From the NCBI RefSeq assembly GCF_009831625.1, contig NZ_WUUS01000013.1:1-64000 (forward strand): DNA of 64,000 nucleotides, written 5' to 3'. Position 1 is the first letter of the stretch; every line of letters begins with the position of its first letter. The position numbers and the translations under genes are program-made. Positions 1-64,000 of this stretch are shown here, one piece after another. The notes beneath the pieces were generated by a model, which searched no databases, was not told the origin of the DNA, and worked only from the letters and a program-made list of their open reading frames with translations. The stretch is from Halobaculum saliterrae. Its GTDB lineage: Archaea > Halobacteriota > Halobacteria > Halobacteriales > Haloferacaceae.

Positions 1-1
1 C

Positions 2-1039
2 AGTATCGAACAAGCGGTAGAGCGGGGCATCGTCATCTTCGACGAGACCGTCTTCGAGCGCCTTCGGGACGTCGACGTCGTCGTCTTCGACAAGACGGGG
101 ACGCTCACGACCGGCCAGATGGATGTCCTCGAGGCGGATGCACCGTCGGATCTGCTTGCAATCGTCGCGGCCCTCGAACAGCGAGCATCCCACCCAGCGG
201 CCGACGCAATCGTGAATACGTTTGCACAAAGGAATCAGGAGGGCGATCGCTCAAGAGCCGATGGGGGGGTTGCCGATGGCAGTGACCACAAGTACGCAGC
301 GGACATCACTGAATTCACGAGCCACGCGACCGGCGTCGAAGGAGTCGTCGAGGACACGCGCGTTCTCGTCGGGAATCTCGATCTCTTCGCGGAACTGGGG
401 TGGTCGGTTAGCGAGCGGATCGAGACGCGTGCCGCAGAGGCACGAACGGCCGGTCACCTTCCGGTCGTCGTCGGTCGTGACGGTCATGCAGAGGGCGTCA
501 TCGTCGTGGGCGACGAACCACGGGTGGGTTGGGATGACACACTCACGCATCTGAATGACCGTGATATCGAGATCGTCGTTCTGACCGGTGATGACGAGGC
601 TGCCACTGACTTTCTCGACAGTCATCCTGCCGTCGATCACGTGTTTGCGGGGGTCCCGCCGGCAGGCAAGACCGCGACGATCCGGCGGTTACAGTCCCGG
701 GGACAGGTTACGATGGTTGGTGATGGAACGAACGATGCACCGGCTCTTGCGACCGCAGACCTGGGAATCTCGCTCGGTGGTGGAACGGCACTCGCGTCCG
801 ATGCCGCGGATATTTCTCTCGTCGATGACGATCTCGCAGCGGTGGGGACGACGTTCGACCTCGCAGATGCAGCTCGTCGGCGTGTCAAACAGAACAACGG
901 GCTAGCGCTGCTCTACAATGGGATCACGATTCCCCTTGCGGTGACGGGGTTGCTGAATCCGGTGTTTGCGATGGGAGCGGTCGTGGCGACCGGCGGTCTC
1001 CTCGCGGCGAATTCGTTTCGAGACCTGCTTACCGAGTAG
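2..1039 (+). CDS. Copper-type P1B ATPase, C-terminal part (5' end outside window)
   Basis: Open from base 2, so the N-terminal metal-binding and early membrane segments lie outside. It has the phosphorylation motif DKTGT (codons at about 89-103), the P1B-type SHP motif in the nucleotide-binding domain (about 187), and the hinge motif GDGTNDAP (about 719). The last membrane segments carry a YN pair followed by a Pro, which in this family is a Cu(I)-site signature. It should export copper by ATP hydrolysis at the cytoplasmic membrane. The copper oxidases and halocyanin-like protein downstream fit a copper-handling role. The family is clear; Cu versus another soft metal is inferred from the partial membrane domain. 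Confidence 0.9.
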   Translation, partial: SIEQAVERGIVIFDETVFERLRDVDVVVFDKTGTLTTGQMDVLEADAPSDLLAIVAALEQRASHPAADAIVNTFAQRNQEGDRSRADGGVADGSDHKYAADITEFTSHATGVEGVVEDTRVLVGNLDLFAELGWSVSERIETRAAEARTAGHLPVVVGRDGHAEGVIVVGDEPRVGWDDTLTHLNDRDIEIVVLTGDDEAATDFLDSHPAVDHVFAGVPPAGKTATIRRLQSRGQVTMVGDGTNDAPALATADLGISLGGGTALASDAADISLVDDDLAAVGTTFDLADAARRRVKQNNGLALLYNGITIPLAVTGLLNPVFAMGAVVATGGLLAANSFRDLLTE

Positions 1040-1102
1040 CGGCTCTAACCCCGCGAAGCGGCAGATACCTGCTGTAACCGGGTGGAGTCGGTTCCTATCG
1101 CT

Positions 1103-1297
1103 TCAGTTGAGAAGTTCGAAGACACTGAGGCCCGCGTACCCGACCGCAAAGCCCGCGACGATGATAGCTCCAGAGAAGATCTGGTAGAACGGGGTCGACA
1201 GGAGGAAGCCGGTCGCGAGGGTACCGACAACGATCAGTACCGCTGCCAGTACCAAAAACACGTACTGACGACGTTTCCCCTTCATATATTGAGACAT
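1103..1297 (-). CDS. Small two-TM membrane protein
   Basis: A 64-residue protein starting MSQYMKGKRR, a basic N-terminus followed by two hydrophobic segments (about residues 11-32 and 36-58). A start 27 bases upstream, at 1324, is also open, but the internal Met gives the more usual basic-then-hydrophobic arrangement. It follows the polytopic membrane gene at 1340-2551 on the same strand with a short gap, so the two are probably co-transcribed. Function is not recognisable. Confidence 0.5.
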   Translation of the reverse strand: MSQYMKGKRRQYVFLVLAAVLIVVGTLATGFLLSTPFYQIFSGAIIVAGFAVGYAGLSVFELLN

Positions 1298-1339
1298 TTG
1301 TCCCCCTTGGTACCGTGAGATCACGGTAGATACCTTACC

Positions 1340-2551
1340 TCAGTCGGCCGGGATGATGGCAGCCGATTGATCGGGCTGTCGGGCTGCTTGGACCGAGTAG
1401 ATCAGACTTCCGGTGAAGAGGACGAAGCTTCCAACGATGAATACTGCACTGAGCGGCGAGGCCGAATCGACGAAGACCCAGTAGAGAGGGGCGGCAATCG
1501 ATGGCCCGGCAGCAAGTACCGCGATCTTCGCAACGAGTGGCCCACAGCACCCACAGGTACACGTCCCGACGATTGCAGCACTTCCGGCGGTCCCTTCGGT
1601 CATGCCGGCTCGTTCCTCGACGCGCCAGTGCCGGGCGATGAGCGCGGCGTTCAATCCGATGAGTGCGCTCAGCATCCCGACGACGATGACCTGGCCGGGT
1701 GACAGGGCTAGGAAGAACGGGATATGTATGAACGGGAGATGCGGAATCGCGATTTCGAGCGTCGGCCACGATACTAGCTGATAGATTGCGGGTAGAACGA
1801 CGACCGTCACCTCTTCGGGGAAGCCCTCCTCGGGGAAAAACGAGAGGTATCCTGTTATAGAGACGAAAAAGAGTGCTAACACGACACCGACGCCGATGCC
1901 GAAGCGACGCGCAACTGGATCACGCATGACTGCGCGGATGACACTCCCTGCGTCCTTCCAGACGACATAACCGACCAGGATTGGCGTGCCGAGGACGATT
2001 GCGTACCCGAGTGGATGCGTATCGCTTGCCAGTCCTGGAAGGAGGTAGGGGTACGAGATCCACAATCCCATGAGGATGCCGAGGAACGTGTACCGTGGTC
2101 GGGATGGCCAGCGGAGCCACCCAACGACGAAGCTCGCGACCATGATGCCCAAGCCACTCAGCAGCGCCAGTGGCTGATACCACGCTCGGGGGAACGGCAT
2201 CGAACTCGCAGTATATGTCGGATCTGGGGAGAGCCCTTCGAAGAGTACAGCTCCGAGTGCAGTGATAGCGATACCGGCGAACACGCCGTACAGAGCGGTT
2301 GTCGCCGTGATCCGATCTGTCCGTTTGAGAAGGATGAATCCACCGAGAATAACGGCACCAACGAAAGCAATAATTACACCGTGTCCTTGCGAGAGTCCAC
2401 CGCTTCCGGTTGTACCGTGGGCGGACGCGACGGGAACCTGAGTGAGCGTAACAATCGCTGCGAGAAGTACAGAGAGTGGCCGAATAGATCCGATTCGAGA
2501 GGTCTGTCCACGGGAGGGGGCCCCACGTGGTTGACGCTCTTCTGGTGACAT
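1340..2551 (-). CDS. Polytopic membrane protein with CTCGCC motif
   Basis: 403 residues with about ten hydrophobic segments. After a signal-like first segment comes a short HGTTGSGG stretch, then membrane helices. Near residue 330 a cysteine cluster CTCGCC precedes the last two helices; such clusters commonly bind soft metals. The gene lies between a copper ATPase end and a halocyanin-like gene, so a role in copper handling or cofactor insertion is possible. That is inference from context; I do not recognise the family. Confidence 0.75.
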   Translation of the reverse strand: MSPEERQPRGAPSRGQTSRIGSIRPLSVLLAAIVTLTQVPVASAHGTTGSGGLSQGHGVIIAFVGAVILGGFILLKRTDRITATTALYGVFAGIAITALGAVLFEGLSPDPTYTASSMPFPRAWYQPLALLSGLGIMVASFVVGWLRWPSRPRYTFLGILMGLWISYPYLLPGLASDTHPLGYAIVLGTPILVGYVVWKDAGSVIRAVMRDPVARRFGIGVGVVLALFFVSITGYLSFFPEEGFPEEVTVVVLPAIYQLVSWPTLEIAIPHLPFIHIPFFLALSPGQVIVVGMLSALIGLNAALIARHWRVEERAGMTEGTAGSAAIVGTCTCGCCGPLVAKIAVLAAGPSIAAPLYWVFVDSASPLSAVFIVGSFVLFTGSLIYSVQAARQPDQSAAIIPAD

Positions 2552-2679
2552 TATTCTGTCTTGGACAGGGAGCCACTTCTACCTGACTGATTCACCCCTG
2601 ATATCCTGGGTTTGACTGTCGTTGGATCATGCTGGGTGTGGAAATATCCTCCTCCGAAAGTATGACCGGCACGGTGAAT

Positions 2680-3099
2680 TCACTCGCTGTCCAGACATAC
2701 GAGGAACTGTATATGCTTGAGGAACCAGACCGGAAGAACGGCTCCAACCACTGCAGCGAGTAGGAGACTATTCGCTGCTGTCCACACGATTTGCCCGAGG
2801 ACGGTGCTAATAATCAAGACGCCGTTGTACGCGATGGCATTCACCGCTAAATCGCCTCTCGACTCAGGCCGGGGCCACTTGATGAGACTGGGCTTGATCG
2901 CTGATGTCCGACCGGAAGCTACGGCGACAAGAAGCCCGAGTAAGCCGGATACAAACCATCCGAGAACAGCCGGTGGCCAGCTGTATACGACCGTGGCGGT
3001 GGCAAGGACAATCAGACACGGGCTGGTGATTGCACAGATCTCTACAGAGACATAACGGGTTAAAATGTGTTCCTCGGTTTCTTCTTGTGCGGTGGCCAT
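2680..3099 (-). CDS. Hypothetical membrane protein
   Basis: About 139 residues from the internal start MATAQEETEE; an upstream start at 3123 would add eight residues. Four hydrophobic segments are visible, in two pairs separated by a polar loop with RTSAIKPS and KWPRPESRGD. It begins just downstream of the tRNA-Glu-like gene on the same strand, so the tRNA promoter may serve both. No family recognised. Confidence 0.6.
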   Translation of the reverse strand: MATAQEETEEHILTRYVSVEICAITSPCLIVLATATVVYSWPPAVLGWFVSGLLGLLVAVASGRTSAIKPSLIKWPRPESRGDLAVNAIAYNGVLIISTVLGQIVWTAANSLLLAAVVGAVLPVWFLKHIQFLVCLDSE

Positions 3100-3138
3100 C
3101 TGTGAGGGTTCTGAGTAGAGCAATGGAACGACTGGGGA

Positions 3139-3213
3139 TACTCCGTCGAGGATTTGAACCTCGGTCCGCGACGTGAGATGCCGAGATGATTGTCCGAGCT
3201 ACACTAACGGAGC
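3139..3213 (-). tRNA. tRNA-Glu (anticodon CTC), divergent copy
   Basis: Read on the minus strand, 75 nt fold as a tRNA. The acceptor stem GCTCCGT/ACGGAGT has a terminal G-T pair and discriminator A. D-loop GG and the A14 position are kept. The anticodon loop is ATCTCAC (CTC, Glu), and the T-arm CGAGG-TTCAAAT-CCTCG is perfect. Length and layout match haloarchaeal tRNA-Glu. Departures from the norm are a T27-C43 mismatch, a G30-T40 wobble, A instead of a pyrimidine at position 32, and the G1-T72 pair. It may be a functional accessory tRNA or a decaying copy. Confidence 0.7.
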
Positions 3214-3311
3214 ATCTCGAACTTGTGGCCCCAGTACTTCAAATTCAGGCGGTGTCCTGTTCACTGGGAATCCGCCGTTTCCGCTTATCCTGAGGGCTTT
3301 GATATCCCGGT

Positions 3312-3875
3312 ATGGAACGTCGACAAGTTCTCAAGACAGCTGGAATCCTTGCAACAGGTGGCGTAACTGGTCTCGCAGGATGTAGCAGCTCGGGGAACGG
3401 GGACGGTGGCGACGAGCCGACCACGACCGCAACGCAGGAGACGGCTGGTGGGTCGGGCGACTCGAATACTGTCATGATGGTCACCGAAGGGAGCGAGTAT
3501 TATTTCGATCCAATCGGGCTGTTCGTCGAATCAGGGGAGACGGTCACGTTCGAAATCCAGAGTGGGAGCCACTCAGCAACCGCTTACAAAGAGGGCACGA
3601 GTTCGGCCTCAGTAACTCGGATCCCCGAGGAAGCGGAGGCGTTCAATAGTGAAACGCTGAGCGAACAGGGTGCGACCTACGAGCATACGTTCGAGACCAC
3701 GGGGACGTACGATTACTTCTGTATCCCGCACAAGTCCTTGGGGATGGTCGGTCGAATCGTCGTCGGTGAACCTGGCGGTCCCGCGGAGGGAAGTATGCCG
3801 CCGGACGGCGACGTTCCTGAAAGCCAGACCATCGTCGATCAAGGCAGCGTCTCGTACAGCTCGTTCTCCGGGTAG
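3312..3875 (+). CDS. Halocyanin/plastocyanin-like blue copper lipoprotein
   Basis: 187 residues. A signal sequence with lipobox LAGC (Cys near residue 25) and a Gly/Asp/Thr-rich linker lead into a cupredoxin domain. Type 1 copper ligands are visible: His in SHSATAY (about residue 80), then Cys137, His140 and Met145 in FCIPHKSLGM. It should be an extracytoplasmic one-electron carrier anchored by lipid. The neighbouring multicopper oxidase and the half-size heme A synthase suggest a link to respiratory or copper redox chemistry. A short Gly/Pro-rich tail follows the domain. Confidence 0.88.
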   Translation: MERRQVLKTAGILATGGVTGLAGCSSSGNGDGGDEPTTTATQETAGGSGDSNTVMMVTEGSEYYFDPIGLFVESGETVTFEIQSGSHSATAYKEGTSSASVTRIPEEAEAFNSETLSEQGATYEHTFETTGTYDYFCIPHKSLGMVGRIVVGEPGGPAEGSMPPDGDVPESQTIVDQGSVSYSSFSG

Positions 3876-3978
3876 GCGGTCGCGTACCCTGCGAACTGTG
3901 CGCTCCGGAATCACTTGTACACCATATGGTCGACACTAACAGTGCTTCGGATCGCCAGTATAGAGACACACGCTGTCG

Positions 3979-4733
3979 ATGACGCTCGCACAAGGCTCGT
4001 GGCCGACATACACGGATGCTGCCCTCGATAGTGTTCGGCGAGAACGACGCGAGGTCGAACGCGAATGTCGAGCCTTCCAACGGTTTCGCCAGCGTATTCA
4101 GACCGTCGACACACAGACTCCTCAGTTCGAACGGTCCGTTGTTGGAGTGGATCAGAACCTTACATCCGAAGAGAAGTCGATTCGTGATACCATCGAGCCG
4201 TGGTATCATGATACTGTGATGGCGGTCGACCACTACGGCGACGTGTACGGTGATTCGTTCGAGGAGAGCCTCAGTGCCGAATTCGGTGTCGACGTGCTGG
4301 TTCTAATTTCGGAAGCGACTACGTTCTCACCGTTCATCAAACAACGACTCCTCGAGGCGGCACAGCAGTGTATTGACAACCGCCGGGTCTTTTTGAAGAC
4401 GCTCCAGTGGCTGAATTCACTACGCTCAAAGACGCGCAATCTACAGCTCAGGAGATTCGAGAGGCGATAGTAGAACTTGATTCTACAGGATTTCAGGGGA
4501 TCTCAGATACTGAACTGACTGATCGATACGACTCACTTCACACGTTGAATGGTGAATGTAAGAGCTGGATTCAGCAACGGCAGGAGAAAATCCACGCTCA
4601 TCGAATCGATCGGTCGGCAGACGTGGATGCCTACACTGACCTTTGTACGTACCTCTATGAGGGTCCGGAGGTTGACTATCCGGTATTGGCGACGTTTGTC
4701 GATATCTTGGAGATCATCTCCCAATATGAGTAG
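3979..4733 (+). pseudogene. DUF7260-like gene, frameshifted
   Basis: Two overlapping reading frames read as one haloarchaeal protein of about 250 residues. The first (3979-4470) has an Arg/Glu-rich start, then EPWYHDTVMAVDHY and EFGVDVLVLISEAT. The second (about 4407-4733) continues with a helical stretch and ends DLCTYLYEGPEVDYPVLAT, which I recall as the usual C-terminus of the DUF7260 family. The join falls near 4400-4410, where frame 1 ends its recognisable part. A single indel would restore it, so this is a frameshift or sequence error. The function of the family is unknown. Confidence 0.55.
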
Positions 4734-5016
4734 TTCTCTCTTTCACCTCCTACTCAGTCTTAACGTCCTCCCATGGCTGAACAGTAGTTGCTGAGTTGGC
4801 TGCGATTAGTGCTGGCAAATTCGGCGATGGAATCGAAGGACCCCGTGGACTAGGTGCACGACTCTCAGAATTGGCGTGAGTGGGCGTCAAACACATCAAA
4901 TAATCGACTTCATCAACTACTGTGAAGGGGTGGGCTTCCGCTCGCCCCGTGTCAGTGCCGGTTTCCAGCAAATCTACTTTGTTAACGGTTTTATCTATCC
5001 GGTCACAACAGCACAT

Positions 5017-5202
5017 ATGGGATTTGACTTCGTGCGCTCGGTGGCTCCCCTCGTCGTTATTGTCGCCGTCGCGGCGATTGCGCTCACGACCGTGATGACT
5101 TCCTCGACAGTCTTCATGATGGTTCTGCCCTCGATGATTGTCTTCTCGGTCATCGCGTTCTTCCTGGGAATGAAACATGGCGAGTTCCGCGCGAGTCCAT
5201 AA
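5017..5202 (+). CDS. Small membrane protein (DUF7333-like)
   Basis: 61 residues starting MGFDFVRSVAP, with two hydrophobic segments separated by the turn TVMTSSTVFMM and a tail MKHGEFRASP. This layout fits a small haloarchaeal two-TM family I recall as DUF7333. An upstream in-frame start at 4876 exists, but the AT-rich stretch tttatcta near 4990 is about 25 bases before 5017 and could be the TATA element of a leaderless transcript. The 4734-5016 gap holds no clear gene. Confidence 0.6.
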   Translation: MGFDFVRSVAPLVVIVAVAAIALTTVMTSSTVFMMVLPSMIVFSVIAFFLGMKHGEFRASP

Positions 5203-5383
5203 TAGGCCGACCCTGTAGCCGAAATCCGCTAGGTTGCGGTCCATACCAGCCCCAACTGTGTCGATTCAGATTATTGCGACGACCGGTTCACAACTCCCGA
5301 TAACAGGGCTCAAACCACCACAGCGAGTCTAACTACACCAATACTCGATGTTTGCGATAACGTCTGTAGTTACGAATAGGTTT

Positions 5384-6244
5384 CTATGTGATCCGAACCT
5401 GCTGTTCGCGGCCTTCTCCTGGCCATAGCATACGGTAGGTCATATCTGGTTCATCATCGCCAGTTTCGTCGTCTCCAGGACTTCGCACTTCGAAGGTGTC
5501 AGTCAAGGACCACTCAACGGTCTCCTCACCGGGAATCGGGCGTGAAATAGCTGCAACTGGTGCGTAGTCGATTCCACCGCCGGTCCGATTCAGACCGGCA
5601 ACAAACCGTGTTTGTTGGTCGCTGTTATTTGTGATGGTGAACGTGATTTCAGGCTCGATGCCAGCGGAGACCGTCTCGGGAACCGACCACTCGACAGTCA
5701 GCGTTGGCTCCGGAGCGGTAAGTCGGGCCTGTAGCGTAGAGTCTGGCTGCCATTCTCCCCCCGGCCAATGAAGACTGATGTCGGTCGTGTCCCTGCTTTC
5801 GGGTAAATTAAAAAGAACCCAGCCATTCCCGGTTTCGGCATCGTATCGGTGTTCCTTATCATCGTACAAGCGGTAAAGATCTCGAGCACCTCGGGCTTCT
5901 GACGGACCGAATTCTTCGCCGTCGAACCGGAATACGAGGTCGGATCGGGCGGGTGGCTCGCCGGTGGTCACCGACAACTCCAAGAAAAGAAACTGCCCAC
6001 GGTCGTTGATACCGAGTGAATCTGCGGTTGCCAGCTTGACGATCGCAGGTTGAAGCGCATCCAGTTCTACGGAGAGATGTGAGCTATCTACCGCTTCTGT
6101 CGGCGTCTGCGTGGGTGTCCCAGTTTGGGTGTTAGATATCTCACTGCCGTTTGAACTCGGCCTTTCAGAATCACCAGTACAGCCAGCTAATCCGCCAACT
6201 GTTGCACCACACAGAGCAAGTAGGTGTCGGCGTCTCATGCGCAT
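5384..6244 (-). CDS. Predicted secreted lipoprotein
   Basis: About 286 residues. It starts MRMRRRHLLALCG with a lipobox LAGC, then a Ser/Thr/Pro linker. The mature part is beta-rich and contains PEPTLTVEWSVPETVSAGIEPEITFTI in separable blocks, a CARDB-like or immunoglobulin-like pattern common in haloarchaeal surface lipoproteins. The longer open start at 6319 places the signal too far inside and is less likely. No enzymatic motif seen. It stands alone between oppositely oriented or unrelated genes. Confidence 0.75.
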   Translation of the reverse strand: MRMRRRHLLALCGATVGGLAGCTGDSERPSSNGSEISNTQTGTPTQTPTEAVDSSHLSVELDALQPAIVKLATADSLGINDRGQFLFLELSVTTGEPPARSDLVFRFDGEEFGPSEARGARDLYRLYDDKEHRYDAETGNGWVLFNLPESRDTTDISLHWPGGEWQPDSTLQARLTAPEPTLTVEWSVPETVSAGIEPEITFTITNNSDQQTRFVAGLNRTGGGIDYAPVAAISRPIPGEETVEWSLTDTFEVRSPGDDETGDDEPDMTYRMLWPGEGREQQVRIT

Positions 6245-6467
6245 GTGATACAGCCATTTCAGTAAGTGTTTTCGGGAGACTGTGGGGAAATTTTGAGCCA
6301 TAAATAAACTCTGTTCCACACCGGGAGGCCCCGTTCATAACGATAGCCCGCTGTACTCGACTAGTCTGGGATACTGTCTCCTGAAGTGAATTAAGCCGGA
6401 TTCCACCAGAGCCGGGTAACTACTATTATTCGACAAGATCCAGTCCTGGTCGTCGTGTAGAGAGTCT

Positions 6468-7622
6468 CTACGTGGAGTAACCGGCGTACTCCATAAGCTG
6501 GTTGAAGATGTCCGTATCCATGACGGACCGATAGACCACGCCGGTAAGCATCCCGCCGGGATAGAACGTGCCGTTCATGACGTGGTTGACCTTGTGGCAG
6601 TGCATCAGGTAGATGCCGGGGTCTGCATCGGCAGTAAATTCGATCGTGTGTCGTTCAGCGGGGGCGACGTTCGTGACGTCCATGTCGTGGCGGGCAGCCT
6701 CCGGAATCGTTCCGCCGTCCTTTTCGACACGCTGGAAGCGGTGGTTATGGATATGCATCGGGTGCGACATGTATCCGCCGTTGACGAGGTGGATGCGAAC
6801 TGAGTCGCCCTCGTCGACGATGATCGGTGACCCTTCTTCGGGGTGCAGCGTTCGGGGTGCGCTCTTCCCGTTGACGGTGAACACGTCCGGATTGCGACTG
6901 GCCGAATTGTAGGTAAAGTCCGCCTCCCTGGCCCACTTTCGCGGAACCCGCGAATCCCAGTCTTTGACCGTCATGAAGTATTCGCGGTCCCCTGGTTCGT
7001 AGCTTTCGGGATCGACTCGGTAGATCCCGTACATGCCCATGTCGATATGCCGGTGGGTCTGGAAGTGACAATGGTAGAAATGCGTTCCAGGGATGTTTGC
7101 GGGAATCTCGTAGGTGTGTGTCTCCCCTGGCGGAACCTGAATGCCGGTCGTCGTCGGGACGCCGTCGTTCTCCCACGTCTTGCGAACTCCGTGGAAGTGA
7201 ATCGTGTGGGGACGTCGGCCATCGGTGTTGTCGAGTGTCACCTCCATCGCGTTACCCTCGGTCGTTCTGAGAATTGGGCCTGGGACGCTGGGGTCGTTGT
7301 CGTCGGCCTGGAACGCCCAGACGCGTGGGAATTCGACGGGCCCACCCATTGTATCGAGCGGGTGGACGGCGTGGCGGGCCTGCTGAGTTCGCATCGTCAC
7401 TTCGCCGCCCTGCTCGTCGACGTTGACGACTGTTGGAGGGCTGGTGTAGGAGAGATTAGGCGAGTCAGTTTGTGTCCGCGTGGGCGTATCGCTCGTTGCT
7501 GCTGGCTCGTTGGCTCCGCCCGCAGAACAGCCTGCTAACGAAGCGATACCAGTCGCGCCAGTTGCTGCGAGAAACTCACGACGGGACAGTCCGGTTCCGG
7601 GTGCGCCGAAACGTGTGGTCAT
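6468..7622 (-). CDS. Multicopper oxidase, Tat-exported
   Basis: 384 residues. The N-terminus has the Tat motif SRREFLAA and a lipobox SLAGC. Two cupredoxin domains follow. Copper-ligand blocks are HTIHFHG, HFYHCHFQTHRHIDMGM, HPMHIHNHRF and HCHKVNHVMNG. A Cys-containing HCH occurs in both domains, so both could hold a type 1 site, with the trinuclear cluster between them. The family oxidises Cu(I), Fe(II), Mn(II) or phenolics with O2 outside the cell. Near a copper ATPase, cuprous oxidase is the likeliest role. Confidence 0.9.
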   Translation of the reverse strand: MTTRFGAPGTGLSRREFLAATGATGIASLAGCSAGGANEPAATSDTPTRTQTDSPNLSYTSPPTVVNVDEQGGEVTMRTQQARHAVHPLDTMGGPVEFPRVWAFQADDNDPSVPGPILRTTEGNAMEVTLDNTDGRRPHTIHFHGVRKTWENDGVPTTTGIQVPPGETHTYEIPANIPGTHFYHCHFQTHRHIDMGMYGIYRVDPESYEPGDREYFMTVKDWDSRVPRKWAREADFTYNSASRNPDVFTVNGKSAPRTLHPEEGSPIIVDEGDSVRIHLVNGGYMSHPMHIHNHRFQRVEKDGGTIPEAARHDMDVTNVAPAERHTIEFTADADPGIYLMHCHKVNHVMNGTFYPGGMLTGVVYRSVMDTDIFNQLMEYAGYST

Positions 7623-7790
7623 AATACACTCGGCATTTTGGTTGGCCTAAACATAGGGCGACTGCGGTGTCCCAATTCACGGGACAGCGCGTGGATATGT
7701 TCGGCAAAAGGCGAATGGGGATGGCGGCTTTTCATTTATACTTGTTCGCCGTTAGGAGTCTGAAATTGAGGCGACAAAGTGGTCAGATTT

Positions 7791-8516
7791 TTAGAGTCCG
7801 CCCGTCGCCGTCAGATAGGCCCCTGCGAACTGCACCGCGTTATACGTCCCGTGAATCACAGCCGGTACTGCGATATTGTCCGTGTACTCGTATGCTGCTC
7901 CCAGTACGAGGGCCAGAACGAATGCGATACCGATGTACACCAGTTTGCCTTCCCCTGACAACGAGAAGAGATGGATCGATGCGAACAGAGCACTTGCGAG
8001 GATGATTGCCCGAGCCGGATGGAGACTTTCACGTAGGGTGCCCTGTACGAGGCCCCGGAACAACAGTTCTTCTCCCGGGCCGACCAACAGGAACTGGAGG
8101 GGGATCAGAAGAAGGAATACACTCGGATTTTGCCGCCCGACCTCGACGATCTGATTCTGAGCCGAGTTCAGACCGAGGGCTGTGATTACTGAGGACGCCA
8201 CAAAGAGCAACCCCAAAATCGCTATACTCCCGCCAACAATCACCGCCCCATCACGTTTGCCAGGGAGACGAACTGGAACGAATCCAAATCCGAGATCACG
8301 GCCTTTGAGATAGAGAATGGCGATGCCCCCAAACGTCACTCCTTGAAGGAAGAACGTACTCACAACCAGTCTGAGGGCTGGGCGCGATGCGAGATCGACT
8401 CCGAACAACCCGACGACTGTCGCGACGGCAAGGATTACGATAGCCCCCGCGACGTATGACCCATACGTGAGACCAATCGCCGAGGCGACGGACCGGAAGC
8501 GAGATATCGACGACAT
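7791..8516 (-). CDS. CPBP-family intramembrane metalloprotease
   Basis: 241 residues, about eight hydrophobic segments. The three CPBP motifs are present in order: EELLFRG (EExxxR), FASIHLF (FxxxH), and HGTYNAVQF (HxxxN). These residues bind the zinc and catalyse intramembrane cleavage in Rce1-type enzymes. A close paralogue lies at 16137-16865. Substrates are unknown; maturation of surface or lipid-modified proteins is possible. Confidence 0.88.
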   Translation of the reverse strand: MSSISRFRSVASAIGLTYGSYVAGAIVILAVATVVGLFGVDLASRPALRLVVSTFFLQGVTFGGIAILYLKGRDLGFGFVPVRLPGKRDGAVIVGGSIAILGLLFVASSVITALGLNSAQNQIVEVGRQNPSVFLLLIPLQFLLVGPGEELLFRGLVQGTLRESLHPARAIILASALFASIHLFSLSGEGKLVYIGIAFVLALVLGAAYEYTDNIAVPAVIHGTYNAVQFAGAYLTATGGL

Positions 8517-8614
8517 TAATCAGATGTGAGCGTAGGGCTCCACCCTACAAGCTGGCTTCGATAGGTCGATTCCGGCGCTATTCATTCCAAGACATCCCGC
8601 GGTAGTGATTTTGT

Positions 8615-9031
8615 TCATAGCTGACGTTCAGGTTCGACGAGGTTGGATCCAGCGAGGACTGTAATCGTCACGAGCACGAACGCGATGAGTGAGAGATTCG
8701 GAATCGTGAGTCCGAGCACCGGAGCCTGCCACTGGACGACTGCACAGGGACCAGCAAAGGTGCATGAGGCCGTCGTTGCTTGGAGTACGGAGTGATATCC
8801 CGCGATTGAAGCGCCCACTACGGATAATGGCACGACTGTTCGCCAGATGGTGTTGTGGCTCTCGAGGGCGGCAACGCCGAGCACGACGACGAGCGGATAC
8901 ATGAGGATACGTTGGTACCAGCAGAGGGTACACGGAACGAGACCGAGGCCGAGACTGAACCAGAGGCTTCCCAGGGTCGCAACTGCCGCGACGCCTGCCC
9001 CGCCTGCAAGCCAGAATCGTCCGTCGGACAT
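8615..9031 (-). CDS. dsbB: Disulfide bond formation protein DsbB
   Basis: About 138 residues from MSDGRFWLAGG; a start at 9058 would add nine residues and overlap the upstream gene. Four TM helices. The first periplasm-facing loop has CTLC (about residues 34-37) and the second has the pair CTFAGPC (about 90-96). These are the two redox pairs that pass electrons from DsbA to quinone. It directly follows the DsbA-like gene on the same strand, so the pair is an operon that makes disulfides in exported proteins, plausibly the copper proteins nearby. Confidence 0.88.
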   Translation of the reverse strand: MSDGRFWLAGGAGVAAVATLGSLWFSLGLGLVPCTLCWYQRILMYPLVVVLGVAALESHNTIWRTVVPLSVVGASIAGYHSVLQATTASCTFAGPCAVVQWQAPVLGLTIPNLSLIAFVLVTITVLAGSNLVEPERQL

Positions 9032-9038
9032 CCATGAC

Positions 9039-10025
9039 TCAGTTTGATCCAGCTGCATCTTCGATCAGCTGTCTTGCTCGCTCTTCGTTTCCGAGTGGGT
9101 TGACCGTCGTGCCATCGATGAGAAGCGTGGGTGTGGCGTCGACACCGGCATCGCTCGCAGCCCTGTCAGTCGCCCGTAGCGTTTCGTCGTACTGGTTTTC
9201 TTGGATCGCCGTGCGGATCGACGCTGTCTCGGAGATGCCTGCGGCCTGAGCAAACTCGACCAATCTCTCGGCGGTCGCCCACTGGTCACTCTCGGGTGGC
9301 TGATTCCGGAACACGTATTCGTGAAATGCCCAGTATGAGGCTGGCTTGGTGTTCCAGACAGCTAACCCGGCTTGGCCGGCTGCGGGTGCATCGGGGCCCA
9401 AAAATGGGTCGCCACCGATATATGCGAGATTGCGGAACTCGAGCGCGATTGTTCCTGGTTCCACGTAGTCCGTCACGAGTTGTGAAAGCATCTCCGTACT
9501 GAACTGGGCGCAGTACGGACACTTCCAGCTCCCGAAGTATGTGACCGTGATATCGGCATCAGCAGACCCCATCGTCGCATATCGGGATTCGCTAGGCGAG
9601 TCGGGAATCGGGGCAGTGGCGACGGTGCCCGCATCACCTCCGGCATTCGCACCACCCTCCGGTTCAGTATTCGTGTTATCAGAGAGGGCGGTGGCTCCGG
9701 CCACGAGACCAATAGTGGTGGCACCGCCACCGGCAAGGAGGAGTTGTCGGCGGGTCATTCCTCCGATAGCAGCTCCGACACCTCCCTCGAAGAACCGCTC
9801 TGAGAACGTGCGTGAATCGACGGCTGCGTCCGCACGTTTGTAGTCCACACGTGAGAGGTCGTCGGGATGGGCCGCGAGCCAGTGTCTGTAGAGCTGCTCG
9901 TCAGTTTCGTCACCGAGTTGTTCACCACAATAATGGCAGGCGCTGTGAGCGTTCCATGTGTGGTCACGCGCTGCTCCAGCTGTTTCGAATTGATCTGTAC
10001 AGATCGGGCAGGTATGGGCAGTCAT
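9039..10025 (-). CDS. DsbA-like thiol oxidoreductase with N-terminal zinc fingers
   Basis: 328 residues with an unusual layout. Residues 1-55 hold two Cys2His2-type units (C6, C9, H22, H27 and C30, C33, H48, H53). Residues 91-115 are a Tat-like RRQ followed by a hydrophobic anchor. A thioredoxin fold follows with active site CPYC (169-172) and the cis-Pro segment DATPTLLIDG. The enzyme part should oxidise thiols outside the cell and be recycled by the adjacent DsbB. The zinc-finger segment would face the cytoplasm if the anchor is not cleaved. Confidence 0.85.
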   Translation of the reverse strand: MTAHTCPICTDQFETAGAARDHTWNAHSACHYCGEQLGDETDEQLYRHWLAAHPDDLSRVDYKRADAAVDSRTFSERFFEGGVGAAIGGMTRRQLLLAGGGATTIGLVAGATALSDNTNTEPEGGANAGGDAGTVATAPIPDSPSESRYATMGSADADITVTYFGSWKCPYCAQFSTEMLSQLVTDYVEPGTIALEFRNLAYIGGDPFLGPDAPAAGQAGLAVWNTKPASYWAFHEYVFRNQPPESDQWATAERLVEFAQAAGISETASIRTAIQENQYDETLRATDRAASDAGVDATPTLLIDGTTVNPLGNEERARQLIEDAAGSN

Positions 10026-10129
10026 TCGTGATCACTACTCCAGGTGGCAGATTTCATAGCCTCCGTGTTGTGCTCTCATAGTGAGCTGTATTGTCGGTAA
10101 CTGTGGCATTGTTTTATGACTCGCTGTCA

Positions 10130-10603
10130 TCAGCGGCGGAGATATGCGACGAGGCAGGTCGTCAGGAGACAGAGGAGAATGAGAATTGCCACGCCGAGAT
10201 GGGTCGTCACGATGATCGGTTGGAGATCTTCCGTGACGGTCAATCCTCCGAGGATAACCTGTAAGGGAAGGAGGACGAGAGCGGCAGTGGCCGACCATTT
10301 GACAATCGGGGTATTCCGGTGTGTCACCCATGCTCCAACGGTCGTGCCGACGATCAGAACCCCGGCCGTCATCGCCAGTCCACGGTGAGCCCACTCTGCG
10401 AAGATTTGGAGTGCAGAGTATGGCGAGTTAGTAATGATCTCGGGTTGGAGGAAGGGAACCCACGTCCCGTAGCAGGTCGGCCAATCGGGACAGGAAAGTC
10501 CAGCACCGATTGCACTAGTGTAGGCTCCGAGAAGCATCACGATATACGTCACTAGTAGCGTGAAACCGGCGATATGCCTGTACCTGACCGGAGTCTTCGA
10601 CAT
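10130..10603 (-). CDS. Half-size heme A synthase (CtaA/COX15 family)
   Basis: About 157 residues from MSKTPVRYRH; 10645 is an alternative start. Four TM helices. The motif GAGLSCPDWPTCYG follows helix 1, EWAHRG carries the Glu/His pair of helix 2, and THLG supplies a further His in helix 4. Full-length enzymes have two such four-helix halves; this has one, as known for some archaeal enzymes that may work as dimers. It would convert heme O to heme A for terminal oxidase. No oxidase subunit gene is in the window. Confidence 0.82.
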   Translation of the reverse strand: MSKTPVRYRHIAGFTLLVTYIVMLLGAYTSAIGAGLSCPDWPTCYGTWVPFLQPEIITNSPYSALQIFAEWAHRGLAMTAGVLIVGTTVGAWVTHRNTPIVKWSATAALVLLPLQVILGGLTVTEDLQPIIVTTHLGVAILILLCLLTTCLVAYLRR

Positions 10604-10817
10604 CGTGGTTCGCAAGTAGTGCCAGCGAGCTCGGGATTGAGACATAATATTGGGTAGGGGCTCCGATTCGCGGTGTGATGAGTTGATGACTTAGAAACAA
10701 AGTGTTAGGCCGGATTCCCAGTAAGTGGGACACCGCCTGCTATTCATTGAGGAGCCGTCTCATGATATTGGTAAGAAGCCCCACGGTTTGTAGGGAACAC
10801 CCCTATACGCCGATAGC

Positions 10818-11792
10818 ATGATGGCTCAAGAACATACCCAGGAACGGTCAATAGATGAACGCGATCGTGAGGTGAAGCCAGCCAACGACAACACCTGTCC
10901 CGAGTGTCAGGGCCATATCACCCAGAATGGCGATAACGGTGAGGCGACCTGCGAAAGCTGTGGGTTGGTTTTTGAAGATAATTCAATCGACCACGGTCCT
11001 GAGTGGCGTGCGTTCACGTCAGACGAACGCGATGAAAAGAGTCGGGTCGGGGCTCCGACGACGCAGCTGATGCACGACAAGGGACTCAGCACGACTATCG
11101 GCTGGCAGGACAAAGACGCCTACGGACAGGCTGTCTCCGGTCGCAAACGTGCTCAATTACAGCGCCTTCGGACGTGGGACGAGCGGTTCCGGACGAAGGA
11201 TGCCCACGAGCGGAATCTCAAGCAAGCGCTCGGGGAGATCAGCCGCATGGCGTCCGCCCTAGGACTTCCGGAATCGGTTCGGGAAACTGCAGGCGTCCTG
11301 TACCGGCGTGCTGTAGAGCAGAACCTGCTCCCCGGTCGCTCGATCGAAGGAATGTCGACGGCGTCGTTGTACGCGGCTGCCCGACAGCACGGAATGCCAC
11401 GGCCGCTGACTGAGTTCGCCGACGTCAGCCGTGTCGAGAAAATCCGGATCCAGCGAGCGTACCGATATCTGTCCCGAGAACTCGGGCTGGAGATCAAGCC
11501 CGAGGACCCCACGCAATATATCCCACAATTCGCGTCATCGCTTGACGTGAGCGACGAAGCAGAACGGCGCTCTCGGGAACTACTTGAGGTAGCTACAAAT
11601 AATGCCGTCCACAGTGGGAAAAGTCCAGCCGGGTTGGCGGCTGCCGCGCTGTATGCTGCGACCCACCTCACGAACGAGCAGCTCACACAGGAGACGGTGA
11701 GTGAGGTCGCCCACGTGAGTCGAGTCACGATCCGGAATCGATACCAAGAGCTTCTCGAGGTGTACAAGGAGAATGACCAACCAGACAGATAG
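10818..11792 (+). CDS. tfb: Transcription initiation factor TFB
   Basis: 324 residues. N-terminal zinc ribbon CPEC...CESCG (about residues 33-52) is followed by the B-finger segment DHGPEWRAFTSDERDEKSRVGAP. Two cyclin repeats follow, the second ending with the recognition helix VSRVTIRNRYQEL that reads the BRE. It recruits RNA polymerase to TBP-TATA. Haloarchaea carry several TFBs with partly separate regulons; another is at 54688-55614. Just before the start codon, TAGGG/CCCTA (about 10787-10800) can form a small hairpin. Confidence 0.95.
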   Translation: MMAQEHTQERSIDERDREVKPANDNTCPECQGHITQNGDNGEATCESCGLVFEDNSIDHGPEWRAFTSDERDEKSRVGAPTTQLMHDKGLSTTIGWQDKDAYGQAVSGRKRAQLQRLRTWDERFRTKDAHERNLKQALGEISRMASALGLPESVRETAGVLYRRAVEQNLLPGRSIEGMSTASLYAAARQHGMPRPLTEFADVSRVEKIRIQRAYRYLSRELGLEIKPEDPTQYIPQFASSLDVSDEAERRSRELLEVATNNAVHSGKSPAGLAAAALYAATHLTNEQLTQETVSEVAHVSRVTIRNRYQELLEVYKENDQPDR

Positions 11793-11839
11793 TTTGGATG
11801 GCGAATCAGTACCGAATGATCTGCAGCCCGAATTCTAAT

Positions 11840-12067
11840 ATGGGAGGGTTCCCGGTCCAGACCGAAATCGACGTGTTGGAAATACTAGTAGATCGGTCTT
11901 CATGCCACGTAATGGAGATTGCTACTGCCGTTGATGGACATCCCATTACTGTTGACCAGACATGTACTCATCTCCATAATGCCGAATGCATCCGTCCACT
12001 CGGCATGGGACTCTACGAAATCACCGAAGAGGGACAACGACGACTCGAAACTCAGCACCGGTCATAA
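11840..12067 (+). CDS. Small winged-helix protein
   Basis: 75 residues from MGGFPVQTEIDVLEIL. The pattern helix-helix-turn-helix (VMEIATAVDGHPITVDQTCTHL in outline), then GMGLYEITEEGQRRLE, is a classic wHTH with the wing ending in ITEEG. A start at 11798 is open but its extra residues look unlike coding sequence. It lies just after TFB in the same direction and may act as a local regulator. Targets unknown. Confidence 0.65.
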   Translation: MGGFPVQTEIDVLEILVDRSSCHVMEIATAVDGHPITVDQTCTHLHNAECIRPLGMGLYEITEEGQRRLETQHRS

Positions 12068-12229
12068 CACTCTGCTACCAGTGTCACCATGTCAATACTC
12101 GTTCCGCGACTCTTTCGTCAACTCTCCCGTTTCGAGTTGGGATTACGATCTGTCCCTGATTCGTACCATCGCGAGAACCCTCGAAGGACAATCGGACACC
12201 ATATCCCGACGAATACGTACAATCGAATA

Positions 12230-12607
12230 ATGGGAGACAATCCAGTATTGTCCGAGGACACGCCAGCCTTACAGGATGTCCTCGATGCGCTGGATGATCC
12301 CGAGTGCCGGGCTATTCTCGGTAAAACCGTTGAACCCATGACTGCGAACGAACTCATCGAAGCCTGTGACATTCCCAAGTCGACCGTGTATCGGAAACTA
12401 GAGCTGCTCAGCTCCGCTTCTCTCGTGCGGGAGCGGGATTCGATCAACCCGGGTGGTGGACGAGTCACCCACTACGAACGGTCGTTCGACGACGTAACGA
12501 TCTCTATGGACGAGACAGGTGAGTTTTCGGTAAGCGTCGACCGGCCACCACAGTCGGCTGATGAACGGCTTGCGGACATCTGGTCGATGATGGGTGACGA
12601 GGTATGA
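12230..12607 (+). CDS. ArsR-like helix-turn-helix regulator
   Basis: 125 residues from MGDNPVLSED. The region DALDDPECRAILGKTVEPMTANELIE leads to the recognition helix IPKSTVYRKLELL, then a wing with GGGRVTHYERSF. This is the usual ArsR-type fold of haloarchaeal regulators. The stop overlaps the next start by four bases (ATGA), so it is translationally coupled to the small membrane protein downstream, a pairing seen often in haloarchaea. The long in-frame extension upstream to 12089 lacks homology and is probably not translated. Confidence 0.75.
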   Translation: MGDNPVLSEDTPALQDVLDALDDPECRAILGKTVEPMTANELIEACDIPKSTVYRKLELLSSASLVRERDSINPGGGRVTHYERSFDDVTISMDETGEFSVSVDRPPQSADERLADIWSMMGDEV

Positions 12608-12882
12608 ACGAATTCATAACTGCCATCGCTGTGGTCAAGTCCATCATTTTGGTGCTTGGCACCAGAATCACATACATCGCGCTCAAAGCCTATCGTCGGA
12701 CAGGTGAGGATTCGTTACGGATTCTGGGTGTCGGGTTCGGTATCATCTCCGTCGGAGTACTGCTGAGCGGTGTGGCCAATCAGTTCTTTTCGGTCTCACT
12801 AGGACTGGGGGTGTTGGTCAACAGCGTATTCGTCGCTATTGGTCTCGCTGTCATCATGTACTCCCTCCGGATTCAGAAATGA
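12604..12882 (+). CDS. Small membrane protein coupled to HTH regulator (DUF7521-like)
   Basis: 92 residues with three hydrophobic helices. Between helix 1 and 2 lies YIALKAYRRTGEDSLRILGVGFG, which I recall from the DUF7521 family that is usually partnered with a wHTH gene. It overlaps the regulator by four bases. A role as membrane sensor for the regulator is plausible but unproven. Confidence 0.7.
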   Translation: MNEFITAIAVVKSIILVLGTRITYIALKAYRRTGEDSLRILGVGFGIISVGVLLSGVANQFFSVSLGLGVLVNSVFVAIGLAVIMYSLRIQK

Positions 12883-13081
12883 TCACTACGTTCACACGGA
12901 AGTATGAACCGGAGATCTCTGATATCAGGCGAAAAGGTACAGATGGCGTATCAACTAATCTGAATTTGTACCAGAGGCAAAACAATCCCAACGAGATTAA
13001 TAGTGTCACAGCAATACCCGACCATCGAAGCGTGATTGGACCCGTACTTAACATCCCGCTCATTGACCCTATCCAGATACC

Positions 13082-14488
13082 ATGAACATGCCATCTGAAC
13101 GGTCATATCGATCGTGGGCGATCCGTGGAGTGATACTTGTGGTTGTCATCGGTCTTCTGGCGCCGACGGCAGTCTCCGCGTTCACCTACGAGCCGACTAC
13201 ACTCCAACCCGGGACGATCGAAAGGCCGGCAAATGGAACGACGGTCATCTCGGTACAGGGTTTCAAGATCGCAGGGCAGGAAAGCGGTAAGAAACCGGCT
13301 CGTCTCGTTGGAGTCGGCCCAAAGGGGAACGTTGAGTGGGTGTACAATGGACGCGAGAACGGCATAGTATGGTTTTATGATGTGGATCCGCTGGAGAATG
13401 GGTCGCTCCTCATCACTGGAACGAAGCCTGGAGAAACAGTGGTCACCGTCTGGGATCCTCAAACGCAGCGGGCCGAGTGGTCGCGGACGTTCGACTGGGA
13501 AGACACTCATGATGTCGACCTCGTCAACGGCGATCAGTTACTCGTCGCCAACATGCGGAACTACAATGAATCGACGGGCAAAAACAACGACAGACTACTC
13601 CTCTACGACCTCTCGAAAGACGATGTCGTCTGGGAATGGAAATTCCGTAAGAATGGCTACAACCGAAGCGGTGGCGGGAAGTACACTGACGACTGGACGC
13701 ACGTCAACGACGTCGATAAGATCGGCCAAGGTCGATATCTCGCCTCTCCCAGAAATTATGACCAGGTGATCGCGGTCAATCGATCCACGAAGAACGTCAC
13801 GATGCGGCTCGGCTCGGACGAGAACTGGGATACGATGTACGAACAGCACAATCCACAGTATCTCGAAAGTAAGAACGGAACCGAGACACTGCTGGTCGCC
13901 GACAGCGAGAACGATCGTATCGTGGAATATGCGAAAACCAATGGAAATTGGACCCGAACATGGCTGCTCAGAGGGAGTTTTAACTGGCCTCGAGACGCCG
14001 ACCGGCTCCCGAACGGCAATACGCTGGTCACGGACACGCTCAATCACCGTGTCATGGAGGTGACCCCGAATGGTGAGGTCATCTGGGAGTTCTACGCTCC
14101 GTGGGGAACGTACGAGGCCGAGCGTATGCGGCTTGGAGATGAGCCCGGTGGCCCGACCATCCGAGATCAAAACTCGACTGGGACAGCTACACTCACCGAG
14201 AGCATTGCGCTGACACCCGGCACGGGCGACCGCTCTACGTTTGCAGAATGGGTAACCAACACGTTTGCCGGCACGCCGATTGATTCCGAGGTGGCGTGGC
14301 TTGCCGATCGGTGGGCACATATCACACCGTGGATTCGTCCCGTCTGGATGGGATCGTGGGATTTCGCCCGGACAGTTCTTGCCGGAGGAGTGGTCCTCGG
14401 ATGGCTCACCGTCGACGCCATATGCCATCGAACTCAGATCATTCATCGACTGAGAACTGTCGGCACTCGAGTTGGATCGCGAATATGA
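13082..14488 (+). CDS. Arylsulfotransferase-like surface beta-propeller protein, copy 1
   Basis: 468 residues. N-terminal signal anchor (about 12-32), a beta-propeller with repeated NG-x-LL and HDVDL/HVNDVD/HNPQYLE motifs, and a C-terminal membrane helix near residue 430. The segment FNWPRDADRLPNGNTLVTDT is shared almost word for word with the next gene. The fold belongs to the ASST/NHL group. Haloarchaeal members are annotated as arylsulfotransferases, but sulfate transfer is not shown. The domain would face outside, held by the C-terminal helix. Confidence 0.8.
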   Translation: MNMPSERSYRSWAIRGVILVVVIGLLAPTAVSAFTYEPTTLQPGTIERPANGTTVISVQGFKIAGQESGKKPARLVGVGPKGNVEWVYNGRENGIVWFYDVDPLENGSLLITGTKPGETVVTVWDPQTQRAEWSRTFDWEDTHDVDLVNGDQLLVANMRNYNESTGKNNDRLLLYDLSKDDVVWEWKFRKNGYNRSGGGKYTDDWTHVNDVDKIGQGRYLASPRNYDQVIAVNRSTKNVTMRLGSDENWDTMYEQHNPQYLESKNGTETLLVADSENDRIVEYAKTNGNWTRTWLLRGSFNWPRDADRLPNGNTLVTDTLNHRVMEVTPNGEVIWEFYAPWGTYEAERMRLGDEPGGPTIRDQNSTGTATLTESIALTPGTGDRSTFAEWVTNTFAGTPIDSEVAWLADRWAHITPWIRPVWMGSWDFARTVLAGGVVLGWLTVDAICHRTQIIHRLRTVGTRVGSRI

Positions 14489-14548
14489 CCTCTGTCATGA
14501 TACGACCAATTAAAACGACCATTCAGCCGAAGCAAGAATCATCCACCG

Positions 14549-15886
14549 ATGCCTAAGAACTCGATCGTCCCTGGAGCCGGGAATCAACTCCCATCTACTT
14601 CCCGTGGTACACTCTTGATCCTCGCCGGAATCCTACTCTTAGTAGGAACACTTACCGTAAGCGCCGTGCTAGCGCCATCGATCGGACAAACAGACGCGTC
14701 TGATCACCAGTCCCTCACACTTGTCGGATCACAGGGAGGTGGCCCGGGGTGGCACGAGTACGGCAGCGTCTATCTTCTCAACGGTACGACCGTCACGTGG
14801 AGTGAGTTGAGCGCAGACAGCTATTTCGACGTGACGAAAACCGAGAATGGAACCGTCCTAGCCGGGTTTATGGATAGTGGGTACGCTTCGTGTGGTCCAT
14901 ACGAATCGCCATGCACGCGTACTGGATTCCGGGTCATCGACCCACAGCCTAACCCTCGCGTCCTTTCTGAGTATAGTTTTCCCGTGAGGACGAGCAAAAA
15001 CAGCGAAGTTCACGACGTCGAACAGCTCGAATCAGGAGAATACCTGCTCACCGACATGGAGTACGAGCGAATTTTCACCGTCAAAGATGGTGAGGTCACT
15101 TGGCAGTGGAACGCAAGTTCGTTTTACGATGCCCCACCAGACTCCACGACGACTGACTGGCTCCACATCAATGATGTCGATGTCATCGATGAGGGTCGGT
15201 ATCTCGTCTCAGTCCGCAACGCCAACCAACTCGTGATTGTTGAGCGTGGTGAAGGGGTTGTTGAAGTTATTAATAAGGATACGACTGATTCAAACGACGC
15301 GAACTGCCGCAAGTCCGGACAGCTCACAGATTATGACGGAGACGGACAGATACGATGCGGTGATCCCACAGTTCTCGACCATCAGCACAACCCCCAGTGG
15401 CTCGGGGAGGACGCTGTCCTTGTTGCCGACAGCGAGAATGATCGCGTGGTTGAACTCCACCGGACTGCGAACGGCAGTTGGACACCAGCGTGGACACTCG
15501 AACGTGCTGGTGGTGTCGCGTTCAACTGGCCCCGCGACGCCGATCGACTCCCGAATGGAAATACGTTGATAACGGATACGCTGAATCGACGTATTGTCGA
15601 AGTGAACGAATCGGGAGAAATTGTCTGGAGCGTCCAAACGGATCGAATTCCGTACGAAGCAGATCGACTCCCAGTTGGTGAGTCTGTGGGAGCACCTCAG
15701 TATACTACAGATTCGGAGTCGAACAACACTCTCTCTGATGACGTACCAGTACTTTCGCTGATGCTCGTCGGCCTCCGAGCAGTTATTCCGTCGACACCGT
15801 TCTGGTTCCGCGAGCCACAACTCGGGCTCATAATCCTATCAGTGCTTTCCGTCCTTGTAGGTATTGTAGATGAATTGTCGAGGTGA
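14549..15886 (+). CDS. Arylsulfotransferase-like surface beta-propeller protein, copy 2
   Basis: 445 residues. N-terminal hydrophobic segment (about 24-44), a propeller with VHDVEQLESGEYLLTD, HINDVDVIDEG, HNPQWLGEDAVLVADSEND and FNWPRDADRLPNGNTLITDT, then a C-terminal hydrophobic stretch. It is a tandem paralogue of the gene 60 bases upstream, with the same order of motifs but diverged loops; an extra Cys-containing loop (CGPYESPCTR) is found only here. Likely co-transcribed with copy 1. Confidence 0.8.
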   Translation: MPKNSIVPGAGNQLPSTSRGTLLILAGILLLVGTLTVSAVLAPSIGQTDASDHQSLTLVGSQGGGPGWHEYGSVYLLNGTTVTWSELSADSYFDVTKTENGTVLAGFMDSGYASCGPYESPCTRTGFRVIDPQPNPRVLSEYSFPVRTSKNSEVHDVEQLESGEYLLTDMEYERIFTVKDGEVTWQWNASSFYDAPPDSTTTDWLHINDVDVIDEGRYLVSVRNANQLVIVERGEGVVEVINKDTTDSNDANCRKSGQLTDYDGDGQIRCGDPTVLDHQHNPQWLGEDAVLVADSENDRVVELHRTANGSWTPAWTLERAGGVAFNWPRDADRLPNGNTLITDTLNRRIVEVNESGEIVWSVQTDRIPYEADRLPVGESVGAPQYTTDSESNNTLSDDVPVLSLMLVGLRAVIPSTPFWFREPQLGLIILSVLSVLVGIVDELSR

Positions 15887-16136
15887 TTATTAAAAGAGTT
15901 TGAAGTAATACAAAACACGATATTGAAGGCGAAAAGAAGGGTAGTACGAGTGCTTTTGAGATGATCTTGAAACAGGAGAGCCGTACTAGAGAGTGGCCCA
16001 TATAAGACAGTCACGGTCGGGTCGAAACGCCAGTATCAGTCCGCATGCGTATCCTGTGTACTACCTGCGTACACCCGCAACTATTGGGACTCGGATCAAT
16101 AAACAGGAAGGTACAACCGACTTCAGTGCAAAAACT

Positions 16137-16865
16137 ATGGCAATGGAGATGCGACTACGGCAGCGAGGTCGAAGTTTGCTAACGGCCGTTACATTAGCCG
16201 TAAGTGGATTTTTTGTTGGAGCACTTTTCGTTTTTCTCACGATTCAAGGGCTGATTTTCGCAGGTGTCGATGTGATGAATGCGCCAGCGGTTCAGCTCGT
16301 TATCTCGACGGTGATGTTGCAGGGTGTCGCCTTTGGACTGTTGGCGCTCGGGTATCTCAAGCTGAGTGGACTCGGGTTTGACTTTCTTGCACTCCGCCGG
16401 CCGACTCTGCGAGACGGAGGGTGGATCGTCAGCGGACTCACCGTCTTTTTTGTCCTCTATGTGGCAATGAATTTCGCCATCTCGGCACTCGGAATCCCAG
16501 TCGCTGAAAATCAAGTAGCCCAAATTGGGGCCAAAAATCCCGACGTACTCCTGCTGTTGGTACCATTCTCCTTACTGCTCATCGGTCCTGGTGAGGAACT
16601 TCTATTCAGAGGTCTCATTCAAGGAACGCTTCGACAAACGTTTCGACCGTGGAGTGCGATCGTCATCGCGAGTGCGATCTTCGCAGTAAGTCACGCGTCA
16701 GCGCTCACCGGCGATGGTCAATTCACCTACATGTCCGTTGTATTCATACTCGCGCTTATCCTCGGTGTCACCTACGAATACGCGGAGAATCTCATCATCC
16801 CCGCGGTGATACACGGTGTTTATAATGCTATACTATTCTCCTTCCTCTATTTGCAAGTAACGTGA
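16137..16865 (+). CDS. CPBP-family intramembrane metalloprotease, paralogue
   Basis: 242 residues from MAMEMRLRQRG. Motifs are EELLFRG, FAVSHASA and HGVYNAILF, matching the EExxxR, FxxxH and HxxxN of the family. Close to the 7791-8516 protein throughout, including AENQVAQIGAKNPDVLLLLVP versus its counterpart. An in-frame extension to 15993 precedes it, but the paralogue's length favours 16137. The two copies on opposite strands suggest a duplication within this element. Confidence 0.85.
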   Translation: MAMEMRLRQRGRSLLTAVTLAVSGFFVGALFVFLTIQGLIFAGVDVMNAPAVQLVISTVMLQGVAFGLLALGYLKLSGLGFDFLALRRPTLRDGGWIVSGLTVFFVLYVAMNFAISALGIPVAENQVAQIGAKNPDVLLLLVPFSLLLIGPGEELLFRGLIQGTLRQTFRPWSAIVIASAIFAVSHASALTGDGQFTYMSVVFILALILGVTYEYAENLIIPAVIHGVYNAILFSFLYLQVT

Positions 16866-16911
16866 GTTTCTCAGTTGGTCTGGCAACTGTTGGACCCAAG
16901 GATCATCATAA

Positions 16912-16949
16912 CTGAGTATTAATAACTCAGAGCAATCCAATTATTAATA
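16912..16949 (+). promoter_or_regulatory. Candidate operator and TATA of the Zn/Cd ATPase gene
   Basis: A perfect 6-bp inverted repeat CTGAGT-N7-ACTCAG (16912-16930) lies directly before the AT-rich run ttattaata (about 16941-16949), itself about 65 bases before the ATPase start. A palindrome touching a TATA element is what a metal-sensing repressor site would look like. The cognate regulator is not identified. Confidence 0.4.
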
Positions 16950-17014
16950 TGGCCTAGAAAATCCCCATTACATAGCAGCCAGGTTAATAATGTTCCAGCA
17001 CCTGGACCCTGCTA

Positions 17015-19645
17015 ATGACATCGGGCGACCGGAATCCACCCGCCTCAAGCGATGAATCCCATGGACACGACCATGACCACGACCACGAACATGACCATCA
17101 CACCAGTGGACGGGAAGGTGATAGCGTACCCGCGGCTCCGTCGAATAGAGACGATGTCGCCCAGTTCTCGGTGCCCGAGATGGACTGCCCGTCCTGTGCG
17201 GGGAAGGTCGAAAATAGTGTCCGAAAACTAGACGGTATCACCACCATTGACCCTCAGGTAACGACTGGGACGCTCTCGGTATCCTACGATGGAGGCCACA
17301 CCTCTCCGAACGAGATTGCCGAACGCATAAAAAAAGCTGGGTACACGGTCGAAAACCAGGGCGAGACAACCGCGACGTTTACTGTCCCTGAAATGGACTG
17401 TCCATCCTGCGCGGGGAAAATTGAGAATGCCCTCGATGACATCTCGGGACTCTCGAGTTACGAGACACAGCCGACGACCGGGAAGGTGATTACGACCTAC
17501 AATGGTGATTCCGTTTCACCATCGAAGATCACTGCTGCGATCGAGAGCGCAGGCTACGAGGTGACCGACTCGACAGCGAACAACACCGACACTGAGAGCG
17601 ATCCCACCGACGACCGCGGGAGCGTTTGGACCAGTTCGCGGGCGATCAAAACTTGGATCAGCGGTGGGTTCGTCGCGCTCGGCCTCCTCTTCGAGTTCTT
17701 CCTCACCGGCCAGAACGTCCTCGTGGCCGAACTCGTCGGCCGTGAGTTACTAATCGCTGATATCCTCTTCCTCATTGCTGTCGGAGTTGCTGGCCAGATT
17801 ATCTTCCGGAACGGCTACTACTCCGCGTTGAACCGCAACCTCGACATCGACCTCTTGATGAGTATCGCCATCAGCGGCGCCATCATCGCCAGCCTCGTCT
17901 TCGGGGAAGCGCTCTACTTCGAGGCTGCCACACTCACCTTCCTGTTCAGCATCGCGGAGCTGCTTGAGCGCTACTCGATGGACCGCGCCCGGAACTCACT
18001 CCAAGAGTTGATGGACCTGTCGCCCGACGAGGCGACGGTCAAACGAGACGGCGAAGAGGTGACGGTCCACGTCGATGATGTGGCTGTCGGCGACATCGTC
18101 ATCGTGCGTCCGGGCGAGAAAATCCCGATGGACGGTGAGGTTCTCGACGGGGAGAGTGCCGTCAACCAGGCCCCGATCACAGGCGAGAGCGTGCCCGTGG
18201 ACAAAATCTCGGGTGATGAGGTGTACGCCGGAACGATCAACGAACAGGGCTATCTCGAGATCGAAGTTACCTCCGAAGCAGGCGATAACACGCTCTCGCG
18301 CATCGTCCAGATGGTCGAGGACGCCCAGTCCAACAAGACCGAACGTGAGCAGTTCGTCGATCGATTCTCCTCGTACTACACCCCAGTCGTCGTCGGATTC
18401 GCGGTCTTAGTGGCAGTTGTCCCGCCGCTCCTGTTCGAGGCGTCGTGGCCGACATTCATCGTCTACGGACTCACGCTGCTCGTGCTCGCATGTCCCTGTG
18501 CGTTCGTCATTTCAACGCCAGTGTCCGTGGTGTCGGGTATCACCAGCGCCGCGAAGAACGGCGTCCTGATCAAAGGCGGCAACCATCTCGAAGCGATGGG
18601 CGCGGTGGAGGCCATTGCAATGGACAAGACCGGCACAATCACCAAGGGAGAACTCACCGTTACCGATGTCGTCCCGTTGAACGACAACTATGACGACGAT
18701 GTCCTCCGATGTGCCCGTGGGCTGGAATCGCGGTCGGAACACCCCATCGGTGATGCAATCGTCGAATTCGCAGAGGGCAGTAATATTGGGGCGCCAACAG
18801 TCGATAACTTCGATAGTATCACCGGGAAGGGTGTCGAGGCCGACCTGGACGGCGAGAAACACTACGCAGGGAAGCCTGGATTCTTTGAGGAACTCGGGTT
18901 CGATCTCGAACACGTCCACGCGACGACTGACGGCGGTGTCGTCACAACGAAGAGTCAGCAGATGTGTGAGCGCAATAACTGTGTTGACCTTCTCGCGGAT
19001 ACGGTGCCCGAGCTCCAGTCGCAGGGGAAGACTGTGGTCTTAGTCGGGACCGAGGACGAGATTGAAGGCGTGATCGCCGTGGCAGACGATATTCGGCCCG
19101 AAGCGGAAGCAGCGATCCAACGGCTCCACGATCTCGGCGTTGAGCACATCGTTATGCTCACGGGTGACAACGAACGGACTGCCCGGGCGATTGCCGAGGA
19201 AGTCGGTGTCGACGAGTTCCGCGCAGAACTCCTGCCCGACGAGAAGGTCGAGGCGATCAAAGAACTCGACGAACAGTACGACGGTGTCGCAATGATTGGT
19301 GACGGCGTCAACGACGCACCCGCGCTTGCGACGGCGACCGTGGGAATTGCGATGGGTGCCGCAGGGACGGATACGGCCCTCGAAACCGCCGATATCGCGC
19401 TGATGAGCGACGATCTCTCGAAACTACCGTATCTCTACGAACTTTCACACGATGCGAACAACGTCATCCGGCAGAACATCTGGACGAGTCTCGGTGCGAA
19501 GGGTCTGCTTGCACTGGGCGTACCGTTCGGGCTGGTCCCGATCTGGGCGGCCGTCCTCATCGGCGATGCTGGCATGACGCTTAGCGTCACCGGGAATGCA
19601 ATGCGCCTCTCCAGAATCAAGCCCGATTCGCTACTGGCCGATTGA
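17015..19645 (+). CDS. Zn/Cd/Pb-exporting P1B ATPase with two HMA domains
   Basis: 876 residues. A His/Asp-rich N-terminus (about 16-29) is followed by two HMA domains, each CPSCAGK (C58/C61 and C129/C132). The membrane domain has CPC (493-495), then DKTGT (537-541), SEHP, GDGVNDAP, and the late-helix Lys in GAKGLLALG plus Asp in IGDAGMTL. The Lys/Asp pair and the DTALETADIALM block mark the Zn2+/Cd2+/Pb2+ class, not the Cu class. It detoxifies divalent metals. A CDF exporter lies 3 kb away. Confidence 0.93.
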   Translation: MTSGDRNPPASSDESHGHDHDHDHEHDHHTSGREGDSVPAAPSNRDDVAQFSVPEMDCPSCAGKVENSVRKLDGITTIDPQVTTGTLSVSYDGGHTSPNEIAERIKKAGYTVENQGETTATFTVPEMDCPSCAGKIENALDDISGLSSYETQPTTGKVITTYNGDSVSPSKITAAIESAGYEVTDSTANNTDTESDPTDDRGSVWTSSRAIKTWISGGFVALGLLFEFFLTGQNVLVAELVGRELLIADILFLIAVGVAGQIIFRNGYYSALNRNLDIDLLMSIAISGAIIASLVFGEALYFEAATLTFLFSIAELLERYSMDRARNSLQELMDLSPDEATVKRDGEEVTVHVDDVAVGDIVIVRPGEKIPMDGEVLDGESAVNQAPITGESVPVDKISGDEVYAGTINEQGYLEIEVTSEAGDNTLSRIVQMVEDAQSNKTEREQFVDRFSSYYTPVVVGFAVLVAVVPPLLFEASWPTFIVYGLTLLVLACPCAFVISTPVSVVSGITSAAKNGVLIKGGNHLEAMGAVEAIAMDKTGTITKGELTVTDVVPLNDNYDDDVLRCARGLESRSEHPIGDAIVEFAEGSNIGAPTVDNFDSITGKGVEADLDGEKHYAGKPGFFEELGFDLEHVHATTDGGVVTTKSQQMCERNNCVDLLADTVPELQSQGKTVVLVGTEDEIEGVIAVADDIRPEAEAAIQRLHDLGVEHIVMLTGDNERTARAIAEEVGVDEFRAELLPDEKVEAIKELDEQYDGVAMIGDGVNDAPALATATVGIAMGAAGTDTALETADIALMSDDLSKLPYLYELSHDANNVIRQNIWTSLGAKGLLALGVPFGLVPIWAAVLIGDAGMTLSVTGNAMRLSRIKPDSLLAD

Positions 19646-19929
19646 TAACTTCTCCATCCCGCTGGGCGAGGATCCCCGACTGCGTTAGGATATTTCGGTA
19701 CGCGGTTGGCGACCTGTGTTCGTTGGGCGGAACTGCCGTCACTACGGTCGACCTAGTAACCCGTTGGCTGTGTCACCAGCGGTATCTACTTTATAAAGGA
19801 GTAGCGTGTCCTTGTGAGTCTGTTTCAAACATATGGACGGTACTGTGCGTCGAAGCCTGAGTGTGTACCGGTCGAAAGGGAAGTGAGTAAACTAGTGATG
19901 ATAATTCCACAACAACATCGATAGAACCA

Positions 19930-21006
19930 ATGACTGAATATCATACGCGGCGCGCGTTCCTCACGAGTAGTGCAACAGCAGCGACTCTCGGTCTAGCCGG
20001 CTGTAACGGTAGTGGTTCTGGCGCTGGGGATAGTAGTACGTCGATCGACAGTCAAACCCGGCATAGTGGCGCCAATGGGACGCCGACGGCGACCCTAAAT
20101 GCCGACTCAATGACAATTTTCCATACAGGGTTGCTCGCACCATCGTTCAGCGCCGCAGAACCGAAATTCGAGAACAAGTATAACGTAGACGCCACCCGAG
20201 AGGTGAGTGGACCAATCGCCTCAATCCAGAGAATCACCCAGCAGGGTCGTAAGTCCGACGTGCTGGGTGCCTCCGACTTCCAGTACATCCGGGACCGTAT
20301 ACTCCCTGAGTTCAGTAAGTGGTACGCCATCTTCGCGACGAACTCGATGTCGATCCAGTACCGAGAGGACTCTCCAGGCGCAGAGGATATCTCCAAGGAC
20401 AACTGGTGGGAGGTACTCACGCGCGACGGCATCACCATCGGCCACTCCGACCCGGCGGTCGATCCTATCGGGTATCGGGCGGTGATGACACAGCAACTCG
20501 GAGCGAAGGAACTCCACGGTGATCGGCTCTACGACCAGTCCACCTACGAGAATCTTCGCGAGAACTCGACGATTCCTACGGGGACAGAAACCAATATTCA
20601 AACCCAACTTGAGTCTGGCGAACTCGACTATATCATCAACTACCAGTCAATCTCGGGGAGTTCAGGACTCCCATACATCGATCTCCAGACCGAGGTTGAC
20701 CTCTCGAAAGCAACAAGCGCATACTCGGACCACTACGCAAAGGCCAAAGTCGAGACCAATAGCGGGACGTTCACCGGCGCACCCATCGCGTACGGCCTGA
20801 CTGTGCCAAGCAACGCCGAGGCACCGGGGCGCGGCGCCCAGTGGGTTGAGTACTTCGCAACTGAGCCAGGTCGGAAAGTTCTCCGAAACAAAGGGCTCGT
20901 TCCGGTGGATCCCATCGTCGTTCCGAAGAGCGGTCAGGACGCCGTACCCGACAACGTAATGCAGGTCGCTAACGCACAGCGTTCACTCGGCCCGCTGGAG
21001 TTATAA
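19930..21006 (+). CDS. Tungstate/molybdate-binding lipoprotein (WtpA-like), orphan
   Basis: 358 residues. Tat-like RRAFLTSS, lipobox LAGC, then a periplasmic-binding fold. Recognisable WtpA blocks are IFHTGLLAP, the REVSGP segment, SDVLGASDFQ, FATNSM, DNWWEVLTRDGITIGHSDPAVDPIGYR in parts, LESGELDYIINYQS and APIAYGLTVP. It should bind oxyanions outside the cell and hand them to an ABC permease. No permease or ATPase gene follows; about 970 bases without a clear gene come next, so the transporter may have been lost or lie elsewhere. Confidence 0.88.
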   Translation: MTEYHTRRAFLTSSATAATLGLAGCNGSGSGAGDSSTSIDSQTRHSGANGTPTATLNADSMTIFHTGLLAPSFSAAEPKFENKYNVDATREVSGPIASIQRITQQGRKSDVLGASDFQYIRDRILPEFSKWYAIFATNSMSIQYREDSPGAEDISKDNWWEVLTRDGITIGHSDPAVDPIGYRAVMTQQLGAKELHGDRLYDQSTYENLRENSTIPTGTETNIQTQLESGELDYIINYQSISGSSGLPYIDLQTEVDLSKATSAYSDHYAKAKVETNSGTFTGAPIAYGLTVPSNAEAPGRGAQWVEYFATEPGRKVLRNKGLVPVDPIVVPKSGQDAVPDNVMQVANAQRSLGPLEL

Positions 21007-21975
21007 CCGGAGATCCTCGATAGATCACCAATATTTGTACACAGCATACTTGACATCACGTACCATTTCGACAGAAACTGAACGCCGACTTGAGGGCGCC
21101 GCAATCGGGCGAAAGTTGCTTAATGTTGTGTTTTCACCATTGAGATTCTGTTTGACACCCGAAGCCGAGCGAGAGATGTTCTAAGGGCTGTGCGAATTTG
21201 TCGCGAAGTATTTGATTTTCCCCAAAAAGGGTGGCAGTCTTCGTGACAACAAAAACGATCCGGAAATCCGCGCTCATATCTCGCCGCTGATTGCTGTCCA
21301 GAGTCGAGCCAGTCCGGTGTAAAACTCGGGGGATATACTGTAGACCCCAACGTTCGGATCTCTCAGCAAACGGCTCAACTACTGTGGAGACTACCGTCGA
21401 GTGGTTTTATGCAACTGTACTGCGTGATTTTCTCAATGTGCATCTATTGCGGAGCCCACGAAAGAGAAGACGAAGAGGGGAACCAGTCCTCGGCTGGGCA
21501 CAACCACTCTGAACGAAAGACCATCTCTCCCCATTCAAAAGGGGTGCTTGGACACCTTCGTTCCTCGATAGCAAACCTGTTTTAACCGACGATCTTCGGA
21601 TGTGCGCGGCGCCTCGTCGATTGATGTTCGAGCGGGGGGTGTCTTAGAACTATTCTCAGGAGAAGCTCTTTCCACAATATAAATGGCCGAAAAGTTTGGT
21701 AAGTGAGGTGGCGTACGTAGCGATCCGTTTGTCACGGCTCTGTTTGAATCCTCTTGCCATCTTACGATTTTGTTTAGTGGGCCGTTTTTTGCACTGTGGT
21801 GGTCAATGACCGGTAGTAGAGCGCCTCTCTCGGATGCTAGCGTTAAAGGGATTAAATACGGCCATGAAAATCGAATCTTTGTTCCAACAGTATCCTAGAA
21901 CATTTCAGCAGAGCCGAATTGGTGTATGTTGAGAGCCACCCCTGAGACCATTCCGAGTATACTATATTGGTCGAG
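21007..21975. other. Gene-poor stretch after wtpA-like gene
   Basis: About 970 bases in which only short reading frames occur on either strand, none with a convincing start, composition or recognisable motif. The DNA is more AT-rich than its flanks. I saw no terminal inverted repeats or transposase motifs. It could be the remains of the missing transporter genes or of an insertion. Confidence 0.5.
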
Positions 21976-22194
21976 ATGCCACCTGATAATATGAATACGA
22001 GAGTGGGAAACTCGCTGATGGGAATCATGCTTTTCTTGGTCGTATTGGTAATGGGGACGTATATGCTGAATCCAGTTCCAGAAGAATCGCCTCTGGCAGG
22101 TATTGTGATTTTATCCTCGGTTGTTATATTGCTTCTACTATTGTTCACACTCGCTGGAATGGTAGTGAAAGACGGCGAATTTAGTGCCCACTAA
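21976..22194 (+). CDS. Small two-TM membrane protein
   Basis: 72 residues from MPPDNMNTRVGNSLMG (MNTR at 21991 is an alternative). Two hydrophobic helices are joined by a polar LNPVPEESPLAG turn, and the protein ends VKDGEFSAH. A TTG at 21967 is also open. It stands alone, convergent with the CDF exporter. No family assigned. Confidence 0.5.
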   Translation: MPPDNMNTRVGNSLMGIMLFLVVLVMGTYMLNPVPEESPLAGIVILSSVVILLLLLFTLAGMVVKDGEFSAH

Positions 22195-22245
22195 ATGGTC
22201 GAGTAACATGTCTGTCGCACTTTGACTGGAGCCTTCCTCTCCAAA

Positions 22246-23169
22246 TTAGTGGGCGTGCTTCGTAGTACCGTTAGGATCGCCATGGCCGACGAGTTCGACG
22301 GTCGCGTGGTCGATCCCTTGATCTGCGAGATGGTCGTGAACCCGGGACCGGATAGCCCGTTGTTCCTCGAGTGTGGTCCCGGTATCCGTTAGTTGAACGG
22401 TCGCAACGATTAGCTGACTACAGACTTGCCAGACGTGTAAATCCTCGATCTGATCGACGCCGTCGAGTGTAGTCAATTCGGCTCGGAGTTCCTCCGGCGA
22501 TACAGGACTCCGTTCCAGCAGGATCGATGTACTTTCCCGGAGAACGTTTCCGGCCGACGCGAGCACCAATATTCCGATAAGCACGGCCGCAGCTGGGTCA
22601 GCCACGGGCAGATCGAAGACCGCAACGGCGACCGTCGAAACGATCACCGCGACCGAGCCACCTGCGTCACCGAGTAAATGGTAGAAGGCCCCTCGTTCAT
22701 TGAGGCTCATCTCATCTCCCTGCAACACGTACACGGAGCCGACGTTCACCAGCAGGCCACCGGTCGCGATGATCAACGTCAACTCTGGATTGATCGCCAC
22801 CGGTTCGAGAAACCGCTGGTAGGACTCCCAGAGAATGTAGCCGACCATCGGTAACAGTAATACGCCGTTCAGAAAGGCAGCAACCGGTTCCAGCCGATGT
22901 AATCCATAGGACCAATCCTCGCCGCCGTCGAATCGTTCTGCGGTGTAGCTCGCAGCGAACGCCATCGCATACGCGAGCATGTCGAACAACATGTGGATCG
23001 CGTCGCTGATGAGGGCGACCGAACCGAACAAGAGTCCGCCGGCGAGTTCGACGACGAACCCGACTAGGTTGATGACTGCAACGAACGCTAACCGCCGGGA
23101 ACTTCTACTGGTCGTGACTCGTTCACTATCCGAATGAGTCGCGTCTTCGTCGTGTGTATGAGCCATCAA
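22246..23169 (-). CDS. CDF-family cation efflux transporter (CzcD/ZitB-like)
   Basis: 307 residues. Both ends are His-rich (AHTHDEDATHSD and the final HGDPNGTTKHAH). Six TM helices carry the two zinc-site HxxxD motifs, SDAIHMLFD (H59/D63) and FYHLLGDAGG. A C-terminal cytoplasmic dimerisation domain follows. It exports Zn2+ or related ions by H+ antiport. It starts 13 bases after the stop of the upstream small membrane gene on the same strand, so they are likely one transcript. Confidence 0.92.
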   Translation of the reverse strand: MMAHTHDEDATHSDSERVTTSRSSRRLAFVAVINLVGFVVELAGGLLFGSVALISDAIHMLFDMLAYAMAFAASYTAERFDGGEDWSYGLHRLEPVAAFLNGVLLLPMVGYILWESYQRFLEPVAINPELTLIIATGGLLVNVGSVYVLQGDEMSLNERGAFYHLLGDAGGSVAVIVSTVAVAVFDLPVADPAAAVLIGILVLASAGNVLRESTSILLERSPVSPEELRAELTTLDGVDQIEDLHVWQVCSQLIVATVQLTDTGTTLEEQRAIRSRVHDHLADQGIDHATVELVGHGDPNGTTKHAH

Positions 23170-23182
23170 TTACCCACCGAAG

Positions 23183-23602
23183 TTATCGATCCCTAGTTTC
23201 GTCTGTCGGCTGGTCGTCTCTTGGATTTGATTCCTCGGTATCGTTCAGACTCGCTCTATCCTTGCTCGGTGATTCGTCCGCCTGTTCGCCAGTTCGTTCA
23301 TCATCCGCCGGCTTCTCCCGGATCTCGGAAACGTCTATCCCGCTCGACCCGGTAAAATCGAGTGGTCGCAGCCAGATATACCAGACGACAAAGATCGTCG
23401 TACCGTATCCAGTCAACCAGACGATATCCGAGAGAAGCCTAAGACCAGCGTTATCGAGGGCATAGACTGCCAGCCCAGGGCCGATAATACCGACCACTAC
23501 AACGACTACGAACAGCAATCGCGAGGAGAGTCCGAACGGGTATTTTTGCCCGTTGCTCCCGGCGTCGCTCGACTCTTCATTCAGTGTTGGTTGTGAACTC
23601 AT
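23183..23602 (-). CDS. Hypothetical two-TM protein with acidic tail
   Basis: 139 residues from MSSQPTLNEESS. Two hydrophobic helices (about 26-48 and 57-78) are followed by a highly charged C-terminal tail rich in Asp, Glu, Arg and Ser. The start codon overlaps by four bases (ATGA on the minus strand) the stop of an interrupted small reading frame upstream, which supports this start. It precedes the CDF exporter. Layout resembles small cox-cluster membrane proteins, but I cannot name the family. Confidence 0.65.
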   Translation of the reverse strand: MSSQPTLNEESSDAGSNGQKYPFGLSSRLLFVVVVVVGIIGPGLAVYALDNAGLRLLSDIVWLTGYGTTIFVVWYIWLRPLDFTGSSGIDVSEIREKPADDERTGEQADESPSKDRASLNDTEESNPRDDQPTDETRDR

Positions 23603-23784
23603 GTATTCAAACTCTCCGGTGTCGGTGACAATGGGGAGGACTTGGTCCGGGGGAACTGCATCACGTTTTCCATGACGCTTTCGTACGCATCGATATCTCA
23701 CTCGGCGACTGATGCATTGCCGGCTTCGGCGACGATCGCCTCGCCGATGGATGCGATTACCAGTTTGTTGTATCGGATTTTCAT
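23599..23784 (-). pseudogene. Small gene interrupted by an in-frame TGA
   Basis: Read on the minus strand, 62 codons start MKIRYNKLVIASIGEAIVAE, meet a TGA at codon 29, and continue in the same frame with DIDAYESVMENVMQFPRTK to a second stop. That second stop overlaps the ATG of the next gene by four bases, the signature of a translationally coupled gene. The simplest reading is a small gene killed by a C-to-T change (CGA or similar to TGA). Family unknown. Confidence 0.35.
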
Positions 23785-23804
23785 TTCTAGTGTGTCACCG
23801 GGGT

Positions 23805-24233
23805 TCAGTCAGATGTTGTTTTCGATGTCTGGGACGCCGACACCTTAGAGCGGGATTTCTTCCGAACGAAACCTGCCCAGAGAAGTGCACCAACAAGGCA
23901 GATGATGCCAGCGATTACAATTGATTGACCACGGATTGCCGTCCCAATCTGGTTCCCTGTGATCAACAGGGTGCCAATGCTGATGAGGGCCAATCCTTGA
24001 ACACCTGTGCCTTTCGCAGGGTCCGTGATATACCCTGCTTCTGTGAGAATGCCGGCAACAGACACCACGAACAACAGTAGTCCAGCAACTGACACGGGAC
24101 GAAGTCCGAGAAGTACACCGATTTCTGAAAGTACAAATCCAATAGCGACGAGGGGGGGCCATGGACTCGCTCCTGTGAAGGTCGAGTCCGAGTCCGATGA
24201 ATCGGTCACAGCCCATATTGGGGTTTGATGCAT
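23805..24233 (-). CDS. Cox-cluster small membrane protein (DUF7541-like)
   Basis: 142 residues, four hydrophobic helices, starting with a short polar stretch then GASPWPPLVAIGFVLSEIG and VAGLLLFVVSVAGILTEAGY, which I recall from the DUF7541 family of haloarchaeal cytochrome oxidase clusters. A charged tail (RKKSRSKVSAS) follows. With the DUF7410-like gene divergently placed at 24413, this suggests a fragment of a cox accessory locus without the oxidase itself. Confidence 0.72.
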   Translation of the reverse strand: MHQTPIWAVTDSSDSDSTFTGASPWPPLVAIGFVLSEIGVLLGLRPVSVAGLLLFVVSVAGILTEAGYITDPAKGTGVQGLALISIGTLLITGNQIGTAIRGQSIVIAGIICLVGALLWAGFVRKKSRSKVSASQTSKTTSD

Positions 24234-24412
24234 AATAAGTCAGCTGTTATCTATGCCCTCATTCTTAATATGCTCTACCAGAATTCTGGCGAGTAGTTAT
24301 TACAATAAAGGTATCGTGAGGCTTCTTTTGATCCGGAGGTGGCTCTTCGACCACTAAACCAGAACGGTTTCAACGCTGAATAACCTACGTACGAGCAACA
24401 CCTCACGAGAAT

Positions 24413-24679
24413 ATGTCATACGAAGGAACTATCATTTCACAGAGCGAGTCACCCACAGTTCGTTGTGATTACTGTAGGCATCCGTTCCCGACAACAGATC
24501 GTCTCGTCCTCCACAAAGGCATAGAACATCCCCAGCAGTTGAATGATAGCGAAGAGAAGGCATTCTTCTCTGCCCAAGCCGACGAAGAAGACGAGTTACG
24601 CACATTGCGTCTGAAGGCACTAGGGGGGCTTGTGCTCCTGTACTTCGGTCTTCTCTTCATGTATGCCATCTTCGCCTGA
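24413..24679 (+). CDS. Zinc-finger small membrane protein (DUF7410-like)
   Basis: 88 residues. A C2H2-type unit CDYC-x12-H-x4-H occupies about residues 18-39, then an acidic stretch, then one C-terminal membrane helix LKALGGLVLLYFGLLFMYAIFA. This matches the DUF7410 layout found in cox clusters. It overlaps the start of the next large membrane gene by a few bases, so the two are probably co-transcribed. Confidence 0.7.
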   Translation: MSYEGTIISQSESPTVRCDYCRHPFPTTDRLVLHKGIEHPQQLNDSEEKAFFSAQADEEDELRTLRLKALGGLVLLYFGLLFMYAIFA

Positions 24680-26171
24680 TTCAGACACGAAGTCCAGATG
24701 TAATGAGAGATGCACAGAGCCATCTCCAAGATCGAGGCTTCGCAATTGGATCGTATCGAACACAAAGCTCAGGCGATTCATTCAGTTTGTAATCTGGGTC
24801 ACGATACTGACGCTGTTCGCTGAAACAGTCGTTGCTGGGAACGGAATGACGCTCTCGAAGCAGCCTCGGGATACCCTTGCCGTTCCCCGATGGCTGTATC
24901 TTGCCACTGGCGGCGCCACGATCGGCGCCTCTGCCCTACTTGCGAGCTTCGTCACTGATCGAGCCTTTATCCGCTATCTCCACAACTGGTCACTCCCCGG
25001 CCCGACGATCGACGACTGGTGGACACCGATTCGATGGATCGGACGTAGTCTTGGGATTTTCGTCCTTGGACTGGCAGTGTATCTCGGACTGACCGGACCG
25101 CAGCTCCCAACGGCCAGCTTCACCATTCTCGTCACCTTTGTCGTCGTTCGAGCGGGCTTGCCGATGCTTACGTATCTCGGAGGGAACGTTTGGCCAGCAC
25201 TGAACCCCTGGCGAGGGATCGTCTCGCTTCTCCCAGCTGGACATCGAACGTATCCTAAAGAACTAGCCCGGTGGCCAGCTGTCGGTGGGCTACTACTACT
25301 CGTGTGGATTGAGGTGATTTTCCCCGTCAGCACGATTCCGTCGACTCTTTCGATTGTGATCCTCGGCTACAGTGCCGTCACAATCGCAGGCGCAGTACTC
25401 TTCGGCCCTGACGCGTGGTTCGAGAACGCGGATCCCATATCTGTCCTGTTCCGATTCTTCGGGGCTGTCGCTCCCGTAAAACGGCGAGACGGGAAGCTCA
25501 CTGTAAAACTGCCCGGTAGCGACCTGACTGACTCAGACTTAATCACGGGCACATCCGATGTCGCGTTCGTTATTGCGCTGATCTGGGAGCTCACGTACAG
25601 CGGCTTCATCACGACGCAGACGGGCGCAGCAACTATCGAGGCACTCGTCAGCCTCTCCAATATTGGAGTGGGTGCCGTACAAATCCGTGCGATCCTCATC
25701 TACACGCTCCTTTTCGTCAGTGGCTACGTCGTTTTCTTCGCCGCGTATTGGTATGCGGGCGTGCTCTCTCGGCGACGGACCGGGACATACATCACAGCGA
25801 AACGTATCGCCTTTCGGTTTGCACCCTCGCTATTGGCCATCGCAGCGGGATATCACCTCGCTCACTACACCGGACTGGCTGTATCCCTCAGTCCGGCTCT
25901 AGGCATGGCAATTGTCTCCCCACTATCGCCCCCGGCGAATCCCCTGACATTGTCTCCACCTGGATGGTTCGAGGGCTTGAGTATCGCCTACGTGCTCATC
26001 GGGCATCTCCTCGCTATCTGGGCAGCGCACGCGACCGCCTACGAACTCTTCTCGAGTCGTCTCGTCGCAATCCGGAGCCAGTACCCGTTCATCGGTGTGA
26101 TGATCGGGTACACCGTTATTAGCCTCTGGATTCTCTCACTTCCAGGAGCGACGCCCCCATATCTACCCTGA
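24663..26171 (+). CDS. Large polytopic membrane protein
   Basis: About 502 residues with 11-12 hydrophobic helices; the start is uncertain because the first 50 residues are polar and atypical (24630 is also open). Conserved-looking features are NVWPALNPWRG, the pair HYTGLAVSLSP, and GHLLAIWAAHATAYELF near the C-terminus. His residues inside helices (AAGYHLAHYTG, HLLAIWAAH) recall heme- or metal-binding membrane proteins. In haloarchaea such proteins are listed as hypothetical. Context suggests a respiratory link, but I do not assign one. Confidence 0.7.
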   Translation: MPSSPDSDTKSRCNERCTEPSPRSRLRNWIVSNTKLRRFIQFVIWVTILTLFAETVVAGNGMTLSKQPRDTLAVPRWLYLATGGATIGASALLASFVTDRAFIRYLHNWSLPGPTIDDWWTPIRWIGRSLGIFVLGLAVYLGLTGPQLPTASFTILVTFVVVRAGLPMLTYLGGNVWPALNPWRGIVSLLPAGHRTYPKELARWPAVGGLLLLVWIEVIFPVSTIPSTLSIVILGYSAVTIAGAVLFGPDAWFENADPISVLFRFFGAVAPVKRRDGKLTVKLPGSDLTDSDLITGTSDVAFVIALIWELTYSGFITTQTGAATIEALVSLSNIGVGAVQIRAILIYTLLFVSGYVVFFAAYWYAGVLSRRRTGTYITAKRIAFRFAPSLLAIAAGYHLAHYTGLAVSLSPALGMAIVSPLSPPANPLTLSPPGWFEGLSIAYVLIGHLLAIWAAHATAYELFSSRLVAIRSQYPFIGVMIGYTVISLWILSLPGATPPYLP

Positions 26172-26233
26172 TTCTGGTGGTTTCGAGAGAACAACGGATC
26201 GCACACTAAGGTCAGAGCTCAACCAGAGAGGGA

Positions 26234-27304
26234 TCACTCAACAGCGAACTCAATCGGCTCCATGTCGAGAAACGCGGTTTCGTAGCCATCGTGCCGCGCC
26301 AGTTGGGGTGGTGTCTCTACGGTGATTCTGACCGTATCGCCCGTCTTGAGTTCATCAAGACCCATCCCATAGAAACTCCCGAGGTTGGGATCGAGGGACG
26401 CTTGGAGTGTCCCTTGTGTGATTGTGTCCCCGCCTCGCTCGAGTGTTGCTGAAAGAGCCATCCTCGGGAGCATCACGCGATTGTAGGGTGTTCGAGGAGA
26501 AACGATTAGGAATGGTCCTTCAGTATCACTAAACCGATGGTCACCGTCAACGAGAGCAACCAGCATCGTTGCGTCACCGGATTGCCCTTCGTGGAGTAGT
26601 CGACCGGGAAGCTCGGATTTTGTCGGCACGACCGGTTCAGGGATCATTTCCATATCCATCAGATCGACTGTCCCACGGGTGCCCGCTTTTTCGCCTAATC
26701 GACGAATCTCCAAATTGTACGTCTCATCCGTATCGAACGTGAACTGCATCGTGGCTGACTGCCCTCGGGTAAATCGGCCTTCGAGCGGGTCAGTACGTGC
26801 TGTCTGTAGCGGACCGACCTGGAGCGTCACATCGTACTGGCCTTCTCCCGGAAGAGCGATATTGTCACCGTAATGGAATCCCATATTCGGCGAAATCATC
26901 GGCCAGAGGTTAGTAGAGGACACCTGACCGTCGCTGTTACTGATTTCGACAGAGACGTCAACCGGGAGAATCGTCTCCGTCTCGGTGTCCCAGACACTCG
27001 CCATCAGATGCACCGAATCGTCGGATTGGACGACAACTTTCGTTTTGCGTGAGCCGGTGAGGTTCCAGAAGCGGTGTGGGAACGAGTGCATCAGCGCAAA
27101 TCCGATGTCGCCGGCTGTCTTCGTCCCATACATTCCCATCCCTTCGATGATAGCGGGATAGTAAACGGCGGCAGGCCGATCCTCCACGAGCGGTGGATCA
27201 CGCCATGCAGACTGCGTCTCGAATCCGAGCCGCCCCAGGCAACCAGACAGCAGCAGGCCGCCTGAGAGGGCGGCCCCCTGTCTGAGAAACGTTCGTCGAT
27301 TCAT
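26234..27304 (-). CDS. P19-like iron-binding lipoprotein (DUF7350-like)
   Basis: About 356 residues from MNRRTFLRQGAAL, a Tat signal with lipobox LSGC. The middle contains FPHRFWNLTG, then NLWPMISPNMGFHYGDNIALPG and QYDVTLQVGPLQ, matching the P19/Tp34 iron-transport fold with its Met/His metal site. The C-terminus ends ARHDGYETAFLDMEP. A start at 27364 is open but puts the Tat motif too far in. It follows the peroxidase-like gene and an 80-codon frame, as iron-uptake lipoproteins and DyP enzymes often pair. Confidence 0.78.
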   Translation of the reverse strand: MNRRTFLRQGAALSGGLLLSGCLGRLGFETQSAWRDPPLVEDRPAAVYYPAIIEGMGMYGTKTAGDIGFALMHSFPHRFWNLTGSRKTKVVVQSDDSVHLMASVWDTETETILPVDVSVEISNSDGQVSSTNLWPMISPNMGFHYGDNIALPGEGQYDVTLQVGPLQTARTDPLEGRFTRGQSATMQFTFDTDETYNLEIRRLGEKAGTRGTVDLMDMEMIPEPVVPTKSELPGRLLHEGQSGDATMLVALVDGDHRFSDTEGPFLIVSPRTPYNRVMLPRMALSATLERGGDTITQGTLQASLDPNLGSFYGMGLDELKTGDTVRITVETPPQLARHDGYETAFLDMEPIEFAVE

Positions 27305-27408
27305 CGTTTCATCTGAGATGCTATGTTTGGTTGGTTCATATTGATTCGACTCTGTTGTCGTCAACCGGGGATATCTATCACTGACAGCCTCTACTTCCGG
27401 GTGAACCC

Positions 27409-27651
27409 TTACGCCAAGCGGACGACGAATCCGGTAAGTACCAGGAGTGAGACAATGCCGAGTAGCGCCGCCAGCAGGAGGTGCTTCTCTTCCATGGGAT
27501 TCGGCTTCGATTGGAATTCTAAAGAAACCTTTGGAACTACAACATCGCCTGCACGTTGGCGTATCAACGATGCTGTCTCGTATCCTTCATGGCGTGCCGT
27601 CTGTGGAAGTGAACCACCCCCGACCACTCGAAGCACGTTACGACGACACAT
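27409..27651 (-). CDS. 80-residue chimeric-looking membrane protein
   Basis: 80 residues starting MCRRNVLRVVGGGSLPQ. Residues 18-26 (TARHEGYET) repeat the C-terminus of the neighbouring P19-like protein (ARHDGYETAF). The protein ends with one membrane helix, HLLLAALLGIVSLLVLTGFVV. It lies 3 bases after the upstream stop, so it could be translated. It looks like a deletion product of a P19-like paralogue, keeping a Tat-like start and the last segment. Confidence 0.45.
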   Translation of the reverse strand: MCRRNVLRVVGGGSLPQTARHEGYETASLIRQRAGDVVVPKVSLEFQSKPNPMEEKHLLLAALLGIVSLLVLTGFVVRLA

Positions 27652-27654
27652 GCG

Positions 27655-28944
27655 TCACCTCTTGTGCGTCCCAGCCGGCTGTGCAGGCGGCAGCGCGCGC
27701 AACGACCGCGGCGGGACGAAGAAATTACCGCGACGCTCAGTACGGATGTACTGCAGAATGCCGTTGTTGTTCCGCTGGCCGACGGCCGACTGCTCGGTGA
27801 CGTCAATGCCATTCATCGCGTCCCTCGTGTCGACGAAGTCGGTGATCCGTCGCTGGAGTGAGAGGAAATGCACGCCCGCTTGTCCTCCGTCAGTCGAATC
27901 AAAGTCACGTCGAAGCAGCAGCGGTGAGTCATCATCGTCGCGAACACGGGCGTTCTTCTGTGCGTGACCCACCACACCCATCTCGCGGGCGGTTTCATCG
28001 GTCGGTTCACAGTCGACGACTCCGCTGCTGTCCCCGAGGTTGTCTCCGGTACCTTCGATGATGTCGTTCTCGGCGTGGTATGGACAGAACATCTTCGCCT
28101 CACGCTGCCAGCGATCGTCCTGATTGTACCACTGGTTGAGGTTGAGTTGGAGCTTGGAGATGTGCTGAGTCGTGCCATCGGCGAACGGCCCTGACTGGAT
28201 CGTCACGCGATCTTCACTAGCTTGGTTCTTTCTGAACCCCGATTTGAATCCCATGAAGAGGGGGGCGTCATCCGGGACTTTGTCGGCTGGAACACCCTCA
28301 GCGTCACCTGCATTCTTCGCCGGCAACCCGTCCCCAATGAAGCCCGTCCGCCGGTCGGCGATTGAGAAAACATCCGTCAGTGCAGCGTCAGGCTGATCAA
28401 CACCGTTGAGCGTCGATTTGTTCCCTTTGAGGGCTTCTTCGGCACCTAGTACCACCTGTGCCGTGTTGCTCGCGAGATGGACGACTGCATCGGGCGTGTC
28501 GAACTCAGGATCCTCAAACGGCGCAAGTGCTTCCGGATCGGGGAGGTCGACGCCTTCGGGAAGGGATTCATCGAATCGGTCGAAGTATGCCGGGGAATAA
28601 CTCACCGTGAGCAGTATGCCATCCCCGCTTCGCTCGTAGGCGTATTCAATGCCACGGAGAGCTGTGTCAACTTGGTCGCGGTCGTCGTCGGTCGGCTGTC
28701 CGACTCGTCGGTAATTCAGATAGAGGAGCACACGATGGCTCGGAGCGACGACGTTCCCATGGTCGTCCCGTGCGAGGACCTCATTCCAAGCATGCTGCCG
28801 TTGTGGATACGACGAGAGATCATCCGGTCCCGTCGGAGCATCAATCTCTTCACGGCCTATACAGGCACTAAATGCTGTTGTCCCGCCGATTGCGACAGCC
28901 GATCTGAGGAAGTCTCTGCGAGGAATAACCCTCTCGTCAGTCAT
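27655..28944 (-). CDS. Tat-exported DyP-like peroxidase protein (DUF7405-like)
   Basis: 429 residues with a Tat signal IPRRDFLRSAVAIGG. The body has features of haloarchaeal DyP-type proteins: FMGFKSGFRKNQ, the acidic GDNLGDSSG and the block GVVGHAQKNARVRDDDD with a possible proximal His, then LLLRRDFDS and GVHFLSLQRRITDFVDTRDAMNG. I recall this group as DUF7405. Heme peroxidase activity is inferred from the family. Placement with a P19-like iron lipoprotein recalls the Efe iron-uptake arrangement, but no permease is present. Confidence 0.78.
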   Translation of the reverse strand: MTDERVIPRRDFLRSAVAIGGTTAFSACIGREEIDAPTGPDDLSSYPQRQHAWNEVLARDDHGNVVAPSHRVLLYLNYRRVGQPTDDDRDQVDTALRGIEYAYERSGDGILLTVSYSPAYFDRFDESLPEGVDLPDPEALAPFEDPEFDTPDAVVHLASNTAQVVLGAEEALKGNKSTLNGVDQPDAALTDVFSIADRRTGFIGDGLPAKNAGDAEGVPADKVPDDAPLFMGFKSGFRKNQASEDRVTIQSGPFADGTTQHISKLQLNLNQWYNQDDRWQREAKMFCPYHAENDIIEGTGDNLGDSSGVVDCEPTDETAREMGVVGHAQKNARVRDDDDSPLLLRRDFDSTDGGQAGVHFLSLQRRITDFVDTRDAMNGIDVTEQSAVGQRNNNGILQYIRTERRGNFFVPPRSLRALPPAQPAGTHKR

Positions 28945-29049
28945 AAATGAGGTTAGGGACTCAAAAGTAAAGTCGTTGCGGTGAAGTTGCTGAGTCAGTC
29001 TGAATTCGTGTTTTATTTTTTGATTACCACTGTAAGAGAGGTCGGGTGG

Positions 29050-29997
29050 CTACGCTGGGAGTACCAGATACGACACGGTGTATGCGGCGGCCGCGAGGGT
29101 AACGGCAGCCAGCGCAGTTGTAACGGTATTAATCAACTGAATCGATCTATCCTCTTGCCAACCCGAACGATTCGGAATTCCAATAAAACCAATCAAAAGA
29201 ACGCTGAATACGAACGGTGACGCGGTCTCAACAGTCGGTGCGGGTATCGCGAAGACCGCGCCGCCGTAAGCAATCCCCAGCGCTGCACGGCGGTTGAGAT
29301 GCCGCTTAAGACGCCATCCTCGCAGCCGTGCGACGACGAGGAACCCCGCCCAAATAATCGTGAGCTCAATAAAGAAGGCGCCGAGAAGATGTAGCGTCGG
29401 ATCGGAGCTGAGAAGCATCTGGCCGTTCAATAGACCGGCTTCGATCGGGAGGGGATAGAATAGTGCCGGCGACGGACCAGCTAATACGTCGCCGAACGGG
29501 TGAGATACGAGCCCGAGGACTCCAGCGCCGAGAACGGCTCTCGGACCCACACCGACTCGCTCCGCAGACGTAACCAGTCCAACTCCAACAAGGACGAACG
29601 CAGCGACCACAGCGCCCGGTGCGATTCCGTCAATGACTGTTACGATGAGGATCAGGCCGCCGAGGATGAGCCCACTGAGTGTGCCGGCTTGAGGGCCGTA
29701 ACTATCACGAGCACGCCAAGCGGCAAACCCGATAGCTGCGAAGACGCCGACGACCAGCGAGTGGGTGGCCCCACGGTGGATCTCGTTTGCAACATCCCAG
29801 AATGCGTCAGAGGTTACGAATGCGCCCTCCAGACTGCCGATAAGTCCAACTACGGCGTACAGCATATCGACATCTGGGAGCGTCGCAAACGAGCCAGCCA
29901 CTACTCCGACCACAAGCGCACGCTCCTCTGGCCACCCCCGCCAGGCAGCGACACTCGCTGCTATGGCGAACGCAGCCAGAAAATGTCCGATGAACAT
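29050..29997 (-). CDS. Membrane-bound metal-dependent hydrolase (DUF457/YdjM-like)
   Basis: 315 residues, seven to eight helices. N-terminal GHFLAAF, then LPDVDMLY, then HRGATHSLVVG are the His/Asp motifs of the DUF457 family. The second half holds LVSHPFGDVLAGPSPALFYPL with a further His/Asp pair and predicted membrane-embedded metal ligands. These proteins are predicted hydrolases of lipids or polymers; the true substrate is unknown. Confidence 0.85.
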   Translation of the reverse strand: MFIGHFLAAFAIAASVAAWRGWPEERALVVGVVAGSFATLPDVDMLYAVVGLIGSLEGAFVTSDAFWDVANEIHRGATHSLVVGVFAAIGFAAWRARDSYGPQAGTLSGLILGGLILIVTVIDGIAPGAVVAAFVLVGVGLVTSAERVGVGPRAVLGAGVLGLVSHPFGDVLAGPSPALFYPLPIEAGLLNGQMLLSSDPTLHLLGAFFIELTIIWAGFLVVARLRGWRLKRHLNRRAALGIAYGGAVFAIPAPTVETASPFVFSVLLIGFIGIPNRSGWQEDRSIQLINTVTTALAAVTLAAAAYTVSYLVLPA

Positions 29998-30092
29998 GCC
30001 ATTTGTATGTCGTCACAGAATATAAGTATAGCATGAGTGAGACCCTCAATCAGGGACGACGGTGGCTTGGAGAATAGAAAGTCGGTTGTTCG

Positions 30093-30515
30093 CTACCTTA
30101 CTCTCACTGTCCCGACCATTTCAGAACTCTCGTGTGGGATACAAAAGTACCCGTACGTACCTGGTTCCTCGAACGTATGCTCGTAGTTCTCGCCCGGAGC
30201 GATGAGTCCCTCGGTGACCCGGTTCCTTACAGCACCCTCTGACTCGAAGTCACCGCTGGCGAAGTACGCCGCTTCGTCTGGAATCTCGTCTTCATACGCC
30301 GTAACCGTGTGATCGATGTCACTCTCGTTCGTCCACGTAACCGTCTCACCAGGTTCGATGGTCGCGGTCTTCGGCTCAAATCTGAGGTCGCCGGGCATCG
30401 TGACGGTCTGGGCCGACGAGGACTGCCCGTTTAGACACCCGGCAGTGCTGAGAGTCGCAAAGGTCGCAGTGCCGAGTCGCAACAGCTTTCGCCGACTGTA
30501 AAGCTCGAGTGACAT
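30093..30515 (-). CDS. Halocyanin-like blue copper lipoprotein
   Basis: 140 residues. Signal RRKLLRLGTATFATLSTAGC ends in a lipobox; one cupredoxin domain follows with His in DIDHTVTAY, then Cys, His and Met in YFCIPHESSEM. It lies 24 bases after the ZIP gene, third in the run multicopper oxidase, ZIP, halocyanin. It likely carries electrons to or from the oxidase outside the membrane. Confidence 0.88.
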   Translation of the reverse strand: MSLELYSRRKLLRLGTATFATLSTAGCLNGQSSSAQTVTMPGDLRFEPKTATIEPGETVTWTNESDIDHTVTAYEDEIPDEAAYFASGDFESEGAVRNRVTEGLIAPGENYEHTFEEPGTYGYFCIPHESSEMVGTVRVR

Positions 30516-30539
30516 TATATTAGAATCGCCCGGAACCTA

Positions 30540-31790
30540 TTAGAGCGCCACGAAGAGGTCAGTCACGTACATGATGGCGAGGCCGAGCAGAAACGCGAGT
30601 ATGTTCGTCGTACTCGCCACGCGACCGCCAGCATCACGAACCATTCGCGCGATCTCCCAGTCGACCTGCAGGATCGCGCCAACGCCGATCGCGAGGAAGA
30701 AGGCACCGAGCGTCGGCGAGTACGCGAGACTACCGATCCAGCCCCCGAGGATGACGGGTGCGCCGGCGATGACGCCGAGCGCGGCGAAGTGTCCGAGCGA
30801 CGGCCGCTCTCCGCGGGCAACCGGCGCGACGACGGCTGGACCCTCCGTCACGTTGTGGAGCATGAACCCGATCACCAGGAATGCACCGAGCGACACGCGC
30901 CCGAGTGCGAACGAGCTCCCGATAGCAAGTCCCTCCGCAAGGTTGTGCAGGCCGATCCCGACCGCGACTAGATACGCGATCCAGAGACCGCTACTCGCCC
31001 GACTATCGCCAGCGGCGACACGGCCCTCGCGCCACGCACTGATCGCCTGGACGAGCAGGAGTGCACCGAATATTCCAAAGACGACCAGGAGGTTGCCCTC
31101 GTAGGCGCCCGGAACTCGTTCGGCGAGTTCGAACGCTTCGAACCCGGCGTCGAACGCCAAGAAGCCCAGTACGCCGGCCGCAAACAAGAGCACGGCGTGT
31201 AGCCACCGATCGCTCATCGTCTTGATGTAGGGGAACCACAGCATCCCTAACGCGACCGGAATCACGCCCACGAACAGCCCGATGACTGCAAGCGTTCCGA
31301 GCAGACCGAGGCTGAATCCGGGTGACTGACTCGGGGCGAGGATCGTATTATGGAACGTCGCACCGTCAGAGAGTACGAGCGCGACTTCGAGATCCCACCC
31401 CGGATTCCAGTGGTATGGAATCACGATCTGTGCGCTCTCCATCGGGGCGAGCGTACGGTCACCACCGGCACCTTCGATCCGGAAATCCCAGTAGGCCTCA
31501 TCGACGAGAACCTGTGATATCGTCACAGATTCGGGGCCGTTATTCGTCACGTGCAGGACGACCGTTTCGTCGCTCGGAAGCGTCGTGTGCGTGACCGTCA
31601 CGTCGGGAAGCGGTTCGCCGCTCTGGACGCCAGCGAGCGGTGACGTGAACGCGAACACGCCCAGGACGATCACGAGCAACACGATCGGGAGTAAGGCGCT
31701 GACCCATCGCGGAAGCCCGAGCGGTCGTGTGAGCTCTTCGTCGGCCGTTACACCACCATCCGTCGTCGTGTCTCGTGTCTTGTCCGCCAT
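30540..31790 (-). CDS. ZIP-family metal transporter with N-terminal exported beta domain
   Basis: 416 residues. One TM helix (about 30-50) is followed by an outside beta domain of roughly 110 residues, then the eight-helix ZIP core. Metal-site motifs are HNLAEGLAIG and HNVTEGPAVVAP. The beta domain carries VTHTTLPSDETVVLHVTNNGPESV in parts, an immunoglobulin-like pattern. It imports Zn2+, Fe2+ or Mn2+. The start is 2 bases from the stop of the multicopper oxidase gene, so they are coupled; the oxidase may prepare the metal for or protect it from uptake. Confidence 0.85.
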   Translation of the reverse strand: MADKTRDTTTDGGVTADEELTRPLGLPRWVSALLPIVLLVIVLGVFAFTSPLAGVQSGEPLPDVTVTHTTLPSDETVVLHVTNNGPESVTISQVLVDEAYWDFRIEGAGGDRTLAPMESAQIVIPYHWNPGWDLEVALVLSDGATFHNTILAPSQSPGFSLGLLGTLAVIGLFVGVIPVALGMLWFPYIKTMSDRWLHAVLLFAAGVLGFLAFDAGFEAFELAERVPGAYEGNLLVVFGIFGALLLVQAISAWREGRVAAGDSRASSGLWIAYLVAVGIGLHNLAEGLAIGSSFALGRVSLGAFLVIGFMLHNVTEGPAVVAPVARGERPSLGHFAALGVIAGAPVILGGWIGSLAYSPTLGAFFLAIGVGAILQVDWEIARMVRDAGGRVASTTNILAFLLGLAIMYVTDLFVAL

Positions 31791-31791
31791 G

Positions 31792-33051
31792 TTAGACCAC
31801 CTCGAAGAAGCTCATCCAGCCCAGTTCGGCGAACTCCGACTGATGGGCGTGGAACATGTACAGGCCCGGTTCATGATCGGAGTAGTCGATCTCGATGATG
31901 CCGCGCTGCGCCTGACACTGCATGATCGTGTCGACGTTCTTGCTCGTCGGTGTCAGCGTCGTCCCGTGGTCGTAGTAGTCGAAGAACTGCGAGTGCGTAT
32001 GGAACGAGTTGATGAGGTCGAACTCCGTCGCGTTGGAGAGGTACACGCGCTGGCGTTGGTTCTTATCGATCTGGATGGGGCGTTTCGTCTCGCCCGCCGT
32101 CCAGTTGCCCTCGCCGTCAGTGTCACCAACTCCGTATCCGAACGCCCGTGTGTTCGCCGCGTAGACCTCGTTAGCGCCGTCGAAGTTGGTGTCGAACGAG
32201 TTCATCACCATCACCATCTCGTTAACGGCGTCATTCTCGGCATACTCGTGGTTCCGGCTCTTCGCCTCTTCGACGAGCTGCTCTCGGAAATCGTCGGTAA
32301 TCGGGCCCGGATAGTTGACGTACTCGCGTGGATTCTCCCTGACACGTTCGGTGTCAGGATCGACGATGATCGTGCCGTAGAGTCCGCGGTGGATGTGTTC
32401 TTTCAGCGGGAGCGAGTGACAGTGATAGAAGTGTGTGCCGGCTGGCTGTGCGATCCATTCGTAGGTGAATGACTCGCCCGTATCGAGCACACCTGGCCCG
32501 TTCTGTGGAATCCCATCCATCCGCGGATTGAGGTTCTTCAGGTGTGGATGAATCGTGTGAGCATGTCGTCCGAGGTTTTTGAAGTTGACGCGGATCAGAT
32601 CGCCCTCGACAGCGCGGATCGTCGGCCCCGGTACCTGGCCGTTGTACGCCCATGCCTGGAACTCGACGCCCGGCGCGATTGCTATCGTGGTGTCGACGGC
32701 GGTGAACTCGAACTCCCGCACGGTCCGGCCATCCTCTTCGTAGACCTGCTGGGGGACGTTATCCTGCCCGCTGTCTCCAGTATTGAATGCGGTGAGGAAC
32801 TCGTGAGGATCGAAATCCAAATCCTCGTATTCGCCCACCGCACCGAAGTTACCATGTTCATCCTCATCGTCGTGATCGGAGGCGGCACTTGCCCGAGAGC
32901 TCCCGAGTCCGACGGCTGCACTGCCTGCAACACCGAGACCGCCGAGGACCGTGCGGCGACTGACACTCGTTTCACCAGTGAGTGATTCGACCAGTCGCTC
33001 CTCGAGCCGTTTCGTGACGTCTGCTGCGCTATTGTAATCTATCGATGGCAT
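31792..33051 (-). CDS. Multicopper oxidase, CuNIR-like ligand arrangement
   Basis: 419 residues. Tat motif SRRTVLGG follows an unusually long N-terminal leader of about 30 residues. Ligand blocks are HTIHPH and HFYHCHSLPLKEHIHRGLYG in domain 1 and HTHSQFF and MFHAHQSEFAELGWM in domain 2. The type 1 Cys is present only in domain 1, and the usual axial Met after it is Leu. This matches the nitrite-reductase-type distribution of copper sites. Substrate could be Mn(II), Fe(II), Cu(I) or nitrite. It heads a three-gene run with ZIP and halocyanin. Confidence 0.88.
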   Translation of the reverse strand: MPSIDYNSAADVTKRLEERLVESLTGETSVSRRTVLGGLGVAGSAAVGLGSSRASAASDHDDEDEHGNFGAVGEYEDLDFDPHEFLTAFNTGDSGQDNVPQQVYEEDGRTVREFEFTAVDTTIAIAPGVEFQAWAYNGQVPGPTIRAVEGDLIRVNFKNLGRHAHTIHPHLKNLNPRMDGIPQNGPGVLDTGESFTYEWIAQPAGTHFYHCHSLPLKEHIHRGLYGTIIVDPDTERVRENPREYVNYPGPITDDFREQLVEEAKSRNHEYAENDAVNEMVMVMNSFDTNFDGANEVYAANTRAFGYGVGDTDGEGNWTAGETKRPIQIDKNQRQRVYLSNATEFDLINSFHTHSQFFDYYDHGTTLTPTSKNVDTIMQCQAQRGIIEIDYSDHEPGLYMFHAHQSEFAELGWMSFFEVV

Positions 33052-33105
33052 GATCTCCTCCGCTGGTCAAACCTCTGCGTGCCCATAGGAGTCCCTTGAC
33101 CAACC

Positions 33106-33150
33106 CAATGTATATATTTGACTCATCTAAACTTTGATTGAGTCTAAACT
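33106..33150 (-). promoter_or_regulatory. Promoter and candidate metal-regulator operator for MCO-ZIP-halocyanin
   Basis: On the minus strand a TATA-like AAATATATAC (about 33110-33119) lies about 60 bases before the oxidase start. Directly upstream are two direct repeats AGTTTAGA (complement of TCTAAACT at 33126-33133 and 33143-33150, 17-bp period) and an inverted repeat GACTCA/TGAGTC (33120-33125, 33139-33144). The heptamer TTAGACT recurs in the DtxR gene's own promoter, so both may be bound by it. Confidence 0.5.
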
Positions 33151-33180
33151 AATACCTTGGCAGACGAGGTTTCGACCAGG

Positions 33181-33858
33181 TTAGCTTGGATTCTCGGACA
33201 GAGGTTGAGCGGAGATAGAGCGGGCAATCTTCTCGGGAAGTGCAACTGGTTCGTCGGCACCGTCTGGATCGAGTGTCACCATGCCAAATGAGGTGACCTC
33301 AACGATTTCCACTTCAGTTCCCCGGTGAATGCCGTGATCGGACAGATATCGGAGTAGATCAGCGTCTTCGTCTGGCACCCGTTCGATTCGAACGCTGTCG
33401 CCCACGTGATGGTCGGCGAGTGTTTCACCGCATTTCGGTGCTGAAATATCCAGCTCCGCGGTGGGAATCGGATCGCCATGTGGGTCAACTGCGGGATCCC
33501 CTAGCTGCTCTGCTATCCGGTCGGCAAACTGATTGCTGATGTGGTGTTCGAGGCGATCTGCTTCGTCGTGCACCTCAGCCCAACCGTACTCGAGGTGGTC
33601 CGTCAGGTATCGTTCTAAAAGCCGGTGGTGGCGAATGATTTCGAGGGCGATAGGAATGCCGGTGTCTGTGAGTTCAACCCCCTTGTAGGGTTCATGATGT
33701 ACCAAATCACGCTCGGCCAATTTTTTCACCATACTGGTGACGGAGGGTTGTTCGACGTCCATATACTCCGCGAGAACCGAGGTTCGCACTCGGTCGTCCG
33801 TCTCTTCCTGAAGGTAATAGATCGCTTTGAGATAATCCTCCATGATCGCACTCAGCAT
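33181..33858 (-). CDS. DtxR/MntR-family metal-dependent repressor
   Basis: 225 residues from MLSAIMEDYLKAIYYLQ. N-terminal wHTH with MDVEQPSVTSMVKKLAERDLV, then the dimerisation region carrying HHRLLERYLTDHL and EVHDEADRLEHHIS (metal-binding Glu/His residues of the family), and a C-terminal FeoA/SH3-like domain VRIERVPDEDADLLRYL. With Fe2+ or Mn2+ it represses metal uptake genes. It lies just upstream of the MCO-ZIP-halocyanin run, whose promoter shares its candidate operator heptamer. Confidence 0.92.
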   Translation of the reverse strand: MLSAIMEDYLKAIYYLQEETDDRVRTSVLAEYMDVEQPSVTSMVKKLAERDLVHHEPYKGVELTDTGIPIALEIIRHHRLLERYLTDHLEYGWAEVHDEADRLEHHISNQFADRIAEQLGDPAVDPHGDPIPTAELDISAPKCGETLADHHVGDSVRIERVPDEDADLLRYLSDHGIHRGTEVEIVEVTSFGMVTLDPDGADEPVALPEKIARSISAQPLSENPS

Positions 33859-33868
33859 TGGAAAAGAA

Positions 33869-33882
33869 TTAGACTGGGCTAA
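33869..33882 (-). promoter_or_regulatory. Candidate autoregulatory operator of the DtxR gene
   Basis: TTAG-N6-CTAA lies 10 bases before the start codon and overlaps the AT-rich aatttataa element. The half-site spacing resembles DtxR/IdeR boxes. The heptamer TTAGACT is shared with the site before the oxidase gene. Between here and 34124 I see no convincing gene. Confidence 0.4.
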
Positions 33883-34124
33883 ATTTATAATTTGCCCTGT
33901 GCTTTATCGCTGGTATCGCCAACAGCGGGTGCGCTCCTGATGTCGTTGAGTACAGTAATCGTCGCGATCAACGCACAGCTCCCCCGCCGCGTGGACCTGT
34001 CCATCCCCGAGTTTCCAGGTAGGACACCAGCTACGGAGGCACAGCCCGCTGACTGAGGTTCTTTCTGGCTACCCCAAGAGGGATTCCGCTGAGGTAACTG
34101 TCGCAATCGACAGACCGATGGGTG

Positions 34125-34418
34125 CTACGCAGGCACCGATTCTTTGCTCTCCAGATACTGGTTTTCCCATTCACGTCGTGCTTCTATTTCACGCTGACCG
34201 CGCTGTGTGACCGTATAGACGTTCGTCCGCTTGTCGAGTTCACCCTTCTCGAGCAGTCCTTTCTCGACGAGGTCGTCGAGATTCGGATAGAGGCGGCCGT
34301 GATTGATCTCCTGCTCGTAATAGTCGTCGAGTTCGTCCTTGATTGCGAGCCCGTGTGGTTCCTCAAGCCCTGCGGTTACGTACAAGATGTCCCGCTGGAA
34401 CCCAGTCAGATCGTGCAT
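34125..34418 (-). CDS. PadR-family transcriptional regulator
   Basis: 97 residues from MHDLTGFQRDILYVTAGL. The wHTH reads LAIKDELDDYYEQEINHGRLYPNLDDLVEKGLLEKG, the hallmark PadR sequence with GRLYPNL, then KRTNVYTVTQRGQREI. Extra in-frame codons upstream to 34484 look noncoding. It is divergent from the DUF1931 gene and may control it or the exonuclease genes. The ligand is unknown. Confidence 0.88.
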   Translation of the reverse strand: MHDLTGFQRDILYVTAGLEEPHGLAIKDELDDYYEQEINHGRLYPNLDDLVEKGLLEKGELDKRTNVYTVTQRGQREIEARREWENQYLESKESVPA

Positions 34419-34552
34419 CTGTCTGTTTCCTGTTTTTGAGGGGTAGCATATGTTCTCTCTGGTACCCCGAGGCGATTTCGGCATGACTGGGCCGGAATCT
34501 CGCGTGAAAACTTCGAACCTTTATATGGTGGACAGGAGAAGTCCGCGATGGA

Positions 34553-34720
34553 ATGTCTGACCTGATCGTCAAAGCAGCCGTGAAGGACGCACTCTCGGAT
34601 CACAACGTCTCGGCAGATTTCTACGACGCCCTCGATGAGGAGGTCGCCGAAGTGCTCAACGACGCCGCGGAGCGGGCTGAGGCCAACGACCGGAAGACGG
34701 TCCAGCCTCGCGACCTGTAG
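34553..34720 (+). CDS. DUF1931 histone-fold protein, 55 residues
   Basis: Starts MSDLIVKAAVKDALSDHNV and ends DRKTVQPRDL. This is the short haloarchaeal DUF1931 type, which has a histone-like helix-strap-helix layout. A TATA-like tttatat lies at about 34520-34527, about 26 bases before the ATG, so the transcript is probably leaderless. It may bind or bend DNA. It is divergent from the PadR gene. Confidence 0.8.
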   Translation: MSDLIVKAAVKDALSDHNVSADFYDALDEEVAEVLNDAAERAEANDRKTVQPRDL

Positions 34721-34794
34721 ACTGGGGTATCACAGTAGACCCGTCACTCGGACGTAGCTTTTTGAGGTTCTTGTTCAAAAACTACCAGACGTGT

Positions 34795-35847
34795 ATGGCG
34801 GAGGCACCGGATACTGAACGGCAGGCGGTCGAATCCGAGGCTGGAGAGGTCCTCAGCGTGTCACAGCTGAACGACCGGATTGCGTCGGTCGTCGAGGACA
34901 CGTCTGCCCTCAACGGCGTCCGCTGTATCGGCGAAGTCACGGATCTCCACCAGAACAGTACCGCCCTCTATTTCACCCTGACCGACGGCGACGCCGAGCT
35001 TCCCTGTATGCTCTGGGCGAACCGCTATCAGAAGATGGACGCCGATCTCGAGGACGGGACCGAGGTCATCCTCGAAGGCGATATCGACTACTGGACAGAG
35101 GGCGGGAAAATCGACCTCAAGCCGTGGGAAGTCATCGTCGTCGGCGACGGCGACCAAGCGGCTGCGGTCGAGCGACTGCGCAGCGAGCTCGAAGAGCGTG
35201 GCTGGTTCGACGACGAGCAGAAACAGCGCCCGCCAGCGTTTCCGGAACGGGTCGGTGTTGTGACCTCACTCCGAGGGGATGCTCGCTACGACATCTAGAG
35301 CGCGATCCACGAGCAAGACCCTACCGTCGACATCCTGGTGAAGGATGCGACCGTCCAAGGGTCAGAGGCCCCGACCTCCATCGCGAACGGCATCCACCAT
35401 CTGGACCGCTCCGAGGACGTCGACGCGATTATCGTCGGCCGTGGCGGGGGGAGCGATTCGAACCTCCAGGCGTTCAACACCGAGCGGGTCGCGGAAGCTA
35501 TCTTCACCGCGAATACGTCTATTGTCACGGCGATCGGGCATACTGATGACCGGTTAATCGCCGATCAGGTCGCGGATGTGGCAACGATCACGCCGACGGC
35601 CGCCGGCGAGTATATCGTGAATTCCCGCGAGGAGTTCCTCGCAAGCAAGGTCAAGCCGCTGGCGCAGCAACTCGACGCCGCGTACGAAACCCTCCAGCAA
35701 GAGCATGAACACGAACAGGAACTCGCCGAAGCAGTCGACGAGGCCGCCGCACCCGAGGGCCTCCCACCGGTCTACTACAAGGCCGCAATCGCTGTGCTGC
35801 TGTTGCTGTTATTGACTATTACTGGGCTTTGGCTGGGGGTGATCTAA
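34795..35847 (+). pseudogene. xseA: Exonuclease VII large subunit with in-frame amber codon
   Basis: 350 codons interrupted once. The N-terminal OB fold has VLSVSQLNDRIASVVEDTS and GEVTDLHQNSTALYFTL. Codon 168 is TAG, right after GDARYDI, where relatives have Gln (CAG). The frame then resumes with AIHEQDPTVDILVKDATVQG, IVGRGGGSDSNLQAFN and AIGHTDDRLIADQVADV, all family core motifs, and ends in one membrane helix as in haloarchaeal XseA. Apart from the one codon the gene looks intact, so the change is recent, an error, or read through. Confidence 0.85.
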
Positions 35848-35849
35848 GC

Positions 35850-36032
35850 GTGGCAAACGACCAAGAGATCCACGACCGGTTGACCCGTGTCGAAGAAATC
35901 ATTGAGCAGCTCGATGGGGACGAGTGTGACCTCGATGAAGGTACAAATCTCCACGAGGAAGGTCAGGAACTCTTGGCTGAGGTGAAAGAAATCCTCGACA
36001 ACGGGCGTGGAGAGGTCGTGGAACTCGAGTAG
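35850..36032 (+). CDS. xseB: Exonuclease VII small subunit
   Basis: 60 residues from a GTG start, MANDQEIHDRLTRVEEIIEQLD, then acidic EEGQELLAEVKEIL. The short two-helix acidic layout and its position 2 bases after xseA identify XseB, which binds the large subunit in many copies. GTG is chosen because an ATG upstream lies inside the end of xseA. Confidence 0.82.
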   Translation: MANDQEIHDRLTRVEEIIEQLDGDECDLDEGTNLHEEGQELLAEVKEILDNGRGEVVELE

Positions 36033-36047
36033 AGCGCCATTCCAACC

Positions 36048-36088
36048 TTAACCAACAGACAACGGAATCTAACCCTATTGTTGGTTAA
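36048..36088. repeat. 41-bp inverted repeat TTAACCAACA-N21-TGTTGGTTAA, copy 1
   Basis: Perfect 10-bp arms with a 21-base spacer, between xseB and the conjugation-type operon. Three more copies of the same size lie at 56616, 62227 and 63816. The centres of the arms are about three helical turns apart. A T-run with GCGCC and GGTGGC follows at about 36137-36160, a weak version of the leader elements further right. Confidence 0.85.
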
Positions 36089-36235
36089 TAGTATCTTTGC
36101 AAGGTGAACGAGCTCTCCGATTATAATTTACGTTAGATTTTTGCGCCAGTTGGTGGCCAGAAAGCATATACCGATCTTCTAGCTATCGCACCACCATGGA
36201 CCGGGGCTCAACCGGTGCATACCCACCCCGCATAT

Positions 36236-36484
36236 ATGATCACACGGGCAGTCACCATCGAAGACATCGATGATCTGTACCTGACGTGGAACAGCCATAT
36301 CAACGGTTCCGCCCTCTATCGCCGCGCCCTCCGAGACGAGATGGAGCTTCGCGACGTCGATCCCAACGAGCTTCGAGATCTCTTCGAACGGGCCCGCGAA
36401 CAGGGCTACACGAAAGACGAGATCGTCGACGAGACCAACCGCTACGCCGATCTCAAAGCACTCGTCGACGACGCAAAGGAGTAA
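36236..36484 (+). CDS. Small acidic protein heading the conjugation-type operon
   Basis: 82 residues from MITRAVTIEDIDDLYLTW; a GTG at 36215 is also open. Mostly helical and charged, ending ETNRYADLKALVDDAKE. No domain recognised. It is followed after 7 bases by the signal-bearing two-TM protein. First gene after the inverted repeat, so it may be the operon's regulatory or accessory protein. Confidence 0.65.
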   Translation: MITRAVTIEDIDDLYLTWNSHINGSALYRRALRDEMELRDVDPNELRDLFERAREQGYTKDEIVDETNRYADLKALVDDAKE

Positions 36485-36490
36485 CCCGCT

Positions 36491-36913
36491 ATGTCACAGG
36501 ACAATACGCCCTCCGAGACGGCTTCGAATCGCGCCGACAGCCAGTCCACGGCATCGAGTAGGCTTCCCAAGCAAGCTGTCTTCATCGTCGTCGTCCTGAG
36601 CCTGTTCGCTGTGGAACCCGCCGCCGCACAGACGAACGCGGTCTGTAGTGCAGACAACCTCCCCAGCATGATCGAGGGCTTCTTCCAGCTTACCACGGCG
36701 CTGGGCATTGTCGGCCTCGCAGTCGTGTGGCAGGCCGACTCCCTTATCGAGATGTTCACGATTACGCCCGAGCAGAAGAAGGGACTCAAGCGCCACAAGC
36801 GCTCCGCGATGAAGTCTGCGGTCGTCCTCGTCGCCCTCGGACCACTCTACACCGTCGCTGGGTCGATGATGAACCTCCCACTGGCGCAGTGCGTCGACCT
36901 CGCCCCCTGGTAG
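36491..36913 (+). CDS. Small membrane protein, VirB2/VirB3-like in layout
   Basis: 140 residues. A polar N-terminus, a signal-type helix ending AVEPAAAQT, a second helix (FFQLTTALGIVGLAVVWQA), a basic stretch KKGLKRHKRSA, and a third helix ending in MNLPLAQCVDLAPW. Two Cys (CSADNL and QCVDL) may pair outside. Size, signal and two membrane helices fit a pilin or channel component of type IV secretion systems; this is structural inference, not sequence homology. Confidence 0.7.
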   Translation: MSQDNTPSETASNRADSQSTASSRLPKQAVFIVVVLSLFAVEPAAAQTNAVCSADNLPSMIEGFFQLTTALGIVGLAVVWQADSLIEMFTITPEQKKGLKRHKRSAMKSAVVLVALGPLYTVAGSMMNLPLAQCVDLAPW

Positions 36914-36941
36914 GCGACTACCACCCCCGTCGCGAGCCCCC

Positions 36942-38678
36942 ATGAAACAACGAGAGCTCTCCGTGCTAATGGCCGCCCTGTTCGTGATGAGCCTAGTCAC
37001 AGGTCTCGTTACTGCAAGCCCGCCACGGCCAGGCACGGAGGGGAATGGACTCACTGAGAATGAATCAGCGACGCTGTGGTCTCGCGACGCGGACAACTAC
37101 ATCAGCCAGGAGGAGTACCAGCAGCGATACGGCGAGAGCCGGACCGCGATGCACCAACTCGCAAACGGGACAGACATCACGTTCAAGCGCCCGCCGGCGA
37201 CAGCTGCAACGTGGACGCGAAACGATTTCGCTGATCTCGAAGCCGGTGGGTCGGATACGTCCGTACATCCGCGCCACGCATCGCTCGAAAACGGGGTGTT
37301 CATCGAGGACGCCCACGCCACGGTATTCGCAGTGCAGCCGTCGACGCGAGGTCACTTGGAGTCGGGTGAAACACCGCTCTATATTGCACCGAACGGCACG
37401 ATGCGGGGGTTCGTCGACTATCGCGTTCGCGTCCCGAACGGAAGCTCTTCAGGGAACACGACTATCGAGTGGTCGCTCGCGAGCAACGAGGTCGAGGAGG
37501 TTCGGTTGCAAAAGGACGGCGAAACTATCGTCGAGCGCGACGGCTCGCACACGCCGGCCCTCGACTACCAGATTGAGGATGACTGGAGTGCAAACCTCAC
37601 GCTTGAAGCCGAAATCAGCGTCCGGCTGAAGAAGACCACGCGAATCGACCGAGGCGACGAGACCGATGTCGAGGTCACGTATCGTACCGAATCGCTCAAC
37701 GTCTCGGATTCGATCGCCGTCGAGATCTACGACCTCTCTGCGTACCCCTACTACGCCGAGTATCCCAATGGTGACGCTGGTGTCGCCATTTTCCAGTCCC
37801 GGCCGTGGCAGGGGTACACGCTGACGGAGAATGGAAGCGCACGAGTGCGTGGCGTCTGGCGGTTCTACACCGCCCGGAACACCAACTGGGATACACTCGT
37901 CAGGTCAAACCGGACCGACAGCGCCACCGTCGAGTCGGATGCGATCCCTGTGTACGTCCATGCATATCCATCACGGATCGGCCCGCGTGCCGAACCAGTT
38001 CGCGATGGCCCAGAAATCATCGACACCTGGGGCACTGACCGACCGTCTCCGGACGGCACTCTCGGTGAGAACATCAACATCGACATCGTCAACCAGTCGT
38101 ACACGACGACGTACGGCGTCGCAGTTCGCGCGGAGACCGTCGACCGCGACGCGCTCCAGGTAGCGGGGATCGTGCGGGGTGTGAACGCCTCGATTGTGGC
38201 ACCTGATGCTGGCTCAGAGCGGCAGCTCCGGCGCAGTAATCTGACTGTTGAGGTGCTCCAGCAAAACGAAAGTCAGGCCACACTCCGCATCGAGCTCCGG
38301 GATAACGAGACCGGCGCACCAATCGTGCTCAGCGATCCCGACCGACGATATCCGATCGGCGGGAACACTCGCAACGGCTACATCACCGTCGCGGAGCAAC
38401 GTGTCGAGACCAACGCCTCCGGGGTGGCGATCGTGACGATCGACGAGCCGGGGATCTACACGGCACGGTACCATCCGGGTTCGTGGCTCGGGCACAACCC
38501 CGCGTATGTGAGTGCGACGGCTACTGCTCGCTGGCATCCGCTTGGAACCATCGACGGTTGGTTCGCATTCATTTTCGAGGTCGGCTGGCAGCTCATCCCG
38601 TTTCTTGTGATGTTCTACGCAGGCAAGCGGCTCCTCCGAATGCTCGGTCCAGAAGACATCTTCCAACGGAACCCATAG
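36942..38678 (+). CDS. Large exported protein with C-terminal anchor
   Basis: 578 residues. A signal helix (about 8-26) ends near TASPPRPG, followed by a long acidic, N-glycosylation-site-rich (NxS/T) beta domain, and a C-terminal membrane helix at about 545-563 (FAFIFEVGWQLIPFLVMFYAG). The last third carries an Ig-like segment with VETNASGVAIVTIDEPGIYTARY. It is likely displayed on the cell surface as part of the conjugation apparatus, perhaps for contact with a recipient. No known family. Confidence 0.75.
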   Translation: MKQRELSVLMAALFVMSLVTGLVTASPPRPGTEGNGLTENESATLWSRDADNYISQEEYQQRYGESRTAMHQLANGTDITFKRPPATAATWTRNDFADLEAGGSDTSVHPRHASLENGVFIEDAHATVFAVQPSTRGHLESGETPLYIAPNGTMRGFVDYRVRVPNGSSSGNTTIEWSLASNEVEEVRLQKDGETIVERDGSHTPALDYQIEDDWSANLTLEAEISVRLKKTTRIDRGDETDVEVTYRTESLNVSDSIAVEIYDLSAYPYYAEYPNGDAGVAIFQSRPWQGYTLTENGSARVRGVWRFYTARNTNWDTLVRSNRTDSATVESDAIPVYVHAYPSRIGPRAEPVRDGPEIIDTWGTDRPSPDGTLGENINIDIVNQSYTTTYGVAVRAETVDRDALQVAGIVRGVNASIVAPDAGSERQLRRSNLTVEVLQQNESQATLRIELRDNETGAPIVLSDPDRRYPIGGNTRNGYITVAEQRVETNASGVAIVTIDEPGIYTARYHPGSWLGHNPAYVSATATARWHPLGTIDGWFAFIFEVGWQLIPFLVMFYAGKRLLRMLGPEDIFQRNP

Positions 38679-38681
38679 TCC

Positions 38682-39518
38682 ATGACTAGAAACCACCCAC
38701 ACATCAGTCGGCGAACCGCCCTCCGAACAGTCGCAGGTGCCGCCCTCGTGAGCGTCGCTGGCTGTCTGAACGACAATGGCGGTTCTGGGACGCCTGGTGA
38801 CGGAACGACCTCTCCAGATGGCAACGGCCCACTCACGCGTATCGCTGTTGAGGGGACAACACTCGTCGTCGAACTCTCCGAAGAGGCCGATATCGACCAA
38901 GTCAACCTCATCCAGCCGAACGGCGAGCTATTCGGGAAGCGTGACGTAGCCGCAGGTGCTCAGCAGGTCACGTTCGAGATTGGCACCGCGTATGCGCCCG
39001 GTGAGTACCGCGTACTCGCGTTGAAAGGCGAGGAGACAGTAGTTGAGACCACGACTGAACTCCGTCCCGAGATTCAGATACAGGATGTTGGACTCTATCG
39101 AAATAATCCAGATAAGCCGTGGGACGAAGTCTATGGTGAGAGCGAGACTGACCGGATCAAGAATGGCGAGGCATTCGTCACGGTAGAGAACACAGGAAGT
39201 GGTCCGGAAGCGATAACTGAACTAATCTTCTCGGAGGACGTTCCCAATCCAATTGAGAATCCCAGAGGCAGTGGGATGCACGAAACCGACCAGGTAGTGG
39301 TCTCCCCTGGCGAGACGGCCGACCTGTTCAGTAATTCGTTCCCGTTCGGTTCAGAGAGTGAGGACGGAATGGGGTGCTCCCCAGATGGTAACAGCGGCCA
39401 GTTCACGGTTATCGTCGAGACCCGAGTCAAAGGCAATCGAGTAACGAGTACCTACGATGTCCAGTATTCCGGGTCTGACGAGATGACTGACTGTGAGGTC
39501 ACGATTACGGAGGCCTAA
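38682..39518 (+). CDS. Lipoprotein within the conjugation-type operon
   Basis: 278 residues. Tat-like SRRTALRTVAGAALVSVAGC with lipobox, a Gly/Ser/Asp linker, then a beta-rich domain. A CxxxG... CS pair (MGCSPDGN) and a late Cys may form a disulfide. It starts 3 bases after the previous stop and ends 2 bases before the next start, so it is an integral operon member. By position it could stabilise the channel like VirB7-type lipoproteins, though it is far larger. Confidence 0.75.
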   Translation: MTRNHPHISRRTALRTVAGAALVSVAGCLNDNGGSGTPGDGTTSPDGNGPLTRIAVEGTTLVVELSEEADIDQVNLIQPNGELFGKRDVAAGAQQVTFEIGTAYAPGEYRVLALKGEETVVETTTELRPEIQIQDVGLYRNNPDKPWDEVYGESETDRIKNGEAFVTVENTGSGPEAITELIFSEDVPNPIENPRGSGMHETDQVVVSPGETADLFSNSFPFGSESEDGMGCSPDGNSGQFTVIVETRVKGNRVTSTYDVQYSGSDEMTDCEVTITEA

Positions 39519-39520
39519 CG

Positions 39521-40636
39521 ATGGTTGATCTCATTGACGTCGTCCTTGAGGGTATCAAAGGTGTCGTTGATTGGTTCATCGGGTTGTTCATGGACGGTCT
39601 CAGGTCGGGGTATGAGACTCTGACTGAGGGAATGTTCGGAACCCCGACCCCAGAGACGAACGGAGCATTTGTCTTCGGTGAGCCGACCAATGCACCCTGG
39701 CCAGCGATCCACGATGCCCTCATCGGCGGCGAAATCATGCTGGTCGCCCTTTTGCTTCTCGTGATGAGCGTCCAGGGGCGTCACACGGTTCGGATCTTCA
39801 ATATTGGAAGTACCTACGAAGCCCGAAAAACGAAGAAGACGGCCTGGGTTGGAGCCTTTCTGATTATCACATGGTACTGGGTTGGGACTCTCGCGCTCTA
39901 CCTCGTCGACGGATTCACCATTGCACTGATGCCGGAGCTTTCCTCCGTAGCCTCGGCAATGCTTCAATTCTTGGGTGCAGCCATCACAAACCCAGGGCTG
40001 GGACTATTGTTCGCCGTGATTGGTGGGTTCTCGATGTGGGCGCTGGAGGCGCTGTTCTACATCCGGATGATTCTGCTCTATGTCTACCTGTACGGAATGC
40101 CGATTGCATTTGCACTGGCCTACGGAAATATTCCGGTCGTATCCGATATCGCGATGGGATTTTGCAAACGGTTTGTCCCGTTGGCTGTCCTCCCGCTCCC
40201 CGCAGCGATGGTTCTCAAGGGCTATGATCTAATCTACAGCGGTAGGACACTGACGCCAGGAACTGCGTTCCTCAAGTACCTCGTGGCTGCGTCGCTCCCA
40301 CTGGTCGCCCTCTATATCACGTGGAAGACGTTCAAATACGCGACGCCGTTGACGGCCAAAGTCGTCGGTGGTGCGACGAAAGGCGCAGCACTCGTTGGCG
40401 GTGTCGCCGCTGGAGCCTACGTCGGTGGCGCCGGCGTCGCGACGACCGCCGCTCGGTGGGGGCCGAAAGCCGCCGCTGGCCACGCCGTCGCGCAAAAAGC
40501 AGCTGCTCGCGGTGGGCATGGAGGAAACGATGGCGGAACGCCGTCGTACCGTCGAACAGAGAATGACCCTGGTGGAGCGACAGCGGAATCGGCGAGTGAC
40601 GACCGTGGGATGGAGTTTGATCGAGGAATCCACTAA
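39521..40636 (+). CDS. VirB6/TrbL-like polytopic membrane protein
   Basis: 371 residues with six to seven TM helices. It begins with an amphipathic stretch, IDVVLEGIKGVVDWFIGLF, followed by helices around 60-80, 105-130, 145-190, 200-215 and 250-270, and a Gly/Ala-rich then charged cytoplasmic tail. This arrangement is the typical VirB6/TrbL type: an inner-membrane channel core beside VirB4. Sequence similarity is not obvious, so the assignment rests on topology and gene order. Confidence 0.72.
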   Translation: MVDLIDVVLEGIKGVVDWFIGLFMDGLRSGYETLTEGMFGTPTPETNGAFVFGEPTNAPWPAIHDALIGGEIMLVALLLLVMSVQGRHTVRIFNIGSTYEARKTKKTAWVGAFLIITWYWVGTLALYLVDGFTIALMPELSSVASAMLQFLGAAITNPGLGLLFAVIGGFSMWALEALFYIRMILLYVYLYGMPIAFALAYGNIPVVSDIAMGFCKRFVPLAVLPLPAAMVLKGYDLIYSGRTLTPGTAFLKYLVAASLPLVALYITWKTFKYATPLTAKVVGGATKGAALVGGVAAGAYVGGAGVATTAARWGPKAAAGHAVAQKAAARGGHGGNDGGTPSYRRTENDPGGATAESASDDRGMEFDRGIH

Positions 40637-40638
40637 CA

Positions 40639-41760
40639 ATGTCAGCAGATCAAGACGCGGCCGCACGGCGCATCATGGATCAGTTCGGCGAGGAGAGTCG
40701 CATCCCATATCTCAATATCGAGGAAGGAGACGTCGGCATGCTCATCGCCTTCCCCATTATTGGGCTGTTTATCGCGGGCCTCACCGGGATTGAGTCGCTT
40801 GCCCTCCCGTTCGTCGCTGGCGGGCTTGGCTTTGGCGTCGCCGTCATCTACGTCTCACCAACCCACCTGAACGCCTGGACGTGGACCAAAGACGTCTATC
40901 GGTACCTCAAACGGCCGCAGGTCACGTTCAGTGCGCCCGCCGACGCCGACACGAGTACCAACGAATCAGAGCGCAACGAGGGCGGACTCGCGAACTACAC
41001 GCCGTTCAAGCCGGACGAGCGAACGCAGGATCTCACCAACATCAAGCGGGCGTGGCCGGGCGCTGGTGCCATCCAGCGTGAAGACGGCGCGATGGAGGCG
41101 TTCATCGAGATCGATCCGGCCAACATGGACTTCGCGATGTCCGACGACTGGGCGCAGCTCCAGGACGCTGGCGAAGAGTTCGCCAACAAAGAGCTGGACT
41201 CGAAGCTCAAACTCCACGCCACAACCCGTTCCTTCCCCGTCGAGCAGATCACCGAGACCATCGAAGATCGACTCACTAACGAAGACGTCACAGAGAACCC
41301 GATCTTCCGGGAACTCCTCGAAGAATATCGGGAAGCACGGCCGAAGGAGATGCGTGACCGGGGTATTCAGCAGGTCCGGTACTACATCGGCGTTGAAGTC
41401 AGTCCGATAGAGGTCTACGACCGCTTCCGCGACGAGGGCACCCCCGCAGAGAAGCTGACGCAGTTCCCCGTCATCGGGTTCCTGTTCAACCCGTTCGTGA
41501 CCCGCCGCGAGGACCTCACCGACGTCGAGCGCCGTGCCCAGATGTTCGAGAAACTCGACAGTCGCGTCAACGACGTTCGCTCCGAGTTCATCCAGCAGGC
41601 GTCGGGGTGGTCCGCACGCCGGCTCAGCACGGTCGAGCTGTTCGTTCTGAATATGGACTTCTGGAACGGCCGCGAACATGACTACGACGAGGCGGAACGT
41701 GTCGTTCGCGACCAATCGATCATCGGCCACTCGCGCCGGGAGGACCCACACGATGCGTAA
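40639..41760 (+). CDS. VirB3/PrgI-like protein with VirB4 N-terminal-like domain
   Basis: 373 residues. Two close TM helices (about 35-72, GMLIAFPIIGLFIAGL and LPFVAGGLGFGVAVIYV) follow a short soluble start. A long soluble domain follows with IKRAWPGAGAIQREDGAMEAFIEI, the sort of opening seen in the N-terminal part of VirB4/CagE proteins. It overlaps the VirB4 gene by 8 bases. A VirB3-type membrane anchor joined to a VirB4 N-terminal domain, upstream of the ATPase, is a known variation. Confidence 0.72.
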   Translation: MSADQDAAARRIMDQFGEESRIPYLNIEEGDVGMLIAFPIIGLFIAGLTGIESLALPFVAGGLGFGVAVIYVSPTHLNAWTWTKDVYRYLKRPQVTFSAPADADTSTNESERNEGGLANYTPFKPDERTQDLTNIKRAWPGAGAIQREDGAMEAFIEIDPANMDFAMSDDWAQLQDAGEEFANKELDSKLKLHATTRSFPVEQITETIEDRLTNEDVTENPIFRELLEEYREARPKEMRDRGIQQVRYYIGVEVSPIEVYDRFRDEGTPAEKLTQFPVIGFLFNPFVTRREDLTDVERRAQMFEKLDSRVNDVRSEFIQQASGWSARRLSTVELFVLNMDFWNGREHDYDEAERVVRDQSIIGHSRREDPHDA

Positions 41761-43960
41761 TGTTATTCTCCAGACCGGTGGTGGTGCGCTTGGCTCCGTC
41801 GCCGGGTGGCTCCAGAATCTGACGCCAGCAGAGAGTGCAGTACTTGCCCTTGCAGTGGGTCTCGGCCTTGGCGTCGGTAGCAAGCACCTCTGGGACTGCT
41901 TCACTGCGGACGATGAACCAGACGTGGACTTCACCGATGTCCTCGACGAGGAGACACTCAAAGAAGGCGAGGCCGAACGCAAGCTCCTCGACGACATCTC
42001 CGAGTCGCACAAGACCGTCACCGCGCCCGGAGCTGTCGAGTGGGAAACGCGAGCCGCACGGGTCGGCGAGCAGTGGACAACGACACTGTACATCGCTAAC
42101 TATGCCGACTATCCCAACGACGGATATCTGAGCGACCTCTTCGAGATGACCGACGTCCAGTTCGATCTGACGGCCCACATCACGCCGAAAAATCAAGAGC
42201 GGGCCCGGAACGAACTGCAAGACATCGCGGACGACCTCCAGGTCGATGCTGACCTCGAACAGAGTATCCGGAGCGCGTATCTCCAAGAGCGCGCCAACGA
42301 GGCCGCAGCGACGTACAAGGCCGTCGAGAACGGTGCGAACGTCTTCGACCAGGGGATGTTCATCACGGTCCGGGCCGACGAGAAGGACGAGCTCAGAGAC
42401 GCCGTCCAGACCGTCAAGAGTGCGCTCCGCGACGACCCGGCGAACCTCACGCCGAAGACCGCAATTTGTCGGCAGGACCTCGCCCTCCAGTCCGCCGCGC
42501 CCATCGGCGACAACGAATTCGGGCGGACATCAATCGCACTCGGCGGGGCCGTCGGCGCACTGCTGTCCTCGCCGCACAACGCGACGATCCTCGAGGAGGG
42601 CGGAGTGGAGTTCGGGATTCACAAGGACAACCAGAGCCCCGTGGTCATCGACCCGTTCGCCCGGGACAACGGGTACGCGATGTTCACCGTGGGCGACACC
42701 GGCTCGGGGAAATCGTTCAGTTCAAAACAGAACTTCATCCGCTCCATCGAGCAGAGCAAGGACCGTATCGGCATCATCCTCGAGCCGTTGAACAACTGGG
42801 CGGGGGTCTCAGAGGCGCTCGACGCCAAGCGAATCACCGTCGGCGGGACGCTCGGGCTGAACCCCTTGGAGATCCGCGAGACGCCCGAACACGTCCAGCG
42901 GGCGATGGGCGAGGACGCAAGCCCATTCAACGAGAAGCTCGACGACGCCATGAGCTTCCTCACGAACTTCTTCGCGCTCCGCGGCATCTCGTTGGGCGAC
43001 CGCCGGACGACGCTCGAACTCGGGCTCAAGCGGGCCTACAAGCGTCAGGGCATCACCGACGACATCTCGACGCACGACAATCCGAGTCCGACCATCCGCG
43101 AGATGATGGACGTCTTCGAGGACATGGTTGACGACCCTGAGGAGTTCGTCGTTCGATCCGACGAAGAGGCAGGGAAGATCAAAGAGGACGCGACGTGGCT
43201 GCTCGATCAGCTCCGCCCCTTCGAGGACGACGGTCGCCACGCCAACCTCGGCCAGGAGTCCGACTTCGACATTCGGGACGAGAAGGTCATCTACCTCGAC
43301 CTCGCCCAGCAGGAGGGGAGCGTCGACAGCAGTACGGCGCTGACCATGCAACTGCTCATCTCGCTGGTGTACGAGCGCGCGAAAGTCTCGGAGAAGGAGG
43401 TCGTGTTCTACATCGACGAGGCGCGCTACATCATGCAGGACGCCGCGAGTCTGGCGTTCCTCGAAACAGTGTTCCGGCACCACCGCCACCACGACCTCTC
43501 GATCCGGCTGGTCACCCAGACCGTCGACGAGTTCTTCGAGCACGCCGAGAGTGAGGCCATTCTCGACCAGTGTGCGGTCAAGCAGTTCCACCGCCTCGAC
43601 GGGATGGATGATGAGTGGGCCGACGAGTTCGGGCTGAACTACGCGCAGATGCGGTTCGTCCAGGACGCCGTGCCCGGCAACGAGGACGCCGGCTTCTCCG
43701 AGGCCCTCGTGGGCGTCGACGGCGAGTGGCGCGGCATCCAGGTCAAAGCGATGCCCAAAGAGAAGCAAGTCATCGACTTCGAGCCAACCGAGCAACGGCG
43801 ATCCTCGCTCCCTGGTACTGGCGAGGATGCTGTAGACGCGGACGTGCAGGCGTTCCAAGACGATATTGAAAGCCGAGCGACCGACAACGGACAACGCCCA
43901 CCAGAGCAGACGCCAGCAGAGACTGATGGTGGCGCAGCGGGAGGTGACGAGGATGCGTGA
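41753..43960 (+). CDS. VirB4-type secretion ATPase
   Basis: 735 residues from MRNVILQTGGGALGS; the overlap with the preceding stop supports this start over 41678. One N-terminal helix, a middle domain, then Walker A GDTGSGKSFS (about 314-322), Walker B VVFYIDEARYIM (about 549-560), and a sensor-type LVTQTVDEFF. The hexameric ATPase powers the type IV secretion channel. A Glu/Asp-rich tail follows. Overlaps the next gene by 8 bases. Confidence 0.9.
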   Translation: MRNVILQTGGGALGSVAGWLQNLTPAESAVLALAVGLGLGVGSKHLWDCFTADDEPDVDFTDVLDEETLKEGEAERKLLDDISESHKTVTAPGAVEWETRAARVGEQWTTTLYIANYADYPNDGYLSDLFEMTDVQFDLTAHITPKNQERARNELQDIADDLQVDADLEQSIRSAYLQERANEAAATYKAVENGANVFDQGMFITVRADEKDELRDAVQTVKSALRDDPANLTPKTAICRQDLALQSAAPIGDNEFGRTSIALGGAVGALLSSPHNATILEEGGVEFGIHKDNQSPVVIDPFARDNGYAMFTVGDTGSGKSFSSKQNFIRSIEQSKDRIGIILEPLNNWAGVSEALDAKRITVGGTLGLNPLEIRETPEHVQRAMGEDASPFNEKLDDAMSFLTNFFALRGISLGDRRTTLELGLKRAYKRQGITDDISTHDNPSPTIREMMDVFEDMVDDPEEFVVRSDEEAGKIKEDATWLLDQLRPFEDDGRHANLGQESDFDIRDEKVIYLDLAQQEGSVDSSTALTMQLLISLVYERAKVSEKEVVFYIDEARYIMQDAASLAFLETVFRHHRHHDLSIRLVTQTVDEFFEHAESEAILDQCAVKQFHRLDGMDDEWADEFGLNYAQMRFVQDAVPGNEDAGFSEALVGVDGEWRGIQVKAMPKEKQVIDFEPTEQRRSSLPGTGEDAVDADVQAFQDDIESRATDNGQRPPEQTPAETDGGAAGGDEDA

Positions 43961-46900
43961 GTACCTTCGCGTGACGCCAACCTCCGAACGGCTCACTCCG
44001 GAGCGTCTGCCGCAGGCACTGGAGAGCCTCCACAAACTGACCTCAACGGACTCGGCAGGGCTAGCTGACAAACTCAACCCGCTACATAGCGACACACCGC
44101 TACGCTTCGAATTCCTCGCGCTCAGTGAGGGGAAAGATGACCCCGTCGAATTCTACTACGGTGCAGACGACCACTTGGATACCCTTGAGAAACGGCTCCG
44201 GTCGATCTATCCCGAGACATTCGATATCGAGCGCACCGAGGTCGACATCGCATCCCGACTCGTACAGCCTGTCGAATTCGACCGCGAGACATTCGTTGAG
44301 CACTATGAGTCAGGCGAGCTCACGTACGAATTCGGCCCTGACGAGCAATACGAGAGTGGCACTGACGACAACAATCAAGCGGGGCCAGGGGATGCCGAAT
44401 CAGTCGCGGATGGAGGAACGGTCGGCGACCAGTTTCCCGACCACTTCATTGAGATTGGCGATACTGCCCTCGAACTCGCCCCACCAGATGCGATTCCCGA
44501 GGATGAGCCACTCACGACGCTTGCCAAACCAACGGTAACATCGGAGGGGAGGATACTCGCCCGGCCAGCGACCGAATCTGTCTCCCCACTCGGCGTGCGG
44601 TGGCAGGGGTCGGCGACTCGGAAGCAGGACTGGATGACCTCACTCTCGCCATTTACTGCCGACGACGAAGCAGAACTCCCCGCGGTCGATCAGCCAGGGG
44701 GTGCGCTCGCGTCGCTCGTCGACCACCTGATGGAGGCGACAGCACCAGTAGCGTTCCAAGTCGTCTTCCAACGACGCGAGAGCTGGCAGTCCGATGCCGA
44801 CCTTCGCAAAGAAGATGTCATCGACGGACGGGACACACTCGCCCAGGAGATTATTGGCTCCCTTTTCGAACTCGACGATCGGTCGGAGAGTCGGGATAGA
44901 AACCAGCTGAGCGACGCGGTTGCAAAACGTGTCGCAGCAATCGAGGCGAAAAATCCGAAGCGCTCGTTCACCGCGAACATCCGAGCAATCGGGATTCCAT
45001 CTGATAGTGACGGTCGCGATGATCTCGGTGAGCGAATGCAATCACTGGTCCCGGTATTCGACCCGCTTGACGGGCCGTACTACCAGGTTGCAGCCGAACG
45101 AATACGTGACAGCGGCTTGCGGGCAGCCACAAAAGAACGGAACGCACGAGCGGCGCTGCAGCGGCTCTTGGATCGTGAGATCACGACCGGTCGTGGGACG
45201 ACCCGACCGGAGTTCGTCCTGAGTGGTCGAGAACTCGCGCACTTCGTACTCGTCCCCTCCTCGGAGCAGCTTACTGTCGAGGGGGCACGTGGGACGCGTG
45301 CGGAACAGCAGAGTCGGAATCCGTTGCCCCGTCCGCACCAGGACCTTATGGGTGAGTTCCGAGACGGGATGGCAATCGGGTATGCCCTCGACGACACCGG
45401 CGAGGCCGAAGACGTGCCGACACACATTCCACCCGGACTGTTGCCCACTCATTACGGCCGGTTCGGAACAACCGGCTCTGGGAAATCGAAAGCCCTCATC
45501 AACGATATGCTGTCGCTGTACGACAACACCGAGGGTCCGACGATCCTCATCATCCCGAAGAACGACGATATGGCCCAGAATTATATGCGGGCTCACGCGC
45601 GTCAGTTCGGAATGACCGACCTCGAAGAGAACGTCGTCCACTTCACAATCCCGGACGTGCTCCCCGGGTTCTCGTTTTTCGATCTCGAACCGTCGATGGA
45701 GAGCGGACGGCGCCGCGAAGACGCCGTCCAACGGAAGGCCGACCACTACGAAGAGATTTTGAAGCTCGTGATGGGAACCGACCGCTACGAGCGGGCGACT
45801 GTGGCCCCGACTCTCATCAAGACGCTCATCAAGGCACTATTCGACGAGGAATACGGGCGTGAAAACGGGCTGTACCGAGCGTCGACGGACTACTTCGCCC
45901 ACCGACAGCTCGAACACGTCGTCGACCAGCTCTGGGAGGCCGGGCCACCGAACGAGAACATCGGCGACGCCCCACGGTCGAGCGACGAGGAAGTCACGCG
46001 GACGATTCGACGGCAGCTCCAGTTAGATCCAAACACCTTCGCGAACGTGATGGGTGGTGTCGGAAACCGCCTTGCGTACATTTCACAGGATACGCACCTG
46101 CGGCAGATCTTCAACAATACCGAGAACCAGTTCGACTTTCGGGATGTCCTCGACGAGGATACGGTCATCCTCTTCGACCTCGGCGACCTCCGCGACGACG
46201 CCGCCCGGATCATGACCGGTGTGATCCTGACCAATCTCGATGCAGCTCTCAAGGACCGCAAACAGGCCCTCTCCCAGCGCTCGGACGACTACGTCGTGAA
46301 CTTGCTCGTCGACGAGGCAGCGTCGGTCGTGGTCTCCGACATCATGAATGATCTCCTCGAGAAAGGCCGGGGATTCCGGCTCTCTGTTGGCCTGTCGATG
46401 CAGTTCCCCGAACAGATGGAGGCTGAAGGTGGGCGGAAGATCTACCTGAATGCTCTGAACAACATCGGCAGTTCACTCATCGGGAAAATCAACGTCGACC
46501 GGGAACTGGCGCGAGCGATGGCCCACGAAGAGATGGACCCCGCAGATTTCGCCAATCGGATCCGTTCGTTGCCGCGCGGAGAGTGGATCGCCAGCTTACC
46601 AAGCCCGACGTTCGGTGAAACGGGGCCGTATCCGTTCAGTCTCGAACCACTCCCGATTCCACCGGGCCACCCCGAGAGCGAATCCCCGCTCACTGAGCGT
46701 GAAGAGGCGCAGTTCACTGAGACCCTCTCCTCGATGCACGAGCACATCAGTGACGAACACGGCGTGCCGGCCGCAACAGACGCCTCAACAACGAGAACAC
46801 CGACCGACGGACACGAGGTGCTCGATATCGGGAGCGACGACCTGGACGTTGCGATTGCGAAGGTGGTTCGGAGTCTTCAGCTCCAAGAGGGGTGCCGCGA

Positions 46901-48263
46901 GGAGAACGGCTGGGTGGCCGTTGAAGCAGTTGACGACGAACTCAGACGGCACTTCGACGACGTCGACGCCGAGCCGCCGTCGTATGATGCACTCGCGGAC
47001 ATCCGAGAACGATCACGATACCTCGATACGACCGTCGATGTCGACGCCGACGAGCTCCGCATCCGGCTCACTGACGCCGGAGAAGAGGTCGCGACACCCG
47101 ATACTGGTAGCGTGCAGGCCGCTGGTGGGAGTGTCCACGACGCAGCACTCCTCCAGATCGAAGAAGAACTCACTGCACTCGGTTTCACCGTCTCGATCCT
47201 CGCACAGGATGGCAGCGAGAAACCTGACGCGAAGGCGAGCCACCCCGACGTTGCCGACCGATTCGCCATCGAAGTCGAAACGACGACACCTGAGAATCCC
47301 GCAAAGGTGCTCACGAACCTCCGGAAAGCCCAAGAGGCAGGGGATATCCCGCTGTTTGTCGTTCGACCAGGAAACGACGGAACTGAGTGGGCCAAGCGTG
47401 TCGACGGTATTCTCACACCACCCGTCCGTACCCTCCAGAATGGTGAGACGCGGTTCTACACCACTGACTCGAATCTCACGTTCAACGGCGGGGCAACCGA
47501 AGAAGGTGGAGTGACGGCCGTCCGCCCGGCGACCGACGACGAGAACGGGGCCCAGAACATCTGGCAGCGTGATGGCGACGAAATCGTCCTTTGTGATGCC
47601 AACGAGACGGAACATATCCGCCTCCCGTCGCTTGGAAAACTCTCGAAAGATCGTGTTCCAGCCATCTACAGCTACGACCACGCTGCCGACGAGTACGTCG
47701 TATACGAGCACGGTGAGCAACACATCTACGAGACGAAATCGACGTTCGAGGACGACTGGGTGCGTGTCAAGAAGCCATTCGTCCCCGAAGCCGAACTCCC
47801 CGTACCAGACTACACACGTTCGACGTACGGCATCGTGATCCTCCACGATGAGGCGGAATTGGTCGTGTATGAAGACGGTGAGAAGCGGCCACTCTCGACA
47901 ATCACTAACGGAACACTCCGTCCCGCATCGCCCGAATCAGCGGCCGCTGACGAGCCACTTAGTCAGACAGACCAGGCAGATGAGACAGTCGAGGAAGACC
48001 AATCGCCACCGTCGTTCGAATCGTTCGTCGACGAATATCTTGTCGAAGATGCGGATGAAGCCGTGCCGAAAGATGACGTATTCGGCCTCTACAACGACTG
48101 GGCAGAGGCACACGGCATCGACGATCCGCTGAATAAGAGCTGGTTCACACGGAAGCTCAACACCCATATCGAGGTAGACTCCACGAAGAAGCGAATCGAC
48201 GAGGAACCCGTCCCGCATTACACTGGTGTCCGCATCCGGTCTGAAGAGGACTTTCAGCCATGA
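43953..48263 (+). CDS. Giant VirD4/TraG-like coupling ATPase with C-terminal nuclease-like and wHTH domains
   Basis: 1436 residues from MREYLRVTPTSERL. An N-terminal domain of about 480 residues resembles VirB4/HerA N-termini (LRSIYPETFDIERTEVD). The ATPase core has Walker A GTTGSGKSKAL (about 505-515) and Walker B NLLVDEAAS (about 783-791). Residues about 1060-1140 contain DRFAIEVETTTPENPAKVLTNLRKA in part, like a PD-(D/E)xK fold. The last 80 residues (FVDEYLVEDADEAVPKDDVF, then YNDWAEAHGI and HYTGVRI) match the winged helix of P4-type primases. Likely brings DNA to the channel. Confidence 0.85.
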   Translation: MREYLRVTPTSERLTPERLPQALESLHKLTSTDSAGLADKLNPLHSDTPLRFEFLALSEGKDDPVEFYYGADDHLDTLEKRLRSIYPETFDIERTEVDIASRLVQPVEFDRETFVEHYESGELTYEFGPDEQYESGTDDNNQAGPGDAESVADGGTVGDQFPDHFIEIGDTALELAPPDAIPEDEPLTTLAKPTVTSEGRILARPATESVSPLGVRWQGSATRKQDWMTSLSPFTADDEAELPAVDQPGGALASLVDHLMEATAPVAFQVVFQRRESWQSDADLRKEDVIDGRDTLAQEIIGSLFELDDRSESRDRNQLSDAVAKRVAAIEAKNPKRSFTANIRAIGIPSDSDGRDDLGERMQSLVPVFDPLDGPYYQVAAERIRDSGLRAATKERNARAALQRLLDREITTGRGTTRPEFVLSGRELAHFVLVPSSEQLTVEGARGTRAEQQSRNPLPRPHQDLMGEFRDGMAIGYALDDTGEAEDVPTHIPPGLLPTHYGRFGTTGSGKSKALINDMLSLYDNTEGPTILIIPKNDDMAQNYMRAHARQFGMTDLEENVVHFTIPDVLPGFSFFDLEPSMESGRRREDAVQRKADHYEEILKLVMGTDRYERATVAPTLIKTLIKALFDEEYGRENGLYRASTDYFAHRQLEHVVDQLWEAGPPNENIGDAPRSSDEEVTRTIRRQLQLDPNTFANVMGGVGNRLAYISQDTHLRQIFNNTENQFDFRDVLDEDTVILFDLGDLRDDAARIMTGVILTNLDAALKDRKQALSQRSDDYVVNLLVDEAASVVVSDIMNDLLEKGRGFRLSVGLSMQFPEQMEAEGGRKIYLNALNNIGSSLIGKINVDRELARAMAHEEMDPADFANRIRSLPRGEWIASLPSPTFGETGPYPFSLEPLPIPPGHPESESPLTEREEAQFTETLSSMHEHISDEHGVPAATDASTTRTPTDGHEVLDIGSDDLDVAIAKVVRSLQLQEGCREENGWVAVEAVDDELRRHFDDVDAEPPSYDALADIRERSRYLDTTVDVDADELRIRLTDAGEEVATPDTGSVQAAGGSVHDAALLQIEEELTALGFTVSILAQDGSEKPDAKASHPDVADRFAIEVETTTPENPAKVLTNLRKAQEAGDIPLFVVRPGNDGTEWAKRVDGILTPPVRTLQNGETRFYTTDSNLTFNGGATEEGGVTAVRPATDDENGAQNIWQRDGDEIVLCDANETEHIRLPSLGKLSKDRVPAIYSYDHAADEYVVYEHGEQHIYETKSTFEDDWVRVKKPFVPEAELPVPDYTRSTYGIVILHDEAELVVYEDGEKRPLSTITNGTLRPASPESAAADEPLSQTDQADETVEEDQSPPSFESFVDEYLVEDADEAVPKDDVFGLYNDWAEAHGIDDPLNKSWFTRKLNTHIEVDSTKKRIDEEPVPHYTGVRIRSEEDFQP

Positions 48264-48313
48264 AATGGACGTACACGGTCCAATTCCCGATATCATCGGG
48301 ACTTCTTGAGACC

Positions 48314-48491
48314 TGTTCCACCCAAGCTGAATCATGACCTCATCCAATCAAACTCGAAGGTCGGAAATCACCCGATGGCGGCATGTTCCACCCAAATCCT
48401 CAATGGGTGGAACACTAACGAGCTTGGCGGAATGGGTGGAACACGCTCACGTCCAGCGGTTTGCAACCAGCCATAGTGAGTGTTCCACCCA
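48314..48491. repeat. Five copies of TGTTCCACCCA in a 345-bp noncoding region
   Basis: Perfect 11-bp copies at 48314-48324, 48384-48394 and 48481-48491 (forward) and 48404-48414 and 48433-48443 (reverse). Copies 2 and 3 form a palindrome with a 9-base spacer. Start-to-start distances are 70, 20, 29 and 48. The segment (48264-48608) has no convincing gene and sits between the coupling ATPase and the PrimPol gene. Clustered inverted motifs suggest a binding region for a plasmid initiator, an oriT protein or a repressor. Confidence 0.85.
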
Positions 48492-48614
48492 ACAACCAAC
48501 TAGGATAGAACGGGGGGTCCCCGTTGGGACCAAGGGATTGGATCGCGACCAACAGCAGCGTGAGTTCTGTGCTGGCTCAGAGCCAGTGAGAGCCATACGA
48601 GGTGCTACGTGAGG

Positions 48615-49877
48615 ATGAGTGAGCCTATGATCGGCGAGCCGGAGGCGATTCCGGAGACGTTACGCGAACGCGACCAGTGGGTGTGCTGGCGAGAAGAGGA
48701 GCGAGACGGCAAACCGACAAAGATTCCGGTGACGCCAGGGGCTGGGGGGTTCGCATCAGCAACCGAGTCAGAGACCTGGGCGAGTTTCGGGGCGGCACTC
48801 GACTACACCGAGACGGAGTATGCCGACGGCGTCGGGTTCGTGTTTACTGACGACGATCCCATCGTCGGCGTCGATCTAGACGACTGCCGCGATCCCGAGA
48901 CAGACGATGTCGACGACGCGGCGTTGGACATCATCAGGCGACTCGACTCCTATACGGAGGTGTCACCGTCCGGTACTGGCTATCATGTCCTGATCACCGG
49001 CGAACTCCCCGACGGGCGGAACCGTCGCGGGAGCGTCGAACTGTACGACACGGCACGCTTTTTTACCGTCACTGGCGATCACGTCGAGCGGACACCCACT
49101 CGCGTTGCACGCCGACAGGACGCGGTCACAGCGATTCACCGCGAATACGTCCAGGACACCGAGCGTGACACAGCATCCGAGTCCGAACAGCGTGGTGGCG
49201 CTGACCCCCGGTCACCGACGACCGATGCAGCTGACGTTGACGTCGACCTCGAAGACGAGGACCTCCTCGAGAAAGCGCGAAACGCATCCAACAGCGAGAA
49301 GTTCGAGCGGCTCTGGAACGGGAATACGGTCGGCTACGACAGTCAGTCCGAGGCCGACATGGCGCTGTGCTGTTTGCTGGCGTTCTGGACCGGTGGCGAC
49401 CAGACGCAGATGGAGCAGCTGTTCCGCCAGTCGGGATTGATACGAGAGAAGTGGGACGAGGTTCACTACGCTGACGGGTCGACGTACGGCGAGAAGACCA
49501 TCGAGCGAGCGATTGCGACCACGTCGGAATTCTACGACCCGGACGCCGGCGACGATACCGCAGATCCTCACGGCCCACCTGACAGGGTCACTGCTGGTAG
49601 TACGCCTGACGAGGCAGACAGGAGTCGTACGTACCTGGCGGAGAAAAACCGCTTGTTGAGCGAGCGCGTCGACGAACTCGAGGCAACACTCGAACAGAAG
49701 ACTGAGCGGATCGAGACCCTCGAAGCAGAGATCGAACGCCTCACCGACGAACTCGCAGCCCGTGACGGGGAAACTGAGCAGTCCCAAGAGGAAGACTCCG
49801 GTACTGCGAGCGAGACCGGTGATGACCCAGAGCCAGCCTCTATGTTGCGTCGATTCTTCGGTGGTCGGTCTGAGTAG
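48615..49877 (+). CDS. PrimPol (AEP-like) replication protein, NrS-1 polymerase-like
   Basis: 420 residues from MSEPMIGEPEAIPE (MRMS at 48609 also possible). N-terminal AEP motifs appear in order: I IVGVDLDDC (about 83-91), II SGTGYHV (about 118-124), III ELYDTARFFTVTG (about 138-150). A helical bundle follows with FERLWNGNTVGYDSQSEADMALCCLL in part and YGEKTIERAI, as in NrS-1-type primase-polymerases. A coiled-coil of about 60 residues (ELEATLEQKTERIETLEAEI in part) and a short tail ending RRFFGGRSE close it. Probably primes or replicates plasmid DNA. No helicase domain. Confidence 0.85.
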   Translation: MSEPMIGEPEAIPETLRERDQWVCWREEERDGKPTKIPVTPGAGGFASATESETWASFGAALDYTETEYADGVGFVFTDDDPIVGVDLDDCRDPETDDVDDAALDIIRRLDSYTEVSPSGTGYHVLITGELPDGRNRRGSVELYDTARFFTVTGDHVERTPTRVARRQDAVTAIHREYVQDTERDTASESEQRGGADPRSPTTDAADVDVDLEDEDLLEKARNASNSEKFERLWNGNTVGYDSQSEADMALCCLLAFWTGGDQTQMEQLFRQSGLIREKWDEVHYADGSTYGEKTIERAIATTSEFYDPDAGDDTADPHGPPDRVTAGSTPDEADRSRTYLAEKNRLLSERVDELEATLEQKTERIETLEAEIERLTDELAARDGETEQSQEEDSGTASETGDDPEPASMLRRFFGGRSE

Positions 49878-49922
49878 CAGCGGGGACTGAAACGTCAGGA
49901 CAATCATCCCTGTCTGAGGAAA

Positions 49923-50045
49923 CTACTTCCAGAGCCCTGGTTCCGGGAACGGAGGCGGATTACCCAACGCGCTCGTTATATCGTGCTCCATCCCCCACCC
50001 ACCGCCCCCGGCGCCCGGTGACGATGACTCCTGTCGGTTGACCAT
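49923..50045 (-). pseudogene. Short gene remnant in a 360-bp gap
   Basis: The 49878-50237 gap has no full gene. On the minus strand a 40-codon frame MVNRQESSSPGAGGGGW ... PPPFPEPGLWK ends at 49923, and the same frame is open upstream to a stop at 50097-50099 without another start. The proline-rich end looks like a genuine protein C-terminus, so this may be what is left of a gene cut off at its 5' end. Confidence 0.3.
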
Positions 50046-50237
50046 CGTGATGCCCTGCGACTCGGTCTCGACGAGGCCGAAGAGTAGATCGCAGAACTAT
50101 GTACGAGTAGACAATTCCTCCGCAGTAGCGTTTATCGCGCCGACCAAGGGTGACGGCGCTCAGCGCGATGGGCACCACCACGAGAGCCGTCGTGGTGTCC
50201 AGTCTGGTGTCAGCTGAGTGCAGTCACAGGTGAGTCC

Positions 50238-50726
50238 ATGTCTACGTTCAGTAACTCAGAGGCAGCCAGTGCATCGCCGTCAGAAAACCACACGAGTCCA
50301 TCGAGAGATACGGAGGATACAGATTCGCAGCCATCGTGGTCAGACGATGCAAGCAGCGAGGATGGAACGCCAACGCTCCGAATGAACCAATGTCCGGAGT
50401 GCGGAGCCCGTCGCTTCGTCTCAAAACTTCTCGTGTACGAGGTCACCGGCTACGATGAGGGCGGCGAGCAAGAGTTCCGCCGCCAGCACGTCCGGGCAGA
50501 GTTCGAATACACCTGCAGCGAGTGCCAGTCGATACTCCGGACGCTTCCCGCAGATCGCCGCGACTACTACGACGAAGTCGCGGTCCTCGAAACGGAACGG
50601 CGGGCAGCCCTCCGTGATCAACTCCGCCAACTGGGGCAGCGGTGCTGGCGGCGTCTCGCAGCGCGAACGACGTGGCTGGCACTCGTACTCGTTACACTCG
50701 TGACCGGGCTCGTGATCGCACTCTAA
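50238..50726 (+). CDS. Zinc-ribbon protein with C-terminal membrane anchor
   Basis: 162 residues. Ser/Asp/Glu-rich N-terminus, then two CxxC pairs: CPECGARRF (about 53-56) and CSECQSIL (about 94-97), a four-Cys zinc ribbon. A basic stretch leads into a C-terminal hydrophobic helix LALVLVTLVTGLVIAL. Likely tail-anchored, zinc domain in the cytoplasm. Function unknown; upstream of a set of plasmid-family genes. Confidence 0.7.
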   Translation: MSTFSNSEAASASPSENHTSPSRDTEDTDSQPSWSDDASSEDGTPTLRMNQCPECGARRFVSKLLVYEVTGYDEGGEQEFRRQHVRAEFEYTCSECQSILRTLPADRRDYYDEVAVLETERRAALRDQLRQLGQRCWRRLAARTTWLALVLVTLVTGLVIAL

Positions 50727-50958
50727 CAGCCCGAAGGAAGAGAGCTTCCTCGCTATCGACTCTTGCAATCCACCGGAATACGCAGGGGGTTATCGACGGT
50801 GGAGAGTTAGCCCATCAGCAGCAGGAGAGGTACGGTTCGGCGTACGTGCCCAAGAAGAGCAGGGCGCAAACGACCGGGCGAGCTGACTGCCCGTGATCGT
50901 CGTTCGCGCCCGCAAAGGAGCGAGGCGCGCTCGAAGCGCGTCCAGAGCGTGAGCGTCC

Positions 50959-51249
50959 ATGACTGGATCTGATATCCTCGACGACACGACAGACGACTAC
51001 GAACGGCTCGAAACCGAACTCGTTGCCCAAGACCGGGATGCGGCCCGGGTCTCGACATCGGACATCAACGAGCGGAGTGCCCGTCATCTCGTTGATGAAC
51101 TCATCGAGGACGATGTGGTGACACCGGTCCCAGACCAGCGAGTCCTCGTTCACGATCCCAGTGGTGAGGGCTTCGACTCAATCATCCAGCTCGCCGTCTT
51201 CCATCGCGGCTGGACGGCCGGCCGCGACGCCAACGCGGAGGACGACTGA
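50959..51249 (+). CDS. Hypothetical plasmid-family protein
   Basis: 96 residues starting MTGSDILDDTTDDYERLETELV. The middle, INERSARHLVDELIEDDVVTPV, may be a helix-turn element, and the protein ends in an acidic tail. The stop codon overlaps the next start by one base (TGATG), so translation is coupled. A GC-rich segment of about 230 bases precedes it, with GCGCC (50906) and GGCGC (50924) able to pair. Confidence 0.65.
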   Translation: MTGSDILDDTTDDYERLETELVAQDRDAARVSTSDINERSARHLVDELIEDDVVTPVPDQRVLVHDPSGEGFDSIIQLAVFHRGWTAGRDANAEDD

Positions 51250-51572
51250 TGCAACAGACGCTCGCTGGGTGTGCCTTCTGCGATTCACCGCCCGGTGCAG
51301 AGATGGGCGAGGCGCATACCTGGGGAAAAGACGAACGGGTGACACACCCCATCTGTGTCGACTGTACGCTCCAGGAGCGGGCTGATCCCAAGAAGCGCGA
51401 TCACCACGCCTGTGAGGGGTGTGGCCTCGTCGTCGACGCCCTCGCGGCACTCACTCGCTTTCGCGTCGAACTCGGCCATCTCGAGGGGACACTCCAGCTG
51501 TGTGCGCGATGTAGTCCTGACGGGCCCGCGACATACTGGACGCGAGATCTCGACTCACACGTTGTCGAGTAG
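51249..51572 (+). CDS. Multi-CxxC zinc-finger protein
   Basis: 107 residues with four Cys pairs or knuckles: CAFCDS (8-11), CVDC (36-39), CEGCG (55-58) and CARC (86-89), enough for two zinc sites. RVTHPICVDC and EGCGLVVDALAALTRF are typical. I recall very similar proteins on haloarchaeal plasmids (annotated DUF7558), but am not certain of the number. Probably nucleic-acid or protein binding. Confidence 0.72.
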   Translation: MQQTLAGCAFCDSPPGAEMGEAHTWGKDERVTHPICVDCTLQERADPKKRDHHACEGCGLVVDALAALTRFRVELGHLEGTLQLCARCSPDGPATYWTRDLDSHVVE

Positions 51573-51678
51573 CCGTTCAATTCGGTGGAGCGTCTCTCGG
51601 CGTCCATTCACATAAGGCCAGTAGTGTATCACTCGCCACACCGGTAGTGTGAAGTACACGGACTTCGAACTAATTGCT

Positions 51679-52386
51679 ATGACTCCTGATCGCGATCACA
51701 TTCGTCCGGATGGTGGAATCGGCACGCTGAACCCGCCACCAATCGACGTACTAAACGAAGAAACGCTCGAACCGGAGACGCTGGCCGAGAACGCGCCCCG
51801 ACTCGAAACAGTCGTGGAACTGCTCAACCGCCCAGCACTCGCTCGCGTTTACGTCTACATCTGCTACTGGGGCCCGGTCGCTCCTCCCGAAATCATGGAG
51901 GCGCTCGATCTCTCGAAATCGACTACTTACGAGTACGTCGATCGGCTGGTCGACCTCGGCCTCGTCGACCGCGACGATTCGACGCGTCCCCAGCAGCTGA
52001 CCGCCGACCCGATCATCATCGTCGAGCAGTACGTCCCGATCGTCATCACGCCAACCGTCCTCCACGCCCTCGCGCTCCAAGAGGTCGACGAGGATGTCGA
52101 GTACTTCGTGGACCGGTACGGCCTCGGGAAGCTCATCGCCGCGTTGCGCGGCGCCGGGCTCCACTTCGCGGGGACGACCACCCAGCGGATGGTCGCCAGC
52201 GACATCGACGTTCGCGAGACGGAAGCGATGATGATCATCTACGCGCTCAAACCCGCGCTGGCCGTCGGCCGGGAGCACGATCCATTCTTCGAGTACCTGT
52301 TCCCGGATGTGCATGACGAGATGGACCTCCCCGATCTCGACGAGATGGCTGACGCCCCGCCGGACTCGTCGGACCCCGATAGGTGA
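51679..52386 (+). CDS. wHTH regulator, probable antitoxin partner of the PIN protein
   Basis: 235 residues from MTPDRDHIRPDGG; a GTG at 51649 is also open. After an N-terminal arm, residues about 50-110 form a winged helix (ALARVYVYICYWGPVAPPEI in part, then LSKSTTYEYVDRLVDLGLVDRDDS). The C-terminal half is helical. I recall this as DUF7437. It lies 9 bases before the PIN gene, the usual antitoxin-then-toxin order, so it may both neutralise and repress. Confidence 0.75.
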   Translation: MTPDRDHIRPDGGIGTLNPPPIDVLNEETLEPETLAENAPRLETVVELLNRPALARVYVYICYWGPVAPPEIMEALDLSKSTTYEYVDRLVDLGLVDRDDSTRPQQLTADPIIIVEQYVPIVITPTVLHALALQEVDEDVEYFVDRYGLGKLIAALRGAGLHFAGTTTQRMVASDIDVRETEAMMIIYALKPALAVGREHDPFFEYLFPDVHDEMDLPDLDEMADAPPDSSDPDR

Positions 52387-52395
52387 GTCCGTCGG

Positions 52396-52926
52396 ATGGG
52401 TCGAGACACGCCATTATCGGGTGACCAAGATGTCCTGGTCGATGCGAATATCTTCTACGCGATCGGCCAGCCCTCGAATCCACAGTACCAACGATTCCGA
52501 ACCGCAGTCCAACACGCCGGCGTCGTCTGCAAACTCCCAAGACGTGTGATCGGTGAACTCGGTGGCCCAGAGACGGACCGTGTCCGGACGGCACTCGACG
52601 AGGGCTGGGCTGAAATCATCGACACACCCTCACCGACTGATGGGGACGCTGTCGCAGCAAGCGATATCGCCAGACGAACCATCGCGAACGAAACCGACCA
52701 AGCCGAACACGAAGTCGAGAAGACGGACGCAATTCTTGCAGGGCTAGCCATCCAGTACGTCAGAGACCGCTCGACAACGGGTGTTGTTGTACTCACAGAC
52801 GATCAGCCGGCCAGGAAGGGAATCGAGAACGCCGTTCGAGCGCAGGGGTACACGGATGCGATCACGGTCTACGGATTGGCGGACATCATCGGCGACGATC
52901 CCGGCGACTCGATGCGGCTGATCTAG
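52396..52926 (+). CDS. PIN-domain ribonuclease, probable toxin
   Basis: 176 residues. Acidic active-site residues appear in order: Asp16 in VLVDANIFYAIG, Glu in RVIGELGG, Asp in VEKTDAILAG, and the Asp pair in VVVLTDDQPARKG. PIN toxins cut RNA with Mg2+. Separate from many VapC toxins in having about 40 extra residues. Coupled to the upstream wHTH gene; together they may be a plasmid-stability module. Confidence 0.82.
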   Translation: MGRDTPLSGDQDVLVDANIFYAIGQPSNPQYQRFRTAVQHAGVVCKLPRRVIGELGGPETDRVRTALDEGWAEIIDTPSPTDGDAVAASDIARRTIANETDQAEHEVEKTDAILAGLAIQYVRDRSTTGVVVLTDDQPARKGIENAVRAQGYTDAITVYGLADIIGDDPGDSMRLI

Positions 52927-53600
52927 GTCGAGTGGTGGCCATCATTCCGAAAGCCCTCGGCCGCTCGGCATCCCGCGCCCCACGCTGCGCTCCTCGTTCC
53001 TGTGGTGCTAGCGGGGTCGGGGGACGGCCGAGACGGCCTCGCCCTTTCTAAGTCCGCCAGGATATCGGCTGTGTCATTGAGCGTCGGGCTCGGTTGACCA
53101 GTGGTTCTCTACGGCCCGCCCCGCGCGCCGCGTTCCGCCCTCCGCGTCGCTCGCGACCGACCATTCCGGGCGTGCGGGCGCTCTCCGCACCGCCCGCGCC
53201 CGTTCCGGGCTAAAATGCATGTGCCCTCGGCGCCAGCGGGTATCCCCGTCGGTTGCGCCCCTTGCGGGCTTTCGCGTTCCAGCGCTTTGTGCCGCCTGCG
53301 CTGTCGCGCGCCACACCGCGGCGCGCGTTCTCGGCGACAGTCGCCCTGGACACGGACCCGCACATCGGGCCGGACACGAGCGGGCATATCCCGCTGGCCG
53401 CTCGCTCCGGGCGGGTCGGCGCGCGGTGCTGGATGGTCGTCCGCCTCAGGCGCGCTCTCGCTCGCGCCCATAGGGCGCTCGCGAAGGCGCGAGCGAGAGC
53501 GCGCAGACGAGTCTGTCGGTTGTTGTCGTCGAGGAAATCCGCGATGTTGTAGCATCGCGGTGTCGGGCGCGTGAGCGCCTTCAGGAACCGGTGAGTTCCA
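52927..53600. other. GC-rich noncoding region with hairpins before the RPA-like gene
   Basis: About 670 bases, with a core (53100-53500) that is very GC-rich and full of CGCG/GCGC words. Reading frames are open on several strands at once, as expected from base composition, and none has a recognisable protein. Near the gene are three perfect hairpins: CGCGATG/CATCGCG (53540-53546, 53553-53559), GGCGC/GCGCC (53566-53570, 53575-53579) and GGAAC/GTTCC (53584-53588, 53595-53599), the last ending one base before the ATG. Confidence 0.5.
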
Positions 53601-54464
53601 ATGTCAAGTAAGAACGTCTCCAGTGAAGTAGTTTCGGTCGATGAACAGGCTTTCGAGAAACACGATGACGTCGAGGTCGACGAGGACGGATTCGAGGTCG
53701 TCGACGAGACCCCGGAGTTCCGGGCGACGGTCGACATGGAAGTGCAGGCGAAAGTCGATTCCAACCATCCAGACGCGCGGGTCGAGGAAGGCCCGGATCA
53801 TCTGTTCGGGAAGACCCTCGAACAGGAAGAGCGCATCGAGGCCCGGGAAGCCGAGCTGGAGCACATCAGTGCCCAGGCGGAACTCAGTCAGCAGGAGGGA
53901 CGCGCGAAGCGGACGCGAGAGGTCGTCGTCGAGCAGTGTGGCCGAGACGAGCCCGAACCGGTGGAGCGCACGGATCCCCGAGAGAAGCTGACGCAGGAAG
54001 AACTCGCGGCGGTGAACAAGCAGGCGATGCGGATCAGCGACGAGGTTCAGGGCGGCTGGTCGAGAGCGGTCGTCGCGAAGCAGTTGGCCGAGAAGGTGCA
54101 GCGCGGAGAGGACGTGACCAAGGCGGTGCTGGAGACGTTGGAGGAACTGAAGGCGGTGCCAGGTGCAATCGTGCCCATCGCGGATGTGCCGGACGTGCCC
54201 GTCGGGGAAGTGACGGTCCAGGGTGAAATTACCGAACTCTGGACTCCAAGTGACAACTCGATTCAACAAGTCGGGCTCATCGAAGACGAGAGCGGGCGAA
54301 CGAAATTCACGGTTTGGGAGAAGAGCGGGAAAACGGTGGTTCGAGAGGGGCAGACGGTCAGATTCAGAGCGGTCAAGAAGAACTGGTACCAGGGCCGGTG
54401 CAGTCTCGCGATCACGGGCTGGTCGAGGATCGAATTCCCAGATCGCGGCCGCTGGTGGGAATAG
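53601..54464 (+). CDS. RPA-like single-stranded-DNA-binding protein (OB fold)
   Basis: 287 residues. The acidic, Gln/Glu-rich N-terminal 150 residues look helical. The C-terminal OB fold starts near residue 200 with VTVQGEITELWTPSDNSIQQVGLIEDESGRTKFTVWE in parts, then GQTVRFRAVKKNWYQGRCSLAI. This matches haloarchaeal RPA-type single-OB proteins on plasmids. It should bind single-stranded DNA during replication or transfer. A GC-rich structured region precedes it. Confidence 0.82.
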   Translation: MSSKNVSSEVVSVDEQAFEKHDDVEVDEDGFEVVDETPEFRATVDMEVQAKVDSNHPDARVEEGPDHLFGKTLEQEERIEAREAELEHISAQAELSQQEGRAKRTREVVVEQCGRDEPEPVERTDPREKLTQEELAAVNKQAMRISDEVQGGWSRAVVAKQLAEKVQRGEDVTKAVLETLEELKAVPGAIVPIADVPDVPVGEVTVQGEITELWTPSDNSIQQVGLIEDESGRTKFTVWEKSGKTVVREGQTVRFRAVKKNWYQGRCSLAITGWSRIEFPDRGRWWE

Positions 54465-54623
54465 CCGAGGCGACGCGCCCTTTTTTGCTGGTGTGTACGC
54501 GGTCACCGCCACCTCCCACCACCTCCACGGTCCGGGCTGCTCACGGCGCACAGCGCCGTTGCGCGGCCGGGCTTTCGCCACTGCAGTCATCGGTATCAGC
54601 GCCGTCCTCCGTGGTGTGTATTT

Positions 54624-54677
54624 GCCCCCTAATGGGTGAGGGGAATTCCGAGAGGCGCGATTTGCGTGTATCCCCTC
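54624..54677 (+). promoter_or_regulatory. Structured leader before second TFB
   Basis: CCCC (54626-54629) can pair with GGGG (54640-54643), while GAGGGGA (54638-54644) can pair instead with TCCCCTC (54671-54677). The G strand is shared, so the two hairpins exclude each other. The second ends 10 bases before the ATG. Same logic as the other leaders in this region. Confidence 0.5.
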
Positions 54678-54687
54678 GTGTGTATTC

Positions 54688-55614
54688 ATGGCAACCAGAG
54701 ACGTCTACGAGACGGCGTTCGACGAAGACGTCCAGACGGAATCGAGTGCGAACCAGTGTCCCGAGTGCGACGGCCGGGTCACCACCAATGCGATTGAAAC
54801 CGTCTGCGAGGAGTGTGGGCTCGTCATCGACGAGCAGCGGATCGACCACGGGCCTGAGTGGCGAGGGTTCGACGAAGACGAACGGGAGCGTACGGGCGCT
54901 CCGTTGACCGCGGCACGGCACGATCGAGGGTTGTCGACGGAGATCGGCCGCGGGACCGATGCGAACGGGAACGAACTCTCAGGACAGAAGCGACGGCGGC
55001 TCGCTCGGATGCGGCGTGAACAGACCCGCGGGCGATTTCAGTCGAAAGCTGAACGCAACCTCGCACACGGGCTTAGTGAAACCCGCCGGATCAGTAGTGC
55101 GCTCGAACTATCCGAGACGACCCGTGACCAGGCCTGCCAGCTCTTCCGCAGCGCTCAGAACGAGGACCTCCTGCAGGGCCGGTCGATCGAGGCGATGGCC
55201 GCCGCGAGTGTCTACGGGACGTGTCGGTGTAACGGGCGGCCGCGAACGCTCGACGACATCACCGAGTCGGCGCGCGTCGAGCAATCGCGGGTGACGAACG
55301 CATACACGACGCTGAATACGGAACTTGGCCTGCCAGCCCAGCCCGTGACGCCGAGTGCGTTCGTTCCGCGGTTGGCCTCGGAGCTCGACGTCTCAGATCA
55401 GATCCGGCAGCGGGCTCGGCAGCTGGCGGAAGCATCCGAATCGACCGGAGCAACCACGGGGGTTCGACCATCCGGGTTCGCCGCAGCCTGTCTGTACAAA
55501 GCCGGACGCGAAGACGGGCGGTGGCTCACCCAGTCGGACATCGCTGAAGTAGCGAACGTCTCGGTGGTCACCGTGCGGACCCACCGCGACACACTGGACG
55601 ACTTAGCTGTCTAA
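54688..55614 (+). CDS. tfb: Transcription initiation factor TFB, second copy
   Basis: 308 residues. Zinc ribbon CPEC...CEECG (about 22-45), B-finger DHGPEWRGFDEDERERTGAP, then two cyclin repeats ending VSVVTVRTHRDTLDDL. Compared with the copy at 10818 the recognition helix has VTVRTHRDTL instead of VTIRNRYQEL, so promoter preference may differ. A plasmid-borne TFB could favour promoters of this element. It has a structured leader upstream. Confidence 0.94.
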   Translation: MATRDVYETAFDEDVQTESSANQCPECDGRVTTNAIETVCEECGLVIDEQRIDHGPEWRGFDEDERERTGAPLTAARHDRGLSTEIGRGTDANGNELSGQKRRRLARMRREQTRGRFQSKAERNLAHGLSETRRISSALELSETTRDQACQLFRSAQNEDLLQGRSIEAMAAASVYGTCRCNGRPRTLDDITESARVEQSRVTNAYTTLNTELGLPAQPVTPSAFVPRLASELDVSDQIRQRARQLAEASESTGATTGVRPSGFAAACLYKAGREDGRWLTQSDIAEVANVSVVTVRTHRDTLDDLAV

Positions 55615-55714
55615 CGCCCACACTGCTGATTTTCGGTTGTATATCTGTAGTCTAATTGGCGTGAGAGCCATTGTTTAAATCCGAAGACGAAGCATGATAC
55701 GGCCAGATCGCTCT

Positions 55715-56602
55715 ATGACCGACCAGTACGCCGACTACGAAGCCCTCCGACCGCTTGGCGAAGCGACCCACGTTCCCGACGACCAACTCGCCAGTAGTAG
55801 TGGCGAGCCCCGGCGGCAACGCTCTGGTGGCGTCGACACGGACTATCCAGACGGCCCGACAGCAGATGAGACCGAGTGCGCTTCCTGTGGAGCGTCAATC
55901 CCCGCTGGCCAGTCGAAGTGCCGGTTCTGTCTCACGAACCATCTCGAAGGAGCCGACGATCAGGACACATCGACTGCCGAAACGACTCTCCTCCACGTCA
56001 TCCACATAATCGTTGAGGCGTCGACGTTCTACGGCGCCGTCGGGAAGGGATCTGCTGCGGCGACCCTCCTCGCGAAGGCAGATGATGACCCAGTCGTCGA
56101 TGACTGCAAGCTAATCTATGATCTCGACGAGGAACCGGCCCCACAGCTTGTCGATCAGTGGCCCTCGCTCCCCTCGGCGACACGGGTCACGTCTGAATGT
56201 GGTACTCAGCTGCTCGCGTCCGCTCGCAATAAGACACCGCCGACAGAGACGACGACGTCGTGTCATGACGGCGAACACGCGACGTTTCTCTACGACGAAA
56301 CCGGGAGCGCGGTTCGCACCGAAGAGGGTCTTGCAAACCTTCGTGAGGACGCAGACAACGACCTCTGGCTGGTGCCAGCGATTGCGCTCCAGGAATCCGT
56401 TGACAAGACCGATACCGAACAGCCACGACGCGAGCGCCCAAACAGGACTCACCTCGAGTGTCGGGAATGTGATCGGGAGACTAAGCATCGATTCCGCGAA
56501 CTCAAGGCTGTCCCCGATGACGATTGGACCGGGCAGCCCATGTGGGAGTGTCAGCGGTGCGGGACACCTCGCTATGGACCCGAACCAGAAGCCGATCAAT
56601 AG
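55715..56602 (+). CDS. Zinc-finger plasmid protein (often listed as 'biosurfactant protein 1')
   Basis: 295 residues from MTDQYADYEALRPLG. Two zinc sites: CASCGASIPAGQSKCRFCL (about 59-77) and, at the C-terminus, CRECDRET ... CQRCGTPRYG. The middle is variable and acidic. Similar haloarchaeal plasmid proteins carry the name biosurfactant protein 1 in databases, as I recall, without clear basis. A role in nucleic-acid binding is more likely from the zinc modules. Confidence 0.7.
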   Translation: MTDQYADYEALRPLGEATHVPDDQLASSSGEPRRQRSGGVDTDYPDGPTADETECASCGASIPAGQSKCRFCLTNHLEGADDQDTSTAETTLLHVIHIIVEASTFYGAVGKGSAAATLLAKADDDPVVDDCKLIYDLDEEPAPQLVDQWPSLPSATRVTSECGTQLLASARNKTPPTETTTSCHDGEHATFLYDETGSAVRTEEGLANLREDADNDLWLVPAIALQESVDKTDTEQPRRERPNRTHLECRECDRETKHRFRELKAVPDDDWTGQPMWECQRCGTPRYGPEPEADQ

Positions 56603-56615
56603 AGACGGAGTCAGT

Positions 56616-56656
56616 TTAACCAACGAACCCTGATATCGACTCGTTCTGTTGGTTAA
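56616..56656. repeat. 41-bp inverted repeat TTAACCAACG-N21-TGTTGGTTAA, copy 2
   Basis: Ten-base arms with one mismatch (G for A) and the same 21-base spacer as copy 1. It lies 14 bases after the zinc-finger gene's stop and 88 bases before the next start. Confidence 0.85.
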
Positions 56657-56710
56657 CTAGAGGTCAGTTCGTGATCACTCCCAGACTGCCCCGCTGACAG
56701 CTCGCCGGTG

Positions 56711-56740
56711 TTTTTCGCGCCGGAAATTGGCGGAGGCGCA
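56711..56740 (+). promoter_or_regulatory. Leader element A: T-run, hairpin burying GGAGG
   Basis: TTTTT (56711-56715), then GCGCC (56717-56721) that pairs with GGCGC (56735-56739), or its CGCC with the nearer GGCG (56729-56732). The Shine-Dalgarno GGAGG (56732-56736), 7 bases before the ATG, is partly inside both stems. Confidence 0.6.
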
Positions 56741-56743
56741 CAC

Positions 56744-56932
56744 ATGGACCCACGAGACACCCCCGGCTATCGACTCCACCGCGCGCTCAGCAGCCTCACC
56801 AGTATCGATATCGACCAATTGGAGCCCGCTGATCGAGAGCGAATTAGTACCGCGACGACGCTCCTCGAGCAGGTGGATGTTCTCACCCAACCGAATACGA
56901 TGAGGGACGGTGACGTCCACGGAGAATCCTGA
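56744..56932 (+). CDS. Small hypothetical protein
   Basis: 62 residues from MDPRDTPGYRLHRALSSL. Helical, with LEPADRERISTATTLLEQVDVL. The in-frame extension to 56708 runs through the leader hairpin and is rejected. GGAGG 7 bases upstream supports this start. No family recognised. Confidence 0.65.
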   Translation: MDPRDTPGYRLHRALSSLTSIDIDQLEPADRERISTATTLLEQVDVLTQPNTMRDGDVHGES

Positions 56933-56978
56933 CAGCTCGACGCGTCGGCAGCGAAGCGTCCTGTGGCCGTCACAGCGT

Positions 56979-57037
56979 GAGCGGTTGTTCGCCCCCTGAA
57001 GGGGTGCGGGGGCGCGAGACCGCTCCCGAGAACAACC
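56979..57037 (+). promoter_or_regulatory. Leader element B: nested, mutually exclusive stems
   Basis: GCCCCC (56991-56996) pairs with GGGGGC (57008-57013), or CCCC with the nearer GGGG (57001-57004). Outside it, GAGCGGT (56979-56985) pairs with ACCGCTC (57019-57025), while the overlapping GGTTGTTC (56983-56990) pairs with GAACAACC (57030-57037), ending one base before the ATG. All four stems are perfect. Confidence 0.65.
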
Positions 57038-57038
57038 C

Positions 57039-57311
57039 ATGGCAACACTCCAAGCCGCAACGACATCGACCGGCGCGCTCGCGACGGTACGCTGGTACGA
57101 CGGCGAGCCGGTCGGCGACGGCCACCTGCAGGGACAGTTCGCGGCCCTCAAAGACATCGTCGGCGATATGCTCGACAAAGGCGTTTTCACGCCGTCGAGG
57201 GCGAGACAGTACCTGAAACGGAAGCTCAGCGAGTGGGTCGGAGACCGACAGGAACTGCTCATTCCGACCGGGGAATCACCCTTCGAGAAGGCGGGTCTGA
57301 ACCGTTCATAG
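57039..57311 (+). CDS. Hypothetical plasmid-family protein
   Basis: 90 residues. Starts MATLQAATTSTGALATVRWYDGEPVGDG, then a helical KDIVGDMLDKGVFTPSRARQYLKRKLSEWVG. Basic in the second half, so it may bind nucleic acid. Preceded by leader element B, whose outer stem ends at the start codon. Confidence 0.68.
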   Translation: MATLQAATTSTGALATVRWYDGEPVGDGHLQGQFAALKDIVGDMLDKGVFTPSRARQYLKRKLSEWVGDRQELLIPTGESPFEKAGLNRS

Positions 57312-57336
57312 ACCAGGACTGCGTCGAACCAGTTGC

Positions 57337-57378
57337 TGTTTTTCAGGGGCGAAGAGAACCGAGCCCCTCTATGGGCTC
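57337..57378 (+). promoter_or_regulatory. Leader element C
   Basis: A T-run is followed by AGGGGC (57345-57350), which pairs with GCCCCT (57363-57368). The overlapping GAGCCC (57361-57366) pairs instead with GGGCTC (57373-57378), 8 bases before the ATG. The middle strand is shared, so the hairpins compete. Confidence 0.55.
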
Positions 57379-57386
57379 GTGATTCG

Positions 57387-57809
57387 ATGACCCAAGAAGC
57401 AGCAGATGATCCATTCGACGATTGCGAGTTAGACCCCGACGCGATCCTCGGGACACACATCTTCAAAGACGTCCTGTTCACCGACGACACGGAAACTCCG
57501 GTGAACGTGTTGACCGGCGAGACACCGGCACATTCGCAAGCGACCGTCGAGGAAGCGAAGGAGTTCGCTGCGAGTATTGACGCCGACACGCCACAAATCG
57601 CACTTCCGGCGTCAGTCGAAACACAGATCGAGACCCAGAGCAAGCCCTACACGGCGGCTGCGTTCTTCCACTTCAAGGCGACTGGCTCGCTCAAGCGTCA
57701 CCGCGCCTACCACGCCGCATACGACTCGGATGCGTTCACCGTCGACTTCGAAGCTGACTACGAGTCCGGGAATCTGACCATCACAGTCGACCGAGCGAAC
57801 GAGTCCTAA
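57387..57809 (+). CDS. Hypothetical plasmid-family protein
   Basis: 140 residues from MTQEAADDPFDDCELDPDAILG. Acidic N-terminus, a mixed middle (AHSQATVEEAKEFAASIDADT), then TAAAFFHFKATGSLKRHRAYHAAYDSDAF in part and a beta end. I do not recognise it. The longer frame from 57333 crosses the leader hairpin. Confidence 0.66.
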   Translation: MTQEAADDPFDDCELDPDAILGTHIFKDVLFTDDTETPVNVLTGETPAHSQATVEEAKEFAASIDADTPQIALPASVETQIETQSKPYTAAAFFHFKATGSLKRHRAYHAAYDSDAFTVDFEADYESGNLTITVDRANES

Positions 57810-57829
57810 GAATCGACCGCTTGTCAGGG

Positions 57830-57902
57830 TTTTTCGAGCGCCGGCGATGGGTGCCGGCGCAGCAGGAGCGAGCGAGCAATCATTCCCGGTGCGTCGGCGC
57901 TT
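57830..57902 (+). promoter_or_regulatory. Leader element D
   Basis: TTTTT (57830-57834 region), then GCGCCGGC (57838-57845) pairing perfectly with GCCGGCGC (57853-57860). A second partner, CGGCGCTTCG (57895-57904), matches CGAGCGCCG (57835-57843) with one bulge. The ATG of the next gene lies 14 bases further on. Confidence 0.55.
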
Positions 57903-57915
57903 CGAGGTGTTCGAG

Positions 57916-58407
57916 ATGCACATGGTAATTTACGCCCTGGTAAAAGAATCGACCCACGACGACGCACTGGCCACCGGAAAGACGGTGTTCGACCGCCTGG
58001 TCGGCGCGGACCCACACGCCGGCGCCGTCTTCGACTACTACGTCTGTTTTGATGAGGAGGACACGTCCGTTGCGGGGAAGGCACGATGGGGTGAGCTCCC
58101 GACGGCGGTTCCTGTCGACTCCGATGACGGCCAGGATCTCCTCGAGCGTGGCTGGGAAGCGACGAAAGAGGAGTTCGAGCGCAATCTCGAACGGGTGAGG
58201 GAGGCACTCGATGAACTCTCTGACGAGGAGATCATGCGCGACGAAGAACTCGCTCGGCACGCCTTCCACCAGGTCGGCGCCTACGATGGGCCAACGATCT
58301 TCCAGTACAACGAATATGCGAACGGTATCCGTCACCGTGAGCAGCTGGATCGAGTGCTGGAGGAGAGCGAGGAGCTTTGGATCGTGCCCGCCGACGTCCA
58401 CTTCTAA
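57916..58407 (+). CDS. Hypothetical plasmid-family protein
   Basis: 163 residues from MHMVIYALVKESTHDDALA. Contains FDRLVGADPHAGAVFDYYVCF, an acidic helix (EEFERNLERVREALDELSDEE in part), and GRHAFHQVGAYDGPTIF-like text near the end; the last residues read ELWIVPADVHF. The frame is open to 57847, but those codons overlap the leader hairpin. Paralogue of no other gene here. Function unknown. Confidence 0.7.
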   Translation: MHMVIYALVKESTHDDALATGKTVFDRLVGADPHAGAVFDYYVCFDEEDTSVAGKARWGELPTAVPVDSDDGQDLLERGWEATKEEFERNLERVREALDELSDEEIMRDEELARHAFHQVGAYDGPTIFQYNEYANGIRHREQLDRVLEESEELWIVPADVHF

Positions 58408-58410
58408 CAG

Positions 58411-58776
58411 ATGGGTCGAATCACAAACTGGAAGCGCGAAAGTCGCACGCCCACACTCGCATACCGGAATACCGAGACCGGAGCTCGGGCTGTCCTACAC
58501 CGAGCACCGGACTCGTACCGCTACAAGTGGCGTGGCGCAATCCTCGTCGACGGCTATCCAGTGTGGTCGCGGGGGTATGAGACGAAGGACGCGAAATCGT
58601 TCCGTGACGCGCTCCGGGAACGACCAGCGCCCGAACTGAGTTGTCCCGAATGTCCGAACAGCGATGTGGCAATCGGCGGAAAAACGGCTGACTGCGCGAA
58701 GGTTCAGCGTTGGTTCGAGTGTCGGAGCTGTGGGTACGAAGCATCCTCAAGAATCGTGTACGGCGCCGAGCGCTGA
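58411..58776 (+). CDS. Zinc-ribbon plasmid-family protein (DUF7568-like)
   Basis: 121 residues. N-terminal GRITNWKRESRTPTLAYRN and a beta region YKWRGAILVDGYPVWSRGYE, then a C-terminal zinc ribbon CPECPNSD ... CRSCGYEA. I recall near-identical haloarchaeal proteins under DUF7568. It starts 3 bases after the previous stop, so it is co-transcribed with it and has no leader of its own. Confidence 0.75.
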   Translation: MGRITNWKRESRTPTLAYRNTETGARAVLHRAPDSYRYKWRGAILVDGYPVWSRGYETKDAKSFRDALRERPAPELSCPECPNSDVAIGGKTADCAKVQRWFECRSCGYEASSRIVYGAER

Positions 58777-58786
58777 TTGATTGGTG

Positions 58787-58850
58787 TGGATCTACGGTGA
58801 CGTTTATTTTGGGCCGGAATGGGTGGCCCGTCTCAATCGGGCCAGATCCA
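58787..58850 (+). promoter_or_regulatory. Leader element E
   Basis: Outer stem TGGATCT (58787-58793) / AGATCCA (58844-58850) ends 3 bases before the ATG. Inside, GGCCC(G) (58825-58830) can pair with GGGCC (58811-58815) or with CGGGCC (58838-58843). A TTTATTTT run (58803-58810) lies before the first strand. Confidence 0.6.
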
Positions 58851-58853
58851 TAG

Positions 58854-59249
58854 ATGAGTCTGGAAGTCATCGACCGCCACAGCGAAGCACTGTTCGAGTT
58901 CCTCTGGTGTCCCGTCTGCGGGCACGAGGTATTCAGTCACATTCCGTTCGAAGGTGTGTTCTGCAAGAACTGCAACACGCAGGTCGAACTCCAAGAATCC
59001 CGAGAGACACGCGGCTACGAGGAGGCCGTCCTCGCCTGCTTCGACACCTACTCGACGTGGAACCTCCACGTCGACGAAAAGCTCCGTCGCGACCTACCCG
59101 ATGGGTCGGCACGGGTGAAGATCCTCGGCGCACCGGGTGCCTACGAGGTCGACTGGTGGAGTCCAGCACCGGGAGAAGACTGGCAGCCAGTCGAACGAGG
59201 CGAGTTCGACGATGTCGACGAGCCAGCCGAGGTCTCCCATCTCGCGTAG
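58854..59249 (+). CDS. Zinc-ribbon plasmid-family protein (DUF7567-like)
   Basis: 131 residues. Zinc ribbon CPVCGHE ... CKNCNTQ (about 19-41), then LQESRETRGYEEAVLACFDTYSTWNL in part and an acidic end. I recall this as DUF7567, a small haloarchaeal plasmid family. Likely nucleic-acid binding. Preceded by leader element E. Confidence 0.75.
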   Translation: MSLEVIDRHSEALFEFLWCPVCGHEVFSHIPFEGVFCKNCNTQVELQESRETRGYEEAVLACFDTYSTWNLHVDEKLRRDLPDGSARVKILGAPGAYEVDWWSPAPGEDWQPVERGEFDDVDEPAEVSHLA

Positions 59250-59268
59250 GGGAAAGTAGTTCCTGTGG

Positions 59269-59326
59269 CTGTTTTTCACCCCCTGAGGGGTGCGGGGGTG
59301 CTCGAACGAGTCGCTCCCGAACAGAC
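59269..59326 (+). promoter_or_regulatory. Leader element F
   Basis: CACCCCC (59277-59283) pairs perfectly with GGGGGTG (59294-59300), or its CCCC with the nearer GGGG (59287-59290). Outer arms CTGTT (59269-59273) and AACAG (59320-59324) pair, ending 4 bases before the ATG. A small CTCG-AA-CGAG hairpin (59301-59310) lies between. Confidence 0.6.
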
Positions 59327-59328
59327 CG

Positions 59329-59730
59329 ATGAGTAGATCTAGCGACACACACTCGATTGAACAGACACACCCAGCGAGCGACTGCGACATCGCCTACGTC
59401 GGGTATCGGCAGAGCGGGCAGGCTATCGTTGAGAAACGTCCCGGCCAAGAACTGCTCACGCCAGAGCGGAGTCTCGCACTGGTGAACCACAGTCCCTCGG
59501 GATTCGAATGGGGATATGGTGGTAGTGGTCCGGCACAACTCGCGCTCGCACTCCTCCTCGACTACACGGGAGACGAGGCGTTCGCCCTCAACCACTACCA
59601 GGAGTTCAAAACCGAGGTCGTGAGCCAACTGGACTGCGCTGGGTTTGCTGGAAGCTGGCGACTCACCGGGGCCGAGATCGATGCAGTCCTTCACGAAACA
59701 CCCGGCGAGCCGGCCGCACCGTCCATCTAA
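59329..59730 (+). CDS. DUF6166-family protein, short copy
   Basis: 133 residues from MSRSSDTHSIEQTHPAS. The family core reads YVGYRQSGQAIVEK, then FEWGYGGSGPAQLALALLLDY, the hallmark, followed by HYQEFKTEVVSQL and WRLTGAEIDAVL. A longer paralogue lies at 60812-61498. The core fold is unknown in function and is common on mobile elements. Confidence 0.85.
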   Translation: MSRSSDTHSIEQTHPASDCDIAYVGYRQSGQAIVEKRPGQELLTPERSLALVNHSPSGFEWGYGGSGPAQLALALLLDYTGDEAFALNHYQEFKTEVVSQLDCAGFAGSWRLTGAEIDAVLHETPGEPAAPSI

Positions 59731-59752
59731 ATACCAATCACCGAAAGAATCC

Positions 59753-60031
59753 ATGTCAGAACACACCCAACCATCTCGTGCGGATGATGAATCGACCGAA
59801 GCCACTGAACAGGCGACACGAACGGAGTACGTCGAACGCAGTGACGTCGGCGTCTCCCTCACAGTGAAGCTTACTCGCGGGACGGGCACCCGCGATCAGG
59901 ACAAAATCGTGGCCAAAGCGAAAGGCAAGACTCTCGAAGACGCTCGCGAGGACATGGAGATTCTTCGGGAGTACATCCATGATCTCGCTGAGGACGCCCG
60001 CCAGATCCAACCCGAGGAAGAAAACGGGTAA
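59753..60031 (+). CDS. Small plasmid-family protein (DUF7389-like)
   Basis: 92 residues from MSEHTQPSRADDESTEATEQ. Conserved-looking middle: YVERSDVGVSLTVKLTRGTGTRDQDK, then KGKTLEDAREDMEILREYIHDLAEDARQI in part. I recall this as DUF7389. The in-frame extension upstream to 59645 overlaps the DUF6166 gene and is rejected. Helical, charged, probably cytoplasmic. Confidence 0.72.
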   Translation: MSEHTQPSRADDESTEATEQATRTEYVERSDVGVSLTVKLTRGTGTRDQDKIVAKAKGKTLEDAREDMEILREYIHDLAEDARQIQPEEENG

Positions 60032-60040
60032 CGGCGAGGG

Positions 60041-60080
60041 CTGTTTTTTGTCGCCTCAGCAGTAGTGGAGGCGATCATCA
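60041..60080 (+). promoter_or_regulatory. Leader element G: hairpin burying GGAGG
   Basis: T6 run, then TCGCCTC (60051-60057) pairing perfectly with GAGGCGA (60068-60074). GGAGG (60067-60071) is the Shine-Dalgarno sequence 9 bases before the GTG start, and its last four bases are in the stem. Confidence 0.65.
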
Positions 60081-60302
60081 GTGAGCAATTCAGATGGTCA
60101 AACAACAGACGCAAGCGAGCTTTCGCCAGAACAACGGCTCGAACCCCCGAATACGCGGCTCATCAACGCTGGTATCGTGACGATCAACGATATGGAGACG
60201 CTGCGAGCCTGCGTCGCCTACGAGAACGCGAATCAGCAACGGATCCCGATTCTTCGCCAGCTCAAAGATCGGGCCAGCGAAATCCGCGCACAAGACGAGT
60301 GA
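60081..60302 (+). CDS. Small plasmid-family protein, copy 1
   Basis: 73 residues from a GTG start, MSNSDGQTTDASELSPEQRLEPP in part. The core LINAGIVTINDMETLRACVAYENANQQRIPIL is repeated in the gene at 63583 (about 65% identical over the core by eye). Possibly DUF8129; I am unsure. Both copies follow hairpins that bury GGAGG. Function unknown, helical. Confidence 0.72.
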   Translation: MSNSDGQTTDASELSPEQRLEPPNTRLINAGIVTINDMETLRACVAYENANQQRIPILRQLKDRASEIRAQDE

Positions 60303-60324
60303 CGAAGCACTGGGGGTTTTCTGT

Positions 60325-60348
60325 CGGAGCCTCAGTGGGTGGAGGCTC
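60325..60348 (+). promoter_or_regulatory. Leader element H: hairpin burying GGAGG
   Basis: After a TTTT run, GAGCCTC (60327-60333) pairs perfectly with GAGGCTC (60342-60348). GGAGG (60341-60345) is 10 bases before the ATG and mostly inside the stem. Confidence 0.62.
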
Positions 60349-60355
60349 GAATGAG

Positions 60356-60655
60356 ATGAGCGATCGACCAGAGATCGAGATTCAACGACAGACCGCGTTC
60401 GGTGACGATGGCCAACTCGAAGTGGTCGAAACGAGTGTCGAAACCTCACTCGAGGACTTCGGCGCTGACGTGAATCATCGCGACCGGGATTCGCGTCTTG
60501 ATCGGCCCGAGGCGAGTGAGTTCGGTGTCGACGATCGACCCGCAGTTGAACAATCAACCGAAGGAGATCAGTCGACGCTCTTCGCTGATACGGACGAGGA
60601 TCAGCAAACCCTCAACGGTGAGGATGCGGCTGCTCGCTGTCTCTTCGAAGAATAA
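60356..60655 (+). CDS. Small acidic hypothetical protein
   Basis: 99 residues from MSDRPEIEIQRQTAFGDDGQ. Strongly acidic with ETSVETSLEDFGADV, then DRPAVEQSTEGDQSTLFADTDEDQQTL in part. No domain seen; probably disordered. GGAGG upstream supports this start over the longer open frame. Confidence 0.65.
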   Translation: MSDRPEIEIQRQTAFGDDGQLEVVETSVETSLEDFGADVNHRDRDSRLDRPEASEFGVDDRPAVEQSTEGDQSTLFADTDEDQQTLNGEDAAARCLFEE

Positions 60656-60688
60656 ACTGCCCCTATTGATTAGTTATCCGTCGAAATG

Positions 60689-60706
60689 TTATAGTTTGAA
60701 CTATAA
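60689..60706. promoter_or_regulatory. AT-rich perfect palindrome
   Basis: TTATAGTT-TG-AACTATAA, 8-bp perfect arms with a 2-base spacer in otherwise GC-rich DNA, about 105 bases before the DUF6166 long copy. It could be a promoter-operator; the TATA element may be inside it. No other gene lies between 60656 and 60811. Confidence 0.45.
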
Positions 60707-60757
60707 TAGTCTGAGTTCTAACTTTGAAGCGACGCTGAGGGCCTAATAGCCGGTGGT

Positions 60758-60810
60758 GGTTTTTCGACCCCTAGCAGGGGTGCGGGGAATCCGAACGCCC
60801 GCATTCAACC
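60758..60810 (+). promoter_or_regulatory. Leader element I
   Basis: CCCC (60768-60771) after a T-run can pair with GGGG at 60777-60780 or at 60784-60787. A weak outer pair GGTT (60758-60761) / AACC (60807-60810) ends one base before the ATG. Confidence 0.55.
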
Positions 60811-60811
60811 G

Positions 60812-61498
60812 ATGGAGACGAATTCGACTACCGACCCACGAGCAGTCGTACAGGATACGGATGAGCGATGTCAGGCGAGTACAGACCGCGTCGAGTACGT
60901 CGGGATGCGTGTCGACGGAACGCCAGTTGTCCTGAACCTCACCGCACACGAACGCCTCTCCCCCAATCGAAGTCTCGGTCTCGTGCGGCATGGCCCGGCG
61001 GGACTCGACTGGGGCTACGTTGGGAGCGGACCGGCACAGCTCGCCTGTGCGCTCCTCCTCGATTACACCGACAACGAAACCGTCGCCCAGCAACACTACA
61101 TCCAGTTCCGCAACGACGTGGTCAGTCAATTGGTGTGTGATGGCCCGGCCGACTGCTGGCACCTCACCGGGAAGGATATCGAAGCGGCACTCGCCGAATT
61201 CGAAGAGTACCGAGCACTCACGCCAGATGGTGGGACGCCGTCATCGTCACTGCCGGCAAACTGGAGTGCGGTGAGCCGGACAGATCAGACAGTCTTCCAA
61301 CGTCGGGATATCGACCACTACGTCGTCCTCGCCGAAGGGAGCGAGGAGTGGTTGATCATACTTTGCGCTCAGGGCGACCGGGCGTATCCCGCCCCACTCG
61401 ACCATCGAACACTTCCGGTCGAAAACGACCCTGCCTCAGCCGTTCAGGATCTCGTCGCTGAGAGTAACGACCTCGTCGAACCAGAGGAGGACATCTGA
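60812..61498 (+). CDS. DUF6166-family protein, long copy
   Basis: 228 residues. N-terminal DUF6166 core: YVGMRVDGTPVVLNLTAHERL in part, LDWGYVGSGPAQLACALLLDYTD in part, HYIQFRNDVVSQL and WHLTGKDIEAAL. The C-terminal 80 residues (VSRTDQTVFQRRDIDHYVVLAEGSEEWLIIL in part) are absent from the short copy at 59329, suggesting a fused or added domain. The last base of its stop is the first base of the next start (TGATG). Confidence 0.85.
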   Translation: METNSTTDPRAVVQDTDERCQASTDRVEYVGMRVDGTPVVLNLTAHERLSPNRSLGLVRHGPAGLDWGYVGSGPAQLACALLLDYTDNETVAQQHYIQFRNDVVSQLVCDGPADCWHLTGKDIEAALAEFEEYRALTPDGGTPSSSLPANWSAVSRTDQTVFQRRDIDHYVVLAEGSEEWLIILCAQGDRAYPAPLDHRTLPVENDPASAVQDLVAESNDLVEPEEDI

Positions 61499-61653
61499 TG
61501 GAAAACATCCGACTATCGCGGGACACGTACCAGCCCATCGAACGCGCCATCACAGCGCTGGAGTGCATCGGCCGAGAACTCGAGCGATACAACGACCGGC
61601 ACGAGCGAACAGCTAGGAAAGACACAGACGAGACGAATCCCAGCGAATCATGA
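61498..61653 (+). CDS. 51-residue helical protein
   Basis: Starts MENIRLSRDTYQPIERAITALE and continues with RELERYNDRHERTARKD, ending NPSES. Its start shares one base with the upstream stop (TGATG), and its stop overlaps the next start by four bases (ATGA), so it is embedded in a coupled three-gene run. No family recognised. Confidence 0.65.
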   Translation: MENIRLSRDTYQPIERAITALECIGRELERYNDRHERTARKDTDETNPSES

Positions 61654-62186
61654 CTGACGAAGCGACGCTCGACGACTTCGAGACCGAGAATTCGGCCGGG
61701 GAGTCCCGCTCGCTCACGCTGGAAGAGCGACTCCCCACCCCGATCTCGCCGTCAGTGGAACTTCGGCTGATTCCTGGTCGTGGTGATCCGCTCTATCTCC
61801 AGAACCGGGGCACTGAGCGGTATCTGTTCCGCGACGAGCACAACCGATGGTTCATTCTCCAACCGTCGGCGAAGGACTCAGAAGCAGCTTTCGTCCGCTG
61901 GGTGTATCTCCCAGCAGACCGGCCCGAACGGCTGGCACAGTCGGCGCTTCGTCGACGAACAGTGATCGGCTATGATTACGTTCAGCGGTCGGCCGCACCA
62001 GATCCAGTCAGGTCGACGGTGACGGCGATGTTCGTCACGGAATGCTGGCCCGAGACCGCCTACGAGTGTGGGTCGTGTGAGGCGCTGTTCGACACGGCAC
62101 GAGAGCACGCCCTGCACTGCTGGGACGCACATCCGTGGGTGCCGAATCCTGAACAGGTGCGCCGTCGACGCCACGCCGACGAATGA
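61650..62186 (+). CDS. C2H2-type zinc-finger protein
   Basis: 178 residues. Beta-rich N-terminal two thirds with RLIPGRGDPLYLQNRGTERYLF and VRWVYLPADRPERLAQSAL; the C-terminus has one classical zinc-finger unit CGSCEALFDTAREHALHCWDAH in part (C-x2-C ... H-x4-H near residues 140-160). Could be a DNA-binding or protein-binding plasmid factor. Overlaps the 51-residue gene by four bases. Confidence 0.72.
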   Translation: MTDEATLDDFETENSAGESRSLTLEERLPTPISPSVELRLIPGRGDPLYLQNRGTERYLFRDEHNRWFILQPSAKDSEAAFVRWVYLPADRPERLAQSALRRRTVIGYDYVQRSAAPDPVRSTVTAMFVTECWPETAYECGSCEALFDTAREHALHCWDAHPWVPNPEQVRRRRHADE

Positions 62187-62226
62187 ATTCAAGAGCCGAA
62201 GCCAGGTGTCGGGACCGTCCAGATTA

Positions 62227-62267
62227 TTAACCAACAACGCTGGATTTCTGGATAGAATGTTGGTTAA
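62227..62267. repeat. 41-bp inverted repeat TTAACCAACA-N21-TGTTGGTTAA, copy 3
   Basis: Perfect 10-bp arms. It lies 40 bases after the zinc-finger gene and ends just before leader element J. Confidence 0.85.
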
Positions 62268-62274
62268 GAAGTTG

Positions 62275-62305
62275 TTTTTGCGCCCGTGAGAGGGGCGCAG
62301 GGCGC
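62275..62305 (+). promoter_or_regulatory. Leader element J: one 5' strand, two 3' strands
   Basis: TTTTT (62275-62279), then GCGCCC (62280-62285), which pairs perfectly with GGGCGC at 62293-62298 and equally with GGGCGC at 62300-62305. The cleanest case of two competing partners. About 50 bases separate it from the next ATG. Confidence 0.62.
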
Positions 62306-62355
62306 GTGATGAGAGCGCCGTCGCGAGTGACGAATTCGATTTCGAGGTGACTGCA

Positions 62356-63517
62356 ATGAAAGATCCAGAATCCAGAACCGTGTTCGCTGGCGTCGACGGA
62401 CGAACCGATACGGAACTACCCGACTGGTACCGCCGGAAGAAAACGGTCGACAAACCGAAGTCTTTCGCCGAGACGATTCGTGACCTCCCGCAGGCCGTCG
62501 AGACGACAGTCGCATACCGGAATCCCTACTCCGACGAGTGGGTCGAAACGGAGCGCTTCAACGCCCTGGCCGAGCCGACAAGAGCGCGCGACCACGCGAC
62601 AGACGACGAGCCCGACGCAGACCCACTATTTCACGTCCCCACAGACAGTTACGCGATCATCAACCCGGTGGATGTGTACAGGCCCTTGGAAGAGGTCCTT
62701 CGCGAGGAGACTATCGACGGGACACCGCTCGGCGACGTGATGTTCGGCGAGATCCGGCGCTACCGGGGCGGCGGCGAGGTCCATATGGACGTGATGTTCG
62801 ACGGCCTCGAAGTCCGGCTGCCGAGGCGGTCGGACCCGATCACGATGGGCGTGACCTCCGGCTACGACTTCTTCGGTGAGCACGCCGTCTACGTCGAGGG
62901 CTTCGCTCAGGACGGGTACTGCTCGAATTCGATGCGCTCGCTCACCGACAAGGAGGTCATCAAGCACGTGGGGGGACGTTCGGGACTTCCGGACCTGGTG
63001 GGAGGAGATTCTCGCCCAGGTCGAACTCGTCGCCGACGACCTCTTCGAGTTCATCCGAGATGCGCAGGAGATCGATCTCGAGTTCTCCGAGCTCCCGTTC
63101 ACCGTCACCGAGTTTTACAGCCTGCTGGGATTCCCGGACTATCTCGCAGAGCGTGCTGCCGAGGATGCCGAGGCGAACGCAGCGTCGCCGTTCGCGATCG
63201 ATATGTGGACACTACACTCCGGCGCGACATACGCGCTCACCCACTTCTTCCAGGGGAAGGAGGGTACGTCGCTGGACGGCTACGTTCACACGGCCAACGA
63301 CATCCTGTTCAACCCGGAGGGTACCATCGAGCGCGTCGAGCGAGCCTACGAGGAGCAGCTGGAGGCCGACGGCGACGACGGGTCGCAGGCGTCGCTCGCC
63401 GGCGAGCGGGCACTCGCGAGCATCGAGCGTGTCAGCGACGATCTACAGGAGAAGGTCGACCAGTTCGAGGAGCGGGAAGACGCCCTCCGTGAGCGGTTCC
63501 AGGACGCGATGAGCTGA
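62356..63517 (+). pseudogene. DUF932-like plasmid protein with +1 frameshift
   Basis: The reading frame from MKDPESRTVF runs through YAIINPVDVYRPLEEVL, GEIRRYRGGGEVHMDVMFDGLEV and TSGYDFFGEHAVYVEGFAQDGYCSNSM to a run of six G at about 62969-62974. There it shifts; the next frame continues with RDFRTWWEEILAQVELV, TEFYSLLGFPDYL and ALTHFFQGKEGTSLDGYVH. Removing one G gives a single protein of about 386 residues resembling DUF932 phage/plasmid proteins. An extra G in a homopolymer is either a sequencing error or a true frameshift. Confidence 0.7.
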
Positions 63518-63544
63518 CGTCGCGACGGAGCTGTAGTCGGCGGT

Positions 63545-63580
63545 CTGTTTCTCTCGCCTTCAAAGGGTGGAGGCCAACAG
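63545..63580 (+). promoter_or_regulatory. Leader element K: outer stem plus hairpin burying GGAGG
   Basis: Outer CTGTT (63545-63549) / AACAG (63576-63580) ends 2 bases before the ATG. Inside, GCCTTC (63556-63561) pairs with GGAGGC (63569-63574), or CCTT with AAGG (63563-63566). GGAGG (63569-63573) is 9 bases from the ATG. Confidence 0.62.
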
Positions 63581-63582
63581 AG

Positions 63583-63810
63583 ATGGCTCAGTCTACGGAT
63601 ACCGACGAAGGCGATGACAGGTTCCCGCCCGAGAAACGCCTCGAAGCGCCGAATCATCGCCTGATCGAGGCCGGGATCGCGACGATTACTGATATGGAGA
63701 CGCTCCGGGAGTGCGTCGCGTACGAGAACGCTCACCAGAACCGAACGCCGATCCTGAAGCGACTCGAGCGCAAGGCAGCGGAACTCCGGGAGACAGAGGA
63801 GGAGGAGTAA
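63583..63810 (+). CDS. Small plasmid-family protein, copy 2
   Basis: 75 residues from MAQSTDTDEGDDRFPPEKRLEAP. The core LIEAGIATITDMETLRECVAYENAHQNRTPIL repeats that of the gene at 60081. The C-terminus is a charged helix (KRLERKAAELRETEEEE). Paralogue created inside the element or brought in twice. Function unknown. Confidence 0.74.
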   Translation: MAQSTDTDEGDDRFPPEKRLEAPNHRLIEAGIATITDMETLRECVAYENAHQNRTPILKRLERKAAELRETEEEE

Positions 63811-63815
63811 CCCGG

Positions 63816-63857
63816 TTAACCAACAGTACCTCGCCGGTTCCCAGGTGTGTTGGTTAA
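63816..63857. repeat. 42-bp inverted repeat TTAACCAACA-N22-TGTTGGTTAA, copy 4
   Basis: Perfect 10-bp arms, one base longer spacer. It lies 5 bases after the previous stop and before leader element L. Confidence 0.85.
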
Positions 63858-63873
63858 TTAGAGATCTGTCAGT

Positions 63874-63913
63874 CACCCCTATAAGGGTGCGGGGTGCCGA
63901 GCCCGCGGGCTCG
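63874..63913 (+). promoter_or_regulatory. Leader element L
   Basis: CACCCC (63874-63879) pairs with GGGGTG (63891-63896), or CCCT (63877-63880) with the nearer AGGG (63884-63887). A second, perfect hairpin CGAGCCCG-CGGGCTCG (63898-63913) ends 5 bases before the ATG. Confidence 0.58.
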
Positions 63914-63918
63914 CATTC

Positions 63919-64000
63919 ATGTCCATTCTCAAGAGCCACAGCAGTCCCACGGCCAGCCAAATCGCCGCTGCCCGTCAGGTAGAGTTCGTGGCCTTCCTTC
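63919..64000 (+). CDS. Hypothetical protein, 3' end outside window
   Basis: 27 codons are visible, starting MSILKSHSSPTASQIAAARQ. The start is supported by the leader element 5 bases upstream and by the absence of an earlier in-frame start. Too short to identify. Confidence 0.5.
   Translation, partial: MSILKSHSSPTASQIAAARQVEFVAFL

Follow-up and report, generated by a model that had tools for sequence, protein, structure and literature searches.

A candidate operator shared by a SirR/MntR-type regulator gene and a plasmid-like multicopper oxidase-ZIP-blue copper operon of Halobaculum saliterrae

Gene pairs encoding a multicopper oxidase (MCO) and a ZIP-type metal transporter are widespread, and the cargo of such pairs is unsettled. 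In a stretch of 64,000 nucleotides from Halobaculum saliterrae (contig NZ_WUUS01000013.1, positions 1 to 64,000; hereafter the window), a pair of this type is accompanied by the genes for a blue copper lipoprotein and for a DtxR-family regulator, which raises the questions of whether regulator and operon are controlled together and by which metal. The initial annotation had predicted joint metal control on the strength of a heptamer, TTAGACT, present in both promoters. Comparison with related loci strongly supports joint control of dtxR and the oxidase-ZIP-blue copper operon, by way of a palindromic candidate operator and not of the heptamer. The shared operator would tie the MCO-ZIP pair to a divalent-metal, probably Mn, regulon in two domains of life, and it offers a direct and cheap test of the purpose of the pair.

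The genes and their plasmid-like setting

The features of the locus are collected in Table 1. The dtxR product combines an HTH domain, a metal-binding/dimerisation domain and an SH3-like FeoA domain, each scoring above the Pfam cut-off. Its best NCBIfam model is MntR, whose equivalog cut-off of 350 bits is not reached (212.7 bits), and by that cut-off the protein is a relative of MntR outside the MntR equivalog. Among the nearest solved structures are SloR and ScaR, Mn-responsive regulators of the same family. The predicted Mn-type primary site (Asp8, His77, Asp101, Glu104 and His105) is present in the window protein and in most of its relatives, and a Lys stands where MntR has Glu11; here we take MntR numbering to apply to Glu11, and DtxR numbering to Met10, which is considered below.

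The oxidase possesses two cupredoxin domains with the full set of trinuclear and type-1 ligands, whose roles we assign from known motifs; the residues H168, H170, H210, C211, H212, H351, H353, H401 and H403 are invariant in 17/17 sequences. The ZIP protein does not reach its Pfam gathering threshold (20.1 vs 35.1 bits), and its paired HNxxEG motifs recur among relatives, the first in 77 and the second in 75 of 78 sequences. Its AlphaFold model (mean pLDDT 78) fits BbZIP (5tsa; E 3.5e-7; TM 0.69 by target) and places an additional beta domain after an N-terminal helix, ahead of the ZIP core. The blue copper protein scores 44.2 bits against the 93.8-bit cut-off of the NCBIfam halocyanin-domain model, and the ZupT model likewise scores under its curated cut-off, as do those for MntR and halocyanin.

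Table 1. Coordinates of genes and promoter elements of the locus within the window.
Feature	Position	Strand	Basis or remark
dtxR (SirR/MntR-type metal-dependent regulator, 225 aa)	33181..33858	-	Pfam PF01325, PF02742 and PF04023 above cut-off
Two-domain multicopper oxidase (MCO)	31792..33051	-	PF07732 and PF07731 above cut-off; predicted Tat-type signal (reading of the N-terminus)
ZIP-type metal transporter with N-terminal extracytoplasmic beta domain	30540..31790	-	HNxxEG motifs; model resembles BbZIP
Plastocyanin/halocyanin-like blue copper lipoprotein	30093..30515	-	PF00127 reached
dtxR candidate operator TTTAGCCCAGTCTAAT	33868..33883	-	Aligned site; 9 nt before start codon
dtxR TATA-like element TTATAAA	33884..33890	-	Sequence; directly upstream of operator
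Oxidase proximal candidate operator TTTAGATGAGTCAAAT	33116..33131	-	One half imperfect; runs into TATA box
Oxidase TATA-like element TATATA	33111..33116	-	Sequence; AATTTATATATT-type element kept in 27 distinct promoters
Oxidase distal imperfect candidate operator TTTAGACTCAATCAAAG	33132..33148	-	Spacer longer by one base; lies 17 bp upstream of proximal site

The dtxR-MCO-ZIP locus is present twice in the genome, on the window's contig (C13) and on contig C12 (L147). The flanking genes of the two copies are alike, which suggests two related plasmid backbones; the regulators are 76% and the oxidases 95% identical. Close relatives (90-99%) occur in nine plasmid records, haloarchaeal throughout among the matches listed. 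The regulator and the metal-uptake operon of the window are carried on plasmid-like DNA. Among the neighbouring genes, a DUF7405/Dyp-peroxidase-like gene lies downstream of the operon (27655-28944, minus strand) and is placed in the same way in four related loci (L066, L068, L078 and L121). A frame that we read as XseA-like (34762-35847, plus strand), neighboured by dtxR and a PadR regulator gene, is broken by a stop near 35298; the frame is longer and open in the C12 copy of the locus.

A candidate operator at both promoters

When the upstream regions of relatives were lined up, a 16-bp palindrome emerged, TTTAGAC-N2-GTCTAAA, which is the element that both promoters share and the candidate operator. 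At dtxR it sits between the TATA box and the start codon, and AAATTATAAA or a variant of it precedes the site in close relatives. The initial annotation had described a TTAG-N6-CTAA motif over the TATA-like element of dtxR; the motif exists (TTAGACTGGGCTAA, 33869-33882) and is above chance (two in the window vs 0.11 expected), but it abuts the TATA element instead of covering it. The two AGTTTAGA repeats proposed for the oxidase promoter were recovered on the minus strand, at 33143-33150 and, 17 bp away, at 33126-33133; the window's clade keeps TTTAGA repeated at this 17-bp interval, and the distal site is kept as TTTAGACTCAATCTAAG in many relatives. The TGAGTC/GACTCA element noted beside the oxidase TATA is present but not conserved, as relatives show TGCGTC, TGGGTC and the like in the spacer.

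The heptamer does occur in both promoters, at 33869-33875 (plus strand) and 33141-33147 (minus strand), but it fails as a shared signal: the window holds four copies vs 2.92 expected, and 37/100 shuffles reach four. For TTTAGAYNNRTCWAAW with up to two mismatches, five rows were found in the window vs 1.21 expected, and 0/100 shuffles reach five; the five rows represent two places counted on both strands and one at 7636. The latter (7636-7651, minus strand; TTTAGGCCAACCAAAA) is an iron-type-like half-palindrome about 300 bp upstream of another MCO-like match in the window, at 6978-7316. Exact palindromes with wider spacing, TTAGAC-N11 to 13-GTCTAA, were also considered and rejected, the genome containing zero copies.

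A short frame running from ATG to TAG (33039-33086, minus strand) begins 24 nt after the oxidase TATATA and extends over the start codon of the MCO. The ATG, which is likely to be a leaderless start, is the same in all 27 distinct promoters. As a coding peptide this upstream frame is unsupported, since variation at its third-codon positions does not exceed that at the other two (mean entropy 0.34 vs 0.31 and 0.52).

The operator across haloarchaea and bacteria

The position of the site in relatives was assessed with a matrix trained solely on 29 distinct dtxR-promoter sites and then run over MCO upstream regions; one row (L095), in which dtxR follows ZIP and 7/14 positions matched, was dropped in its building. 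The aligned site is found in 41/42 dtxR upstream regions. Upstream of the MCO, scores of at least 12 occur in 60/77 loci vs 0.5% of dinucleotide shuffles. As these 77 loci contain the same genomes twice, they were collapsed to 61 distinct promoters, in which the site follows the arrangement of the genes. It stands before the MCO in 30/31 promoters with no dtxR upstream and in all 17 whose upstream dtxR is over 85 bp away. The 13 promoters whose upstream dtxR is no further than 85 bp away all lack it, the site there preceding dtxR instead. Overall, 47/48 distinct haloarchaeal MCO promoters able to carry the operator have it, and in the sole exception (L097) the upstream sequence holds just a fragment of a DtxR-like frame. 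Among the best 80 MCO relatives in named genomes, ZIP directly follows the MCO in 79/80 loci, DtxR adjoins the MCO in 26/46 archaeal and 6/34 bacterial loci, and the blue copper gene comes after ZIP in 25/46 archaeal and 0/34 bacterial loci.

The haloarchaeal matrix also recognizes bacterial loci. Scores of at least 15 occur in 19/34 bacterial MCO upstream regions vs 0/265 of the remaining windows from those loci, and scores of at least 12 in 25/34 vs 2/265; the Chloroflexota provide examples (TTTAGATACGTCTAAA, TTTAGACACATCTAAA), and alphaproteobacterial MCO loci are mostly without the site. It is conceivable, and offered here tentatively, that the genes form an ancient and horizontally spread machine for Mn acquisition in haloarchaea, Chloroflexota and other bacteria, composed of a secreted MCO coupled to a ZIP importer that bears an extracytoplasmic docking domain; its SirR/MntR-type regulator and 16-bp operator would have been retained across both domains of life.

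Within the genome of H. saliterrae itself (3.78 Mb), the palindrome with up to one mismatch occurs at seven places, six of which are accounted for by three dtxR genes, two MCO genes and one ZnuA-type ABC importer; for the seventh (C12:60217) no explanation was found. With up to two mismatches, 23 places were found vs 16 in the control, and so only near-perfect sites were relied upon. A gene for a GDT1 divalent cation antiporter comes after the third dtxR gene. A regulator resembling the product of this third dtxR was found in 30/30 genomes searched, and in the 30 best loci the site lies upstream in 25, with GDT1 nearby in 20 and ZIP in four; the tiled control for the site in these loci gave 28/878 windows, the promoter windows themselves included.

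The exact palindrome (TTAGACNNGTCTAA) was then counted in two sets of 36 genomes, with and without a close MCO, picked by the analyst from 292. The MCO-bearing set holds 35 sites in 24 genomes vs three for the reversed control, and the neighbours of 32 of them are dtxR (11), znuABC (nine), MCO (six), ArsP_2 (three, with one assignment, L158, based on sequence resemblance alone), GDT1 (two) and ZIP (one); the other three lie by DoxX/DUF7471 genes (two) or no such neighbour (one). In the other set, 14 sites spread over 13 genomes were found vs one for the control, next to dtxR (eight, seven of them then followed by GDT1), znuABC (three), ZIP (two) and none (one). Taken together, 45/49 exact sites in the 72 haloarchaeal genomes lie at dtxR/sirR, znuABC-type importers, MCO-ZIP, ZIP, GDT1 or ArsP_2. 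The presence of the candidate operator at loci of the third-dtxR type and at metal genes elsewhere identifies it, by comparison of sequences, as part of a core haloarchaeal regulon into which the plasmid MCO operon plugs.

Some copies of the palindrome lie elsewhere. In two relatives (L185 1977 and L188 2055) an exact operator is placed between divergent DoxX-like and DUF7471 genes, and at three further places (L183 2023, L204 1501 and L146 5218) near-perfect or exact copies have no recognised metal gene adjoining. For the sites G110:C4 and G040 no explanation was found.

Mechanism, metal and known systems

We consider it likely that a SirR/MntR-type repressor, probably loaded with Mn(II), controls its own gene and the mobile MCO-ZIP-blue copper uptake operon. 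A metal-loaded DtxR dimer, Mn(II) being the most likely metal, would bind TTTAGAC-N2-GTCTAAA. At dtxR the site fills the gap between TATA and start, and for this reason the bound protein would be expected to block RNA polymerase, resulting in autorepression. At the oxidase promoter the dimer would lie at the upstream edge of the TATA element, over the expected TFB contact, and the distal imperfect site, 17 bp further up, could take a second dimer. Metal shortage would release both promoters, and the cell would then make the secreted two-domain MCO together with the ZIP importer and blue copper protein. Since the plasmid repressor and the chromosomal SirR-like regulator are predicted to use the same operator, the operon would be joined to the metal-uptake regulon of the host. 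The oxidase may make metal available to ZIP or keep competing reduced metal off it. ZIP moves divalent ions, so that the oxidase is unlikely to act on the very ion that is imported; that the oxidase frees metal from organic ligands or removes competing reduced metal is a doubtful proposal.

The recurrence of the site ahead of these genes in many other archaea and in some bacteria makes it very probable that the gene set responds to a single metal, and the evidence leans towards Mn. The ligand residues of the regulator, its best model (MntR), the presence of SloR and ScaR among its nearest solved structures and the inclusion of GDT1 in the regulon all point that way, GDT1 antiporters being Mn/Ca antiporters. 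In the excerpted text of a review, SirR of Halobacterium is described as repressing its own gene in a Mn(II)-dependent way, and zurM/zurA/ycdH as raised when SirR is deleted (PMC3600143). Zinc would fit the same operator and joint control if ZnuABC and ZIP were members of a Zn-type DtxR regulon. The ABC binding protein of the regulon scores best with the zinc model AztC, and by our reading of its sequence it has His where Mn types have Glu. ZIP and ZnuABC are, moreover, classic zinc importers. The induced ABC system of Hfx. mediterranei is also called ZnuABC by its authors in the text available (PMC11218638); nevertheless, a zinc regulon appears a rather remote prospect, given that the operator is common to GDT1 antiporters and that Halobacterium SirR is reported, in the same excerpt, to depend on Mn(II) (PMC3600143).

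Copper is a still slimmer candidate. In this scheme, proposed for ammonia-oxidising archaea, the MCO would oxidise Cu(I) and ZIP would import Cu(II), the link to DtxR being secondary; the operon holds two copper proteins, and in partial accounts MCO1 and the adjacent permease of N. viennensis are modestly up under Cu limitation (log2FC 0.81 and 1.33; PMC7785015, PMC5817080), but the operator is common to divalent-metal transporters and DtxR, and profile scans of seven neighbouring proteins revealed no copper sensor family. An Fe(II)-dependent regulator with the oxidase as ferroxidase partner is of similarly slight probability. Membership of the DtxR family and the FeoA domain agree with iron, and the oxidase-permease pairing resembles Fet3/Ftr1, a ferroxidase-permease pair. 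Asp8, however, replaces DtxR Met10 in the window regulator, ZIP moves M2+ and not Fe3+, and the iron-type ABC genes of the same genome (Peripla_BP_2, FecCD; L149, L152 and L151) have a different site, TTTAGG..CCTAA, with G for A, which by its sequence is a separate DtxR-type operator class. The direction of control is another matter. Activation at the oxidase promoter by a regulator that represses its own gene would suit the tandem oxidase sites upstream of TATA, with the dtxR site downstream of it, but it seems improbable: in three relatives (L093, L096 and L100) we read the site at the MCO promoter as lying downstream of the TATA-like element, where repression is expected, and uptake genes switched on by their own metal would be odd. 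As for a chance likeness of A+T-rich promoter letters with no shared control, the chance-level count of the heptamer agrees with it, but every comparative result contradicts it and the counts of collapsed promoters refute it in practice, so that it can virtually be dismissed.

The repressor reading has counterparts in known systems, likened here by description. Halobacterium SirR, in the excerpt cited, is likewise of the metal-dependent autorepressor kind, with an ABC-type metal importer in its regulon (PMC3600143), whereas the window DtxR is encoded on a plasmid and linked there to the MCO-ZIP-blue copper genes. In ammonia-oxidising archaea, a two-domain MCO gene (MCO1) stands beside a ZIP-type permease gene, as in the window; the available portions of those papers propose copper for the pair and mention no DtxR or operator for it (PMC7785015, PMC5817080). 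The MCO-transmembrane protein-plastocyanin operons of Hfx. mediterranei have the same gene composition as the window (PMC11218638). According to the portion of that report available, a FeoA-domain DtxR, znuABC (log2FC 4.3-4.6) and two such operons (log2FC 7.1-7.7 and 2.6-3.2) rise together under denitrification, and the authors suggest copper homeostasis (PMC11218638). This co-induction is a suggestive hint, by analogy, of shared control; two relatives picked by an 80-81% DNA match (G113 and G211) gave weak MCO matches only. In Fet3/Ftr1 too, an oxidase is paired with a metal permease, but that permease is unrelated to ZIP, which carries divalent ions.

Both SirR/MntR regulation and MCO-ZIP pairing have been published, and the new element, as far as searches reach, is the cross-domain operator common to them; in the open-licence literature no paper linking the two by an operator was found. 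The 2015 comparative study of archaeal DtxR regulons by Leyn and Rodionov may already list part of the regulon. The defined operator tells the Mn-type regulon (TTTAGAC) from the iron-type (TTTAGGC) by one base per half-site. Elsewhere in the window, a perfect 16-bp palindrome with another half-site (TTTAGTGCCCACTAAA, 22180-22195) borders a CDF-like cation exporter gene (22246-23169, minus strand) on its 3' side.

Follow-up and report, generated by a model that had tools for sequence, protein, structure and literature searches.

The closest described counterpart of the locus reported here is the Streptomyces plasmid transfer system, in which the DNA-pumping ATPase TraB reads the clt repeats (8-bp TRS) of its plasmid by a C-terminal helix-turn-helix and operates without a relaxase (PMC4170104, PMC5365140, PMC12857230). 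In bacterial conjugative plasmids, a leading region with priming and single-strand-binding-like genes is located beside oriT (PMC11541004). For archaeal conjugative elements, the literature examined names neither a relaxase nor a transfer site, and the DNA transferred may be single- or double-stranded (PMC12857230, PMC9905601, PMC6563490). Among them, plasmids of the pNOB8 type and Thermococcus pT33-3 encode VirB4- and VirD4-like motors and have no recognised relaxase (PMC12857230, PMC9905601).

The haloarchaeal locus shares with TraB/clt a cluster of short repeats on the motor gene's own plasmid; its motor ends in a winged helix that co-varies with the sites and probably reads them. Unlike in TraB, this winged helix is of the Pox_D5 type, and the ATPase has no FtsK match in Pfam or NCBIfam; its best matches, SXT_TraD (E 3e-6) and CedB (E 4e-4), are significant, weak and below the curated cut-offs. 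The sites differ from TRS repeats in their length of ∼10 bp, their fixed geometry and the presence of class-independent boxes. Furthermore, no type IV secretion system takes part in the action of TraB, a homologue of FtsK, whereas the ATPase described here sits with VirB4 and VirB6 genes, which argue against a TraB-like one-protein transfer of double-stranded DNA. Since the ATPase lacks the FtsK-family feature and is accompanied by the genes of a VirB4/VirB6 channel, we have not filed the locus as a member of the TraB/clt type. The non-coding site between a transfer operon and leading-region-like genes is reminiscent of relaxase-dependent oriTs, with Box I and Box II (Table 1) as candidate nic sites; in contrast to these oriTs, the site class follows the coupling ATPase and no relaxase has been typed on the relatives, as all 33 of 33 close relative plasmids are called non-mobilizable by the MOB-suite typing in PLSDB, which refers to recognised families. 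The pNOB8-type plasmids and pT33-3 likewise combine VirB4- and VirD4-like motors with the lack of a recognised relaxase; the literature examined describes neither a transfer site nor its reader for them, and we present haloarchaeal candidates for both. Literature searches, largely without subscription papers, have returned no description of the locus.

The Site Array and Its Neighbours

The window, i.e., the whole stretch of DNA analysed, comprises the first 64 kb of a 101.8-kb contig. Between the stop of the ATPase gene at 48263 and the PrimPol start at 48609, a gap of 345 bp harbours five exact copies of TGTTCCACCCA in both orientations, which together span 178 bp (48314-48491), with ∼0.0001 copies expected by chance in 345 bp based on the window dinucleotides. 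The preliminary description had reported these five perfect 11-bp copies, a palindrome with a 9-base spacer and a 345-bp gap without a gene; positions and gap size have been confirmed, the palindrome corresponds to one inverted pair (S2/S3), and a 92-aa ORF that overlaps the gap is without Pfam match. A motif common elsewhere in the genome would have spoken against the original proposal, and only two further copies of TGTTCCACCCA have been found outside the array in the whole 3.78-Mb assembly, close to the ∼1.3 expected by chance. The full feature is wider than first noted and additionally includes the upstream C-terminal winged helix and the two class-independent boxes.

TABLE 1 Features at and around the site array (window positions).
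Feature	Position	Strand	Remarks
VirB6/TrbL-like gene	39521-40636		upstream of array; PF19590, E 6e-135
VirB4-like gene	41678-43960		upstream of array
Coupling-type ATPase gene (VirD4/TraD/HerA-like)	43866..48263	+	1465 aa from first TTG
PD...ExE...K segment of ATPase	47133..47390	+	aa ∼1090-1175
Swap cassette (winged helix and site array)	47800..48500	+	identity drop against near-identical plasmids of another class
C-terminal Pox_D5-type winged helix of ATPase	47997..48236	+	aa ∼1378-1457
Site S1, TGTTCCACCCA	48314-48324	+	exact copy
Box I, AATCACCCGATGGCG	48366-48380	+	general form AATCGCnnGACnGCG
Site S2	48384-48394	+	exact copy; first arm of inverted pair
Site S3	48404-48414	-	exact copy; second arm of inverted pair, 9-bp spacer
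Site S4	48433-48443	-	exact copy
Site S5	48481-48491	+	exact copy; abuts Box II
Box II, CCAACTAGGATAGAACGGGGGGTCCCCGTTGG	48496-48527	+	class-independent; arms CCAAC/GTTGG co-vary
PrimPol-like gene with NrS-1 HBD domain	48609..49877	+	PF22763, E 1e-31; adjoins array
OB-fold protein gene	53601-54464		downstream of array; weak match

The ATPase gene closes a transfer operon that also encodes VirB4 and VirB6, and a TFIIB-like factor gene is found downstream of the array besides those of PrimPol and the OB-fold protein. The array forms the border of the transfer operon and the PrimPol/OB-fold region, an arrangement that resembles, by analogy, the border between transfer and leading region in bacteria. 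Close relatives occur on plasmids of Halorarius, Haloprofundus, Halobacterium, Halorubrum, Halobaculum, Halorussus and others, where the ATPase is annotated as a conjugal transfer or a primase-like DNA-binding domain-containing protein with a start ∼20 codons later than the first TTG in the window. The C-terminal half of the ATPase is widespread in Halobacteriales, with only traces in the remaining phylum sample, and no relative of the ATPase was found to be encoded in the phage records searched.

Within this half, the winged helix is matched by PF03288 above the cut-off (aa 1387-1447), with which the predicted model agrees only in the order helix-helix-helix-strand-strand. The preceding PD...ExE...K segment, in which all 119 sequences compared share D1121, E1136 and E1138 and 97% have K1147, is possibly a PD-(D/E)XK-like nuclease domain, as judged from this residue pattern; profile searches of Pfam and PDB with the segment gave nothing usable. 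ATPase relatives without the winged helix have a GEAE/GEVE...DYDK stretch, which may be the same domain. Structure prediction for the two ATPase halves, based on 26-28 relatives, reached a mean pLDDT of 39, which is too poor for comparing motor folds.

Site Classes, Layouts and Boxes

In the comparison set of >100 haloarchaeal loci, the gap between ATPase and PrimPol measures ∼270-440 bp and typically holds ∼10-bp sites, whose spacing from a conserved box, CCAACTAGTATAG, is fixed and whose spelling varies between plasmids, at least ten classes having been distinguished. The sites of the window class start at -183, -113, -92, -63 and -16 relative to CCAACTAGTATAG (plus, plus, minus, minus, plus), and a similar layout is found on other plasmids with GTTACGGCAA or different spellings. 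In a second layout, direct repeats are located near -100, -58 and -26 (CCGGTCAGGGG, TGTTCAGGG, TGTCCACGCA, TGTCCAGGGT and others). The inverted pair of the window class occurs in 17 of 392 genomes, once per genome and always 124-140 bp behind an ATPase match, and no orphan copy has been detected in the 392 genomes and the viral contigs searched. No convincing repeats have been seen behind the ATPase in its more distant branches (L080-L089, L097, L110, L114), and L064 has a window-like winged helix, yet no clear array.

The 15-bp element of the form AATCGCnnGACnGCG lies just 5' of S2 in most classes and precedes several of the repeats in the direct layout. The arms of Box II, which flank the conserved TAGTATAG, are jointly altered to CCGAC/GTCGG or ACGAC/GTCGT in several lineages. 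Box II may act as a priming site, a single-strand promoter or a nic hairpin; its arms co-vary, but folding is not exceptional in most relatives folded and the right arm is lost in about ten loci. The GTTACGGCA pattern was sought in viral contigs and not found there.

Co-Variation of the Sites With the Winged Helix

Site class and winged-helix class have been found to change together: NKSWFTRKLNTH is paired with TGTTCCACCC, the spelling of the plasmid analysed here, SKPWFGRRLGNY with GTTACGGCAA, SKRWFTRRLRQH with GTTACGACAG, SKAWFSRSLGEF with CCGGTCAGGGG, and NASWFGRKLANV with TGTTCAGGG. For 39 dereplicated loci, the distance between motifs correlates with that of the winged helix with a Mantel r of 0.66, compared to 0.20 for the ATPase core and 0.14 for PrimPol. 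Conditioned on the other regions, the winged helix retains a partial r of 0.65 in this discovery set (2000 permutations), for which the P of 0.0005 is indicative, as Mantel permutations ignore shared ancestry; conversely, given the winged helix, the partial r drops to -0.13 for the core, -0.20 for the middle region and -0.22 for PrimPol. The sequence of the sites tracks the winged helix and not the rest of the ATPase or PrimPol.

Before hold-out loci of other families were read, the rule had been fixed that the motif of a locus is that of the nearest winged helix. It held wherever the winged helix reached 80% identity, in 33 of 33 loci, 29 of which contain at least three copies; this is weak evidence, as many of these loci are close relatives. 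Where winged helix and middle region are in conflict, the winged helix was right in four informative loci (L187, L197, L199, L211), with three copies of the motif that it predicts versus 0-1. In L190, neither the motif of the winged helix nor that of the middle region is present, and the prediction is broken. Below ∼62% identity of the winged helix, new motifs usually appear. With motifs derived de novo from 49 hold-out loci, the partial r amounts to 0.47 for the winged helix (P 0.00025) and -0.24 for the middle region.

Near-identical plasmids of different class (core 97-98%) share 35-61% DNA identity across 47800-48500 and about 85-97% on either side. Winged helix and array adjoin each other and are exchanged as one block of ∼700 bp, and part of their correlation is linkage, i.e., neighbours moving together. 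One may therefore suppose that both travel together by linkage alone, and that the sites are read by another protein or by none. We regard this as very improbable, as PrimPol and the ATPase middle region are almost as near to the array and yet fail to predict the class, and as the sites are kept while their spacers drift: where backbones of one class have diverged, identity is 85-94% for the sites, whose spacing is unchanged, and 39-49% for the spacers. Moreover, L074 and L077, the cores of which are 95% identical, show the same two-base difference at most of their sites, a concerted change that speaks against linkage alone.

Transfer Locus, Operator, Partition Site or Origin

The co-evolution of the sites with the winged helix of the coupling ATPase, together with the position of the array at the border of the transfer operon, has led us to favour a function in transfer. 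The segment is probably, though by no means certainly, a cis-acting transfer locus (oriT/clt-like) of haloarchaeal conjugative plasmids that is read by this winged helix. Direct binding of the sites by the winged helix appears very likely; the role in transfer and its direction are inferred more weakly, and cutting by the PD...ExE...K segment is speculative. The winged helices of several ATPase subunits would bind the five sites and, once bound, would load the motor where the transfer operon ends; the motor would then feed the plasmid into the VirB4/VirB6 channel, probably with the PrimPol/OB-fold side entering first. The class-independent boxes may mark the place of DNA opening, cutting or priming. 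As a tentative and rather doubtful extension, the ATPase might serve as a one-protein substitute for the relaxosome, which finds its plasmid via a winged helix that can be swapped and uses the PD-(D/E)XK-like segment to prepare the DNA, so that the cassette would represent an interchangeable protein-to-DNA code.

DNA-binding transfer proteins of bacteria commonly regulate their own expression, which favours reading the array as an operator without a direct role in transfer, by which the winged helix regulates the transcription of PrimPol and the genes behind it, TAGTATAG of Box II being the core promoter. Indeed, the TAGTATAG box upstream of PrimPol directly follows the last site, at a distance that is constant. 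However, the array is intact where PrimPol is split (L056, L058, L061) and where ∼1.5 kb of inserted DNA parts it from PrimPol (L045, L053), an operator would need fewer than five sites spread in two orientations across 178 bp, and the continual change of specificity would remain unexplained. A purely regulatory function is therefore considered unlikely, and a regulatory role of the same sites in addition to that in transfer is quite possible. The end of the DNA inserted between array and PrimPol in L045 and L053 reads like an IS200/605-type transposase gene.

FtsK reads short DNA sites by a C-terminal winged helix. By this likeness, the array could serve partition or dimer resolution, and the ATPase would act in segregation as FtsK does at KOPS, an explanation to which we give very little weight: the ATPase gene comes last in an operon of transfer genes that include VirB4 and VirB6, pCBA1232-02 of Halorubrum trapanicum, a plasmid of the CCGGTCAGGGG class, carries a separate ParA gene, and the sites form one cluster instead of being dispersed over the replicon.

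With haloarchaeal Orc1/Cdc6 origins, the array has in common that short repeats in both orientations occupy a gene-free stretch, and direct repeats, a primase-like neighbour and a class-independent hairpin-like box likewise recall replication origins. The array might thus be a second origin, at which the ATPase or a replication protein binds the sites and PrimPol primes. The replicon's ORB-like set, however, is located elsewhere (71.5-72.4 kb) beside orc1/cdc6 and has a different sequence: orc1/cdc6 and these repeats occupy 70.0-72.4 kb of the same contig, 22 kb from the array, and on the complete plasmid pCBA1232-02 the orc1/cdc6 genes are 36 kb away. The reader that co-varies with the sites is, in addition, the transfer motor and not PrimPol. 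Finally, arrays of the same class, some of which may share one replicon or be inactive, are found together in G039 (L056, L105) and in G211 (L168, L173), which iteron incompatibility would disfavour. A second origin is accordingly rated as improbable. The GC skew of both replicons gave no usable origin signal. As to the repeats beside orc1/cdc6 (∼70 kb), four copies of the form CACCCCTCGTCCAGAGTGAAA have been noted in both orientations (L121:7480-8430; contig C13 ∼71480-72430); they look like ORB elements and would hence mark the true replication origin of the replicon.

The preliminary description had proposed an origin of transfer, an origin of replication or a control node, of which transfer is now favoured, replication is disfavoured and a control role is possible. 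Its term "iteron" is probably the wrong word in the replication sense, given the location of orc1/cdc6 and the ORB-like repeats elsewhere on the replicon and the coexistence of same-class arrays in one genome. A strict exclusion of equal classes between coexisting plasmids was also considered and rejected: many of these plasmids differ in class, but several genomes hold two of the same.

Implications and Further Observations

A transfer locus read by the coupling ATPase would suggest how archaeal plasmids are labelled for transfer although they lack the usual DNA-nicking enzyme. It offers a concrete cis site together with its probable reader, on plasmids across many genera of Halobacteriales, many of them cultured, and the natural swaps of specificity provide ready-made controls. 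If this assignment is true, substrate choice in archaeal conjugation becomes directly testable, the array may flag plasmids classed as non-mobilizable by typing tools, and a recognition code could be derived from the natural winged-helix specificities, of which there are at least ten.

Two minor features of the gene content have been noted. Genes annotated as subunits of exodeoxyribonuclease VII (xseA, xseB) head the transfer operon in two related plasmids (L118:47693-48930 and L163:5930-7167), and a tRNA-Glu gene (anticodon ctc; window 3136-3214, minus strand) shares the contig with the plasmid-type genes.
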